Below the pieces are notes generated by a model that saw only the letters and a list, made by a program, of their open reading frames with translations, did not search any database and was not told the DNA's origin. A DNA stretch of 56,378 nucleotides from assembly GCA_004294005.1 (NCBI GenBank), contig RDZP01000004.1, positions 1 to 56,378 of the forward strand. Direction: 5' to 3'. This DNA comes from Cytophagia bacterium. Its GTDB lineage: Bacteria > Bacteroidota > Bacteroidia > Cytophagales > Microscillaceae. Position 1 is the stretch's first letter; every line of letters starts with the position of its first letter. Below, piece by piece: positions 1 through 56,378 of this stretch. A program made the translations under genes and the position numbers.

Positions 1-98
1 CTTGCAGAGACAAAAAGAGAGAAAAACGAGGCTCTGCGAGTTTTTTCTCTCTTTTTTGGCTCTGTGCTTTGCACGATAGCACGTAATCGCCCAAAATT
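1..98 (-). repeat. Dispersed multi-stem hairpin repeat, copy 1 (truncated by window edge)
   Basis: Reverse complement of 1-98 matches 54355-54457 closely. Both have the stem CAGAG(C/A)CAAAAA(A)GAGAGAAAAA / TTTTTTCTCTCTTTTT(T)GG/TCTCTG and flank TTTTGGGCGATTACG(T/G)GCTATCGTGCAAAGCACAGAGCC; the 14-nt loops differ. Confidence 0.85.
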
Positions 99-313
99 AC
101 TTTATTTATCCAACATTTTGTATTCTTCATTTTATTGAAAAGTTAGAGCGATTAGAATGCAAATGACACAGATAAAAGTAAATAATAATCAAAAGATGTA
201 AAAAACGAGTTGGATTAAGAAATACTCATTTTTGTTAATATTTTTTGATTTTAAAGCAACAAATTCTATTTTTTGAAGTACTCAATCAAAAAAACATTGA
301 AAAATATACTATT

Positions 314-1852
314 ATGAAAAAAAATGCTTCTCATCTCTTTTGTTTATTCTTTTTTACGTTGATAACCTCTACATTATCAGCCCAAGTAAATCCTACTAAT
401 CTTTTTGACGAACAAAGAAAAAAATTTGAGGAAATGCTCAATAAACAAAGAAAAGATATGAATAATACAAAAAAAGAACAACAAAAAATATTCAAAGAAT
501 TTAGAAAATTACAAGACAAAGATTTTTCAAAACTATTAAAAGACCAAAAATGGAAACTTGTAAAACCTGATTCGAATGCTATTGAAGATACAAAACCAAA
601 ACCTAATAAAATTCCTAATGTCGAAATAAAAAAAGAAGAAAAAAGAAATAATATTGAAATACAAACCATTCCAAGACAAGAATTGCCACCAATGCCAATA
701 TTACCTTACACTACACCAACAATTATAAGTGTGATGGTAACGCCTGAAAAACAAAGAAAAGAATTGCCAAAGTTGTCTTTGAAATATCTTGATATTAATG
801 TACAAATTCCTTATCCTGATAATTTTAAAATAGATAAATTAAAAAATATCAACCAAAAAGTAATTGCTCAATATTGGGAGGTGATGACTGAAAAAGATTA
901 TCTTTATTTCTTACAACAAATTATCAAACTAAGGGTAGAAATGCAACTTAACGATTGGGCATATTATCGTTTTTTGGAAGATATTGGTAAACAAATTATG
1001 GAAAAAGATAAAAATTTAACTACTTTGTTTACTTGGTTTATGTTGTTACAATCAGGTTATAATGTAAAAATTGGTTTTGAAGCCGATAATTTATATTTAT
1101 TGTATCCTGCACAAACTACTATTTTTAGAAATACTTATTATAGAATTGATAAACAACCTTTTTATGTTTTGAACGCACCAAAGGCACAAATGCAAGTCAA
1201 TATTTATGAAAATAATTTTCCTGAGGCAAAATTAATCCCTAATTTATCTATCAAAAAAGAACCAAAAGTAAGTAGTGAAGTCAATACAAAAACACTCAAA
1301 TTTAGACATTTATCTAAAGAATATGCCGTTGATGTAGCTTATAATCCAACGATTATTCAACTCTATCAAAATTATCCATTGACAGATATGCGTATTTATT
1401 TTGAGGGAAAACCTACTGAAATGGTTGTTAATTCGTTGGAAAAATCATTAAAAGAACTATTAAAAGGCAAAAATGAATGGGAAAGTGTGAATTTTTTATT
1501 GGCTTTTGTTCAAAAATCTTTTCAATACAAAACAGACCAAGAACAATTTGGTATCGAAAAGCCTTTTTTTATAGAAGAGATTTTGCACTATCCTTTTTCT
1601 GATTGTGAGGATAGGTCTGTATTTTTTGCTTATTTGGTTGATAAATTGTTAGGTTTGGAAGTAGTAGGTTTGGATTATCCCGGTCATATTGCGACTGCGG
1701 TCAAATTTACACAAGAATTGAATGGTGACTTTGTGATGCACAATGAAAAAAAATATTTGATTTGTGACCCCACTTATATTGGTGCATTTGCAGGTGAAGC
1801 AATGACAGATTTAAAAAATGTAAAAGCACAAGTAATTGAAATTGTTAGATAA
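314..1852 (+). CDS. Secreted transglutaminase-like domain protein
   Basis: Signal peptide MKKNASHLFCLFFFTLITSTLSAQ. C-terminal Cys (FSDCEDRSVFFAYL), His (PGHIATAVKF) and Asp (CDPTYIG) arrangement typical of transglutaminase-like folds. Confidence 0.65.
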   Translation: MKKNASHLFCLFFFTLITSTLSAQVNPTNLFDEQRKKFEEMLNKQRKDMNNTKKEQQKIFKEFRKLQDKDFSKLLKDQKWKLVKPDSNAIEDTKPKPNKIPNVEIKKEEKRNNIEIQTIPRQELPPMPILPYTTPTIISVMVTPEKQRKELPKLSLKYLDINVQIPYPDNFKIDKLKNINQKVIAQYWEVMTEKDYLYFLQQIIKLRVEMQLNDWAYYRFLEDIGKQIMEKDKNLTTLFTWFMLLQSGYNVKIGFEADNLYLLYPAQTTIFRNTYYRIDKQPFYVLNAPKAQMQVNIYENNFPEAKLIPNLSIKKEPKVSSEVNTKTLKFRHLSKEYAVDVAYNPTIIQLYQNYPLTDMRIYFEGKPTEMVVNSLEKSLKELLKGKNEWESVNFLLAFVQKSFQYKTDQEQFGIEKPFFIEEILHYPFSDCEDRSVFFAYLVDKLLGLEVVGLDYPGHIATAVKFTQELNGDFVMHNEKKYLICDPTYIGAFAGEAMTDLKNVKAQVIEIVR

Positions 1853-1869
1853 AAAGTTAAAAAAATAGT

Positions 1870-1913
1870 AAATCTCAATTTTATACGTTTTTCAACCTAT
1901 AAAATTGAGATTT
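1870..1913. terminator. Hairpin terminator between convergent genes
   Basis: AAATCTCAATTTTATA-loop-TATAAAATTGAGATTT with A/T tracts on both sides. Confidence 0.75.
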
Positions 1914-1931
1914 TTAATGATAATTTTTAAT

Positions 1932-3356
1932 TTATTTTGTCCATTTTTCAGGGTTAATCATCGGATTAGGATAATCAACACCAATATTTACCTTAAATTC
2001 TTTCTGTTGATTTCTATCTAATTTCAGCAAATGAATTGCTTTTTCATTTACATTTTCGAGCTCAGGCAACCAATATTTGATGTATTTTCCTTTTTCATCA
2101 TATCTTTTTGCTTGTGTCAAAATATTAAAATAGCGGTCTTCACGCGGGTCATTGCCTACACCTGCGATATAAGTCCAATTTCCCCAATTACTACACACAT
2201 CATAATCAATCAAAAGTGATTCAAGATACATTGCGCCCCAAGTCCAATTGATTTTTAAATCTTTTGTTAAAAAACTTGCTACATTTTGCCTTCCACGATT
2301 GGACATAAATCCCGTTTGATTGAGTTCTCTCATATTGGCATCAATGAATGGAATACCTGTATTACCATTTTTCCATTGTTCGAATAGTGCTTTGTTTTCA
2401 ATCCATTGTAATTTTTCTTTTGATTTTATTCCCTCTAATTGAAAAATTTTATTGCCATATTTTTTGGCTACCATTCTAAAATAATCTCTCCAAATCAATT
2501 CAAAAATGAGCCAATAAGTAGAATCATTTTTAATTTTTTCAGTTTCATATTTTTTCACTTCTTCATAAATATATCTTGGTGATAAACAGCCCAAAGCCAA
2601 CCACGCCGATAATTTAGAGGAATAACTATCGCCTAATAATTCGTTGCGTGTTTCTTTGTAATGGACAATATGATTATTCTCCCACAAATATTGTTGCAAA
2701 TGTTTTTTGCCTGCGGTTTCTCCGCCTTCAAAATGAATTGCTTTTTTTTCATCACTTTCTTTGATTTTGATACACAAATCTTGTTCTGATGGCAATTTTC
2801 CCCAGTCGTGAATGTGAGCAATCAATTTGAGTTTTGTCGGTGTGCTGATTGTTTTTCTTATTTTCACCAACGATTCTACTCCTTTTCTAAATTGTGTAAA
2901 AATATCAGGTAAATTTTTGATAGGATAAGGCAAATCTTGAATATGATAAAGTGTTGATTGCCAAAACCTTTCCATTTCAATTTTATTTTGTGCCAATTTT
3001 TGTTCTATTGTATTCTCCAAAGTTATTTCTTCTTTAGTAACTTCTGCACTCACAAAAACAGACTTTGCTTGATGTTTGATAGCCAATTCAGGAATAATAA
3101 CCGCTGGGTCACCTACACAAATCATTAAATTAGCACCTATTTTTTGTAAATTTTCTTTTAAGTTTTGCACTGATTCGATTAAAAAACGTGTACGAAAACT
3201 ATCCGTTTTTGGAAAATCAAGAAAAGTATTTTGAAATTGCTTTGTATCAAAACAAAAAATAGGCAAAATCTCTGCATTTTTATCTATACACTTTTGTAAT
3301 AGTTCGTTATCATGCAAACGCAAATCATTTCTAAACCAAACAATTATTTTTGACAT
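1932..3356 (-). CDS. DASH-family cryptochrome / deoxyribodipyrimidine photolyase
   Basis: N-term IVWFRNDLRLHDNE; FAD-domain motifs IPFIDANMRELNQTGFMSNRGRQNVASFLTKDLKINWTWGAMYLESLLIDYDVCSNWGNW and GNDPREDRYFNI typical of cry-DASH. Confidence 0.92.
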   Translation of the reverse strand: MSKIIVWFRNDLRLHDNELLQKCIDKNAEILPIFCFDTKQFQNTFLDFPKTDSFRTRFLIESVQNLKENLQKIGANLMICVGDPAVIIPELAIKHQAKSVFVSAEVTKEEITLENTIEQKLAQNKIEMERFWQSTLYHIQDLPYPIKNLPDIFTQFRKGVESLVKIRKTISTPTKLKLIAHIHDWGKLPSEQDLCIKIKESDEKKAIHFEGGETAGKKHLQQYLWENNHIVHYKETRNELLGDSYSSKLSAWLALGCLSPRYIYEEVKKYETEKIKNDSTYWLIFELIWRDYFRMVAKKYGNKIFQLEGIKSKEKLQWIENKALFEQWKNGNTGIPFIDANMRELNQTGFMSNRGRQNVASFLTKDLKINWTWGAMYLESLLIDYDVCSNWGNWTYIAGVGNDPREDRYFNILTQAKRYDEKGKYIKYWLPELENVNEKAIHLLKLDRNQQKEFKVNIGVDYPNPMINPEKWTK

Positions 3357-3527
3357 ATATTTATTTATTTATTGATATGGATATAAAAGTTTGTGAAGAA
3401 TATTAGTTTTAAAAAATGTTAAAAAATATTTTGGAATTGATATTATAAATAATTATTTTTGCAAAAAATGCACAGCAAGTTAAGTGTTTTTTTTCTTTTA
3501 TTCATTTTATATTGACCATAATTAACA

Positions 3528-4403
3528 ATGACTTTACCTATTTTTGCTCATATTTCGGTTTGGTGGAAAATGATACGTCCTCTTAATTTGTTAATTATTG
3601 CACTCACTCAAATATCAATTCGAATATTTTGTGTTGTTGCTATTGATGCACCTTTAGTAGATTGGTACAATGACATTGTTTTTTGGAAAATATTAGGCGC
3701 AACTTTGTGTGTGTCAGCGGCGGGTTATATCATCAATGATTATTATGACATCAAAATAGACCTTATCAATAAACCAAAAGATGTAGTAATCGGTAAAAAT
3801 ATTCATAGGAGAGGTGCCATTTTAGGACATTTTTTTGTGAATTTTATAGGTTTGTTATTAGGTTTTTGGGCAAATATTTGGGTTGGCATTATTTGTTTTT
3901 TTTGTGAATTTTTTTTGTGGGCATATTCATCTATTCTCAAACCTTTGCCTTTGATAGGCAATGTATTAGTAGGTTTTTTGACGGCAAGTTCTATTTGGCT
4001 TTTGATAATTCCTTATTATTTTGTCAATTCAAAAACATATAATATTTTTATTTTTGGTATTTTTGCATTTTTTATTACCATTGTTCGTGAAATTATCAAA
4101 GATATGGAAGATATAAAAGGCGACCAAGCCCATAGTTGCAAAACTTTACCAATTATTTGGGGAATTAAAAGAACAAAAAATGTTATTTATGTATTTGTGA
4201 GCATTTTGATAGTTATTTTGTTATCAACTTATTTTAGTTTTGGTGGATTTATTACTTTGTATTTTTATATTTTTATTGTGCCTTTGTTGTGTATTTTTAT
4301 GTTCTTATTGAATCAAGCCTTACACAAAAAAGAATATCATTTTTTAAGTGTTTTTTGTAAAATGATTATGTTTTTAGGAATTTTAGGAATGATTTTAATA
4401 TAA
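3528..4403 (+). CDS. UbiA-family prenyltransferase
   Basis: Polytopic membrane protein with NDYYDIKIDLINKPKD (first Asp-rich motif) and REIIKDMEDIKGDQAHSCKTLP (second Asp-rich motif). Confidence 0.88.
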   Translation: MTLPIFAHISVWWKMIRPLNLLIIALTQISIRIFCVVAIDAPLVDWYNDIVFWKILGATLCVSAAGYIINDYYDIKIDLINKPKDVVIGKNIHRRGAILGHFFVNFIGLLLGFWANIWVGIICFFCEFFLWAYSSILKPLPLIGNVLVGFLTASSIWLLIIPYYFVNSKTYNIFIFGIFAFFITIVREIIKDMEDIKGDQAHSCKTLPIIWGIKRTKNVIYVFVSILIVILLSTYFSFGGFITLYFYIFIVPLLCIFMFLLNQALHKKEYHFLSVFCKMIMFLGILGMILI

Positions 4404-4511
4404 ATTAAAAACATTTTTTTTTAATTTTATGTTCATTGATGAGTACTTAAAACAAGTTCAATATTTGAACGAATTATACATTTTTAATTTTTAAAATTTT
4501 ATATTATTTGT

Positions 4512-4952
4512 ATGGTTATTTTTATTTTGATGATGATTGCTACCTTTTTTTTGATGGAAGGAGCAGCTTGGTTTACTCATAAATACATTATGCACGGTTT
4601 TTTATGGATTTGGCATCGTGACCACCACCAACATCACGAAGGCTTTTTTGAGAGAAACGATTGGTTTGCGGTTGTGTTTAGTATTCCTTCTATTTTGACA
4701 ATTATTCTTGGTTTTGAAATAGATTTTTTATGGTTTTTGAAGCCGATTGGTTTTGGAATTTTAGGATATGGTATATTTTATTTGGTTTTTCATGATATTA
4801 TTGTGCATAGGCGCATCAAAATAAAATTTATTGCTCGAAATAAATATTTACAAAGAATGATTAGAGCGCATCAAGTACATCATCGAACTAAAGAAAAAAA
4901 AGGAGCAGAAGCTTTTGGTTTTTTGTATGCACCTAAAAAATATGAGCCTTAA
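4512..4952 (+). CDS. crtZ: Beta-carotene hydroxylase / fatty-acid hydroxylase superfamily (CrtZ-like)
   Basis: His-box pattern HKYIMHG, HRDHHQHHE, HDIIVHRR, HQVHH in a ~146-aa membrane protein. Confidence 0.85.
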   Translation: MVIFILMMIATFFLMEGAAWFTHKYIMHGFLWIWHRDHHQHHEGFFERNDWFAVVFSIPSILTIILGFEIDFLWFLKPIGFGILGYGIFYLVFHDIIVHRRIKIKFIARNKYLQRMIRAHQVHHRTKEKKGAEAFGFLYAPKKYEP

Positions 4953-4961
4953 AAAACTAAA

Positions 4962-5795
4962 ATGGATAAACAATTAATAGGCTTTCAAACAGCAAAAGGT
5001 GGATTTGCGAATGAACATGCTATTGTCGCAAAGTTTAATAATTGGAAAAATGATAATGACGCTCAAATTTGGTTAGCAATTATGGGTTATAATTTATCAA
5101 ATATCAATGCTTTGAATGCTATTCAAATACCAACCAAAATAAAAAAAGCAGACATAGAAAAATATGAAATTTCTCAAGAAGATTATGAAAAATTTGTAAG
5201 ATTTAAAAAAGCAGATATTCAAATTAAACTCATAATTCAGGTAGGAGAAATAGTAAAGATAGAAAATATATCGCTTAAAAAATCTAATTCAAATGCAGAT
5301 TTTAATCAAGTTGATAAACGCACTGTAGTTTCTTATCAAGAAATGTGGAGTTTTGATGATGAATTAGCACTCTGGTTTAAATTTTTTACAGGTGAATTGT
5401 TAACTAAAAACCATCAAAATTTATTTGAAAATATAACTTTGAGAGAACAAAAGAGGATATTTATAGATGAAATGCCTCAAAAAATTCAAAATAAAATTAT
5501 TAGCTTTTTTGAAAAAAATAAAATTCTTGTTGTTAGTGATATTTTACGTGGGCGTGGAGGCTTGGCAGTAGAATGGATTTTGATAACAAGAAAAAATTTA
5601 GATGATACAACTACTTGGATTTTAAAAGATATTAATACCGCTATGAATTTTTATGGAAGTGGAGAAGTAAAAATATCACCAAGAGGAAGTCTAATAATAG
5701 GAAAAATATTTCTACAAAGAAAAGGTGGAACGCCAGACCCAACAAAATTACAATTCAAATTTAAACCCTGTGATTTATTTCAATTAGAAAATTAA
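4962..5795 (+). CDS. Type II restriction endonuclease, HinP1I-like
   Basis: Motifs remembered from HinP1I: TAKGGFANE..., FNQVDKRTVVSYQEMWSFDD, ILRGRGGLAVEWILI, SPRGSLIIGKIFLQRKGG. Abuts a DNA methyltransferase. Confidence 0.78.
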   Translation: MDKQLIGFQTAKGGFANEHAIVAKFNNWKNDNDAQIWLAIMGYNLSNINALNAIQIPTKIKKADIEKYEISQEDYEKFVRFKKADIQIKLIIQVGEIVKIENISLKKSNSNADFNQVDKRTVVSYQEMWSFDDELALWFKFFTGELLTKNHQNLFENITLREQKRIFIDEMPQKIQNKIISFFEKNKILVVSDILRGRGGLAVEWILITRKNLDDTTTWILKDINTAMNFYGSGEVKISPRGSLIIGKIFLQRKGGTPDPTKLQFKFKPCDLFQLEN

Positions 5796-5796
5796 A

Positions 5797-6576
5797 ATGG
5801 AAATTAATACTATTTACAATGAAAATTGTTTAGAAACTATGTCAAAAATGCCTTCAAATTTTGTAGATATGGTTTTAACAAGTCCACCTTATGATGATTT
5901 AAGAGAATATGAAGGGTATAATTTTGATTTTGAAACGATTGCCAAAGAATTATTCAGAATTGTAAAAGAAAATGGCGTAATCATTTGGGTAGTTGGTGAT
6001 AAAACTGAATATGGTTCAGAAACAGGAACAAGTTTTAAACAAGCATTATTCTTTAAAGAAATTGGTTTTAATATTCATGACACAATGATTTATTATAAAA
6101 ATAACCCAATGCCAACTACAGGAAAACGATACCACCAACATTTTGAATATATGTTTGCTTTCTCAAAAGGTAGCCCAAAAACTTTTAATCCATTGAAAGA
6201 ATCTACTAAATACAGAGGAATAGCAAATATGAAAAATAGAGGTAAAAATGGTACGTTAGAATATGATAAAATAGAAAGAACCGAAGAAAAAAAAATAGGC
6301 AATGTATTTTGTTATTCAATTGGCGGTGGCATTTCCACCAAAGATAAAATTGCTTATCAACACCCTGCTATTTTCCCTGAACAATTAGCATACGACCAAA
6401 TTTATACGTGGACAGACGAAGATGATTTGGTCTATGATTGTTTTATGGGAAGTGGCACTACTGCAAAAATTGCCCATCAACTCAAAAGAAATTGGTTAGG
6501 TTCTGAAATATCAAAAGAATATGTAAATATCGCTCAAGAAAGAATTAACCAATATACAATCAGAAGTTTATTTTGA
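5797..6576 (+). CDS. Site-specific DNA methyltransferase, beta-class (N4-cytosine or N6-adenine)
   Basis: Motif IV TSPPYDDLREY precedes motif I DCFMGSGTTAKIAHQLKRNWLGSEIS, i.e. beta order. Confidence 0.9.
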   Translation: MEINTIYNENCLETMSKMPSNFVDMVLTSPPYDDLREYEGYNFDFETIAKELFRIVKENGVIIWVVGDKTEYGSETGTSFKQALFFKEIGFNIHDTMIYYKNNPMPTTGKRYHQHFEYMFAFSKGSPKTFNPLKESTKYRGIANMKNRGKNGTLEYDKIERTEEKKIGNVFCYSIGGGISTKDKIAYQHPAIFPEQLAYDQIYTWTDEDDLVYDCFMGSGTTAKIAHQLKRNWLGSEISKEYVNIAQERINQYTIRSLF

Positions 6577-6592
6577 TTGTGTATTATAATCT

Positions 6593-8830
6593 TTAAAAAT
6601 TTATTCTAATATTCACAATAAAATTTCTACCTGCACTATGTATGCCTGAAGAAAATGTACGGTAACTTTGGTCTAAAATATTTTCAATGCCTGCTTGAAT
6701 TGTTAGCTTTGGATTGAATTGATAAGAGCCTTTACAATTAAAAGTGTACCATTCAGGCATACCTTGTGTTGTGGCATATTGTAAATTATCTTCTCCCGAA
6801 TTGCTGTAATCTTCTATATTTTTCCAGCCATTAAAAATAGTGTAAGCAGATAGTTCTAACTTTTTATTTTGATAATTGAAGAAAAAACTACCCAACAAAG
6901 GCGGAATATGGTCAAGTGGTGCTTGCAAAGATAAATCTCTGCCCCAAGTATAAGAAATATTGGCTCTTGTTGAAAAATGACTATTGATTTTTGCAGAAAT
7001 ACGCCCTGAAAATCCCCATATTTCTGCCAAACCTATATTGACCGCCGTTTGATAAAAATACAATCTTGGAGGTATGGCTATACTCAATTGATTATTGACA
7101 GTTGTATTTCTAATTACAATTGCATCATTCAAGCGACTATAAAAAGCATTTCCTTCTATTTGGATACGGCTTTCTTTGGCATAAATCAAAGTAATTTCAC
7201 TGTTCCAAACATATTCAGGTTTCAAATTAGGGTTAGGAATTGTAAGCCTTAATTGATTGGCATTCGTACCAATTTGTGTAGCTACAAAAAATTTTGACAT
7301 ATCATCTAAATTTGGATTTCTAAAACCTGACGAACTTAATAAACTAATTCTACAATTACCTAACTTGCCTACAAGTCCAACTTGATGGCTTAATGCACCA
7401 TTTTTTTGAGAAACATTGCCATTTATATTATTCAATGGTGGGAAATATTGTGGATTGAAAGAAGAATTTAACCAAAAATAAGAATAACGCAAACCAATAT
7501 TAAGTACCCAACGAGGCGTAATTTCCCAATTTTCAGAAAAATAAACGCCCATTAAATCATACCTTGATTTATCAGGATAACGACTTTGAATATTGGTAGT
7601 ACTTTCATTGGTAATGTTTTTATTTGTGCCTTCACTGCCCACATAATTTGAATTGATTTCCAATCCATACCTTATTTCTCTTTTGCCTTCTGTTTTTTGA
7701 AAATCAGCATTGATACTATAAATATTGACTTGTTCGATATTTTGACTACGATTTGGATTTCTATATCGCCTCGTAAAACGACTTTCTTCTATGTGTTGAT
7801 AAGACGGCAGAATACGCATTTTATCAAAAAAAGGATTATTTTCAGTGGTAAGTGTATATTGATAAGAAAATAATGTTCTGATTTGAGGACCATAATACCA
7901 CTCTGCAAAAACTAAATTTCCATTATTGGCTTTATCTGTCAATCTATCATATCTTGGAACATTATTAGTGGTTGAAAATTGTAAATTTAATAAATGCTCT
8001 TGATTTTTAGAGGGCGCAAAACGTACCTTTTGTAAAAGGTCTGTTTGTTTGTAATCGCTTTGTACCTGAATATGAGGATTGGGATTGACAACTATACTAT
8101 CTATACCTAAAGTTTGAGTTACATAATTATTTCTTAGTCCAAAATCGTCTGAGCCTTTTAATGTATTTTTTCCTTTTTTAAGATTGTCAAAAGATGACAT
8201 TGTGATAGAAGTAAGAGAAGCCCATTTTTTACCTGCAAAATTAAAATCAGTATGAATTGTATTCTCTTGATTAGCAGTAGAATATCTCACAAAAGCACTT
8301 CCTTGAAAGGATTTTTGTTCTGTTTCGGTTAATAACAAAGGATTTTTGGTATAAATACTCATCACTCCGCCTAATGCATCAGAGCCATACATGACCGCTC
8401 CCGTACCATTCAACACTTCAATTCTTTCCAAAATATTGGGGTCTAATGTGATGATATTTTGCAAATGTCCACCTCTATAAATAGCATTGTTCATTCTTAC
8501 ACCATCTACCACAATCAATACTTTATTTGCCTCAAAGCCACGAATAACAGGACTCCCTCCACCTGCTTGTGAGCGTTGGACAGATATATTACCAAGATTT
8601 TGTAATACATCAGCCGTTGTTTGAAAATTTCCAAATTTAATTTGAGAATTTTTTATTAAAGTAATAGGTTGGGCTACATCGATTCTTTTTTCATTGGTTT
8701 TGGCAGCAGAAATAACTACCTCTTGCAAATCAGTGATAGGCAAAGTATCATTGGTATTTATTTTTTGTGCTTTGGTGATAGAAAACAAAAAAAATAAGAT
8801 TAAAATAGAAAAAAGTAATTTTTTTTGCAT
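6593..8830 (-). CDS. TonB-dependent outer-membrane receptor (heme/siderophore type)
   Basis: Plug domain ADVLQNLGNISVQRSQAGGGSPVIRGFEANKVLIVVDGVRMNNAIYRGGHLQN and C-terminal beta-strand ...NFIVNIRINF; signal peptide from Met at 8830. Confidence 0.92.
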   Translation of the reverse strand: MQKKLLFSILILFFLFSITKAQKINTNDTLPITDLQEVVISAAKTNEKRIDVAQPITLIKNSQIKFGNFQTTADVLQNLGNISVQRSQAGGGSPVIRGFEANKVLIVVDGVRMNNAIYRGGHLQNIITLDPNILERIEVLNGTGAVMYGSDALGGVMSIYTKNPLLLTETEQKSFQGSAFVRYSTANQENTIHTDFNFAGKKWASLTSITMSSFDNLKKGKNTLKGSDDFGLRNNYVTQTLGIDSIVVNPNPHIQVQSDYKQTDLLQKVRFAPSKNQEHLLNLQFSTTNNVPRYDRLTDKANNGNLVFAEWYYGPQIRTLFSYQYTLTTENNPFFDKMRILPSYQHIEESRFTRRYRNPNRSQNIEQVNIYSINADFQKTEGKREIRYGLEINSNYVGSEGTNKNITNESTTNIQSRYPDKSRYDLMGVYFSENWEITPRWVLNIGLRYSYFWLNSSFNPQYFPPLNNINGNVSQKNGALSHQVGLVGKLGNCRISLLSSSGFRNPNLDDMSKFFVATQIGTNANQLRLTIPNPNLKPEYVWNSEITLIYAKESRIQIEGNAFYSRLNDAIVIRNTTVNNQLSIAIPPRLYFYQTAVNIGLAEIWGFSGRISAKINSHFSTRANISYTWGRDLSLQAPLDHIPPLLGSFFFNYQNKKLELSAYTIFNGWKNIEDYSNSGEDNLQYATTQGMPEWYTFNCKGSYQFNPKLTIQAGIENILDQSYRTFSSGIHSAGRNFIVNIRINF

Positions 8831-8940
8831 ACTTTTGTATTGTTTTAATAAAGATGATAGAATTATTTTATACCTTTGAAAAAAGTTAGACACACAAAAG
8901 TAAAATTATTTTAATTGAATAGTCAATAATTTTTATTGTT

Positions 8941-9237
8941 ATGTATAAAAGAAAAATATTTATCCAATTATTATTGTCTTTTTGGCTTGCAAATATAATT
9001 ATAATTGTTTATTTTTGCAATTATTCTTTTATTTATCCACCAAAAAATTGGCACGAAAAGAAACAAATAGCCAATGTTTTATTATTGACAGATTATTGTT
9101 TGAGTACAGAATCAAGGCATACAAGGCATTTTTTGATGCCTGATTATTTTGCACCTTTTCAAGATTTTCCATCTTATTTGGAGCATTTTCCGTCCTCATC
9201 ATTTTTTCCTGTAGTCATTCATCAAAAAAGAAAATAA
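8941..9237 (+). CDS. Small hypothetical protein with N-terminal hydrophobic segment
   Basis: 98-aa ORF with a TM/signal-like N-terminus, divergent from the TonB receptor; no family recognised. Confidence 0.45.
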   Translation: MYKRKIFIQLLLSFWLANIIIIVYFCNYSFIYPPKNWHEKKQIANVLLLTDYCLSTESRHTRHFLMPDYFAPFQDFPSYLEHFPSSSFFPVVIHQKRK

Positions 9238-9368
9238 AAAATGGCAAAATTTTAGTTATGTTATTATAAAAACAATAAAATCAACTTTTACCAATATATT
9301 TTTTGTTATCAATATCAAAAATTTGATAGTATAAAATAAAAATAAAAAACTTGGGCACAATCAAAAAA

Positions 9369-11951
9369 ATGAACAAAAACAGAATTCAATCAAAACTTAA
9401 CTATTTTATGGTCATTTCGGTAGTTTTTACAACTATTGGACTTGTATTTGGTTTATTTTCATGGTTTAATGCATTAGATAGTGTACCTTATTTATTATTG
9501 ATTGTGATAGGTGTTGCTAATTTTTTGATACAATATATTTTATGGCAGACAATGGTAAGATTTGTTGATGAACCTCTCCATCAACTTACTCAAATTACAC
9601 AATCATTGATAGAAGGTGATTTAGATGTGCAAATTAATACAAATTTAGAGTTTGAAATAGGAACTATTACACAAAATACATTGGTATTGGCAGATAGTAT
9701 CAAAAAAGCAAGGGATTTTAGTCAAAAAATAGGAAAAGGAGATTATGAAACTGAAGATTTAGCCTCTGATGAAATTTTGATTGATAATAAAAATACGTTG
9801 TTTGGTTCATTACAAAAAATGAAAGATCAACTCAAAATATTGGCAGATGAAGAAGGGAAAGCGAATTGGATAACGACAGGGCTGGCTAATTTTGCTGAGA
9901 TTTTGAGGTCAGATGATACTGATTTATCCCACTTATCCCAAAAAATTGTCAATGGACTTGTAGAATACACAGAGGCGAGCAATGGAGGAGTATATGTATT
10001 AAATAAAGATAAAGAAGACGAACAATTTTTGGAATTGGTTGCTTCGTATGCTTATCAACAAGATAATAAATATCATCAAAAAATTATTATCAAAGATAAT
10101 TTTGGTGAAGGATTAGTAGGACAAACTTTTTTAGAAAAAATGACTTTACATCTCACTAATGTTCCAAGTGATTATGTAAAAATTAATTCAGGATTAGGAC
10201 AAGCAATTCCTAATACAATCTTGATTGTCCCTTTGCAACTCAATGGAAAAACGGAAGGTGTAATTGAATTGACAGCATTTCAGTCTTTCGAACCTTATCA
10301 AGTTACATTTGTAGAAAAAATTTCTGAGAATATTGCCTCTGCTATTTTATCTATCAAAGTAAATGAACACACTAAAAAATTGTTGCAAGAATCACAAGAA
10401 TTGACGCAAAAACTACAAGTACAAGAAGAGGAAATGCGACAGAATTTTGAAGAATTGAGAGCAACACAAGAGATGGTCGAAAGAAAAAATAGTCTAATTG
10501 AAAGCCAAAAAGCAGCGATTGAAAAAGCCCTTTCAGAACAAACCGAAAAATCTGAATTATTATTGGTGCAAGAAAAACAAATGCAACAAAATATGGAAAT
10601 TTTGGTAGCAACACAAGAGCAAATGATGATAGCACAAATGGAACTCGATGGACAACTTAACGCCATCAATTCGAGTACGATTGCTAAAATAGAATTTGAT
10701 TTGAATGGTGTTATTATTGCTGCCAATGATAGCTTTTGTGAAATGGTGAAATGTGAAATTAATCAATTAAAAGGCTTAGAACATCAAAGATTTTTGGATA
10801 AGAAAAATTTTAATGAAGAAGATTATCAAAAATTTTGGAACAAACTCAGAAATGGAAAACCACAATACGGAGAATATTGTTTTGCAGATTGGGAAGGTAG
10901 TCAATTTTGGATAAATGCCATTTTTTCGCCTGTTTTTGATACAAATAATAAAGTTTCGAAAGTGATTTCTTTGGCTTTTGATATTACACAAAACAAAAAA
11001 TTATTACAAGAAACACAAACACAAGCAGCTATACTAAAAGAACAAGAGCAAGAACTGAGGTTAAATATGTCTAACCTTGAAACTGCACAAGAAGAAATTA
11101 ATGCAAAAAACCAAGCAATTATCCACATAAAAGAAGAAGAAGCATTAACACTGCAAAATAAAAACAAAGAAATTGAAACTAAAAATCAGATGATTACATC
11201 AAGCATCAACTATGCTCAAAATATTCAAAGAGCAATTTTGCCTGCTGATGACAAAATAAGAGAAACAATACAAGATTATTTTGTGGTTTATTTACCAAAA
11301 GATATAGTTTCAGGTGATTTTTATTGGTTTAGTAAAATAGAAAACAAAGCGTTTTTTGCTGTCGTAGATTGTACAGGTCATGGCGTACCGGGTGCTTTTA
11401 TGTCTATTATTGGTAATACTTTACTGAATGAAATTGTGAATGTGCAACAAGTTTTTGAGCCGTATAAAATATTAGAATTGTTACATTTAGGTGTAAGAAG
11501 CAAATTAAGACAAGGAGAAACTACCAATCAAGATGGAATGGATGTGGTTTTGTGTAGAATAGATAATATTTTGACAGACAAAATAAAAGTTACTTTTTCG
11601 GGTGCAAAACGTTCCTTGTATTATTATTCACAAAAAGAAAATGATTTGTTGGAATTGAAAGGAGATAGAAAATCAATTGGAGGCTGGCAAGGCGAGGAGT
11701 ACAGAAGTTTTCAACAAGAAGAAGTTGAATTACAAAGTGGAGATATGCTTTACCTTACAAGTGATGGGATGATGGATACTCCTAATTTACAACGTAAAAA
11801 ATATGGTATAAAAAGATTTAGAGAAGTTATTTTAGAAAATATTAGTAAGACAATGAAACAACAAAAATCAATTGTACTCACTGAAATTATTGAACATCAA
11901 CAAGGTTCTGAACAACGTGATGATATTACGGTTATGGGTGTAAAAATTTAA
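9369..11951 (+). CDS. SpoIIE/PP2C-type serine phosphatase with TM, HAMP, GAF and PAS domains
   Basis: TM segments, HAMP-like linker, GAF region, PAS-like region (IAKIEFDLNGVIIAANDSFCEMV), and PP2C motifs DIVSGDFYWF, VDCTGHGVPGAFMS, TSDGMMD, QRDDITVMGVKI. Confidence 0.93.
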   Translation: MNKNRIQSKLNYFMVISVVFTTIGLVFGLFSWFNALDSVPYLLLIVIGVANFLIQYILWQTMVRFVDEPLHQLTQITQSLIEGDLDVQINTNLEFEIGTITQNTLVLADSIKKARDFSQKIGKGDYETEDLASDEILIDNKNTLFGSLQKMKDQLKILADEEGKANWITTGLANFAEILRSDDTDLSHLSQKIVNGLVEYTEASNGGVYVLNKDKEDEQFLELVASYAYQQDNKYHQKIIIKDNFGEGLVGQTFLEKMTLHLTNVPSDYVKINSGLGQAIPNTILIVPLQLNGKTEGVIELTAFQSFEPYQVTFVEKISENIASAILSIKVNEHTKKLLQESQELTQKLQVQEEEMRQNFEELRATQEMVERKNSLIESQKAAIEKALSEQTEKSELLLVQEKQMQQNMEILVATQEQMMIAQMELDGQLNAINSSTIAKIEFDLNGVIIAANDSFCEMVKCEINQLKGLEHQRFLDKKNFNEEDYQKFWNKLRNGKPQYGEYCFADWEGSQFWINAIFSPVFDTNNKVSKVISLAFDITQNKKLLQETQTQAAILKEQEQELRLNMSNLETAQEEINAKNQAIIHIKEEEALTLQNKNKEIETKNQMITSSINYAQNIQRAILPADDKIRETIQDYFVVYLPKDIVSGDFYWFSKIENKAFFAVVDCTGHGVPGAFMSIIGNTLLNEIVNVQQVFEPYKILELLHLGVRSKLRQGETTNQDGMDVVLCRIDNILTDKIKVTFSGAKRSLYYYSQKENDLLELKGDRKSIGGWQGEEYRSFQQEEVELQSGDMLYLTSDGMMDTPNLQRKKYGIKRFREVILENISKTMKQQKSIVLTEIIEHQQGSEQRDDITVMGVKI

Positions 11952-12180
11952 TGCGTTTTTTTGTTAATATTAGTTGTGTATAGCAACTAATTAAAAGATA
12001 TTAAAGTAATAGGCATTAAAATTGAATAGTTTTTAGAAAAAATGAGATAATATTTTTTTTTTTCATAAATAATCTTTACTTTTGATAGATTTTTAACATC
12101 CACTGGTAATTTGAAACAAAAAAACAAACCTTACTTAATAAAAAAGAATAAACCTTAAAATTCACAATCAGAAAAAATTT

Positions 12181-12747
12181 ATGACTACTAAAGAGTTTAA
12201 TTTTTTTGAGTATCATTCTCAAATTACCCAAGATAATATTATTTTATCTTATAAGGGACCGCTTACTGATGTGCTTTTGGCTGAATTTAGCCGCGATATT
12301 CGTTTGAAGTTACAACAAGAAAGCCCAAAAATTGGAAAAAAAGTATTTGCTATTTTTATGGAATTAGCACAAAATGTACTTTATTATTCAAAAGAAGTAA
12401 ATCATTTTGGTAATCAAGATAAAGTTGGTACTTTAGTAATTGTCCAAACTGATGATGCTTTTAAATTGATTACAGGTAATTTAGTTTATAAAGATGCAGT
12501 GTCAAGATTGGTAGAAAAATACAATACTATTAATGCTTTGGATAGAGAAGCTTTACGCGAATATAAACGTAAACTACGTAACGACCCACAAGGTGAGGAG
12601 AGCAAAGGAGCAGGTATTGGTTTGGTACAAGTTGCTTTGACAGCTGGTGGTCCTTTGGAAGTAAAAATCAAGGAATTGCCCGGTGAATTTGCTTTTTATG
12701 CATTATTCGTTTCTGTTCCTAAAAATGGAGTAGAAGAATCTGAATAA
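12181..12747 (+). CDS. SiaB-family (GHKL-type) protein kinase
   Basis: N-box-like FMELAQNVLYYSKE and glycine-rich GAGIGLVQVAL in a 188-aa protein; flanked by SpoIIE phosphatase and SiaC-like genes. Confidence 0.85.
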   Translation: MTTKEFNFFEYHSQITQDNIILSYKGPLTDVLLAEFSRDIRLKLQQESPKIGKKVFAIFMELAQNVLYYSKEVNHFGNQDKVGTLVIVQTDDAFKLITGNLVYKDAVSRLVEKYNTINALDREALREYKRKLRNDPQGEESKGAGIGLVQVALTAGGPLEVKIKELPGEFAFYALFVSVPKNGVEESE

Positions 12748-12847
12748 AACTTTATTGATTTTTGGTTACAAATGATAAAAAAGTCAATTATTATTATTAT
12801 TTTTGCAAATATTTTAAAAACATACATTTTATTTTTATTCTATTAGA

Positions 12848-13243
12848 ATGGAAAATCTCGAAATTAAAGGTGAAAGTGGCGTTTATTTCATTCCTGAAGT
12901 AAAATTAAACGCTTCTTCGGGCATCTGCGAAATATCAGGTGAATCTTACTTAGAAGACACTGATGAATTTTATAATAATTTAATTCAATGGCTCGAAAAT
13001 TATATCAAAGAAGTTAGAAAAGCAATTACTTTTAACTTTAAACTCACTTATTTTAATACAAGTTCTTCAAGAAGTATCTTGAATATTTTGCGTGTATTAA
13101 AAAAATATGAAGATGATAGCGGGCAAGTGGTCGTAAATTGGTATTATCCTGAAGATGATGATAGTATTGCAGAAGAAGCAGAAGACTATACAAAAGATAC
13201 AGGTCTTAAAATTAATATGTTTGCTTTTGAACCTGAAGACTAA
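12848..13243 (+). CDS. SiaC-family regulatory phosphoprotein (DUF1987)
   Basis: 131 aa; FNFKLTYFNTSSSRSILNILRVLKK with conserved NTS-S motif; locus context. Confidence 0.85.
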   Translation: MENLEIKGESGVYFIPEVKLNASSGICEISGESYLEDTDEFYNNLIQWLENYIKEVRKAITFNFKLTYFNTSSSRSILNILRVLKKYEDDSGQVVVNWYYPEDDDSIAEEAEDYTKDTGLKINMFAFEPED

Positions 13244-13391
13244 TTTATTTTTTATTTTATTGTTGATAATTGGTGATGAATAGTTTTTTCGCTTACTACC
13301 TTTTGAAGTATTTGGTAGATTTGTATTTAATAATTTTTCATCATCAATGCAACAATCAAAAATAATAAAAACCATAAACAAAAATACCATT

Positions 13392-15407
13392 ATGCGTTGT
13401 TTTTTACTTTTTCTTTGTTTATTTTTTATTAATTTTTCCTTATTATTAGGGCAAACAAAACTGCCATTGCCCAAAAATGATATAGAAGATTTGAATCAAA
13501 GATTAAATAATGCAAAAACAGGTAAAGAAAGGGCTGATATTTTGAATAGTTTGGTTACTGTTTATTTTTCAAAAAGTTCAGGTGAAGCCAAAAAATTTGC
13601 TGAACAAGCACTTAAAGAAGCTGAAGCTGAAAACTATATAGAGGGTATTCAAAAATCTTGTAATTTTTTGGGTGATTTGTACCTTACACAAGGTGAATCA
13701 GAAATGGCAATTAATTATTTTACAAAAGCATTAAAAATAAAACAAAATTCAGGTGATGAGGCAGGAATTGCAGAAGGACACCACCGAATCGGAACCGCTT
13801 ATGTTGTAAAGGGTGATAATGAATTGGCAGTTGAATCTTTCCAAAAATCATTAGTAATAAGAGAAAAATTAAAAGATAAAAAAGGTATTACTAATACTTT
13901 GACAAATCTTGGTGTGGTTTATTATAAGGAAGGTAATTATAATGAGGCAATTAGATACCATAGACAAGCTTTAGAAATTGCAGATGCAATTTCTGAAAGT
14001 AAGCTAATTATGACGAATTTGTATCGATTGGGCGAGAATTTTTTTAAACTCAAAGATTATTATGAAGCAAAAAGAAGTTATGAACAACAAGAGTTTAAAG
14101 CAAAAAAAGAAAATAATAAAATAGAATTACAAAGGGCTTATTTAGGGCTTTCACAAGTGTCAGTGGCACAAGAAGATTACAAGAAAGCTTTTCAATATCA
14201 TCAAGAATACGTTAAATTAAAAGAATCTATTTTCAAAGACCAACAAACTGATACTGAAGATGTTATTAAAAGTACTGATGATATTATCAAAAAACAAACA
14301 CAAGAAAGAGAATTATTAGCAGCACAAAATCGTATTTCAGAACTACTTATATTGGTTTCTGCTATTTTTATTGTTTCTTCTATTATTTTAATAATATTTT
14401 TATACAGAAATAATAGACAAAAAGTAAAAATAAATCAATTATTAGGAGCAGAAAAATCTGGCTTTGAACAACAAAATATAATTTTAGAAGCACAAAAATC
14501 AGCTTTAGAACAACAAAAATTAGAAATTGAAAGAAAAAGTAAAGAATCAGAAGAAAGAAAAAATCAAATTGAAGCCCAAAACGAAGCCATCAACCGAAAA
14601 AACGAGGCTTTAGAAGCAACTTTTAAAGAAATTGAAAGAAAAAATAAAGATATTACCGCAAGTATCAACTATGCAAAAAGAATACAAGAATCTTTACTGC
14701 CTACTCAACAAAAAATGAACGAGGGGTTAAAAGATTATTTTGTATTGTTTAGACCACGTGATATTGTTTCAGGAGATTTGTATTGGTTTGCTTATAAACA
14801 TGGAAAAATTTTTATAGCCGTATTAGATTGTACAGGACATGGTGTACCAGGTGCTATTATGTCAATGTTAGGTGATTCTTATTTGAATCAAGTCATTAAT
14901 TTACAAGGAATCACAGATGCAGAATGGATTTTGAACGAATTACACCAAAGTATTGGTAGTGCCTTGAATCAAGAAGAAACAAAAAATCAAGATGGAATGG
15001 ACGTTGCTTTGTGTGTAATTGACCCTCGAAAAAATACAGTTGAATATGCAGGTGCAGCGAGACCACTTTTATTTGTTCAAGATGGAGAAATGAAATCTTA
15101 CGAATCGTGTAAACTACCTATTGGGGGATTTCAAAAAGATAGAGAAAGAGTTTTTCAAAAATATACTTTAAAAATAGACAAACCAACTTGTTTTTATATA
15201 TTTTCAGATGGATTTCAAGACCAGTTTGGTGGGCCAAAAGGGCGTAAATTTTCTAAACATCGTTTAGATGATTTACTATTAGAACATCATCATGAAACGA
15301 TGCAAGAACAAAGAAAAATATTAAACAAAACTTTGATTGATTGGATGGGTGAAAACAGACAAATGGATGATATTTTGGTCATAGGATTTAGGATGAATCC
15401 AAGCTAA
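13392..15407 (+). CDS. SpoIIE/PP2C-type serine phosphatase with TPR repeats and TM
   Basis: Signal peptide, several TPRs (AINYFTKALKI, AVESFQKSLVIREK, AIRYHRQALEIA), TM, coiled coil, and PP2C motifs DIVSGDLYWF, LDCTGHGVPGAIMS, FSDGFQDQFGG, MDDILVIGFRM. Confidence 0.93.
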   Translation: MRCFLLFLCLFFINFSLLLGQTKLPLPKNDIEDLNQRLNNAKTGKERADILNSLVTVYFSKSSGEAKKFAEQALKEAEAENYIEGIQKSCNFLGDLYLTQGESEMAINYFTKALKIKQNSGDEAGIAEGHHRIGTAYVVKGDNELAVESFQKSLVIREKLKDKKGITNTLTNLGVVYYKEGNYNEAIRYHRQALEIADAISESKLIMTNLYRLGENFFKLKDYYEAKRSYEQQEFKAKKENNKIELQRAYLGLSQVSVAQEDYKKAFQYHQEYVKLKESIFKDQQTDTEDVIKSTDDIIKKQTQERELLAAQNRISELLILVSAIFIVSSIILIIFLYRNNRQKVKINQLLGAEKSGFEQQNIILEAQKSALEQQKLEIERKSKESEERKNQIEAQNEAINRKNEALEATFKEIERKNKDITASINYAKRIQESLLPTQQKMNEGLKDYFVLFRPRDIVSGDLYWFAYKHGKIFIAVLDCTGHGVPGAIMSMLGDSYLNQVINLQGITDAEWILNELHQSIGSALNQEETKNQDGMDVALCVIDPRKNTVEYAGAARPLLFVQDGEMKSYESCKLPIGGFQKDRERVFQKYTLKIDKPTCFYIFSDGFQDQFGGPKGRKFSKHRLDDLLLEHHHETMQEQRKILNKTLIDWMGENRQMDDILVIGFRMNPS

Positions 15408-15451
15408 AACACATTAAAAACAATAATCAAAAAAGAAATATATACAATAAA

Positions 15452-15841
15452 ATGGAAGACATAAGTATTAAAGAATCCCCTACTACACCCGAGGTTTATC
15501 TTAACTTCGAAAAAAGTGAGTTTGAAATAAAAGGTGTATCTATTCCTGAAGATACAGAAGAATTCTATGCCCCTATTTTAGAAGCAATAGAAACATATAT
15601 GAGAGATGAAAGACCTGAAAAAATACAGATGGCTTTTAAGTTGATTTATGTAAATACAAGTACATCTGCAGTGTTAGGTAAAATTATCAAAACCTTAGAA
15701 TCAGGTGATGATCCTAATTTGCAAATCAATATTCAATGGTATTATGAACAAGAAGATGAAGATATGAAAGATTTAGGAGAAGATTTTAATTCATTTTCAG
15801 ACATAAAATTTGAGATGATTCCTTGTGAAGAAATCATATAA
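15452..15841 (+). CDS. Second SiaC-family regulatory phosphoprotein (DUF1987)
   Basis: 129 aa; MAFKLIYVNTSTSAVLGKIIKTLES aligns with the SiaC-like protein at 12848-13243. Confidence 0.85.
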   Translation: MEDISIKESPTTPEVYLNFEKSEFEIKGVSIPEDTEEFYAPILEAIETYMRDERPEKIQMAFKLIYVNTSTSAVLGKIIKTLESGDDPNLQINIQWYYEQEDEDMKDLGEDFNSFSDIKFEMIPCEEII

Positions 15842-15974
15842 TTGTATTCAAACTAACGTTATTTTATAAGATAATCAAAAAAATAGTATTGAACTTTTCA
15901 TCAAAGGACTAAAAAACTTTGGTAAAGAGTTCAATGTTCAGTAAAAAACCTTCAATTCAATACTTAATTTTAAA

Positions 15975-16976
15975 ATGTCTATTATCACACTCATCAATCC
16001 TTACAATCAACAAAAATTAAATCTCAATAATCAAAACGAAGAAGTATTCTTAGAAGACCAAGAAAGTAATCAGTTTTTTAAAATAAAAGGTGCTTTTAGA
16101 TTTGTAAAAGATGATAATTATACTGAAAATTTTGGATTTCAATGGAATAAATTTACACAAACACAAGTAGATAAATTTTCTGAAAGCAATCAAAGTACAG
16201 AGCGTTTTTTGGCTGTAACACAGTGGGACAAAGAAAATTTAAAAGATAAAAATATATTAGAAGTAGGCTCAGGTGCAGGACGCTTTTCACAAGTAGTGTT
16301 AGCAAATACAGAGGCAAATTTGTATAGTGTTGATTATTCAAACGCAGTAGAAGCAAATTTTAAAAATAATGGGCATTATGGTGAGAGATTGCAATTGTTT
16401 CAAGCAAGTATTTATGAAATGCCTTTTGAAGCAAATAGTTTTGATAAAGTATTTTGCTTTGGTGTTCTACAACATACTCCTGACTTCAAAAAATCAGTAC
16501 AATCTTTGATAAATATGGCAAAACCTAATGCAGAAGTTATTGTTGATTTTTATCCTATCAAAGGTTGGTGGACAAAAATTCATGCAAAATATATTTTTAG
16601 ACCATTTACAAAAAAAATGAATCACGAAAAATTATTGAGGACAATTGAAAATAATGCAGGTTGGATGATAAAAGTTGCTCGTTTTTTTGATAAAATCGGT
16701 ATTGGAAAATTAACAAATCGTTTTATTCCTATTTGTGATATAAAAAATACATTGCCTTACCAACAACTCTCGAAACAAGAACTCAAAGAATGGGTTATTT
16801 TAGACACCTTTGATATGTTTTCACCTGAATATGACCAACCACAACGACTTGAAACTGTTAAAAAATGGTTTGAAGAAATGGAGATGGAAAATATAGAAGC
16901 AAAATTTGTGGAATATGGTAATGGTAATAGTATTGCAGTGGTAAAAGGTATAAAAAAATCAACTAAAATCAACTAA
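15975..16976 (+). CDS. Class I SAM-dependent methyltransferase
   Basis: NILEVGSGAGRFSQVVL motif I and FDKVFCFGVLQHTPD. Confidence 0.85.
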   Translation: MSIITLINPYNQQKLNLNNQNEEVFLEDQESNQFFKIKGAFRFVKDDNYTENFGFQWNKFTQTQVDKFSESNQSTERFLAVTQWDKENLKDKNILEVGSGAGRFSQVVLANTEANLYSVDYSNAVEANFKNNGHYGERLQLFQASIYEMPFEANSFDKVFCFGVLQHTPDFKKSVQSLINMAKPNAEVIVDFYPIKGWWTKIHAKYIFRPFTKKMNHEKLLRTIENNAGWMIKVARFFDKIGIGKLTNRFIPICDIKNTLPYQQLSKQELKEWVILDTFDMFSPEYDQPQRLETVKKWFEEMEMENIEAKFVEYGNGNSIAVVKGIKKSTKIN

Positions 16977-17149
16977 AATCAAAGTATATTATTCTATCAA
17001 AATAAAAAAAATAGATAATATTTCATTCTATTTTATAGAAAAATCGCTTTATTTTGATTATGTTTGCAAAAAAATTAGCGTAATCAATCTAAAATAATTC
17101 TTTTTGATAGATAAATAATTGATTATCAACATAATAAATTTTAATATTT

Positions 17150-18310
17150 ATGTTTTCATTCAAACAATCACTTAATCAATTAAGGGATAAAATTTTTCAG
17201 AATATTCATAGCAACAACTTGATTTATAATACTTGTTGGGAAGACCCTCGTTGTGATAGGGAAATGTTACAATTCAAAAATGATAGTAAAGTTGTAATGA
17301 TTACGAGTGCAGGCTGTAACGCATTAGATTATCTTTTGGATAGTCCTGCTGCTATTCATACAATTGATGTCAATTCACGTCAAAATGCTCTTTTAGAACT
17401 AAAACTGGCTTTAATCAAAGATGCCAATTTTGATTCGCTTTGGAATATGTTTGGAGAAGGTCATTATGATAATGCTGTAGGTTTATATGCTGAAAAATTG
17501 AGGGATAATATGCCTGCTTATGCCCAACAATTTTGGGACAAAAATATCTTGTTTTTTAGAAAAAAATCTTTTTATTTTCAAGGTACATCAGGAACTTTTG
17601 CGTGGTGGTTTAATCAATATATAGATATTAGACCAAAATTACGAAAACTAATTACTAATCTTTTGGAAGCAAAAGATATGGATACACAAAGGCAGATTTA
17701 TCAAGAGATTGAACCAAAAATAATCACTACTTGGATAAATTGGTTTGTTAATCGTCATATTACAATGAGCTTGTTAGGGGTGCCAAGAGCACAAAGACAA
17801 CTTATTATTGATGAATATCCTGAAGAAAAAGTAGCAGGTTTTGTTCGTGACTGTTTGCGTAATGTTTTTATGGAATTGACAACATCTGATAATTATTTTT
17901 GGCGTTTGTACCTTACAGGAAAATATACACGTAGTTGCTCTCCTAATTATTTGGTAGAAGAGAATTATGATACATTACGTCAGAATGCTTCTCACATTCA
18001 TTTACATACTTCCACTATTAGTGAGTTTTTGAGGGCAAACCCTGATAAATACTCTCATTATATTTTACTTGACCATCAAGATTGGTTGGCTGCACACGAT
18101 ATAAATGCTTTGACAGAAGAATGGAATTTGATTTTGAAAAATAGTAAAAAAGGAACAAAAATTTTGATGCGTTCTGCTGCTTTCAAGTTAGATTTTCTAC
18201 CTGATTTTGTTCATTCTGCTATTCAATTTGATACTGAAATTACAGACAGAACGCATAAAATCGATAGAGTAGGTACTTATGCAAGTGCACACTTTGGAAC
18301 AGTAAAATAG
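17150..18310 (+). CDS. btaA: DUF3419 / BtaA-like S-adenosylmethionine:diacylglycerol 3-amino-3-carboxypropyltransferase
   Basis: YNTCWEDPRCDREML, VVMITSAGCNALDYLLDSPAAIHTIDVNSRQNALLELKLALIK, LLDHQDWLA; adjacent BtaB-like methyltransferase. Confidence 0.78.
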   Translation: MFSFKQSLNQLRDKIFQNIHSNNLIYNTCWEDPRCDREMLQFKNDSKVVMITSAGCNALDYLLDSPAAIHTIDVNSRQNALLELKLALIKDANFDSLWNMFGEGHYDNAVGLYAEKLRDNMPAYAQQFWDKNILFFRKKSFYFQGTSGTFAWWFNQYIDIRPKLRKLITNLLEAKDMDTQRQIYQEIEPKIITTWINWFVNRHITMSLLGVPRAQRQLIIDEYPEEKVAGFVRDCLRNVFMELTTSDNYFWRLYLTGKYTRSCSPNYLVEENYDTLRQNASHIHLHTSTISEFLRANPDKYSHYILLDHQDWLAAHDINALTEEWNLILKNSKKGTKILMRSAAFKLDFLPDFVHSAIQFDTEITDRTHKIDRVGTYASAHFGTVK

Positions 18311-18518
18311 TTTTTTTATTGAAATATTGTTATTGATGTTTAAAATAAATCATTTAACATAAAAATAATCACATAATCAATAAAATCATACATAAAAATT
18401 TTATAAAAAAGAATTTTTACAAAAAAATCAAAAAATTTTGATACAATACCTATCTTTGTATCAAAATTTTTTATAAAAAATATATACTCATTATTCAAAA
18501 AAATTCTCATCAATAATA

Positions 18519-19160
18519 ATGGAAGATAAAATATCTACAAGCCAAGAAGGGCAAGTAAATAATATGAAAAACTATTATGCTTTTCAGGCTAAAATATATG
18601 ATGCAACACGTTGGAGTTTTTTGTTTGGACGCAATGCCATTCTAAAAAAATTACCTTTGGATAGATTCAAACCTATTGAAGTGTTAGAAGTAGGTTGTGG
18701 TACAGGCACCAATTTAAAAGTATTGGCAAATATGTATCCCAATGCAAAACTGACAGGAATGGACGTTTCAGGTGATATGCTATCTGTTGCTGCTACCAAA
18801 TTAGAAAAATACAAGGATAGAGTTACATTACTTGAAGAACCTTATGGAACTGATAATCATTTCGAGCAAAAATTTGATGCTATTTTGTTTTCTTATGCTT
18901 TAACAATGATTAATCCTCAATGGGAAGAATTAGTACATCAAACACCAAAAGACCTCAAAGACAATGGAATTGTAGCAGTAGTCGATTTTCATGATGCTAA
19001 TTTTGATTTTTATAGAAAATTTATGCGTGGTAATCATGTGAAGTTAGATGGACATATTTTGCCTATCTTAGAACAAAATTTTACACCTTTGATTTCACAA
19101 GTAAGAAAAGGTTTGTTAGGTGTATGGGATTATATGGTTTTTATTGGAATGAAAAAATAA
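18519..19160 (+). CDS. btaB: BtaB-like N-methyltransferase
   Basis: YYAFQAKIYDATRWSFLFGRNAILKKL resembles the BtaB N-terminus; VLEVGCGTGTNLKVLA motif I; gene order after btaA-like gene. Confidence 0.72.
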   Translation: MEDKISTSQEGQVNNMKNYYAFQAKIYDATRWSFLFGRNAILKKLPLDRFKPIEVLEVGCGTGTNLKVLANMYPNAKLTGMDVSGDMLSVAATKLEKYKDRVTLLEEPYGTDNHFEQKFDAILFSYALTMINPQWEELVHQTPKDLKDNGIVAVVDFHDANFDFYRKFMRGNHVKLDGHILPILEQNFTPLISQVRKGLLGVWDYMVFIGMKK

Positions 19161-19163
19161 ACA

Positions 19164-20462
19164 ATGCGTCAAAGATTATTAAGTGCAGGTGCCAATGAAT
19201 TAAGTTATGAAATTCGTGAAATCGTAAAAAAAGCAGAACTCATACAACAACAAGGGCAAGAGATTTTTTGGGAAAATATTGGTGACCCTATTCAAAAAAA
19301 CCATCAAATGCCTCAGTGGATAAAAGAAATTATTGCCGAAATTGCAATGGATAATGAGGCGTATGGTTATTGTTCTTCCAAAGGAATTATCGAAACAAGA
19401 GAATTTTTAACAAATCTCAATAATCAATTAAAAGGTGTACAAATTACACCTAATGATATTTGTTTTGTCAATGGGTTAGGCGATGGTATTGCAAAAGTAT
19501 ATCAGTTTATTACCAGAACCTCAAGGGTAATTGGACCTTCACCTGCTTATTCTACTCATTCGAGCGCGGAGGCTGCACATGCTAAAAATGAGCCTCTAAC
19601 TTACAAATTAGACCCTGATAATCATTGGTATCCTGATATTGACGATTTATACAACAAGATAAAATACAATCCAAATGTAGTAGGGATTTTGATTATCAAC
19701 CCTGATAATCCTACGGGAATGGTCTATCCTTTAGAAATATTACAAAAAATAGTTGAAATTGCTAAAGAATTTGGACTTTTCTTAATCAGTGATGAAATTT
19801 ATTTGAACATTACTTATAATGGTATCAAAGCAATCCCGTTGGCACAAGTAATTAAAGATGTACCTGCCATTGCGATGAAAGGTATTTCGAAAGAATTGCC
19901 TTGGCCTGGCTCACGTTGTGGTTGGTTAGAATATTACAACAGAGATAAAGATGAAGAATTTAATCAATTTTGTGTCGCATTAGACAATGCAAAAATGATA
20001 GAAGTTTGCTCTACAAAATTACCACAAATGGCAATTCCAAAAATTATGCAAGACCAACGTTATGCTGCCTATAGACAAGAAGTAAACGAAAAAATTGGCA
20101 AAAGAAGTGAAGTAATTGCTCAAATTTTAGGAAATCTACCCCAAATTAGGTTCAATAAAACGTATGGTGCTTTTTATAATACAATTATTTTCAAGAAAAA
20201 TGTATTAAAAAAAGGACAGAAGATGAAAATTCAAAATCCTATGATTCAAAAAATGGTTGAGGAGTGGACAAATCAAGAAATGCCACTTGATAAACGTTTT
20301 GTTTATTATTTATTAGGAGCAAAAGGCGTTTGTGTAGTGCCTATTTCATCTTTTTGTTCTGAATTAGAAGGTTTTAGAGTAACTTTATTAGAAGAGAATG
20401 AGCAAATTTTGCTACATACTTTTAATGCTATCCGAGAAGCGATAGAAGAATATTGTCAATAA
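19164..20462 (+). CDS. PLP-dependent class I/II aminotransferase
   Basis: NPDNPTGMVYPLEILQKIV, ISDEIYLNITY, GISKELPWPGSRCGWLEY (PLP lysine region); starts 4 nt after the BtaB-like stop. Confidence 0.88.
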   Translation: MRQRLLSAGANELSYEIREIVKKAELIQQQGQEIFWENIGDPIQKNHQMPQWIKEIIAEIAMDNEAYGYCSSKGIIETREFLTNLNNQLKGVQITPNDICFVNGLGDGIAKVYQFITRTSRVIGPSPAYSTHSSAEAAHAKNEPLTYKLDPDNHWYPDIDDLYNKIKYNPNVVGILIINPDNPTGMVYPLEILQKIVEIAKEFGLFLISDEIYLNITYNGIKAIPLAQVIKDVPAIAMKGISKELPWPGSRCGWLEYYNRDKDEEFNQFCVALDNAKMIEVCSTKLPQMAIPKIMQDQRYAAYRQEVNEKIGKRSEVIAQILGNLPQIRFNKTYGAFYNTIIFKKNVLKKGQKMKIQNPMIQKMVEEWTNQEMPLDKRFVYYLLGAKGVCVVPISSFCSELEGFRVTLLEENEQILLHTFNAIREAIEEYCQ

Positions 20463-20464
20463 AA

Positions 20465-20513
20465 AAAATTGAGTTATTTAATTGTTTTTAAAACAAAGAA
20501 ATAACTCAATTTT
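20465..20513. terminator. Bidirectional hairpin terminator
   Basis: AAAATTGAGTTATTT...AAATAACTCAATTTT between convergent aminotransferase and TraR/DksA genes. Confidence 0.8.
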
Positions 20514-20522
20514 GTTAATTTT

Positions 20523-20909
20523 TTATCTTTTAATTTTAGCTTCAATAGAATGTTGTGTGTGTGGTACTAATTTTAATCTTTCTTTTGGAATCAATTTTCC
20601 TGTATCAATACAAACCCCGTAAGTTTTGTTTTTTACTCTTATCAATGCCAACTCTAATTGATGGATAAACTTTTGTTGGCGGGCAGCCAATTGATTTAAA
20701 TTTTCTTTTTCGGCAGTATCTGCTCCATCTTCCATCGGTTTATTACCCGAATTATAATCCAAATCTGCATCATATCTACGTGATATTCTTCCTCTGATAT
20801 AATCAAATTCTTGTTTTGACTCTTTTAGTTTATCACTAATAAGAATTTCAAATTCTTTCAGGTCTTGGTCTGAATAACGTGCTACGATTGTTTCGTTCAT
20901 TACGTCCAT
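20523..20909 (-). CDS. TraR/DksA-family protein with degenerate zinc finger
   Basis: NKTYGVCIDTGKLIPKERLKLVPHTQHSIEAK; only one Cys of the C4 finger remains. Confidence 0.82.
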   Translation of the reverse strand: MDVMNETIVARYSDQDLKEFEILISDKLKESKQEFDYIRGRISRRYDADLDYNSGNKPMEDGADTAEKENLNQLAARQQKFIHQLELALIRVKNKTYGVCIDTGKLIPKERLKLVPHTQHSIEAKIKR

Positions 20910-21456
20910 TTTTAAATAAATTAGAAAGTGTGAATTATGGTATAAAAAAATGATGTAATATTTTGTTATTATTAAAACGTTTGCATTGAAAAATATATAT
21001 AAAAGAAGGTATTAGTTTTTCTTAATAATTTCTATTTTTAACAAAATAAAACATATTTTTGATTTTTAAAGTGCAAAATTAAAAATTAGTTTTGTAAAAT
21101 ACAAAAAAAACACACTTTTTTTATATTTATAATTTAAGTAGTAACATACAAAAAATAACATAAATTTAAAAATTTATTCATCTTTATTTTGGTAATACAC
21201 ATTTTTACCAATAAAATCTCATTTTTTGCATCATTAAAACCTTAAAATAATCTATAAATGCTGGTATATTATTAATAATAATAAAATATGATGTAAGAAA
21301 ATAATGATTTTTTAACATCAATTTTAAAAACTATTGTACTTTATACCAAAATTTATATGATTTTATTGATTGATAAAATTGATTTCGAATGATTTAATTT
21401 TCATTTTCTCTAAAATTATTTTATTTTAAGTATATTTCGTATTTGTAACAACGATT

Positions 21457-22161
21457 TTATAGTGATTGATTATTTTTTCTAAAAAATAAAATAGAGAGTA
21501 ACAAGTAAATAACTAAAATCAAAAGAATTGCTTGTAATCTAAAAACTAAGAACAAGAATAAACTAATTAGTAATAATAAATACTGTAATTTATTTTGTTT
21601 AAAGCCAAAACCATTGAGTTTTAAGGAAAATAAATCGATGGGTAAAACCATTAATAAAGAAATAAAAACAATATTGATAATCAAACTTGATTCTGATATG
21701 AGCCAAGTAAAGTATTGATTTTGAGCGATATAATATAAACCAATCACCCATAATGCCATCGCAGGCGTAGGCAAACCAATAAAATTCTTTGTTTGTTGTG
21801 TATCAATATTAAATTTTGCTAATCGCCAACAAGCAAAAATAGCAGGAAAAATTGATACAAAATAAAAATAACTTTGAGGCTGATAAGTATGAAATAATTG
21901 ATAAAAAAAACATGCTGGCAAAACACCAAAAGTAATCATATCCGCCAAAGAATCTAACTGCTTGCCAATTTCTGAATAGGCTTTTAATAAACGTGCTAAA
22001 AATCCATCAAAAAAATCAAAAAACATACCTAACATCATCAAATAAGTAATGGTTGATAACTTCTCAGGATAAGAGGGTGAAATGAGTATAAAAATACTTA
22101 TTATGCCGCAACTTAAATTACTTAAAGTAATTAAGTTGGGAATTTCTTTAATAAAATTCAT
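21457..22161 (-). CDS. pssA: CDP-diacylglycerol--serine O-phosphatidyltransferase
   Basis: CDP-alcohol phosphatidyltransferase motif GMFFDFFDGFLARLLKAYSEIGKQLDSLADMITFGVLPA. Confidence 0.9.
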   Translation of the reverse strand: MNFIKEIPNLITLSNLSCGIISIFILISPSYPEKLSTITYLMMLGMFFDFFDGFLARLLKAYSEIGKQLDSLADMITFGVLPACFFYQLFHTYQPQSYFYFVSIFPAIFACWRLAKFNIDTQQTKNFIGLPTPAMALWVIGLYYIAQNQYFTWLISESSLIINIVFISLLMVLPIDLFSLKLNGFGFKQNKLQYLLLLISLFLFLVFRLQAILLILVIYLLLSILFFRKNNQSL

Positions 22162-22405
22162 TTTTTTGATGTAAATATAATGCTCATTTTGGTTAGAATC
22201 TCATTTATTTTTTTAAATACAAAATAACGAAGGTTATTTTCATAAAAAACTTGATTGAATAGTATATCAAAAATTCTCAATGAGAAAATAATTGACAAAA
22301 ATAAATACTTTTTTGAAAATATCAAAATAAAAATAAAAAAAAATAGTTGTATGAGAAATATAATAATTCACATATTTGTATTATTTTTGCAATAAATTAC
22401 AAAAT

Positions 22406-23593
22406 ATGCTGAAAAAAATATTACTAATTAATTATTTTGTATTATTGTTGTTTTGCGTTAATTCAAAAATATTAGCACAAAATAATACAAGTTTGCCTAT
22501 AGAAGACGAATTTCAAACTTTGAAAAGAGAAATATTATGTAGAACTTTTAAATTTTTGATTAGTGAATTTTATGGACATCCTGAAATAGCAGCACAAATT
22601 AATTGCGTAATATTGGATAGTATTGGCAAAAAAATCCCTGAAGGTTATCAAGAAGCCAAAGTTTTATGGCTCACTTTTTTAAACAAGTCTTATGCAAGTT
22701 ATGGTAGACGCACAAAAGCGAGAACAGATAAACTTATCAAAGATTTGAATACAGAGCTTTCAAAATTGAGTAATAGAAATGATTGGTTGAATAATTTGCA
22801 AGTTTTTCAAGTACAATTAAGCGAAACACGCAATGAATTGTATGAACAACTACAAAAAGGAAGCTATATCAGAGATACAAAAAATAATACAATTATTAAA
22901 AAAAATGAAATAGATACTACAAAAAACGAAAATAAAATGCCTGCAATTTATGTAATATTACTTTTTTTGATTTTAGCTGGTGGAATTGCTTATTTGGTTT
23001 GGCAAAATAAGAAATTACAAGAGCAATTGGCTGCTATTGATGACGAGAATATAGAAAGGTACAGTAGAATTGATAATCGTTTAGATATTTTTACACCATT
23101 AGGTGACCATAAAGCCGTTTTGTTGCGTCTGAATTTTTTGAATGAGCAATTAAGTGCTTTGAATGAAGAAATAAATGTATTAAAAACCAGAAATCAATAT
23201 AAAATTTCTCCACACGAATTGCATACAAAGAGAACAGAACATTTAGAAAAACCTGTTTTTTTACCTGATATGCAAGTATATTATGCAAAATATAGTATTG
23301 AAAAAAATGGCTTTGACCCTCAATATTTTATTACAGAACCAACTTCTTTGCATATTTTTAAAATATCAATCAATCTTAACTTTCCTTCACAAGCAATGGT
23401 GAGATTGGTAGAAAGGAGTGAATTTCAACAAAATGCTTTAGAAAATCCAGAAGAAATATTGGAAAATAGTTGTATTTTTGCTAATGAGCCTAATAATGAT
23501 GCTCGTATTACTAACTTAGAAAATGGGCTTTTGGAAAAAAAGAATGGTGTATGGATAATTGTTAAAAAAATAAAGATTTCTTTTGAGAAATAG
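22406..23593 (+). CDS. Signal-peptide/TM hypothetical protein
   Basis: Signal peptide, central TM (AIYVILLFLILAGGIAYLVW), coiled coil and a C-terminal domain I cannot name. Confidence 0.6.
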   Translation: MLKKILLINYFVLLLFCVNSKILAQNNTSLPIEDEFQTLKREILCRTFKFLISEFYGHPEIAAQINCVILDSIGKKIPEGYQEAKVLWLTFLNKSYASYGRRTKARTDKLIKDLNTELSKLSNRNDWLNNLQVFQVQLSETRNELYEQLQKGSYIRDTKNNTIIKKNEIDTTKNENKMPAIYVILLFLILAGGIAYLVWQNKKLQEQLAAIDDENIERYSRIDNRLDIFTPLGDHKAVLLRLNFLNEQLSALNEEINVLKTRNQYKISPHELHTKRTEHLEKPVFLPDMQVYYAKYSIEKNGFDPQYFITEPTSLHIFKISINLNFPSQAMVRLVERSEFQQNALENPEEILENSCIFANEPNNDARITNLENGLLEKKNGVWIIVKKIKISFEK

Positions 23594-23720
23594 TTAAAAA
23601 AGGTAAAAAATCTTACATTGTAAAAAAATATGTAATTATTTTTTTTTGTTATTGCAAAAAATGCCTAACTTTATGCAACTTTTGAATAGAACTGGACGTT
23701 TTATAGAAATAAACTCACTT

Positions 23721-23774
23721 AAACGCAACCAAACCATTCAATTAAAAGTTGCCTCGTAAAATTAGGTTACGTTT
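23721..23774 (+). other. Potential stem-loop in leader of sigma factor gene
   Basis: AAACGCAACC (23721-23730) complementary to GGTTACGTTT (23765-23774) with one mismatch; GCAAC can alternatively pair with GTTGC at 23748-23752. Confidence 0.4.
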
Positions 23775-23817
23775 TTGATATAAGTTGTATTAAAACATAA
23801 AAGGTCTTTGAAATGCT

Positions 23818-24357
23818 ATGACCGACAATCAAATTTTACAAAAAATTCAAGATGGCGATGAAAATGCCTTAGAATATCTTTACAAAAAAAATTATAAAAT
23901 GATGACAAGACTCATCACTAATAATAATGGTACGGAAGATGAAGCAAAGGACATTTATCAAGAAACAATTGTTGTTTTTTGGCAAAAAGCAAAGCAGAAA
24001 GAATTTGTATTGACTTCAAAAATAAGTACTTATTTATATAGTGTTTGTCAAAATCTTTGGCGAAAAGAATTGGAAAGAAAATCAAAACTTTCACACGAAA
24101 CCAAAGATAGTATTGAATTTAATAATTTTGACCAACAAGAAAGAAGTAATATTATCCATCAAGCCATCAATAGCTTAGGGGACACTTGCAGAAAAGTACT
24201 AACATTGTATTATTTTGATAATCTTTCAATGCAAGAAATTGCTGAAAAATTAGGGTTTGCTAATTCAGATACCGCAAAAACAAAAAAATATAAATGTAAA
24301 AAAGAATTAGACGACTTAATAAAATCAAAATATAAAGCTTCCGACTTTTTAGATTAG
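23818..24357 (+). CDS. ECF-type RNA polymerase sigma factor
   Basis: Region 2 (DEAKDIYQETIVVFWQKA) and region 4 (TCRKVLTLYYFDNLSMQEIAEKLGFANSDTAKTKKYKCKKEL). Confidence 0.92.
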   Translation: MTDNQILQKIQDGDENALEYLYKKNYKMMTRLITNNNGTEDEAKDIYQETIVVFWQKAKQKEFVLTSKISTYLYSVCQNLWRKELERKSKLSHETKDSIEFNNFDQQERSNIIHQAINSLGDTCRKVLTLYYFDNLSMQEIAEKLGFANSDTAKTKKYKCKKELDDLIKSKYKASDFLD

Positions 24358-24364
24358 TAAATGT

Positions 24365-25399
24365 ATGAACCAACTACAATGGTATAATGAAAAATTAGAT
24401 AGTTTTTTGAAAGATGAACTTTCTGCACAAGACCATCAAATTTTTCAAGAGATTTTGGAAACAGACCCTTTGCTCAAAAACGAAGTTTTTTTGCAAAAGG
24501 ATATTTATGATGCACTTTGCAAGACACGTAAAGATGAATTGAAAGCAAGACTTAATAAAATTAATGTCGAGCCAACTGCTTCTTTTTATGCTCTTCCAAG
24601 AACAGCTTTGTTTGGTACCTTAGCAATTGCAAGTATAATGACAGGTTTGTTAGTTTATTTCGATATTAATAAAAAACAAGATTTTTTACCCAAAACGCAA
24701 AATAAAAATATTATTGTATTGCCTCCCGCAATTACACCAAGCCCAAGCATTACTGACAATGATCCTGCTTCTCATAAAGAAGATGAGGAAGCAACTCCTA
24801 TTACACCTATTTTGATTGTAAAACAAAATCAGGAAGAAGAATTAGATTTGGTAGAATTACAAAATCAATTAGACGAAAAAATACAAAACGAGACAAGAAA
24901 AGTGAGCGAATCTGAAATACTGGATTTACGTCTTAAAAAGTTACCTAAAAAAGAAACAATCATTAAAGATATTTCTCCTACACTTGTAGTGAGTATTCCT
25001 GAGACCCATAATTTGGATAAAGCACCTCAAGCAAAAATCAAAAATTTAAGGTCAATAAAAAATAATAACAATAAAAAACAAAGTGGGGTATTGGCTTACG
25101 AAACACGTAACAATGATAGTGATTTAGGGATTTTTGATGGTAAAAATGAAGCAAGTTTGGAATCAATAGCCGAAAAAAATAAGTTGAGTTATCAATATTA
25201 CAATGGTAAATTATTTTTGATTGACCCAAGTGTGAAAGGAAAGGAAATTCATTTGAACCATAATGGCAAAACAAGACATTTCTTATTATATGACCAAGAA
25301 TTTTTTGAATTTTTTGATAATAGATATGAAAAATCAGATTTACAAAGTGTTAAAGAACCTGATTTAATTGATTTATTAAATAAAGAAATAAGAAAATAA
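24365..25399 (+). CDS. Putative anti-sigma factor with single TM and large extracytoplasmic domain
   Basis: Starts 8 nt after the sigma gene; N-terminal helical cytoplasmic region, TM ALFGTLAIASIMTGLLVYF, then ~250-aa Pro/Glu-rich region and C-terminal domain. Confidence 0.7.
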   Translation: MNQLQWYNEKLDSFLKDELSAQDHQIFQEILETDPLLKNEVFLQKDIYDALCKTRKDELKARLNKINVEPTASFYALPRTALFGTLAIASIMTGLLVYFDINKKQDFLPKTQNKNIIVLPPAITPSPSITDNDPASHKEDEEATPITPILIVKQNQEEELDLVELQNQLDEKIQNETRKVSESEILDLRLKKLPKKETIIKDISPTLVVSIPETHNLDKAPQAKIKNLRSIKNNNNKKQSGVLAYETRNNDSDLGIFDGKNEASLESIAEKNKLSYQYYNGKLFLIDPSVKGKEIHLNHNGKTRHFLLYDQEFFEFFDNRYEKSDLQSVKEPDLIDLLNKEIRK

Positions 25400-25410
25400 A
25401 AAAAATATTA

Positions 25411-25442
25411 AAAAAAGTCGTTTGAAAAAACGGCTTTTTTTG
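25411..25442 (+). terminator. Intrinsic terminator
   Basis: AAAAAGTCGTTT-GAAA-AAACGGCTTTTTTT. Confidence 0.85.
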
Positions 25443-25591
25443 CGTCTAAACACCGTTTTTATAAAAATTAAATAAAATGTAAATAAAAATTAAATAAAAA
25501 TGAAACCTTTTTAGTTTAATTCCGTTTATATAGATGTGGAGGGAATGAAAAAGAATAATCTTAATTACTTTTTTAAAATTAGTAAGAAAAA

Positions 25592-25623
25592 TTTGGAATA
25601 TTCAAAAAAACGTTTTACCTTTG
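25592..25623 (+). promoter_or_regulatory. Bacteroidota-type promoter
   Basis: TTTG (25592-25595), 20 nt, TACCTTTG (25616-25623), matching the TTTG / TAnnTTTG consensus; 52 nt upstream of the small lipoprotein gene. Confidence 0.6.
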
Positions 25624-25674
25624 CACCATCTAAAAAACATTTTAAAAAATTAAAAAAAAATCTCTGTTAAAATT

Positions 25675-25968
25675 ATGAAAAAATTAATGTTTGCTATTGC
25701 TGCCGTTGCTATGATTTCTTTCGCTTCTTGTGCTGCTGGTGGCGAGAAAAAAGCTGAAGAAGGAACTGAAAAAGCTGCTGAAGGTGCTGATAAAAAAGCT
25801 GCTGAAGGAACTGAAAAAGCTGCTGAAGGAGCCGAGAAAAAAGCTGAAGAAGGAGCTGAGAAAAAAGCTGAAGAAGGAGCTGAGAAAAAAGACGGCAAAG
25901 AAGCTGAGAAAAAAGACGAAAAAGCTGGCGAGAAAAAAGAAGAACCTAAAAAAGACGCTAAAAAATAA
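25675..25968 (+). CDS. Small low-complexity lipoprotein (Ala/Glu/Lys/Gly repeats)
   Basis: Lipobox ISFASC at Cys19, then degenerate (A-E/A-E-G-A/T-E-K-K/A) octads to the C-terminus; own promoter and terminator. Confidence 0.75.
   Translation: MKKLMFAIAAVAMISFASCAAGGEKKAEEGTEKAAEGADKKAAEGTEKAAEGAEKKAEEGAEKKAEEGAEKKDGKEAEKKDEKAGEKKEEPKKDAKK
25741..25920 (+). repeat. Degenerate ~24-bp coding tandem repeats
   Basis: Repeated GCTGA(A)GAAGGA(A/G)CTGA(A/G)AAA... units, e.g. GCTGAAGAAGGAGCTGAGAAAAAA twice in a row. Confidence 0.75.
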
Positions 25969-26012
25969 GAAGTTAAAAAATAATTTCTCTTTCGTTTCTT
26001 AATATTCTTTTA

Positions 26013-26055
26013 AGATAAAAAAAAACCTAATTTGAATAAAATTAGGTTTTTTTTG
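26013..26055 (+). terminator. Intrinsic terminator
   Basis: AAAAAAAACCTAATTT-GAATA-AAATTAGGTTTTTTTT. Confidence 0.85.
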
Positions 26056-26188
26056 TGTTTATTCATTTTTTTATTGTGATAAATTTACAAATCTAATTTT
26101 TTTGTCTTACCTTTGCTTTTTTCAAAGTAAAATTTAAGAAAAATATAAGTACAACTACGCTTTAATGCGTAATAAAAAAGTAAATATT

Positions 26189-27262
26189 ATGGCATACAAT
26201 AAAATTGTAGAATTATTAGGCAATGATGCCGAAAAATTATTGGCTCATCAATGCAAAACGATTGACAAATCTCAAATTCATTTACCAAGTGCTGATTTTG
26301 TAGAAAAAATATTTGTTAATTCTAATCGTAGCACACAAACTTTGCGTAGTTTGCAAAGCTTATTTGGTACAGGGCGTTTGGCAAATACAGGTTATGTATC
26401 TATTTTACCCATCGACCAAGGTATTGAACATAGCGCAGGTGCTTCATTTGCAAAAAACCCTATTTATTTTGACCCTGAAAATATTGTGAAATTAGCAATA
26501 GAAGGTGGTTGTAATGGTGTTGCTACTACTTTTGGAGCGTTGGCAATGAACTCAAGAAAATATGCACATCGTATTCCGTTTATTGTTAAAATTAATCATA
26601 ATGAATTACTCACTTTTCCTAATAAGGCAGACCAATTGATGTATGGTTCTATTCGTGATGCTTGGAATTTAGGGGCTGTCGCAGTAGGAGCAACGATTTA
26701 TTTCGGCTCTGATAATTCAGGAAGACAAATTGTAGAAGTAGCCAAAGCATTCGAAGAAGCACATAGCTTAGGAATGGCAACTATTTTGTGGTGTTATACA
26801 CGTAATGATGCTTTCAAAAAAGATGGTGTTGATTACCACGTTTCTGCTGACTTAACAGGACAGGCAAATCATTTAGGAGTTACAATTCAAGCAGACATTA
26901 TCAAACAAAAATTACCTGAAAACAATGGAGGTTATAATGCTTTGAATATGGGAGGCTCATCTTATGGAAAAACAGACAAACGCATTTATACAGAACTAAC
27001 AACTGAACACCCAATCGATTTGTGTCGTTATCAGGTAGCAAATTGCTATATGGGACGTGCAGGGCTTATCAATTCAGGTGGTGCATCTTCGGGCGAATCT
27101 GATATGGCAGAAGCAGTAAAAACTGCAGTTATCAACAAACGTGCAGGCGGAATGGGTTTGATTTCAGGTCGTAAAGCTTTTCAAAGACCAATGAAAGAAG
27201 GTGTTGAAATTTTGAATGCTATTCAAAATGTGTATTTAGAAAATCAAATTACAATTGCTTAA
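26189..27262 (+). CDS. fbaB: Class I fructose-bisphosphate aldolase
   Basis: [49 protein letters not shown] and C-terminal [41 protein letters not shown]. Confidence 0.93.
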
Positions 27263-27370
27263 TATTTTGATAATCAACTTCTTGTTAATGTATTTTTCGA
27301 ATAATTTTACAAGAAGTTGATTCTATTCTCTTATAAAAAAAGAAAATTTTTCATTTTATGAAAAAACATT

Positions 27371-27985
27371 ATGAAAAAAATTTATATCATAGGTATTACA
27401 GGGGCGAGTGGTGCAGGTAAAACCTCTATTTTGAAAGGGCTTTTGAATGCTTTTACGCCTGAAACTATTTCTTTGTTGTCACAAGATAACTATTATAAAC
27501 CAAGAAATGAACAAAAAGCAGATGAAAATGGAGTATTGAATTTTGATTTGCCTGAATCACTCGATTTGGAAGCCTATAAAAATGATATTATTCAGTTAAA
27601 AAACGGACAAAGAGTAGAAAGAGAAGAATATACGTTTAATAATGCTGAAAAAAAACCTGCTACTATTATAGTCAATTCAACTCCAATTTTGATTGTGGAA
27701 GGTTTGTTTATTTTTCATAAAGAAGAAATTAGTCAGTTGTTTGATTTAAAGATTTTTATTGATGTAGAAGATTTTATTGGTCTGAAAAGAAGAATTTTAA
27801 GAGATAGTACTGAAAGAGGTTATCCTTTAGATGATGTTTTGTATAGATATGAACATCATGTTTTTCCTGCTTATCAACAATTTATCGCTCCTTATAAAGC
27901 AAAAACAGACATTATTATTCCTAATAATTTACATTTTGAGAAAGGTTTGGAGGTACTCATTGCATTTTTAAAAACAAAAATTTAA
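27371..27985 (+). CDS. udk: Uridine kinase
   Basis: P-loop GITGASGAGKTSI; LLSQDNYYKP; FDLPESLDL; LKRRILRDSTERGYPLDDVLYRYE. Confidence 0.92.
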   Translation: MKKIYIIGITGASGAGKTSILKGLLNAFTPETISLLSQDNYYKPRNEQKADENGVLNFDLPESLDLEAYKNDIIQLKNGQRVEREEYTFNNAEKKPATIIVNSTPILIVEGLFIFHKEEISQLFDLKIFIDVEDFIGLKRRILRDSTERGYPLDDVLYRYEHHVFPAYQQFIAPYKAKTDIIIPNNLHFEKGLEVLIAFLKTKI

Positions 27986-28056
27986 AATTAAGTTACTTCT
28001 AAAAAACGGTTATTTGAAAGATAATTATTTTTTTCTGTTTAGTTAATTTTTTTATT

Positions 28057-28476
28057 ATGAATACACAAACTTTATTAAAAGAATTTAATCTTAGAAATAC
28101 ATTACCAAGAACCTGTATTTTAGATGAATTTACGAAATCTTCTTATGCTTTATCGCATAATGACTTAGAAAATAATTTAGGAAATAAATTTGATAGGGTT
28201 ACTATTTATCGCACATTAAAAACTTTTTTAGAGAATGGTATCTTACATAAAGTTTTAGATGATGATGGCATTGTAAAATATGCAATTTGCGCCACTCACG
28301 ATTGTAGTCACGAACAACATTCTCATAGTCATGTGCATTTTAAATGTAATTTTTGTGGGCAAACTAATTGTCTTAATGACATCGCAATACCCAATATTTC
28401 GCTTCCAAAAGGGTATAAATTTCACGAAACCAATGTTTTAATCAATGGTATTTGTAAAGATTGTAATGAAGGATAG
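28057..28476 (+). CDS. Fur-family transcriptional regulator
   Basis: FDRVTIYRTLKTFLENGILHKV; His-rich HDCSHEQHSHSHVHFKCNFCGQTNCL; C-terminal CKDC. Confidence 0.9.
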   Translation: MNTQTLLKEFNLRNTLPRTCILDEFTKSSYALSHNDLENNLGNKFDRVTIYRTLKTFLENGILHKVLDDDGIVKYAICATHDCSHEQHSHSHVHFKCNFCGQTNCLNDIAIPNISLPKGYKFHETNVLINGICKDCNEG

Positions 28477-28578
28477 TAGATTATCAAAGAATAATAAAAA
28501 TATCGACCAAAAAAAGCAAAAAAACTGAGTATTTATTTTCTTGCTTTTAATGAGTAAAAAATATAATTGACATTCAAT

Positions 28579-29271
28579 TTAAGGCAGCTCAACTAATTTA
28601 AAACCTTGTCCATGCACGTTGATTATCTGTATTTTATCATCTTCTTTTAAAAATTTTCTTAATTTTGTGATATATACATCCATACTCCTCGCATTAAAAT
28701 AACTGTCATTTTTCCATATTTTTTTGAGCGTGAAGCTTCTGTCAAGTGTTTGATTTTTAGATTCACATAACATTTTTAGTAATTCTGCTTCTTTTGAGGT
28801 TAGTTTTTGTTCTGATTCTCCGATGCTTAATTTATGTTGTATATAATCAAATTGATATTTTCCAATTTTGAATATATCTGTTTCAATATCATCATCAACC
28901 TTATTTGTTCTTCTTAAAATTGCTTGCATACGCAATAATAACTCTTCCATTCTAAAAGGTTTTGTCATATAATCATCAGCACCAATTTTTAGACCGTGAA
29001 TTGTATCTTCTTTCATTGCTCTTGCTGTTAGAAATAAAATAGGAATATGCTTATTATTTTGTCTTACTCTTTCTGCTAAAGAAAATCCGTCTAATTTTGG
29101 AAGCATTACATCAAAAATACAGAAATCAAATTCATTATTTTGAAAATTATTCCAGCCTTCTTCACCATCTCGGCTCAATAAAGTTGGATAACCTTTTATT
29201 TCTAAATATTCACTAAGTAATTCACCTAAATTTTTATCATCTTCTACCAAAAGAACTCTGATATTTTCCAT
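28579..29271 (-). CDS. OmpR-family response regulator transcription factor (no adjacent kinase)
   Basis: Receiver DVMLPKLDGFSLAERVR...LTARAM...KIGADDYMTKPF and winged-helix SKEAELLKMLC...RSFTLKKIW...SMDVYITKLRKFL. Confidence 0.93.
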   Translation of the reverse strand: MENIRVLLVEDDKNLGELLSEYLEIKGYPTLLSRDGEEGWNNFQNNEFDFCIFDVMLPKLDGFSLAERVRQNNKHIPILFLTARAMKEDTIHGLKIGADDYMTKPFRMEELLLRMQAILRRTNKVDDDIETDIFKIGKYQFDYIQHKLSIGESEQKLTSKEAELLKMLCESKNQTLDRSFTLKKIWKNDSYFNARSMDVYITKLRKFLKEDDKIQIINVHGQGFKLVELP

Positions 29272-29760
29272 TGTTGTTATTGTTTTTTTTGTTATATGGG
29301 AAATGTTAAATTTCTGTTTATAAAATTTAGTATGAAAATTATCGAAAAATTACATATTTTTTTCTAAAATATGTGTTACTTTAAAAATTTTGTCTAAATA
29401 TGAAAGCCATTAAAAATTGTATAATTTTTAATAATATACATTATTTCAATAAAAAACTATAATTTGTATATTTTATAATCATATATTGTTTTTTTTAGCA
29501 TTTATATAATTTTTGATTTTATTATTTATTTCTATTGAATTTTTAAGAATACACGAAAATTTTACGGTATCAAAATGAAAAAAATAATTAAATAAAATAA
29601 AAAAGATATTTACAATTATATTTTTTATTATTTTTTGTTTTGTCATTCCAAAAAAATAAACTAACTTCGCACTTTGAAAAAGTTAAAGTTAGTTAAAGAT
29701 TTTATATTATTGATAAAAGAGGACTAATTTTGCAAATCATTTATCAGTTTACTATATACA

Positions 29761-32700
29761 ATGGAAATTAAAAACCGTCTTCATTTTAAATTCTTAAACA
29801 ATGTTTTGGGTTGGGTAGCCTTTGCGATAGCCACCTTTGTTTATTTGCTGACAGTAGAACGTACAGCCAGTTTTTGGGATTGTGGTGAATTTATTGCTTG
29901 TGCGTATAAATTACAAGTACCTCACCCGCCGGGCGCACCTTTCTTTTTATTGATTGGGCGTATGTTTTCTCTCTTGGCAGGTTCAGATGTTACACAAGTA
30001 GCATTTTGGATAAACGTGTCTTCTGCTTTGGCAAGTGGGTTTACAATTTTGTTTTTATTTTGGACAATTACTTTATTTGGTGTAAAATTATTCGCCCATC
30101 AAAAAATAGAAAAATTAACTGATTATCAAACTATATTATTGCTTTTAGCAGGTACTATCGGCAGTTTGAGTTATGCTTTTACAGATTCTTTTTGGTTTTC
30201 AGCTGTAGAAGCAGAGGTATATGCATTGTCATCTTTCTTTGCCGCTTTGGTAATTTGGGCAGTATTAAAATGGGAAGTTATCGAAGATAAAAGACGAGGA
30301 AATCAATGGCTAATTTTAATTGCTTATATTGTTGGACTTTCAACAGGTATTCACTTGTTAAACTTAGTAACTTTGCCTGCTCTCACCTTGATATATTACT
30401 ATAAAAATTATAAAAAACCAAGTGTTATTGGCGTTTTTGTTTCAATGGCTATTGGTGTTGCATTGGTTTTATTGATAATGGAAGGTGTTATTGCTGGTTT
30501 GCCTACCATTGCAGGTAATATTGAAATTTTATTTATTAATAGTTTTAGTTTGCCTGTAGGTTCGGGTATTATCTTTTTTATTGTTTGTTTGGTCGGTGGT
30601 TTGACTTATTTGGTGCATTATTCATCACAAAAAAACAAAGTTGTATTGAATACTGCGGTTTTGAGTGTTATTTTTATTTTGATTGGTTATGCCACTTATG
30701 GTATCGTAGCCATTAGAGCAAATTATAATACGCCTATCAATGAAAATGACCCAAGTGATATTCTAAAATTTGTTTCTTATCTCAAACGTGAACAATACGG
30801 AAGTCGTCCTTTGTTGTACGGACCAAGTTTTGCCTCTGATGTGCAAAGAACTGAAAGTGGACAAGTTGTCAAAAATTATAAAGGTGCAGTATATCGTTTT
30901 GTAAAAGAAAAAGGAAAATATGAAATTTATGATAAAAAAGAAGAGTATGTTTACGAAGATAATTTGGTTTTACCTCGTATTTATAGCAGAAGTGATAATC
31001 ATAAAGAATTATATTTGGAAAGACTTTATGGTGCAGACCAAGTGCAAAGCATTACACAACAACTAAGAGAAGGTACTTTTAAGCCAACTATGACCGATAA
31101 TCTCAAATTTATGTTTGATTATCAAATGGGACACATGTATTGGCGTTATTTTATGTGGAATTTTGTCAGTCGTGAAAGTGATAATGACGGAGCAGGTCCG
31201 ATTGCTTGGCTCAGTCAAAAAGATTTACCAAAATCAATCACTACCAATAAAGCACACAACAATTATTATAGTCTTCCATTAATCTTAGGTTTGATAGGTT
31301 TGTTTTTCTGTGCTTTAAAATCACGTAAAACGCTATTAATTACAAGTTTATTATTTTTGATGACAGGTTTAGCATTAGTAGTTTATCTTAATTCTCCACC
31401 TGTGGAGCCACGCGAGAGAGATTATATTTATGTAGGTTCGTTTTATGCTTTTGCTATTTGGATTGGTTTTGCGATGATTGCTTTGCCCGAAATATTGACT
31501 ATGTTTTTTCAAAAAAGATATGAAGGATATGCAACCGCTCAAAATGCTAATCCTTTAGGTAATTATTCGAGAAATGTAAGTATAGGTGTTAGTGTTATTT
31601 TGGGTGTATCATGTGTTGCTCTTTTATTATTCCAAAATTATGATGACCATAATCGCTCTAATCGTTATCATTCTATTGATTCAGCAAAAAATTTATTAGA
31701 ATCTTGCGCTCCTAATGCGATTATTTTTACAGGCGGTGATAATGATACTTTTCCACTTTGGTATGTGCAAGAAGTAGAAGGTTTTAGAACTGATGTGAGA
31801 GTTTGTAATTTGAGTTTATTGGGTACAGATTGGTACATTGACCAAATGAAAAGACCTACTTATAAATCACAAGCATTGCCTTTATCATTAAAACAAGATA
31901 GATATTTGCCAGGTAGAAATGAAAGTATTTTGTTCCCAACAGTCTATAGATTAAAGACCAATTTGTCAGACAAACAACTCAAAGAAATGTCGGAAGGTGG
32001 TATGAATATCAAAACTTACCTCAAACTTATCAATAACAATGATGAACGCATTAATGCTATTATCGAAGGTTCTGATGAAGGAGTTACAATTTTACCAAGT
32101 AAAAAATTATACTATCAATTTGATAGAGAAAACGCAAAAAAAATCTTTAATATCAGTGCTGAAAAAGATAGTTTGTTAAAAGACTATTTGTTGTGGGATA
32201 TAAAAGCGAACGAAATCAACAAAGCAGAATTGATGGTTTTGGATATGATTGCTCAAAATGAATGGAAAAGACCAATTTATTTTTCTTCTACTTTAGGAAG
32301 TTCAAGTTATATGGGCTTAAAAGAATATATGCGTTTGGAAGGCTTAGCTTACAGATTAATGCCTTACAAAATACCTGGTGCTACTGATGGTTTTGTGGAT
32401 ACACAACTAATGCAAGAAAATATGATGAAAAAATTTCATTGGAGAGAATTAAACAATCCCAATGCTTATTATTATGAAACCTATTTTCAATTTGTATTAA
32501 ACTTAAGAAATTCATTTGCAAAATTAGGTTTGGCTTTATTGAACGAAGGTAAAAAAGAAGAAGCAAAAAAAGTCGCTTTGTTTTGTTTAGAAAAAATCCC
32601 TGATAAATCTATTCCTTATGATATTTATACGCCACGATTAATAGGTGTATTGATGGAAGCAGGTAAGGAGAAAAAAGCAATGGAAATTGCTAATATTTTG

Positions 32701-32883
32701 TTACAAAGAGCAAACGAAGATTTAGAATTTTATATCAATCATCGTCCTTCTTTTGAGCAAGTGATACAAACACAGTTGGCAATTTTAAGTCAATTAACAT
32801 CTGTAATGCAAGAAGCAGGAAAAAAAGAAGATGCAAAAAGATTTGAATCTACTTTGAAAAGACATTATGATAAAATAAAATAA
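29761..32883 (+). CDS. DUF2723 multi-pass membrane protein (glycosyltransferase-like)
   Basis: TVERTASFWDCGEFIACAYKLQVPHPPGAPFFLLIGRMF; many TM helices; SPPVEPRERDYIYVGSFYAFAIWIG. Confidence 0.9.
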   Translation: MEIKNRLHFKFLNNVLGWVAFAIATFVYLLTVERTASFWDCGEFIACAYKLQVPHPPGAPFFLLIGRMFSLLAGSDVTQVAFWINVSSALASGFTILFLFWTITLFGVKLFAHQKIEKLTDYQTILLLLAGTIGSLSYAFTDSFWFSAVEAEVYALSSFFAALVIWAVLKWEVIEDKRRGNQWLILIAYIVGLSTGIHLLNLVTLPALTLIYYYKNYKKPSVIGVFVSMAIGVALVLLIMEGVIAGLPTIAGNIEILFINSFSLPVGSGIIFFIVCLVGGLTYLVHYSSQKNKVVLNTAVLSVIFILIGYATYGIVAIRANYNTPINENDPSDILKFVSYLKREQYGSRPLLYGPSFASDVQRTESGQVVKNYKGAVYRFVKEKGKYEIYDKKEEYVYEDNLVLPRIYSRSDNHKELYLERLYGADQVQSITQQLREGTFKPTMTDNLKFMFDYQMGHMYWRYFMWNFVSRESDNDGAGPIAWLSQKDLPKSITTNKAHNNYYSLPLILGLIGLFFCALKSRKTLLITSLLFLMTGLALVVYLNSPPVEPRERDYIYVGSFYAFAIWIGFAMIALPEILTMFFQKRYEGYATAQNANPLGNYSRNVSIGVSVILGVSCVALLLFQNYDDHNRSNRYHSIDSAKNLLESCAPNAIIFTGGDNDTFPLWYVQEVEGFRTDVRVCNLSLLGTDWYIDQMKRPTYKSQALPLSLKQDRYLPGRNESILFPTVYRLKTNLSDKQLKEMSEGGMNIKTYLKLINNNDERINAIIEGSDEGVTILPSKKLYYQFDRENAKKIFNISAEKDSLLKDYLLWDIKANEINKAELMVLDMIAQNEWKRPIYFSSTLGSSSYMGLKEYMRLEGLAYRLMPYKIPGATDGFVDTQLMQENMMKKFHWRELNNPNAYYYETYFQFVLNLRNSFAKLGLALLNEGKKEEAKKVALFCLEKIPDKSIPYDIYTPRLIGVLMEAGKEKKAMEIANILLQRANEDLEFYINHRPSFEQVIQTQLAILSQLTSVMQEAGKKEDAKRFESTLKRHYDKIK

Positions 32884-32902
32884 TTTTTTTATCTTGCTGA
32901 CA

Positions 32903-32947
32903 AAATCCTTCAATTCTCTTAAAAAAAGAAATTGAAGGATTTTTTTT
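32903..32947 (+). terminator. Intrinsic terminator
   Basis: AATCCTTCAATT...AAATTGAAGGATTTTTTTT. Confidence 0.85.
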
Positions 32948-33022
32948 GAAAATCTATCATAAATTGAACTATAAAATTATCGTAATAAAAATTAAAAAAT
33001 AGTAAAATTACAGTTTTTTTTT

Positions 33023-33030
33023 TATCTTTG
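33023..33030 (+). promoter_or_regulatory. Bacteroidota -7 element
   Basis: TATCTTTG(CA) upstream of the antiporter gene; no clear -33 TTTG. Confidence 0.45.
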
Positions 33031-33100
33031 CATAATCAATAAACATAATACTTTATATTTTTGTTAAAAATGATAGACTTTATTATGATTGACTAACAAT

Positions 33101-34981
33101 ATGCAACAGCTTTCACATCACGAACTCATTGTGTTTTTTCTACAATTAAGCATTATGCTTTTGGTAGGAAAAATATTTGGGGAAATTGCTAAAAAATTTA
33201 AACAACCTGCGGTTGTTGGTGAGATTTTAGCGGGCATTTGCTTAGGTCCAACTTTATTAGGTGCTTTTTCCCCTACTATCTTTCAATATTTATTCCCATC
33301 TGTTGGCAGCAGCCCCGTTGTTTTGCATGGTTTAACAACACTTTCAGTCATTTTATTATTACTCATTTCTGGTTTAGAGGTCGAATTAGCATTGGTTTTT
33401 AAGTTAGGAAAACGTGCTATTTTTACAAGTATTATTGGAGGAGTGATTCCTTTTGTGATAGGTGTAATGAGTTTTGTATTGTTTCCAAGTTTCTTTAATG
33501 TACCCGAACAACACGAATTTGTATTTATGTTGTTTTTAGGGACAGCATTGGCAATTAGTGCCTTGCCCGTGATAGCAAGAACTTTGATGGACTTAGGTAT
33601 TTTTAAATCAGCCTTAGGTATGATGATTATTGCTTCAGCGATGATAGATGATTTTGCGGGTTGGATTATTTTTTCTGTTGTTTTAGGTTTGATGAAGCAT
33701 GATGGTACTACTTCGTGGTTGTTTACGATGTTGGCAGCATTATCTTTTGCAGGTTTTATGATAACGATTGGTAGGCGTGCTTTAGATAAAATATTACCTT
33801 TAATCAATCAATACGTATCTTTTCCGGGTGGCATTTTATCTTTTGCAATCACTTTATCGTTTTTAGGGGCGGCTTTTACAGAAGCCATTGGTATTCATGC
33901 TGTTTTTGGTGCATTTATTGTCGGGGTTGCTTTGGGTGATTCTATTCATTTTAGTAGAAAAACAAAAGAAATTATACACGATTTTGTTACTAATATTTTT
34001 GCACCTTTATTTTTTGTTTCTATTGGTTTGAAAATTAATTTTGTCGATAATTTTCAACTTCCTTTGGTGCTTTTGATTATTTTTATTGCCTTTTTTGGAA
34101 AAGTAATTGGTGCAGGTTTGGGTGCTTATCTCAATGGATTTACTTGGAGAGAATCAGCAGCAGTTGGTTTTGGACTCAATGCAAGAGGGGCAATGGAAAT
34201 CATATTAGCAACTTTAGCATTGCAGGCAGGCGTGATTGATAAGCCTTTATTTGTGGCATTGGTGGTAATGGCATTGGTTACAAGTATGACAAGTGGTTAT
34301 TTAATGAAATTGGTAATGCCAGATTTGGGTACAAAAAATCAAGAAGCAAATGGTATTATTATTTTTGGGGATAACGAAATTACACAATTTTTAATTCAAT
34401 TTTTGAGTAAAAATAAAGTACCAATTTTATTGACTGATATTTATAAAAATAGATTAACACAAACCAAACTCGACTCAAATGCTTCGTTTCAAGGCGAAAT
34501 ATTAGACAAAGGTATTCTTGATAGATTAGATTTAAGTAGATATGGACGATTTTTGGCAATGAGTGAAAATGAGCAAACGAATTTAGAAGCTATCAAATTG
34601 TTTGGATACGAAATAGGAGAACACAAGGTTTATAGATTGATTAGCAAACAAGAATCACAATCTTTGAATATTTCATTAGAAGAAAACATATTATTTTTAG
34701 GCAAATATTGGCATTATCATACGCTTAAACGTATTTTTAGTAAAAACCCTGATGTTGATAGTATAGAATTTGTAGATTGGGAAAGTCTTATTGATTTTAT
34801 GACTATTGTTCATAATCCAAAATATATTATTCCTTTGTTTTGGAAAGATACTCATCAAGTTATTCACCCAATTTCTTCTAAAGACTTAGAATCAGAAAAA
34901 AATATTACTTTATTTTATGTTGATATTACCAAAAATATTATTCCTAAATCTATAAAGCCTTTGCAGCTTAAACGCACCTAA
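33101..34981 (+). CDS. CPA2-family cation:proton antiporter with C-terminal TrkA-N-like domain
   Basis: GEILAGICLGPTLLG, GFGLNARGAMEIILATLALQAGVI, then IIIFGDNEITQFLIQFLSKNKVPILLTD. Confidence 0.9.
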   Translation: MQQLSHHELIVFFLQLSIMLLVGKIFGEIAKKFKQPAVVGEILAGICLGPTLLGAFSPTIFQYLFPSVGSSPVVLHGLTTLSVILLLLISGLEVELALVFKLGKRAIFTSIIGGVIPFVIGVMSFVLFPSFFNVPEQHEFVFMLFLGTALAISALPVIARTLMDLGIFKSALGMMIIASAMIDDFAGWIIFSVVLGLMKHDGTTSWLFTMLAALSFAGFMITIGRRALDKILPLINQYVSFPGGILSFAITLSFLGAAFTEAIGIHAVFGAFIVGVALGDSIHFSRKTKEIIHDFVTNIFAPLFFVSIGLKINFVDNFQLPLVLLIIFIAFFGKVIGAGLGAYLNGFTWRESAAVGFGLNARGAMEIILATLALQAGVIDKPLFVALVVMALVTSMTSGYLMKLVMPDLGTKNQEANGIIIFGDNEITQFLIQFLSKNKVPILLTDIYKNRLTQTKLDSNASFQGEILDKGILDRLDLSRYGRFLAMSENEQTNLEAIKLFGYEIGEHKVYRLISKQESQSLNISLEENILFLGKYWHYHTLKRIFSKNPDVDSIEFVDWESLIDFMTIVHNPKYIIPLFWKDTHQVIHPISSKDLESEKNITLFYVDITKNIIPKSIKPLQLKRT

Positions 34982-35022
34982 AACTTAATATTTTTTAATT
35001 ATTCTATTCCTGTATTTTTCTT

Positions 35023-35113
35023 AAATCCGCGTTGTTTACATCAGTTTCATCAGCGTTCTGTGGTTTTTGGAACGCGGATAATGCTGATTTTCAAACGCGG
35101 ATTTTATTTTTTT
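35023..35113. repeat. Dispersed palindromic repeat (ATCCGCGTT family), copy 1
   Basis: AAATCCGCGTTGTTTACATCAGTTTCATCAGCGTTCTGTGGTTTTTGGAACGCGGATAATGCTGATTTTCAAACGCGGATTTTATTTT; outer AAATCCGCGTT/AACGCGGATTT and inner ATCAGC/GCTGAT, GCGTTC/GAACGC inverted repeats; second copy at 39485-39581. Confidence 0.8.
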
Positions 35114-35131
35114 AACTATTCATAAACAATG

Positions 35132-36052
35132 TTAATTTTCTTTTTTTTCAATTTCACTTCTGATTTTCTGTAAAATTTTTTCTGCTTCAATCAAATGAAG
35201 AATACTTTTTTGTTTGATGGCTTTTGTCAAAAATACATTAATATCTTTTTGTGTTTGTTTGATATGTATTTCAATGTTATCAACAGGTTTTTTTGTTAAT
35301 TCTTTTTGTATTTCTGCCAATGTTTGCCCTTCTGCTAATTTTTTTCCAATTTCTAATAATGTTTCATCACTTTCATCTGCCAAAAGTAGAATAGCATTTT
35401 TGGTGATGGATATTATTTTATTAAGGATATTCCAACGCAATTCATCATTCTCAAAAGTAATTTTATTCAAAGTTACAGCATATTTATTATCTCTGATAAT
35501 GGTTGGTTCGGATACTTTATGAATTTCTGCTAACTTTTCGGCAGTAGATTTTGCAGGCGTATCAGGATTTCTCTCAATTGTAAATTGATTTTGTCCTACT
35601 TTTTTCTTTTCTCTTGCATATTGCATTCCTCTCAAATATGATTTTGTATCATCAGTTACATTTCTTTTTCCTAACTGATTATTCAACATCCAATCTTTTG
35701 CACTATCAGCATCAGGAAATTTCACCAAATAAACATTGAACCTTACAGAGTTTTCTTGACAAATTTTGTATCTATTGTGTCCGTCAATCAAAATATATTC
35801 AGTTTCTTTATCCCACAAAACTAAACTATCTCTACAACCATCAGCAACGATATTTTCTTCTAATTTTTTATATTCATCGGCCGAGAGTGGGGGAATAAGC
35901 GACTTAAATTCTTCCTTAATGGTAATTTTTTTATCAAAATCTGAATCTTTCGCAATATTTACCTCCTCTTTTGTTTCTATCTTTGGCGGTGTAACTCCCG
36001 CTAACAAATTATCGAGTATATTTGCTCTATGGCTTTTTTTATTATTTCCCAT
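35132..36052 (-). CDS. parB: ParB-like partition/nuclease-domain protein (plasmid-type)
   Basis: ParB N-domain YILIDGHNRYKICQENSVRFNVYLVKFPDADSAKDWMLNNQLGKRNV; adjacent ParA. Confidence 0.85.
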   Translation of the reverse strand: MGNNKKSHRANILDNLLAGVTPPKIETKEEVNIAKDSDFDKKITIKEEFKSLIPPLSADEYKKLEENIVADGCRDSLVLWDKETEYILIDGHNRYKICQENSVRFNVYLVKFPDADSAKDWMLNNQLGKRNVTDDTKSYLRGMQYAREKKKVGQNQFTIERNPDTPAKSTAEKLAEIHKVSEPTIIRDNKYAVTLNKITFENDELRWNILNKIISITKNAILLLADESDETLLEIGKKLAEGQTLAEIQKELTKKPVDNIEIHIKQTQKDINVFLTKAIKQKSILHLIEAEKILQKIRSEIEKKEN

Positions 36053-36058
36053 TTTTTG

Positions 36059-36799
36059 TTATTGGATAAGTGTTAAAATTTCTTTGGCTAATGCGTCATA
36101 ATCTTTTGCACCTTGACTTGATTTATCATAAGTAAAAATATCTTTTGCGGCGGCGGTTGCTTCTGCTAAAGTAATATTTTGTTTTATCATTGTTTCAAAA
36201 ACCTGTCCGCCATATATTTTTCTAATACTATCAGCAACGTCTTTTCTAAATATTGTATTATTAAGTTGTGTAATTAACATACCAATAATAGAAAGACTTG
36301 TGTTCAAATTTTCTTTTAATTTTTCAATCAAATCAAAAATGGTTTGTAAACCTTTGACCGCCAAAAATTCAGCTTGCACTGCAATAATTACCTTATCAGA
36401 AGCAATCAAAGCGTTCAAAGGTAAAATACTTAGACTTGGTGGACAATCAATCAAAATAAAATCATATTTTCCTTGTATTTCTTTTAATCTTTTTTTCAAA
36501 CGAAAATAACCATTCACATCAGATTGTAAACGCAATTCTGCTTCTGATAAATCTAAATCTGCAGGAATAATATCAAAATTTTTTGCTAATTGATAAATAG
36601 GCAAAGCAATATCTTCACACAAAACGTGAAATGTATTAAAGTCAGGACTTTCAATGCCTGCACATTGAGAAAGATTGGCTTGTGGATCGAGGTCAATCAA
36701 AAGCACTTTTTTATCTGCCAAACTTAAAGCTTTTCCTAAATTGATAGTAGTAGTAGTTTTACCTACGCCTCCTTTGTGGTTGATAATGGAAATAATCAT
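36059..36799 (-). CDS. parA: ParA-family partition ATPase
   Basis: Deviant Walker A NHKGGVGKTTTTINLGKAL; VLLIDLDPQANLSQCAG; FILIDCPPSLSILPLNAL. Confidence 0.93.
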   Translation of the reverse strand: MIISIINHKGGVGKTTTTINLGKALSLADKKVLLIDLDPQANLSQCAGIESPDFNTFHVLCEDIALPIYQLAKNFDIIPADLDLSEAELRLQSDVNGYFRLKKRLKEIQGKYDFILIDCPPSLSILPLNALIASDKVIIAVQAEFLAVKGLQTIFDLIEKLKENLNTSLSIIGMLITQLNNTIFRKDVADSIRKIYGGQVFETMIKQNITLAEATAAAKDIFTYDKSSQGAKDYDALAKEILTLIQ

Positions 36800-36861
36800 A
36801 TTTTTTGTTTTTACAAAATTTTAAAAAAAACGTCAATTTTGTTTTTTTATTATTTTTTTGT

Positions 36862-38223
36862 TTATTTATTGACTTGTGTTTGATTTTTTTCTACCAACTG
36901 ATTGATAAAATAAACAACTAATCCTAATAAAACTACGCCTAATGCAACCAAAGATGGAATAGTTCTATCTTTATCTGTCAATAAATAATACATAGTCCAG
37001 CCTGTTGCCATTAAAAATATAAGTGGCGTAATCGGATAGCCCCAAGTTTTATATACTCTTTCGGCTTTTGGTGCTTTGAAACGCATCACAAATACACCCA
37101 AAACAGTCGAAAAAGTAAAAATATCTAAGGTAAATGCTATTGCATATAAAATAGTATTAAATTGAGCTGTCAAAAGTAAAATAATTGAAATCGAAGACTG
37201 AATAAAAATTGCTAAAACAGGAATACCTTTTTTATTTTTAGTAGCCAAAAAATTCAATGATTTAATATCCTCACCCATTGCTTGCATTACTCTTGGTCCC
37301 GCAAAAATCATAGCACTAATCGAAGAAACCAATAACAAAGCAATCATTCCTGCCATCGTAGCCGCACCTGCATTCCCCAAAAATTGTTGAGCAGAAAGAT
37401 AACCTACTTCTAAAGGTCGTCCATTTCCTTTAATATTTTTTAATTGTTCTGTTGCATAAGTATCCACAGGTAAAGTGTAAAGAAATACAAAATTTAATAA
37501 TAAATAAGCAACCATTACAATCAAAGTGCCTGTAATCAAAGCACGTGGCACATTAATACGTGGATTTTCTATTTCGTTTGCCAAATATGCCGCCGCATTC
37601 CAACCTGAATAAGCAAAAGAAACAAAAGCCAAATTGACCGCAAAACCTGCACTAAATATAAGTGTCCAATCTCCTTCTTTGGGCGTAATTTGTATGGGTT
37701 GTGGTGTTTGTGTAAAAAACAATCCACCAAAAATAAAACCTATAATCAAAACAACTTTCACAGCCGTTGAATATTGTTGAAAAATACTACCAATGCCTAC
37801 ATCTGTGGCGTGTATCAAGGAAATCAAAACAATAACACTAATCGCTATCACTTGCGGAGGCAGGGCAATAATGGTAGAGGCATAACTTCCTAATGCTACG
37901 GCAGCCATTGCCACAGGAGCAGAAAAACCAACTGTTGCTGAAATCCAACCTGAAAGAAAACCAAAAGCAGGGTGATAAGTATTAGACAAATAATTGTATT
38001 CACCACCCGAACGAGGAAATAATGCCGCCATTTCTCCATAACTCAAAGCACCACATATCGCCACTACTCCACCCACTACCCAAAGCATTAACAAAGGAAA
38101 AACTGAAGCAGTACCCAAAGCTTGATACCCTAAACTTGTAAAAACACCTGCACCAACCATATTAGCGACCACAATCGTAACTGCAGTACGAAATGTAACT
38201 TGTTTTGTAGTATTATTTTGCAT
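36862..38223 (-). CDS. APC-family amino acid permease
   Basis: TVVANMVGAGVFTSLGYQALG, PRSGGEYNYLSNTYHPAFGFLSGW, 12-TM-type pattern. Confidence 0.9.
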   Translation of the reverse strand: MQNNTTKQVTFRTAVTIVVANMVGAGVFTSLGYQALGTASVFPLLMLWVVGGVVAICGALSYGEMAALFPRSGGEYNYLSNTYHPAFGFLSGWISATVGFSAPVAMAAVALGSYASTIIALPPQVIAISVIVLISLIHATDVGIGSIFQQYSTAVKVVLIIGFIFGGLFFTQTPQPIQITPKEGDWTLIFSAGFAVNLAFVSFAYSGWNAAAYLANEIENPRINVPRALITGTLIVMVAYLLLNFVFLYTLPVDTYATEQLKNIKGNGRPLEVGYLSAQQFLGNAGAATMAGMIALLLVSSISAMIFAGPRVMQAMGEDIKSLNFLATKNKKGIPVLAIFIQSSISIILLLTAQFNTILYAIAFTLDIFTFSTVLGVFVMRFKAPKAERVYKTWGYPITPLIFLMATGWTMYYLLTDKDRTIPSLVALGVVLLGLVVYFINQLVEKNQTQVNK

Positions 38224-38289
38224 ATTTTTTAGAATTAAATAATAGTTTACTTTTTAGAAGTTGCAAAAATAAAGTATTTTTTTGAAAAA

Positions 38290-39396
38290 TTAGTTTAATT
38301 GTTTATAATATTTCATTTTTCTATCTTTTAATAACTCAGGATGAAAAATTGCCAACATATCCGCTAACACTTCTTGAGGATTGATAATACTTGTAAGCCA
38401 ATAATCTGCATTATAATTATAGATTTTTTTATTTTGATAGGCTGAAAAATTCCCTAACCTTTGGTCTATAGTGATGATTTCTTTCAAAGTCTTGGCTTGT
38501 CCAACATTCAACCAAATAGCTGCATTTTTGGATTTTGTATATACATTTTCGATGGAAGTAGGAACAGAAGCCGTATTGTCATTGTCTTTTGCAATAAAAT
38601 CGCCTCCTGCATCAGCAATAAATTGAGCCATATAACTTTTTCCACCTGCCAAATACCAAGTTCCTTTAAAAGGTATATCAGTTAATACACTTATATTTTT
38701 TATTTTTTTTTGAGCAATCTTTTTAATTTGATTGTATTCATTTTTTATATTATCAAAAATTGTATTGACTTCTTTTTCGGTTTCAAACAACAAACCAAAT
38801 ATTTTTACCCATTCTGCGCGCCCAAGTGGATGCGTTTCTAACCAATCATTGTTTAAAATAGTTTGAATATTTAATTTTTGTAATGTTTTTAATTGGTCTA
38901 TATCACTTGTGTTACTTGTTATCACTACCTCAGGTTGTAGTGCGACTATTTTTTCTTTTGCAGATGCGTCAGAAGTACCAATATCTATTATTTTTTTGTC
39001 TTGAATCAGTTTTTCCCATTTAGAATCTTTCAAAAAATTACCTTCAGTTACTCCCACAATACTTTGACTTTGGTTAAGTTTATCGATACAAGCCAAATGT
39101 GTATGCGAAAATACAACTATTTTTTTGACAGGAGTGCGGATAATACGTTGGGTTGGAAGTTGTTGATTGTCTATTTTTATATTTTTAGGTACGAAAGCAT
39201 AGAGAATACTATCTTTTCTTTCTTTGATGTAAACGGTTAATAATTGATAATTTTTAAACTTTTGAATTTTAAATGCAGGTTTAAAATCTAATTTTTCGGT
39301 AATAGATGTGTATTGATTTTCTTTTATGGTTGTATTTTTTTCTTGACAATTAGACAATAAAAAAATAGAAAGGAAGATAAAAATGTAAAATTTCAT
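38290..39396 (-). CDS. BtuF/FhuD-like periplasmic-binding lipoprotein
   Basis: Lipobox IFLLSNC; VVFSHTHLACIDKLNQSQSIVGVT, IDIGTSDASAKEKIVALQPEVVITS. Confidence 0.85.
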   Translation of the reverse strand: MKFYIFIFLSIFLLSNCQEKNTTIKENQYTSITEKLDFKPAFKIQKFKNYQLLTVYIKERKDSILYAFVPKNIKIDNQQLPTQRIIRTPVKKIVVFSHTHLACIDKLNQSQSIVGVTEGNFLKDSKWEKLIQDKKIIDIGTSDASAKEKIVALQPEVVITSNTSDIDQLKTLQKLNIQTILNNDWLETHPLGRAEWVKIFGLLFETEKEVNTIFDNIKNEYNQIKKIAQKKIKNISVLTDIPFKGTWYLAGGKSYMAQFIADAGGDFIAKDNDNTASVPTSIENVYTKSKNAAIWLNVGQAKTLKEIITIDQRLGNFSAYQNKKIYNYNADYWLTSIINPQEVLADMLAIFHPELLKDRKMKYYKQLN

Positions 39397-39484
39397 GATT
39401 TTTTTTTAAGATGTAATACAAAATAAAACTAAAAAAATGATAAATACAAATATTTTTAATTTTAATCTTGTTCTTAGAAAAAGT

Positions 39485-39581
39485 TAGGATTTAAACGAAC
39501 ATTCTTTACATCAGTTTCATCACAATTCTATGGTTTTGGAACCTTGATGAAGTTGATTTTCAAACGCGGATTTTATTTTTT
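39485..39581. repeat. Dispersed palindromic repeat (ATCCGCGTT family), copy 2 (degenerate)
   Basis: Direct-orientation match to 35023-35113: CTTTACATCAGTTTCATCA..TTCT.TGGTTTTGGAAC...TGATTTTCAAACGCGGATTTTATTTTTT. Confidence 0.75.
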
Positions 39582-39595
39582 AGTATATTCTTATC

Positions 39596-39641
39596 AAAAA
39601 AAACAATTATGTTTCAAAATAAAAACTTTGAAACATAATTG
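39596..39641 (-). terminator. Intrinsic terminator for glucan phosphorylase
   Basis: CAATTATGTTTCAAA-loop-TTTGAAACATAATTG, followed by T-tract on the minus strand. Confidence 0.8.
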
Positions 39642-39687
39642 AAAATATGATTTTTTGTTAATACAACGACTCGAAAATCATTGTGAT

Positions 39688-41439
39688 TTATTTGTATAAA
39701 TTTTGATAATATTCATCTGCCATGCGTGAAGATTCAAAAGCAGGTGTAACATCATCAATACTATTTTTCACAATTTGCAACCATTTTTCAGGTTTGTCAT
39801 AATACAAAGGTAAAACTTCTTTTTCGATGATTTCATACATATTATCACAATCAATTCTATCTTGTTCTTTTGTTGGCAAATTAGCATCAACAGGTTCAAT
39901 AATAAAAGCATTTTGACCATGTTTAGCAAATTCACAAATCCAACCATCAAAGATAGATAAACTTACTGCTCCGTTCATCGCTCCACTCATTCCACTTGTT
40001 CCTGATGCTTCTCTTGGTCTTCTTGGTGTATTCAACCAAATGTCAGCACCACCTTTTAATAATTTAGACAAAGCCAATTCGTAGCCTGTTAAAACAGCAC
40101 AATTTTCTAATTCTTTTGTATAATGTACTAAATAATTAAAAGTTTCTACGGCACCTTGGTCAAGTGGATAAGGTTTTCCTGCCCAAACAATTTGCACAGG
40201 TTTTTCTTGATTTTTTACCAATGCTTTAAATCTTTCAATATCGTTCAACAACAAATCAGCACGTTTATAAGAAGCAAAGCGTCTTACCCAAATAATTGTA
40301 ATGACATCTTCTTTAAAAATTTTCCCTGTTTGGTCAGCAATTTCAGTAAATAATAATTGTTTTAATTCTTTTTTACGTGATGTTATTGCTTTCAAATCAT
40401 TTTTTGCACTTGCAGCATACAATTCTTTGTCGTGCCAATATTCAAAATTTTGAGCATTTGTAATTGGGATAATTGTAGGAATTCCTTTGTAAGATTTCCA
40501 CATATCTTTTGAAACTTCTGCGTGTAATTTTGAAACGCCGTTAGCCGTTTTTGCCATACGCATAGCGGCTACTGTATAATTCAAAATACCTTTTTCATCT
40601 GTTTCGTCCAAAATTTCTTGTCTTGAAAGGTCTTTTGAGAAAAAGCCCATTTCATTCAAATAAAAAGCGTCATGTTCTTCATTGCCTGCTTTTTCAGGTG
40701 TATGTGTTGTAAAAACAAAATGTTTTTTTACTTCTTTTATATCATTATTATATTTTTCATTCAAAAGATAATATGCCAAAGGCAAGGCGTGTCCTTCGTT
40801 GATATGGTACATATCTGCACCACCCAAAGCTTCTACTACTTTTCCGCCACCAACACCCAAAACGATACTTTGTGCAACTCTTGTTGCAATATTATCGTCA
40901 TACAAACGATTGGTAATTGTACGAGAAAGATAATCATTTTCTTCGATATCTGTTGTTAATAAATACAATGGTACAGTATCAAAAGTTTCAGATTTTACTT
41001 TGTAAGCCTTTACAAATACACTATTATTTCCTGCGATTTTTATGCTGACAACAATGCCTGTGTCCTCCAAAAAACTATATTTTTTCTCGATAAATTCAGC
41101 ACGCATCGAGAGGTCTTTGTTACGCATTTGGTCATAATAACCATATTTCCATAACATTCCAACAGCGATAAAATTTTGTTTCAATTCATAAGCACTTTTA
41201 AGGTGTGAACCTGCCAAATAACCTAATCCGCCTGAATAAATTTTGAGTGCTTGGTCGATAGCAAATTCCATACAAAAATACGCTGTTTTTTTTTCGTATT
41301 TTTTATTAGGAGTATAAGGTAAATCCCAAAATTTTGCTTGTGTAGTTACACTTTTCGTAGTCTTTTCAGTACTTTCAGCTTTCACAACTTCTTTTTTAGT
41401 AGTTGTTTTTTTCGTGGTCTTTTCTGCTTTTTCAGCCAT
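39688..41439 (-). CDS. Alpha-glucan (glycogen) phosphorylase, compact type
   Basis: FCMEFAIDQALKIYSGGLGYLAG, ADMYHINEGHALPLAYYLL, WVRRFASYKRADLLLNDIERF, DIWLNTPRRPREASGTSGMSGAMNGAVSLSIFDGW. Confidence 0.9.
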   Translation of the reverse strand: MAEKAEKTTKKTTTKKEVVKAESTEKTTKSVTTQAKFWDLPYTPNKKYEKKTAYFCMEFAIDQALKIYSGGLGYLAGSHLKSAYELKQNFIAVGMLWKYGYYDQMRNKDLSMRAEFIEKKYSFLEDTGIVVSIKIAGNNSVFVKAYKVKSETFDTVPLYLLTTDIEENDYLSRTITNRLYDDNIATRVAQSIVLGVGGGKVVEALGGADMYHINEGHALPLAYYLLNEKYNNDIKEVKKHFVFTTHTPEKAGNEEHDAFYLNEMGFFSKDLSRQEILDETDEKGILNYTVAAMRMAKTANGVSKLHAEVSKDMWKSYKGIPTIIPITNAQNFEYWHDKELYAASAKNDLKAITSRKKELKQLLFTEIADQTGKIFKEDVITIIWVRRFASYKRADLLLNDIERFKALVKNQEKPVQIVWAGKPYPLDQGAVETFNYLVHYTKELENCAVLTGYELALSKLLKGGADIWLNTPRRPREASGTSGMSGAMNGAVSLSIFDGWICEFAKHGQNAFIIEPVDANLPTKEQDRIDCDNMYEIIEKEVLPLYYDKPEKWLQIVKNSIDDVTPAFESSRMADEYYQNLYK

Positions 41440-41690
41440 TTCAATAAATAATTTAATTATAATGTGTTTTTAGAAGTGCAAAGTTAGTGTTTTTTTTAAA
41501 AAATTACAAAAAAATATTAATTTAAACTCAATTTCAACTCAATTTCAAATTAAAAATACAAAATATACTTTGTTTTAATGAATGTTTTTTTGATAAAATT
41601 ATAATCATTTATTTTGAACGATAACAAAAATAAATTATAATATCAAGTAAAGCACAACTTCTTATAAAGTCAAAATTTATTACCAGAGCC

Positions 41691-41748
41691 ATAAAAAAAG
41701 ATTCTAAGCAAAAGAACACAACTTAGTCGTATTTTTCTTGCTTAGAAT
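41691..41748 (-). terminator. Intrinsic terminator downstream of 41771-42211 gene
   Basis: ATTCTAAGCAA...TTGCTTAGAAT; minus-strand T-tract CTTTTTTTATGG follows. Confidence 0.8.
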
Positions 41749-41770
41749 GTTATTTATCAACAAAAATTAA

Positions 41771-42211
41771 TTATTTCACTGATTTGATGGCTTCAAGACA
41801 TCTATTCAAATCTAAATCCTTGTAATAAGCAGCAGGTTCAAACATATATTGTTTATTATCTTTTTGGAAATAATAACGAAATTGTTTTTTCTTTTTGGTT
41901 TGAATCGTTACGCCAAAACCATTGGTAATTGTTTCCTGATTCAAAACTTTGAAAGATTTGGAAGAGGCTTTCACCAACATATCCAAATTTTCTACTGAAG
42001 GATTTGCTTCTGTAACATTCATTACACGCCTACTGCCATTCGATATTTCAATGGTAGTCTTTCCTTTGAAATTATCTTTATTCATTTTCCAGCCCACAGG
42101 CAAATCAATAGTCAAATTAAATTCATCGATTTTGGTGTTTTTTACATCACCACAATTACTCAAAAGTAATATAAGACAAAAAATAGAAATGTAGAAAAAT
42201 GTTTTTTTCAT
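41771..42211 (-). CDS. Hypothetical lipoprotein
   Basis: 146 aa with lipobox LILLLSNC; DLPVGWKMNKDNFKGKTTIEIS. Confidence 0.65.
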   Translation of the reverse strand: MKKTFFYISIFCLILLLSNCGDVKNTKIDEFNLTIDLPVGWKMNKDNFKGKTTIEISNGSRRVMNVTEANPSVENLDMLVKASSKSFKVLNQETITNGFGVTIQTKKKKQFRYYFQKDNKQYMFEPAAYYKDLDLNRCLEAIKSVK

Positions 42212-42267
42212 AATGTATAAAATTTATTAAATAAGTAAAAGTTTTGCTGCAAAAATTTCTATGATTT

Positions 42268-42615
42268 TTATTTAATGACTGTTTGTGTTGTATTAGCCAT
42301 ATTAGCAGTAATGGTCAAAAGCAATGTTCCTTCTTTGGTATAAACCGCTCCGCCAATTGCAATTTCAATGGTTGCGGTTTGGTGAGAACTAAGTGTAATG
42401 GTTGCTTTTCCACCGCTTCCTTTTTTCTGTTGATAATAAAGTGCGCGGTTTTTTCCTGAAGCATTTTTGATTTTTACTTTGATTTTATCACCCAAAGGTT
42501 TTTTGAGGTTCAAAGAAATATTATTTTTTTTTGACTCAAGATTGAAAGAAGAAGTAAAAGACATATTCACAAAAGAAAATGCCAATAAAAAAGCGAAAAT
42601 GATGATTTTTTTCAT
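42268..42615 (-). CDS. Small secreted hypothetical protein
   Basis: Signal peptide MKKIIIFAFLLAFSFVNMSFTSSF and beta-rich 115-aa sequence. Confidence 0.6.
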   Translation of the reverse strand: MKKIIIFAFLLAFSFVNMSFTSSFNLESKKNNISLNLKKPLGDKIKVKIKNASGKNRALYYQQKKGSGGKATITLSSHQTATIEIAIGGAVYTKEGTLLLTITANMANTTQTVIK

Positions 42616-42742
42616 ATTTATAAAAAATTTAGGAAAGTGATTTAATTTATTGTTGCAAAATTGTATTCCTTTTTTCTGCTAAAAAAAATCGTTTTGTGAA
42701 GCGTGGGTTTCGTTTTGTAAAGCACTCTTTTTTTAGATAATT

Positions 42743-43502
42743 TTAGCCTTGCATTGCCTCCAAAAATTCTTTTTTACGGTCTTTTGCCAAATCTATTTCA
42801 CGCAGGCTTTGCATCAAAATAGTGCTTTTTTCGCCTATTTTTACTGATTTGATGTGGTTTTTATTGACCAAAAAAGAACGATGTACTCTCAAAAAAAAGT
42901 CAAAATGTTGTAAAGAGGTTTCAAAGTATTTCAAATTTTTAGAAATTAAGATTTTTTTCTCACTTGTGAGTTGAATATTGGCATACGAGCCTTCTGCCTC
43001 TATGTATTCTATTTGTGAAACTTCAACATATTCATATCCATTTAAAATAGGCAGGCATATCATTTGTGGTTTATCTTTTTGAAAATTTTGTATAAGTGTT
43101 TGAAGTTGTTTGCGGTCTTGGGCTATTTTTTTCTTTTACTTTTATAATTGCTTCTATCAAATGATTTTCTTGGATAGGTTTGAGTAAATAATCTATGGCT
43201 GAAAGGCGAAAAGTTTGGATAGCATATATACTATATGCAGTAGTAAATATAATTTCAGTATTTAATGCTATTTCCAATAATTCCTCTGCGAGTTGCAAAC
43301 CTGTTTTTTCGGGCATTTCTATATCCAATAATAAAAAATCGGGTTGATATTATTTTGCCAACTCAAAACCTTCTCTGCCATTACTGGCTTCTGCCACTAT
43401 TTGAATATCAGGCATAAGTTCTGCCAACATAAGCCTCAAAAGCCTGCGTGCTTGTGGTGAATCATCTATAATAATGGTCGTTAATTGAGGTTCGTTTTGC
43501 AT
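42743..43502 (-). pseudogene. LytTR-family response regulator, interrupted by nonsense codon and frameshift
   Basis: MQNEPQLTTIIIDDSPQARRLLRLMLAELMPDIQIVAEASNGREGFELAK*YQPDFLLLDIEMPEKTG... in one frame (TAA at 43350-43352); frame shifts at an A7 run near 43124-43131, then LytTR domain (NGYEYVEVSQIEYIEAEGSYANIQL) in another frame. Confidence 0.85.
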
Positions 43503-43503
43503 G

Positions 43504-46419
43504 TTATTGTTGTATAAATTGTATATTAAGGATAACTTTTGTTCCTACTGCTTCTTGAATTTCGTTTTGAAGGTCAATTATTTGAAATGTCAGATAAAAT
43601 TCTTGGTTTTGGTTGATGATATCTAATCTTTCTTGAATATTTTTGGTACCAAATGACGTATGTTTTTGGTCATTTTTTTCATTGATAATCCTTGATTTTT
43701 CTCTTCCTATTCCATTATCTTCTATTGTAATAATCAGTTGATTGTTTTGATTTTGTAGGTCAATGTATAATTTTTTTAGTCCTTTTTGCTGTCTTAATCC
43801 GTGTTTGAAGGCATTTTCTACAAAAGGTTGCAATAAAAAAGTAGGTAAATAGATTTCTTCTACTTCCAAATCGGTATCTACTTCTATTTTCCATTCAAAA
43901 TTTTCTTCCAAAAGCATTGCCTCCAAACCAATATACAAAGAAATAGTTGCTATTTCTTCCGCCAAACTTACTTTTGTTTTGGTGCTGTTGTGTAGAACTT
44001 TTCTTACCAAATTAGCAAAATTATTCAAGTATAAAATTGCTTTTGGCTTATCATTTTCGTAAATATAGGTTTTGATAGAATTAAGTACATTGAACAAAAA
44101 ATGTGGATTCATTTGTGCTTGTAAAGCGGTTTGTTGGCATAATTTGAGTTCATTTTCAAGCATTACCTGTTCTAATATCCGTTTTTGTTTTTGTTTTAAT
44201 GTATAAATATTTTGTTTTACTCTCCAATAAACCAGCAATACCAATAGTACAAAAACAGCAATAATGAACCATATATTTTGCCAAAAAGGAGGCAAAACTT
44301 CTCCTTCTATCCAAATTGTATTATTTGAACTTCTGTTTTGGTGGTCAAATATTTTGATTTCTATTCTAAATTTACCCACCGCAAGCGAAGAAAAATGAAT
44401 AAAATCAGTATTAGCAGGCAAATAATTCCAATCTCCATCTGTTTTGAGGCGGTAAGCATACCGAAATTTATCACCAGAAAGATAACAAATGCCTTCTACG
44501 CCTATTTTAAAATCATCTTGATAAGAAAGTTGCAAATTTTTAGGTAAAACGATTTTTTGTTGATTCACCAAAATATCTTTCAAAACAACATAAGCGTGTG
44601 ATTCTATTTTTTTTCTTTCAAAAGGAATACTTTGCAGACCTTTTGAAGTGCCTAACCAAATTTGATTTGCCAATACACAAATATTATGCACATCTTCTGA
44701 AATCAATCCTTCTAATTTGCCAATATTTTCCCACGTTTTTTGCTCAATATCCAAAAAATAAACTCCTTGATTAGAGGCAATTAACAACACATCTTTTTTT
44801 AATATAATTTCTCTTGCTTGTACTTCTGTGGGCAGGTAGGCAAAAGGTTTTATTTGATGTTGGGCGGTCATATTTGCCTCTATTTGATATAATTTACCTT
44901 CAAAATTGACTGCATATAGTCTTTCATTTGCTTCATCAAAAGCAAGTGCCACGATTTGAATATCTTTAAAAAAAGTTTCTTGTATTATCCATTTTCCATT
45001 TATTTTTTTTGATTTTACCAAACCTTTGTTTGTAGCCACCCATACGATTTGTGAAATATTGTTATAAGCGATTGCTCTGCCCCATTCTGTACTAATTATT
45101 TGTCTTTCTTGGGTTGCAAAGTCAGGCAAAAAATAGGTAAACGCAGAGGTAGCAAATATATAACCTTGTGGCAAATGCAAAAATGACTTAACCGAGCCAG
45201 CATTTTCGTAAGCAATAGAAATTTGATTGTTTTTGAGTTGATACAAAATATTATTCACATTAAAATAAACCACTTTATCAGCCAAATCATAGTTGATACT
45301 TCTAATATCTGCTGTTTGTGGTAGGGTGTAAGTTTGTATTTGATTGGTTTTTGTATCCAAACTATGCAATTCGCCTTTTGTATTGCCAAAATAAATATGG
45401 CTTTCATCTTGCGACATTTTTAGGATTTTTTGAGGTTCTTTTCTCCAATTTTTAAACTCAAAATTAGGAATATACAATAACCCATCATACAAAGTGGTAA
45501 GCCAATATGCACCATCTTTGTCTATCAAAAAATACGAAAACGCATATTCTTCCAAGATATGTTTGATGGTATCTGTTTTAAAATCATATATAAATATGCC
45601 CGTAAAGGTCAAAATCCAAATTCTGTCTTCTTTTTCATAAAAAACATTGGTAATTTTTTTTCCTTTTAAACTTTTTTTTAACGTAGGTAAATCTTGGTAA
45701 TAAAATGTATTGTTTTTTAGTTTATAAAAATAATTGGTCGTCATACTCACCAGCCATGTTGCTTTTGGAGAGGCAAAAACAAACGAATTACCCAATAATT
45801 CTTGTTGGGTGTGTGTAGGTTCTTCTACGACTTCACACAGGCTAAATGTTTTATTGGGTTCTAATCTTCCAACTAATTTTTCTACAAACCAAATGTTATT
45901 ATAGTTATCTTTCAATACTCTTGTGGGAGGTGCTTGTTTGAGATGAGGTTTTTTTTTATCCAAAGCAGGATAAAATGTAGATAACTTTGTGAGAGAATTA
46001 TAATAATAAATGCCATTTTTGGTAGTAAGCCATAACAGATTATCGTGGCTTGTGGCAATGTGTAAAATTTGGCTTTTTGTCAAAATTTCTAAGGCTTGCA
46101 TTTCGTCATTTTTGATACAAAAAACCTGTCCCACAAAATTATAACAATAAATAGTGCCATCATTTGCTTGGCACAAACCTGTGATAGATTTGCTTTTTTG
46201 TGCGGTGCATTTGTAAGGAATAAATTGAATACCATTGTAACGGAACAAACCTGCATCACAACCAATCCAAATAAAACCTTTTTTATCTTCTAAAATAGTA
46301 TATATTTCATTGCTGGGCAATCCTTGTTCGGTGGTAATGGCACGAAAGCTTGGTGCTTGTGCCAATGCCAAACGAAAAAAAGATAATACAAATAAAGTTA
46401 TACCAATCAACCAACGCAT
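43504..46419 (-). CDS. LytS/YehU-type sensor histidine kinase with two-component-regulator propeller
   Basis: N-term GLPSNEIYTILEDKKGFIWIGCDAGLFRYNG propeller repeats, Y_Y_Y-like region, TM, H-box QAQMNPHFLFNVLNSIKTYI, N-box QPFVENAFKHGL. Confidence 0.92.
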   Translation of the reverse strand: MRWLIGITLFVLSFFRLALAQAPSFRAITTEQGLPSNEIYTILEDKKGFIWIGCDAGLFRYNGIQFIPYKCTAQKSKSITGLCQANDGTIYCYNFVGQVFCIKNDEMQALEILTKSQILHIATSHDNLLWLTTKNGIYYYNSLTKLSTFYPALDKKKPHLKQAPPTRVLKDNYNNIWFVEKLVGRLEPNKTFSLCEVVEEPTHTQQELLGNSFVFASPKATWLVSMTTNYFYKLKNNTFYYQDLPTLKKSLKGKKITNVFYEKEDRIWILTFTGIFIYDFKTDTIKHILEEYAFSYFLIDKDGAYWLTTLYDGLLYIPNFEFKNWRKEPQKILKMSQDESHIYFGNTKGELHSLDTKTNQIQTYTLPQTADIRSINYDLADKVVYFNVNNILYQLKNNQISIAYENAGSVKSFLHLPQGYIFATSAFTYFLPDFATQERQIISTEWGRAIAYNNISQIVWVATNKGLVKSKKINGKWIIQETFFKDIQIVALAFDEANERLYAVNFEGKLYQIEANMTAQHQIKPFAYLPTEVQAREIILKKDVLLIASNQGVYFLDIEQKTWENIGKLEGLISEDVHNICVLANQIWLGTSKGLQSIPFERKKIESHAYVVLKDILVNQQKIVLPKNLQLSYQDDFKIGVEGICYLSGDKFRYAYRLKTDGDWNYLPANTDFIHFSSLAVGKFRIEIKIFDHQNRSSNNTIWIEGEVLPPFWQNIWFIIAVFVLLVLLVYWRVKQNIYTLKQKQKRILEQVMLENELKLCQQTALQAQMNPHFLFNVLNSIKTYIYENDKPKAILYLNNFANLVRKVLHNSTKTKVSLAEEIATISLYIGLEAMLLEENFEWKIEVDTDLEVEEIYLPTFLLQPFVENAFKHGLRQQKGLKKLYIDLQNQNNQLIITIEDNGIGREKSRIINEKNDQKHTSFGTKNIQERLDIINQNQEFYLTFQIIDLQNEIQEAVGTKVILNIQFIQQ

Positions 46420-46698
46420 TTGATATTTTTAGATAAAGTTTATTTTTGAGAAATAAAAACTATTTCAAATTTTATGAAGTAATTTTGGAATTTTAATTAT
46501 AGCAAGTTTTTAATTGCTTATTTTTGAAAGGGAAATAAACTATCAGCCAATAAAAATGCTTACTTTTTTTACAAATGTAAACGTTATTTCTCTAAAAAAA
46601 AAGAAATTTTAAATATTTTTCTTTGAAATCAACATACAAAAACAGGGGAATAATTTGCTTTTTTTTGTATTGATTTGTTATCTTTCAAAAAATATACT

Positions 46699-46706
46699 TA
46701 TATTTG
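46699..46706 (+). promoter_or_regulatory. Bacteroidota -7 element
   Basis: TATATTTG(CA) upstream of purD. Confidence 0.4.
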
Positions 46707-46755
46707 CAAATTGATTTTGATAATAAAAAATAATATTCAATAGGATAAATAGATT

Positions 46756-48033
46756 ATGAAAATACTATTATTGGGCAGTGGAGGCAGAGAACACGCATTG
46801 GCTTGGAAATTGACGCAGAGTAAAAAATTAACAAAATTATATGTTGCACCCGGTAATGCAGGCACATCACAAGTCGCTGAAAATATTGACATCAATGTAA
46901 ATGATTTTCAAAAAATAGAACAATTTATTATCGAAAATGCAATAGAAATGTTGATTGTTGGTCCCGAAGAGCCTTTGGTAAAAGGTTTGAGAAATTATTT
47001 ACAGAAAAATAAAGATTTAGAAAAATTGATAATGATTGCTCCTGACGAAAATGGAGCAAAATTAGAAGGAAGCAAAGATTTTGCAAAAGAATTTATGCAA
47101 AAAAATAAAATTCCTACCGCTCAATACCAAACTTTTACCGCCGAAAATTATACAGAAGCAATTAAATACATACAAAATCATAATTTGCCTATTGTATTAA
47201 AAGCAGATGGTTTGGCAGCAGGAAAAGGCGTAATTATTCCAACTGATTATCAAACCGCAGAAAATACTTTAAAAATGATGCTATTAGAAAATAAATTTGG
47301 GGAAGCATCAAAAAAAGTAGTGATTGAAGAATTTTTGGAAGGCATTGAGTTGTCTATGTTTGTATTGACTGACGGTAAAAACTATGTATTATTGCCTGAA
47401 GCAAAAGATTACAAACGAATAGGAGAAGGAGATAAAGGACTTAATACGGGAGGAATGGGTGCAATTTCGCCTGTGCCTTTTGCTGATAATGCCTTTATAG
47501 AAAAGGTAAAAAATCAAATTATTTTACCAACTTTAGAAGGTTTGAAAAATGAAAATATTGACTATCAAGGATTTATATTTTTTGGGCTTATTAATGTAAA
47601 AGGAAATCCTTTTGTGATTGAGTACAATGTACGTATGGGCGACCCTGAAACAGAAGTTGTGATTCCACGTATTAAAAATGATTTGGTAGAAATTTTTGAA
47701 GCCGTTGGAAAAAGAAAATTGAATGAAATAAATATAGAAATCACTACTCAAACCGCTACAACTGTGATGCTGGTCGCAGGTGGTTATCCTGAGCAATACG
47801 AAAAAGGAAAAGAAATGACAGGTTTTGAAAATTTGGAAAATGTACTCGCTTTTCACGCAGGAACTACTCTTAAAAATAATACGATTTTAACTTCAGGTGG
47901 GCGTGTGTTAGCGGTTACAGCGTTGGGAGCGAATATAAAAGAAGCATTGGAGAAAAGTAATCAGGGAGCAAATCAAATTCAGTTTGAAGGAAAATATTTT
48001 AGAAAAGACATTGGTTTTGAATTTTTATTATGA
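46756..48033 (+). CDS. purD: Phosphoribosylamine--glycine ligase
   Basis: MKILLLGSGGREHALAWKL, YVAPGNAGTSQ, LKADGLAAGKGV, YNVRMGDPETEVV. Confidence 0.95.
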   Translation: MKILLLGSGGREHALAWKLTQSKKLTKLYVAPGNAGTSQVAENIDINVNDFQKIEQFIIENAIEMLIVGPEEPLVKGLRNYLQKNKDLEKLIMIAPDENGAKLEGSKDFAKEFMQKNKIPTAQYQTFTAENYTEAIKYIQNHNLPIVLKADGLAAGKGVIIPTDYQTAENTLKMMLLENKFGEASKKVVIEEFLEGIELSMFVLTDGKNYVLLPEAKDYKRIGEGDKGLNTGGMGAISPVPFADNAFIEKVKNQIILPTLEGLKNENIDYQGFIFFGLINVKGNPFVIEYNVRMGDPETEVVIPRIKNDLVEIFEAVGKRKLNEINIEITTQTATTVMLVAGGYPEQYEKGKEMTGFENLENVLAFHAGTTLKNNTILTSGGRVLAVTALGANIKEALEKSNQGANQIQFEGKYFRKDIGFEFLL

Positions 48034-48926
48034 TACAAACATTTTTAGTTTTTTTAGCCTTTTTGTGGGCGATTTATTTCATCTTTCGTAAAATTAAAAA
48101 TGATTTTACAATAAAAAAAGGCTGTGCAAAAGGTTGTGGAAGTTGTGGAATTGATAAAAAAATAAGTGTTTTTTTGTTAATTTTGGTTGTTTTACAAAGC
48201 TGTAACGCCAAAAAAGAAGAAAATAATAATGATAATCCTACTTTTGAAATCGGAAAAAGCAATAAACCTATTGCTAACAAAGAAAAATCAAAATTAATGA
48301 TGGCTGATACAAGTAAATTTGAAGAAGTGCCTGATAATTTTATACAACAAAGAGGAAGATTTAAACAAAATGGAAAATATGGTTTTCTCGATTCTTTGTA
48401 TCAAATCGTGATTGAGGCACAATTTATAGAGGCAGAGCGTTTTCAAGATACATTCACAAAGGTAAAAAAGGAAAAATTTTGGGGCGTTATTAATAAAAAA
48501 GGAAATTGGTTAGTGCCTGCAAAATATGATAAATTAGGTATTTTTAAAGATAGTGTTACTTATTTTATTCATCAACAAAAGTATGGATTTGTATCTTATC
48601 ATGGAAAAGAAATCACAAAAAATGAATATGATTGGGGTGATAATTTTTATGAAAAAAGGGCAAAAATAAGTAAAAATAAAAAATGGGGTTTTATTGATTT
48701 GAAAGGCAAAGAAATTATTGCTTTGAATTATGACGGTTGTCGTAACTTTTCTGAAAATATGGCTGCGGTTTGGCAAAATTCTCAATGGGGTTATATTGAT
48801 ACAACAGGAAAATTACTCATCAAACCACAATATGACTTGGCATTGGATTTTGAAAAAGGAAAAGCAAAAGTAAAAATTAATGGAAGTTTTGTTGAAATTG
48901 ATAAAAAAGGAAAAGTGGTGAAATAA
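48030..48926 (+). CDS. Composite protein: Cys-rich single-TM N-terminus fused to WG-repeat lipoprotein-like region
   Basis: MIQTFLVFLAFLWAIYFIFRKIKNDFTIKKGCAKGCGSCGID followed by an internal lipoprotein-like signal KKISVFLLILVVLQSCNAKK, then WG-type repeats (GKYGFLDSLYQIVIEAQF, KFWGVINKKGNWLVPAKYD, KKWGFIDLKGKEIIALNYD, SQWGYIDTTGKLLIKPQYD). Confidence 0.8.
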   Translation: MIQTFLVFLAFLWAIYFIFRKIKNDFTIKKGCAKGCGSCGIDKKISVFLLILVVLQSCNAKKEENNNDNPTFEIGKSNKPIANKEKSKLMMADTSKFEEVPDNFIQQRGRFKQNGKYGFLDSLYQIVIEAQFIEAERFQDTFTKVKKEKFWGVINKKGNWLVPAKYDKLGIFKDSVTYFIHQQKYGFVSYHGKEITKNEYDWGDNFYEKRAKISKNKKWGFIDLKGKEIIALNYDGCRNFSENMAAVWQNSQWGYIDTTGKLLIKPQYDLALDFEKGKAKVKINGSFVEIDKKGKVVK

Positions 48927-48960
48927 TCAAAACACTTTTCAATTTTTTTGGAAATTGTTT

Positions 48961-49395
48961 TTATTTTTTTTCTTTTGGAATAAATTTTTGAACATAGCTT
49001 TTTAATTTTTCATAATTGGTATATTCTTGTTCTGAAACTTCTAAACGTCCATTTTTAAATTGAATAATCAATAATCGATACGGAGAAGAAAATGTATTGA
49101 TGCGTTCTTCTTTGACCGCAGAAAGTTCTTGCATATCAAATGTTTTTTTTGTTTTTAAAAATTTTTTGACAATAACTATTTTTCCTTGACTGGCTGTGAT
49201 AGTTTTACAAGTCAAAAACCATCTGATTATCAATCCAAAACCTAAAACCCAAAAAAAGATAAAAGAGTATGCCCAAAAATTAGGCGTTGGAAAAGTAATG
49301 AAATAACTTCGAAAAGGAATAATACCTACCAAAATTAAGGCGATTGAAAAAACGAACATCGAAATAGTACTACGTTCTCTTGGTTCTGAAATCAT
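48961..49395 (-). CDS. Two-TM hypothetical membrane protein
   Basis: MISEPRERSTISMFVFSIALILVGIIPF with two hydrophobic segments; start set at Met18 of the ORF to avoid overlapping tilS. Confidence 0.6.
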   Translation of the reverse strand: MISEPRERSTISMFVFSIALILVGIIPFRSYFITFPTPNFWAYSFIFFWVLGFGLIIRWFLTCKTITASQGKIVIVKKFLKTKKTFDMQELSAVKEERINTFSSPYRLLIIQFKNGRLEVSEQEYTNYEKLKSYVQKFIPKEKK

Positions 49396-49434
49396 ATTTT
49401 TATTTTTATTGAAATGCAAAAGTATTAAAAAATT

Positions 49435-50757
49435 ATGGTAAATCAAATAAAAAAAATCATCAAAAAAGAAAATTTATTTTCTGAACATCATAAAATTTTA
49501 ATCGCGGTCAGTGGTGGTATAGATTCGATGGTTTTAGTGGATATTTTTTTAAAAATACATCAAAATTTTGCAATTATTCACTGTAATTTTGGATTGCGTG
49601 GAGAAGATTCGGAGCAAGATGAATTGTTTGTAAAAAATTGGGCAAAACAAAATAATATTTCTTTTTTTTCTAAAAAATTTGAAACAATACAATTTTGCAA
49701 AGCACAAAAAACAACCATTCAAGAAGGAGCAAGAAAATTGAGATATGAATGGTTTTATGAAATATTAACCAAAGAAAATTTTGATTATATTGCTACAGCC
49801 CATCATCAAGATGATAATTTAGAAACAATATTTTTGAATATAGGGCGTGGAACAGGCTTTTTTGGAATAAAAGGAATTTTACCAAAACACCAAAAACGCA
49901 TAAGACCTTTGCTTTCTATCACAAAAAAACAAATTATAAATTATGCAAAAAAAAATAATATTGTTTGGAGAGAAGATACTTCTAATGAAAAATTAGATTA
50001 TCAACGCAATCAAATTAGACATCAAATTATGCCTATTTATCATCAAATTTGTCCTAATTTGGTCAATTCTTTTGCTGATACAATAGAAAGAATGAGAGGT
50101 GCTTATCATATTTTAGAAAAAAATATCGAAACCACTGTCAATACATTTACACACAAAGAAAAAGACAGTGAAATTATCAACATAGAAGAATTAACAAAAA
50201 TAGAAAATGCTTTTTTTTATTTTGCTGAATACTTAAAAAAATACAATTTTTCATATCAATTATGTAAAAAGATTTGGGAAAATCAACCTTATTCAACAGG
50301 GAAAATGATTTATTCAAACAAAGGAAATTATAGATTATTGATAGATAGAAAAAATTGGATTGTTGCTAAAAGGCAAAAAAAACAACTTCATTACATCGAA
50401 AATGATACAATGATTTTGAATATCAATGAAAATCAATTAACAATAAAAAAAATAAATCGTCCTGATAGTTTTAAATTACTTCCAAATGAAACTTATTTAG
50501 ATATTGAAAAAATACAATTTCCTTTGATAGTTAGGAATTATTTTGTTGGTGAAAAATTTTACCCGTTAGGTATGAAAGGAAAAAGTCAAAAAATGAGTGA
50601 TTTTTTAACCAATAAAAAATTATCGAGATTTGAAAAAGAAAATACTTTGGTAATAGAAAGCAACGAAAAAATCGCTTGGGTCATCAATCAAAGAGCAAGT
50701 GAACTGTTCAAATGTGATGAAAATACAAAAGAAATTTTACATATAATTTATACATAA
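49435..50757 (+). CDS. tilS: tRNA(Ile)-lysidine synthetase
   Basis: ILIAVSGGIDSMVLVDIF PP-loop; IIHCNFGLRGEDSEQDE; TAHHQDDNLETIFLNIGRGTG. Confidence 0.94.
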   Translation: MVNQIKKIIKKENLFSEHHKILIAVSGGIDSMVLVDIFLKIHQNFAIIHCNFGLRGEDSEQDELFVKNWAKQNNISFFSKKFETIQFCKAQKTTIQEGARKLRYEWFYEILTKENFDYIATAHHQDDNLETIFLNIGRGTGFFGIKGILPKHQKRIRPLLSITKKQIINYAKKNNIVWREDTSNEKLDYQRNQIRHQIMPIYHQICPNLVNSFADTIERMRGAYHILEKNIETTVNTFTHKEKDSEIINIEELTKIENAFFYFAEYLKKYNFSYQLCKKIWENQPYSTGKMIYSNKGNYRLLIDRKNWIVAKRQKKQLHYIENDTMILNINENQLTIKKINRPDSFKLLPNETYLDIEKIQFPLIVRNYFVGEKFYPLGMKGKSQKMSDFLTNKKLSRFEKENTLVIESNEKIAWVINQRASELFKCDENTKEILHIIYT

Positions 50758-50772
50758 TTTATTTTTAAAAAT

Positions 50773-50997
50773 ATGCTTTCAAAAATAATTAAAAAAATAT
50801 TTATTTTTCCTGTGCGTTTGTATCAATTGATTATTTCGCCTTGGCTTCCTAATGCGTGTAGATTTCACCCAACTTGTTCACAATATATGATAGAAGCAAT
50901 ACAAAAACATGGTGTATTAAAAGGAGGTTGGTTAGGCTTGAAAAGAATAAGCAAATGTCATCCTTGGGGTAAAAGTGGACACGATCCTGTACCTTAA
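50773..50997 (+). CDS. yidD: Membrane protein insertion efficiency factor
   Basis: [59 protein letters not shown]. Confidence 0.96.
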
Positions 50998-51043
50998 AAC
51001 ACAATAATTTCAAAAAAAATATACAATAATTTCAAAAAAATAC

Positions 51044-51051
51044 TATCTTTG
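51044..51051 (+). promoter_or_regulatory. Bacteroidota -7 element
   Basis: TATCTTTG(CAC) 36 nt upstream of the leuS ATG. Confidence 0.5.
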
Positions 51052-51086
51052 CACGCTAAAAATCAATTAAAAAACACTTTAAAACA

Positions 51087-54000
51087 ATGTCAAAAGAATA
51101 TAATCCTAAAGAAATAGAGAGCAAGTGGCAACAATATTGGCAGGAAAATAACATCTATCAAGTTGAAAATCAATCAGATAAATCTAAATATTATGTATTA
51201 GATATGTTTCCCTATCCATCAGGTGCAGGTTTGCACGTAGGGCATCCTTTGGGATATATTGCTACTGATATTTTTTCTCGTTATAAAAAAATGCAAGGTT
51301 TTAATGTTTTGCATCCAATGGGTTTTGATTCTTTTGGGCTTCCTGCCGAACAATATGCCATCGAAACAGGACAACACCCTGCCATTACCACAGAAAATAA
51401 TATCAAAACTTTTAAAAACCAATTATCAAAAATAGGTTTTAATTACGATAAAAATACAGAAATTCAAACTTCGAGTGCTACTTATTATCGTTGGACACAG
51501 TGGATTTTTGGACAATTATTCAATGCTTATTTTGACAAAAAAACACAAAAGGCTGAAGATATTGATACATTGATTGACGCATTCGAAAAAAATGGTAATC
51601 AAAATATTGATGCGGCTTGTGATGAAAATACCCCTATTTTTTCTGCGTCTGATTGGAAAAATAAATCTGAAACCGAACAACAAGAAATCTTATTGTATTA
51701 TCGCTTGGCTTTTATTGCGGAAGCAACTGTCAATTGGTGTCCTGCCTTAGGAATGGTTTTGGCAAATGATGAGGTAAAAGATGGGCTTTCTGAACGTGGT
51801 GGACATCCTGTGGAACGCAAAAAAATGAAACAATGGATGATGAGAATTACCGCATATGCAGATAGATTGTTGGATAATTTAGAGAACTTGGATTGGTCAG
51901 ATGCAGTCAAAGAAATGCAAAGAAATTGGATTGGAAAATCTATAGGTTGTGAGATTGATTTTAACCTCACCCCCTTGCCCCCTGTCCACTTGGAGAGGGG
52001 GAATATTCAGACTTCAAATCAGTCTGTTTATTATCCAAATCTATTTACAACAGAGCCTGAAAAATGGAAATATTTGAAAGAATTAGCACGAAACCACCGC
52101 AAAAACTCAACAGAAGCAGAAAATATTTTGTGGCAAGAGTTAAGAAATCAAAAATTAGGTTTTAAAATTAGAAGGCAACACGCTATTGAAGATTTTATTG
52201 TCGATTTTGTTTCTTTGGAAAAAAAATTGGTCATCGAAGTAGATGGCGAATATCATAATGAAAAAGAACAAAAAGAATATGATAATTTTAGAACTTGGAC
52301 ATTACAAAATACAAGTTTTAATGAAATTCGTTTTACAAACGATGAAGTTTTAAATGATTTGAACAATGTATTAGAAAAAATTAAAAATAGATTAAAAAAT
52401 AATAACAGCGAAATAACAATCCCCTCTCCAAATGGAGAGGGGGCAGGGGGTAAGGTTCAAAAACTGACCGCCTTTACTACCCGCATCGACACTATTTTTG
52501 GCGTTTCTTATCTTGTGCTTGCTCCCGAACACGAAGTTATCTCGTCATTGACCACTACAGAACAAAAAAATGAAGTAGAAAAATATGTAACTTGGGCAAA
52601 AAATAGGTCAGAATTAGAAAGACAATCAGAAGTAAAAAATGTTTCAGGTGTATTTACAGGAAGTTATGCTATCAACCCTTTTAATCAAGAAAAGATACCT
52701 ATTTGGATAGCTGATTATGTGTTAGCAGGTTATGGAACAGGCGTTGTAATGGGCGTTCCGAGTTCAGATGAAAGAGATTTTAGATTTGCAAAACATTTTA
52801 ATTTACCGATTCGATTGGTGATTGAAGGAACAGAAAATATGGAAAATCCAACCGAAAAAAAATATGGAAAGATGATAAATTCCGAATTTTTGAATGGATT
52901 AGATACAAAAGAGGCAATTCAAAAAGCAATTCAATTTGTTGAAAATCAAGAAATTGGACAATCAAAAGTGAATTTTCGCTTGCGTGATGCGGCGTTTAGT
53001 CGTCAAAGATATTGGGGCGAACCTATGCCTATTTATTATAAAAATGGAATGCCTTATTTGGTCGATGAAAGCGATTTGCCTTTGCAATTACCTGAAATTA
53101 CAGAGTACAAACCTACTGCTGACGGCGAACCGCCTTTGGCAAGAGCAAAAAATTGGACATACAAAGGTTATCCACTCGAAACAACCACAATGCCGGGTTG
53201 GGCAGGTTCATCTTGGTATTTTTTGCGATATATGGATAGCCAAAATCAAAATACTTTTGCCTCAAAACAAGCCACAGATTATTGGAATCAAGTTGATTTA
53301 TATGTGGGAGGTACAGAACACGCGGTTGGTCATTTGTTATATTCACGTTTTTGGACAAATTTTTTGGCGGATAGAGGTTTTATTTCTTTCCAAGAGCCAT
53401 TCAAAAAAATGATAAATCAAGGAATGATACAAGGACAATCTGCTTTGATGTATCGTTTAAAAAATCAAAATACTTTTATTTCTTGGAATTTAAGAACAAA
53501 TTATAAAGAAGAAGAATTACAAGAGTTGCATGTTGATGTCAATATTGTTGAAAATAATATTTTGAACATTGAATTATTCAAAAAATGGCGAAGTGAAAAC
53601 GAAAATGCTACTTTTTTGTTAGAAGATGATAAATTTATGTGCGGTTCACAAGTCGAAAAAATGTCAAAACGCTGGTACAATGTAGTCAATCCTGATGATG
53701 TGATTGAAAAATACAGTGCGGATACTTTGCGTTTATACGAAATGTTTTTAGGTCCTTTGGAGCAATACAAACCTTGGAGTATGCAAGGCATTGATGGTTG
53801 TCATAAATTTTTGAAGCGTTTATGGCGTTTGTTTTATGATAATGAAGGGAATTTACAAATTTCAAACGAAGAGCCTACACCTGCGGAATTGAAAGCATTG
53901 CACAAATGTATCAAAGGCGTGAGAGAAGATTTAGACCGCTATTCATTCAATACGCCTGTAAGTAAATTTATGATTTTGGCAACTGAATTGATAGAATTAA

Positions 54001-54344
54001 AATGCTATAAAAAATCAATTTTAGAAAAGTTTTTGGGTGTGTTAGTGCCTTATACGCCACACATTTGCGAAGAACTTTGGCAAAACGCATTAGGTTATCA
54101 ATCAAGCATTTATCATACAGAATTTCCAACTTTTGAAGAAAAATATTTGACTGAAAGCGAGTACAGTTATCCAATTCAAATCAATGGAAAAATGAGAGGA
54201 AATGTTACATTCTCACTCGATTTATCAAAAGAAGAAATTGAAAAAATGGTCGTTGAAAACGAACTCGTACAAAAATATTTAGAAGGCAATGTTCCTAAAA
54301 AAGTAATTGTTGTTCCTAAGAAAATTATTAATGTAGTCGTCTAA
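51087..54344 (+). CDS. leuS: Leucyl-tRNA synthetase with in-frame 165-aa DUF559 insertion
   Basis: MFPYPSGAGLHVGHPLGYIATD (HIGH region), GFDSFGLPAEQYAI, TAFTTRIDTIFGVSYLVLAPEHE (CP1), EKMSKRWYNVVNPDD. Length 1085 aa versus ~920 without 51963-52457. Confidence 0.95.
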   Translation: MSKEYNPKEIESKWQQYWQENNIYQVENQSDKSKYYVLDMFPYPSGAGLHVGHPLGYIATDIFSRYKKMQGFNVLHPMGFDSFGLPAEQYAIETGQHPAITTENNIKTFKNQLSKIGFNYDKNTEIQTSSATYYRWTQWIFGQLFNAYFDKKTQKAEDIDTLIDAFEKNGNQNIDAACDENTPIFSASDWKNKSETEQQEILLYYRLAFIAEATVNWCPALGMVLANDEVKDGLSERGGHPVERKKMKQWMMRITAYADRLLDNLENLDWSDAVKEMQRNWIGKSIGCEIDFNLTPLPPVHLERGNIQTSNQSVYYPNLFTTEPEKWKYLKELARNHRKNSTEAENILWQELRNQKLGFKIRRQHAIEDFIVDFVSLEKKLVIEVDGEYHNEKEQKEYDNFRTWTLQNTSFNEIRFTNDEVLNDLNNVLEKIKNRLKNNNSEITIPSPNGEGAGGKVQKLTAFTTRIDTIFGVSYLVLAPEHEVISSLTTTEQKNEVEKYVTWAKNRSELERQSEVKNVSGVFTGSYAINPFNQEKIPIWIADYVLAGYGTGVVMGVPSSDERDFRFAKHFNLPIRLVIEGTENMENPTEKKYGKMINSEFLNGLDTKEAIQKAIQFVENQEIGQSKVNFRLRDAAFSRQRYWGEPMPIYYKNGMPYLVDESDLPLQLPEITEYKPTADGEPPLARAKNWTYKGYPLETTTMPGWAGSSWYFLRYMDSQNQNTFASKQATDYWNQVDLYVGGTEHAVGHLLYSRFWTNFLADRGFISFQEPFKKMINQGMIQGQSALMYRLKNQNTFISWNLRTNYKEEELQELHVDVNIVENNILNIELFKKWRSENENATFLLEDDKFMCGSQVEKMSKRWYNVVNPDDVIEKYSADTLRLYEMFLGPLEQYKPWSMQGIDGCHKFLKRLWRLFYDNEGNLQISNEEPTPAELKALHKCIKGVREDLDRYSFNTPVSKFMILATELIELKCYKKSILEKFLGVLVPYTPHICEELWQNALGYQSSIYHTEFPTFEEKYLTESEYSYPIQINGKMRGNVTFSLDLSKEEIEKMVVENELVQKYLEGNVPKKVIVVPKKIINVVV
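51963..52001 (+). repeat. Left terminal inverted repeat of the leuS insert
   Basis: Pairs with 52421-52457; contains near-palindrome CCCCCTgTCCACTTGGAgAGGGGG. Confidence 0.88.
52421..52457 (-). repeat. Right terminal inverted repeat of the leuS insert
   Basis: Contains perfect palindrome CCCCTCTCC-AAAT-GGAGAGGGG, then GCAGGGGGTAAGGTT. Confidence 0.88.
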
Positions 54345-54354
54345 AAAATAAAGC

Positions 54355-54474
54355 AATTTTGGGCGATTACGGGCTATCGTGCAAAGCACAGAGCCAAAAA
54401 AGAGAGAAAAAAACTTCGGAAACCTTGTTTTTTCTCTCTTTTTGTCTCTGCAAGTGTGCTTCTATCCCTATCGC
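54355..54474 (+). repeat. Dispersed multi-stem hairpin repeat, copy 2 (complete)
   Basis: Nested pairings: GCGAT (54363-54367)/ATCGC (54470-54474), GGG/CCC, AAGCAC/GTGCTT, and long stem CAGAGCCAAAAAAGAGAGAAAAAA / TTTTTTCTCTCTTTTTGTCTCTG; inverted match to 1-98. Confidence 0.85.
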
Positions 54475-54776
54475 GAGATGTAAACTTTTTTAGTACTTCT
54501 AAAACAACCTGTTTTACAATCGGATTTATTTAATTGCTTAGTATAGTACTTATTTTAACAACAAATAATACAATTATACTGAATTTTGATTGATGAAAAG
54601 AAAAAATCATTTTTATCCATGTGTCAAATTATGAAAAAAGCGGTATTTAAAATATCAACTAAACAAGTTCTATGTTAAAAATATATTTTTTACTATGATA
54701 AAGTTTATTTCTGCAATTTTATCCACCTAAAAACGTTTTACGTTAGTATTTCTTTTTTATAAATTCTAAATATTAT

Positions 54777-56378
54777 ATGAACACACAAAGGTTTTTTATC
54801 TTATTTGCTTTTTGTTTATTGTTTTTAATAGTAAAAACAAGCGTTATAAATGCTCAACAAATTAGCAACATATTTGGAGATTTATCTTCTTTAAAGTTTT
54901 CAAATACAACTGGAGATGCAGGAATATTAGATATGGATGAGGATAAACAAGGAAATATTTATGTAGTTGGTTTTTTTTCTGAAAGCATACAAGTAGAAAC
55001 CGCAAATTATACTTGCCAAAATCCAAAGAGTACAAAGTATTTTTTCGCAAAGTATGACCAAACAATGAAAAATATTTGGCTTAAAGAATATATCGATAAT
55101 AGCAAAGACAATTATATTGCTGCTGAAAAAATAAAGGTAGATAATAATGGAAATGTATATGTCTTGGGACTAAGCAAAGGGAATGCTCGTTTTGGAAACT
55201 CTCCAAAAGAAACTATCAATACAAGTGGCGATGCTAAAGAATTTTTAGCAAAATATAATACAAATGGCGTAATTGAATGGGTAAAAGGATTTCAGCAAGG
55301 TTTCTATTCAGGTGCGCGTGATATGGCTTTGGACGAAGAAGGCAATGTTTATATCTTGGGTTTTTATGCAAATGTAGCCAAAATAGATGCTCAGGGTAAC
55401 GAAATATTTAGAGTGTATTTTCCGAATGGATTTACACCAGGTAATATTGCTATTGGTAAAAATACCATCGCAATACTAACTAATATTCGCACTTCAGATT
55501 CAGATTCTCGTTATTCTACAAAACAACAAGGAGATTTTACTATTCCCCGAGATGAAGCCAAAAAAGGATATTTTTATAATCTTGATTTGTTGATTACAAC
55601 CCTTGATAAACAAACGGGAGAAATGATTTGGGCAAAATTTGTACGTGGTAAGGACGTTGAATATACTGGAGGAATTGCCATACAAAATAATGATGATATA
55701 GTGCTTTTGGGAGTAGCAGATAACAGTTCAACTTTTGGAGATGGTACTCAAACCAAATTATCTATACCTGAGTCTAATCAAAATCATCGTAATGCACCTT
55801 TTATAATGGGTTTGGATAGTAAAGGAAATATGAAATGGTTTAATACCTTAAAAGTAGAAGATAAAGACGGTGGAAGTTATAGTATTTCTTTACAATTAGA
55901 TAAAAAAACAGGTAATTTTTTTACTACACGAGCACATTGCAACAAAAGTCTTTTTTGGGGAATGTATATTGAAGGATTTGATAAAAATGGAAAAAACATC
56001 AAATATAATACGCTTGGTATCGAAAATAAACAAAATAATGGATTTTGGAAATCAAGTTGTGGTACTGCTAATATATTTGTTCATCTTGGAAAACATACTA
56101 ATAAATCTTATATCTATGGAGAAGGTAGAAGTTTTGATACAAAATCTCTTGACTTTACCAATGTTTTTAATCAAAATAAAGAAGAATATTGGGCAAAAAC
56201 ACGCTTTTTTGTAGCACAATATAAGAAAAATAATAACTCAAACAATAATAACACAGAAGTAGAATCGCCTATTTCAAATACAAATAACAACAATGTCATT
56301 GTCTATACACTTCCTAACTTCGCAGGACGTTCCCAAACTTTGAAAATTGGAAGACACGACTTAGAAAGCCTAACTATT
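54777..56378 (+). CDS. Secreted SBBP/beta-propeller-repeat protein, 3' truncated by window edge
   Basis: Open frame of 534 codons to the window end, absent from the ORF track because it has no stop. Signal peptide MNTQRFFILFAFCLLFLIVKTSVINAQQ; repeats DEDKQGNIYVVGFFSES, VDNNGNVYVLGLSKGN, LDEEGNVYILGFYAN. Confidence 0.8.
   Translation, partial: MNTQRFFILFAFCLLFLIVKTSVINAQQISNIFGDLSSLKFSNTTGDAGILDMDEDKQGNIYVVGFFSESIQVETANYTCQNPKSTKYFFAKYDQTMKNIWLKEYIDNSKDNYIAAEKIKVDNNGNVYVLGLSKGNARFGNSPKETINTSGDAKEFLAKYNTNGVIEWVKGFQQGFYSGARDMALDEEGNVYILGFYANVAKIDAQGNEIFRVYFPNGFTPGNIAIGKNTIAILTNIRTSDSDSRYSTKQQGDFTIPRDEAKKGYFYNLDLLITTLDKQTGEMIWAKFVRGKDVEYTGGIAIQNNDDIVLLGVADNSSTFGDGTQTKLSIPESNQNHRNAPFIMGLDSKGNMKWFNTLKVEDKDGGSYSISLQLDKKTGNFFTTRAHCNKSLFWGMYIEGFDKNGKNIKYNTLGIENKQNNGFWKSSCGTANIFVHLGKHTNKSYIYGEGRSFDTKSLDFTNVFNQNKEEYWAKTRFFVAQYKKNNNSNNNNTEVESPISNTNNNNVIVYTLPNFAGRSQTLKIGRHDLESLTI

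Follow-up and report, generated by a model that had tools for sequence, protein, structure and literature searches.

The leucyl-tRNA synthetase gene leuS in the window (the whole 56,378-nucleotide stretch analysed here) contains an in-frame nuclease element. A preliminary description had treated this insert as a lone oddity, but it belongs to a widespread family of elements of roughly 0.4–0.6 kb, with 125 in-frame copies detected across about 25 host genes of Bacteroidota, including those for LeuRS, IleRS, MetH, RecG, AddA/AddB, MutS, UvrA, IcmF and HsdR. Our preferred explanation, to which we give a probability of about 0.7, is that of a selfish element, intein-like but non-splicing, that persists as a domain tolerated by its host protein, with terminal inverted repeats (TIRs) that double as linkers. 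Direct support exists for the in-frame insertion, the repeats, the empty sites, the many hosts, the conserved active site, the purifying selection and a history decoupled from that of the host. The family is apparently undescribed so far: a search of the open-access full-text literature, to which most subscription papers do not belong, did not turn up any account of in-frame DUF559 elements.

In the window, leuS (51087–54344, plus strand; TIGR00396, E=4e-277) is a single uninterrupted ORF of 1085 aa, and without the insert the protein is a bacterial LeuRS by the same model. The ORF call and the alignment with empty relatives agree with the earlier claim of a continuous frame holding 165 extra codons: the element occupies 51963–52457 (plus strand), 495 bp or 165 codons all read in the leuS frame, and corresponds to LeuRS residues 293–457, its extent being further marked by the low divergence from a congener. 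The insertion point lies between "WIGKSxGxEIxF" and "LTxFTTRxDTxFG", a place where most members of the family and order have a short turn only; the junctions read F/NLTP and GGKV/QK, and directly downstream of the insert the CP1 editing domain resumes (52455–52937, plus strand; Pfam PF13603, residues 457–617). No second DUF559 copy was found in this genome, the assembly of which is about 80% complete, and the leuS copy is the only one found. The 83 bp to the right of the insert (52458–52540) have a GC content of 0.45 against a leuS average of 0.34, with 7% of host windows equally high; this GC-rich stretch could be an imported flank.

Like many others studied here, the window's genome is a fragmented draft, and with 217 contigs and 79.8% completeness, an assembly chimera or misjoin might be suspected. 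This explanation is largely refuted, and we find it hardly credible: a second genome, the congener G002, has the same insert in the same place with 10% divergent flanks, and similar in-frame insertions are present in many named genomes, isolates among them. We also considered that the domain could be ancestral, shared by all relatives and not bounded by TIRs. Most relatives lack it, and the reading is rejected by the empty sites, both in the LeuRS of relatives and in AddA. In the latter, a Hymenobacter-like genome (G043) carries a 166-aa in-frame element, and seven of its relatives have an intact empty site, their AddA proteins being ~95% identical over the N-terminal half. The proposal of an in-frame nuclease passenger with TIRs is thereby supported, with like elements in many other genes.

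The two TIRs are GC-rich and are supported by their arm scores, the stretches they encode being modelled as disordered linkers: the left one (51963–52001, plus strand) is translated as NLTPLPPVHLERG and the right one (52421–52457, plus strand) as PSPNGEGAGGKV. The inverted arms, 51971–52000 and 52421–52450, are 90% complementary over 30 nt, and the extended arms score 56 against a maximum of 21 in 50 shuffles. As had been noticed from the sequence, both arms translate without stops and each forms a hairpin of its own (51979–52001 and 52421–52443). The inverted repeats described at the insert ends are real, but need qualification in that the complementarity reaches only 1–2 bp past the core CCTCACCCC, one further complementary base preceding the core in 49/51 cases and two in 31/51, and in that the window's right TIR is mutated, with GGTAAGG in place of the GGTGAGG of G002. 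The idea that the elements insert into palindromes was dropped, as the excess complementarity beyond the core is confined to these 1–2 bp. Among the first 60 fetched loci, most in-frame copies are flanked by TIRs whose score exceeds that of every shuffle. Intergenic DUF559 copies have TIRs of the same type, and the earlier statement that similar repeats bound DUF559 ORFs between genes holds.

The hairpins are not restricted to complete elements. Solo hairpins of the form CCCCTCTCC-n-GGAGAGGGG were found in 15/57 relatives, the reversed control giving zero matches, and the genomes with solo hairpins contain paired ones as well; in the LeuRS genes of two further loci (L080 and L103), a nuclease-free in-frame hairpin or mini-element sits at the same CP1 entry turn as the window's element. 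Such cases favour an explanation in which the TIRs represent a REP/MITE-like palindrome family, moved by a trans-acting enzyme or by template switching during replication, with the nuclease as mere cargo; the absence of a target-site duplication (direct-repeat score 0.25 vs 0.21 shuffled) points the same way, as do the Rickettsia palindromic elements, which insert in frame with no nuclease reported (PMC10969869). A cargo nuclease should decay, however, whereas that of the elements is under purifying selection, with an active site that hardly varies, and the in-frame copies form coherent nuclease lineages; we consider this explanation unlikely. The likeness to the Rickettsia elements is functional only: these, too, place palindromic repeats in frame in unrelated genes and are tolerated in the protein (PMC10969869), but they are about 150 bp long, belong to Rickettsia and encode a short conserved peptide, whereas the window element has 495 bp and its family, found across Bacteroidota, encodes a conserved DUF559 domain under purifying selection. 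From classical transposons and MITEs, with which it shares terminal inverted repeats, the element differs by the missing target-site duplication and by having neither a DDE nor an HUH transposase, the Pfam matches being to nuclease families only. A shared target motif at the insertion sites was looked for and none was found.

The interior was correctly recognized as a DUF559/Vsr-like nuclease: in the full LeuRS, DUF559 (PF04480) is matched at residues 329–436 (52071–52394, plus strand) with E=6.5e-30 and 103.6 bits against a cut-off of 20.6, and the only other Pfam match of the insert is the overlapping MTES_1575 nuclease family. The domain has a Vsr/EDxHD-like PD-(D/E)XK fold. Profile comparisons match it to PDB 3hrl, a DUF559 protein, and to 3r3p, the catalytic domain of the homing endonuclease I-Bth0305I (E=4e-6), and an AlphaFold2 model of the domain (pLDDT 81) retrieves the same two structures at the top of a Foldseek search, 3r3p with a TM of about 0.8 on the target and Vsr ranking lower. 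The likeness to 3r3p in profile and fold places the domain among nucleases with a Vsr-like catalytic fold, as in the EDxHD group, while the conservation of the active site was measured within the family: the invariant D, E-x-D, H and D are kept in the window, and D51, E62, D64, H68 and D77 (family alignment numbering) are all kept in 123/125 in-frame copies. A study of Thermosynechococcus likewise placed a DUF559 gene in the EDxHD homing family (PMC9403480). With dN/dS of 0.01–0.13 in 14 pairs of elements, the purifying selection read from these comparisons excludes a dead passenger; it is compatible both with tolerance and with an added function. We infer that the nuclease cleaves DNA.

In an AlphaFold2 model of the whole 1085-aa LeuRS (pLDDT 77.6, based on 21 sequences), the insert occupies the turn between the CP1 strands 284–294 and 459–464. 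The TIR-coded residues 297–320 and 439–457 are modelled as disordered, with pLDDT below 50, and the nuclease is folded between them, and because of this we think that the TIRs double as flexible protein linkers. In the mechanism that we propose, the unit of the family would be a DUF559 (Vsr/EDxHD-type) domain without a stop codon, flanked by two hairpin-forming GC-rich TIRs, that inserts, with the frame preserved, where the host protein has a surface turn or linker, and that then forms part of the translated product. Each repeat would serve twice: as DNA it would bound the element, and as protein it would give a flexible Pro/Gly/Glu linker, allowing the nuclease to fold next to the host enzyme. 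Losing such a copy would be difficult, since any deletion that is not exact would disrupt an essential gene. The nuclease, synthesized together with the host enzyme, probably cleaves DNA, and repair would then copy the element to alleles that lack it or to new sites; it would amount to a homing endonuclease that is tolerated in the protein instead of being spliced out, and the product of leuS would be a 1085-aa LeuRS that is not processed and has normal activity. The odds seem to us about even that these elements constitute a separate class, one whose inverted repeats evolved as protein linkers, which spreads as a non-splicing domain of essential enzymes and whose nuclease is active only as a fusion.

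Inteins typically sit in frame in conserved, often essential enzymes, and the insert could in principle be spliced out before the enzyme works, either as an intein that escaped detection or as an RNA intron. We regard this as very improbable. The preliminary description saw no splicing motifs, and neither did our scans: Pfam and NCBIfam gave no intein family, Rfam gave no intron in 51000–54500, and the junctions lack the Cys/Ser start and the His-Asn end; furthermore, the frame is open through both TIRs, which would be needless for an RNA intron. The tolerated element nevertheless has much in common with inteins carrying homing endonucleases, being in frame in conserved, often essential proteins, with an internal nuclease, a patchy distribution and a history partly decoupled from the host; it differs in having no splicing domain or junction residues, in being bounded by DNA inverted repeats and, apparently, in staying in the protein. 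Unlike group I and II introns, it has no catalytic RNA structure according to the same Rfam scan. Homing endonucleases frequently reside within introns or inteins, and co-conversion of the flanks accompanies homing (PMC3943268). I-Bth0305I, similar in its catalytic domain by profile and fold (PDB 3r3p), is intron-borne and has a long DNA-binding region, whereas the DUF559 elements have no intron and consist of a single small domain with a TIR-coded linker on either side. Gene-splitting insertions linked to nucleases have been described (PMC5374615), and free-standing homing endonucleases of this kind, in phage nrdA (Friedrich 2007) and Campsomeris cox2 (PMC5374615), resemble the present case in the insertion of a nuclease into a conserved gene with a functional product; those, however, yield separate polypeptides, while leuS keeps one continuous frame. 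If our interpretation is true, a homing-type selfish gene can inhabit essential proteins as a well-behaved domain and without splicing, a niche that is otherwise mostly linked to inteins and introns. This would account for numerous odd "DUF559" fusions seen in enzymes of Bacteroidota, open a route for new domains into old proteins and provide a testable natural example of DNA ends doubling as protein linkers.

DUF559 matches occur in 149/292 genomes of the same order, assigned to Cytophagales through the identity of locus L074 to the named Cytophagales contig L241, and about 60 of the roughly 150 matches listed lie in ORFs far longer than a standalone DUF559 gene. Sixty loci, chosen for long frames, were fetched from members of the order: the hosts are LeuRS (14, window included), MetH (10), PurQ (10), IleRS (5), PglX-like methyltransferases (5), AddA (4), RecQ (4), AddB (2) and HsdR (2), with MutS, HsdM, HutG and others once each. 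The best 80 loci of a scan of GTDB genomes are from Bacteroidota only and add RecG, an IcmF-type mutase, MazG, UvrA, an ABC-F ATPase, HisD and DegT to the hosts; 61/81 of their domains are in frames over 300 aa, a proportion biased, as are those among the fetched loci, by the use of in-frame copies as queries and the choice of long frames. A fairer figure for the in-frame share comes from a sample of the phylum, in which 222/393 genomes are positive and about 50 of about 150 matches listed are in frames of at least 297 aa.

Several of the hosts are DNA-repair or restriction enzymes, and this would suit a domesticated accessory domain, captured once per host gene and kept for an added function, e.g., in DNA repair or regulation. 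The strong purifying selection and the nearly universal active site fit this as well, and the possibility is best seen in RecG: in 14 proteins from Flavobacteriaceae and relatives (L210, L211, L213–L216, L219, L223, L225, L226 and L232–L235), an in-frame DUF559 follows the DEAD motif region, and with TIRs eroded or absent, the domain is retained with an intact active site and under purifying selection. The RecG copy is thus possibly a domesticated one. As a general account, domestication is improbable in our view: LeuRS, IleRS, MetH, PurQ, IcmF, HisD and MazG are without a common function, close relatives have the element only patchily, element clades combine different host genes, and the insert shared by the window and G002 is far younger than the split of its hosts.

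The tolerated-element reading gains from the behaviour of the reading frame. Intergenic DUF559 copies, as in REP/MITE hairpin families, have the same kind of hairpin TIRs, but mostly keep a stop of their own and extend no host protein: among standalone copies with a clear right TIR, the stop lies between nuclease and TIR in 24/27, whereas the right-TIR phase that would read TGA is used by 1/46 in-frame copies. On a tree of 197 DUF559 domains, in which node support is often low, the state (in-frame vs standalone) changes 17 times, against 58.5 in shuffles, and for the 125 in-frame copies with their 25 host labels, the host gene changes at least 36 times; so the elements appear to jump between genes while remaining stop-free. 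The frame is not absolute in AddA, because one same-site copy (L147, genome G331) is out of register with the host frame on both sides.

Between the window and G002, the insert has 6/495 differences (1.2%; dS about 0.02), while leuS outside it differs by about 10% (dS about 0.49), the divergence stepping sharply at the element ends; by these distances, the insert appears far younger than the host split. A similar excess is seen in the RecG of two Tenacibaculum species (L215/L226), with a dS of 0.25 for the element and 1.29 for the flank, and the apparent youth of the element in both pairs is consistent with homing into empty alleles. Some PurQ and AddA pairs show the reverse by dS, an element older than its flank, and in most same-site pairs, the element diverges at host-like rates, as under vertical inheritance. 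To the right of the window's insert, 53 bp are identical to G002; co-conversion of this flank is only suggestive, because leuS has a 57-bp identical run elsewhere. A second congener (G001) has a different element, about 60% identical, a few residues away in LeuRS. The element at one intergenic site (L170) stands in place of about 135 bp and is no clean addition, this comparison and those of the PurQ ends being too diverged for an exact junction. Spread by phages or plasmids is not supported by the sequences at hand: 34 plasmid records have distant matches, none with at least 60% identity, and among viral contigs there is one close match (52%), the rest being distant relatives.

Some loci depart from the simple pattern of one internal copy per gene. 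Two elements are present in one host ORF in two of the 10 MetH (L069 and L109) and in one LeuRS (L261), and in L113 (3988–6168), an HsdR-like frame is followed by two more DUF559 fragments, truncated and in tandem, which look like a duplication of the element end. In the PurQ of several order members, the element is a C-terminal extension and not internal (L064, L065, L067, L072, L073, L075, L083, L110, L112 and L115), and these extensions are interspersed with standalone copies on the DUF559 tree.
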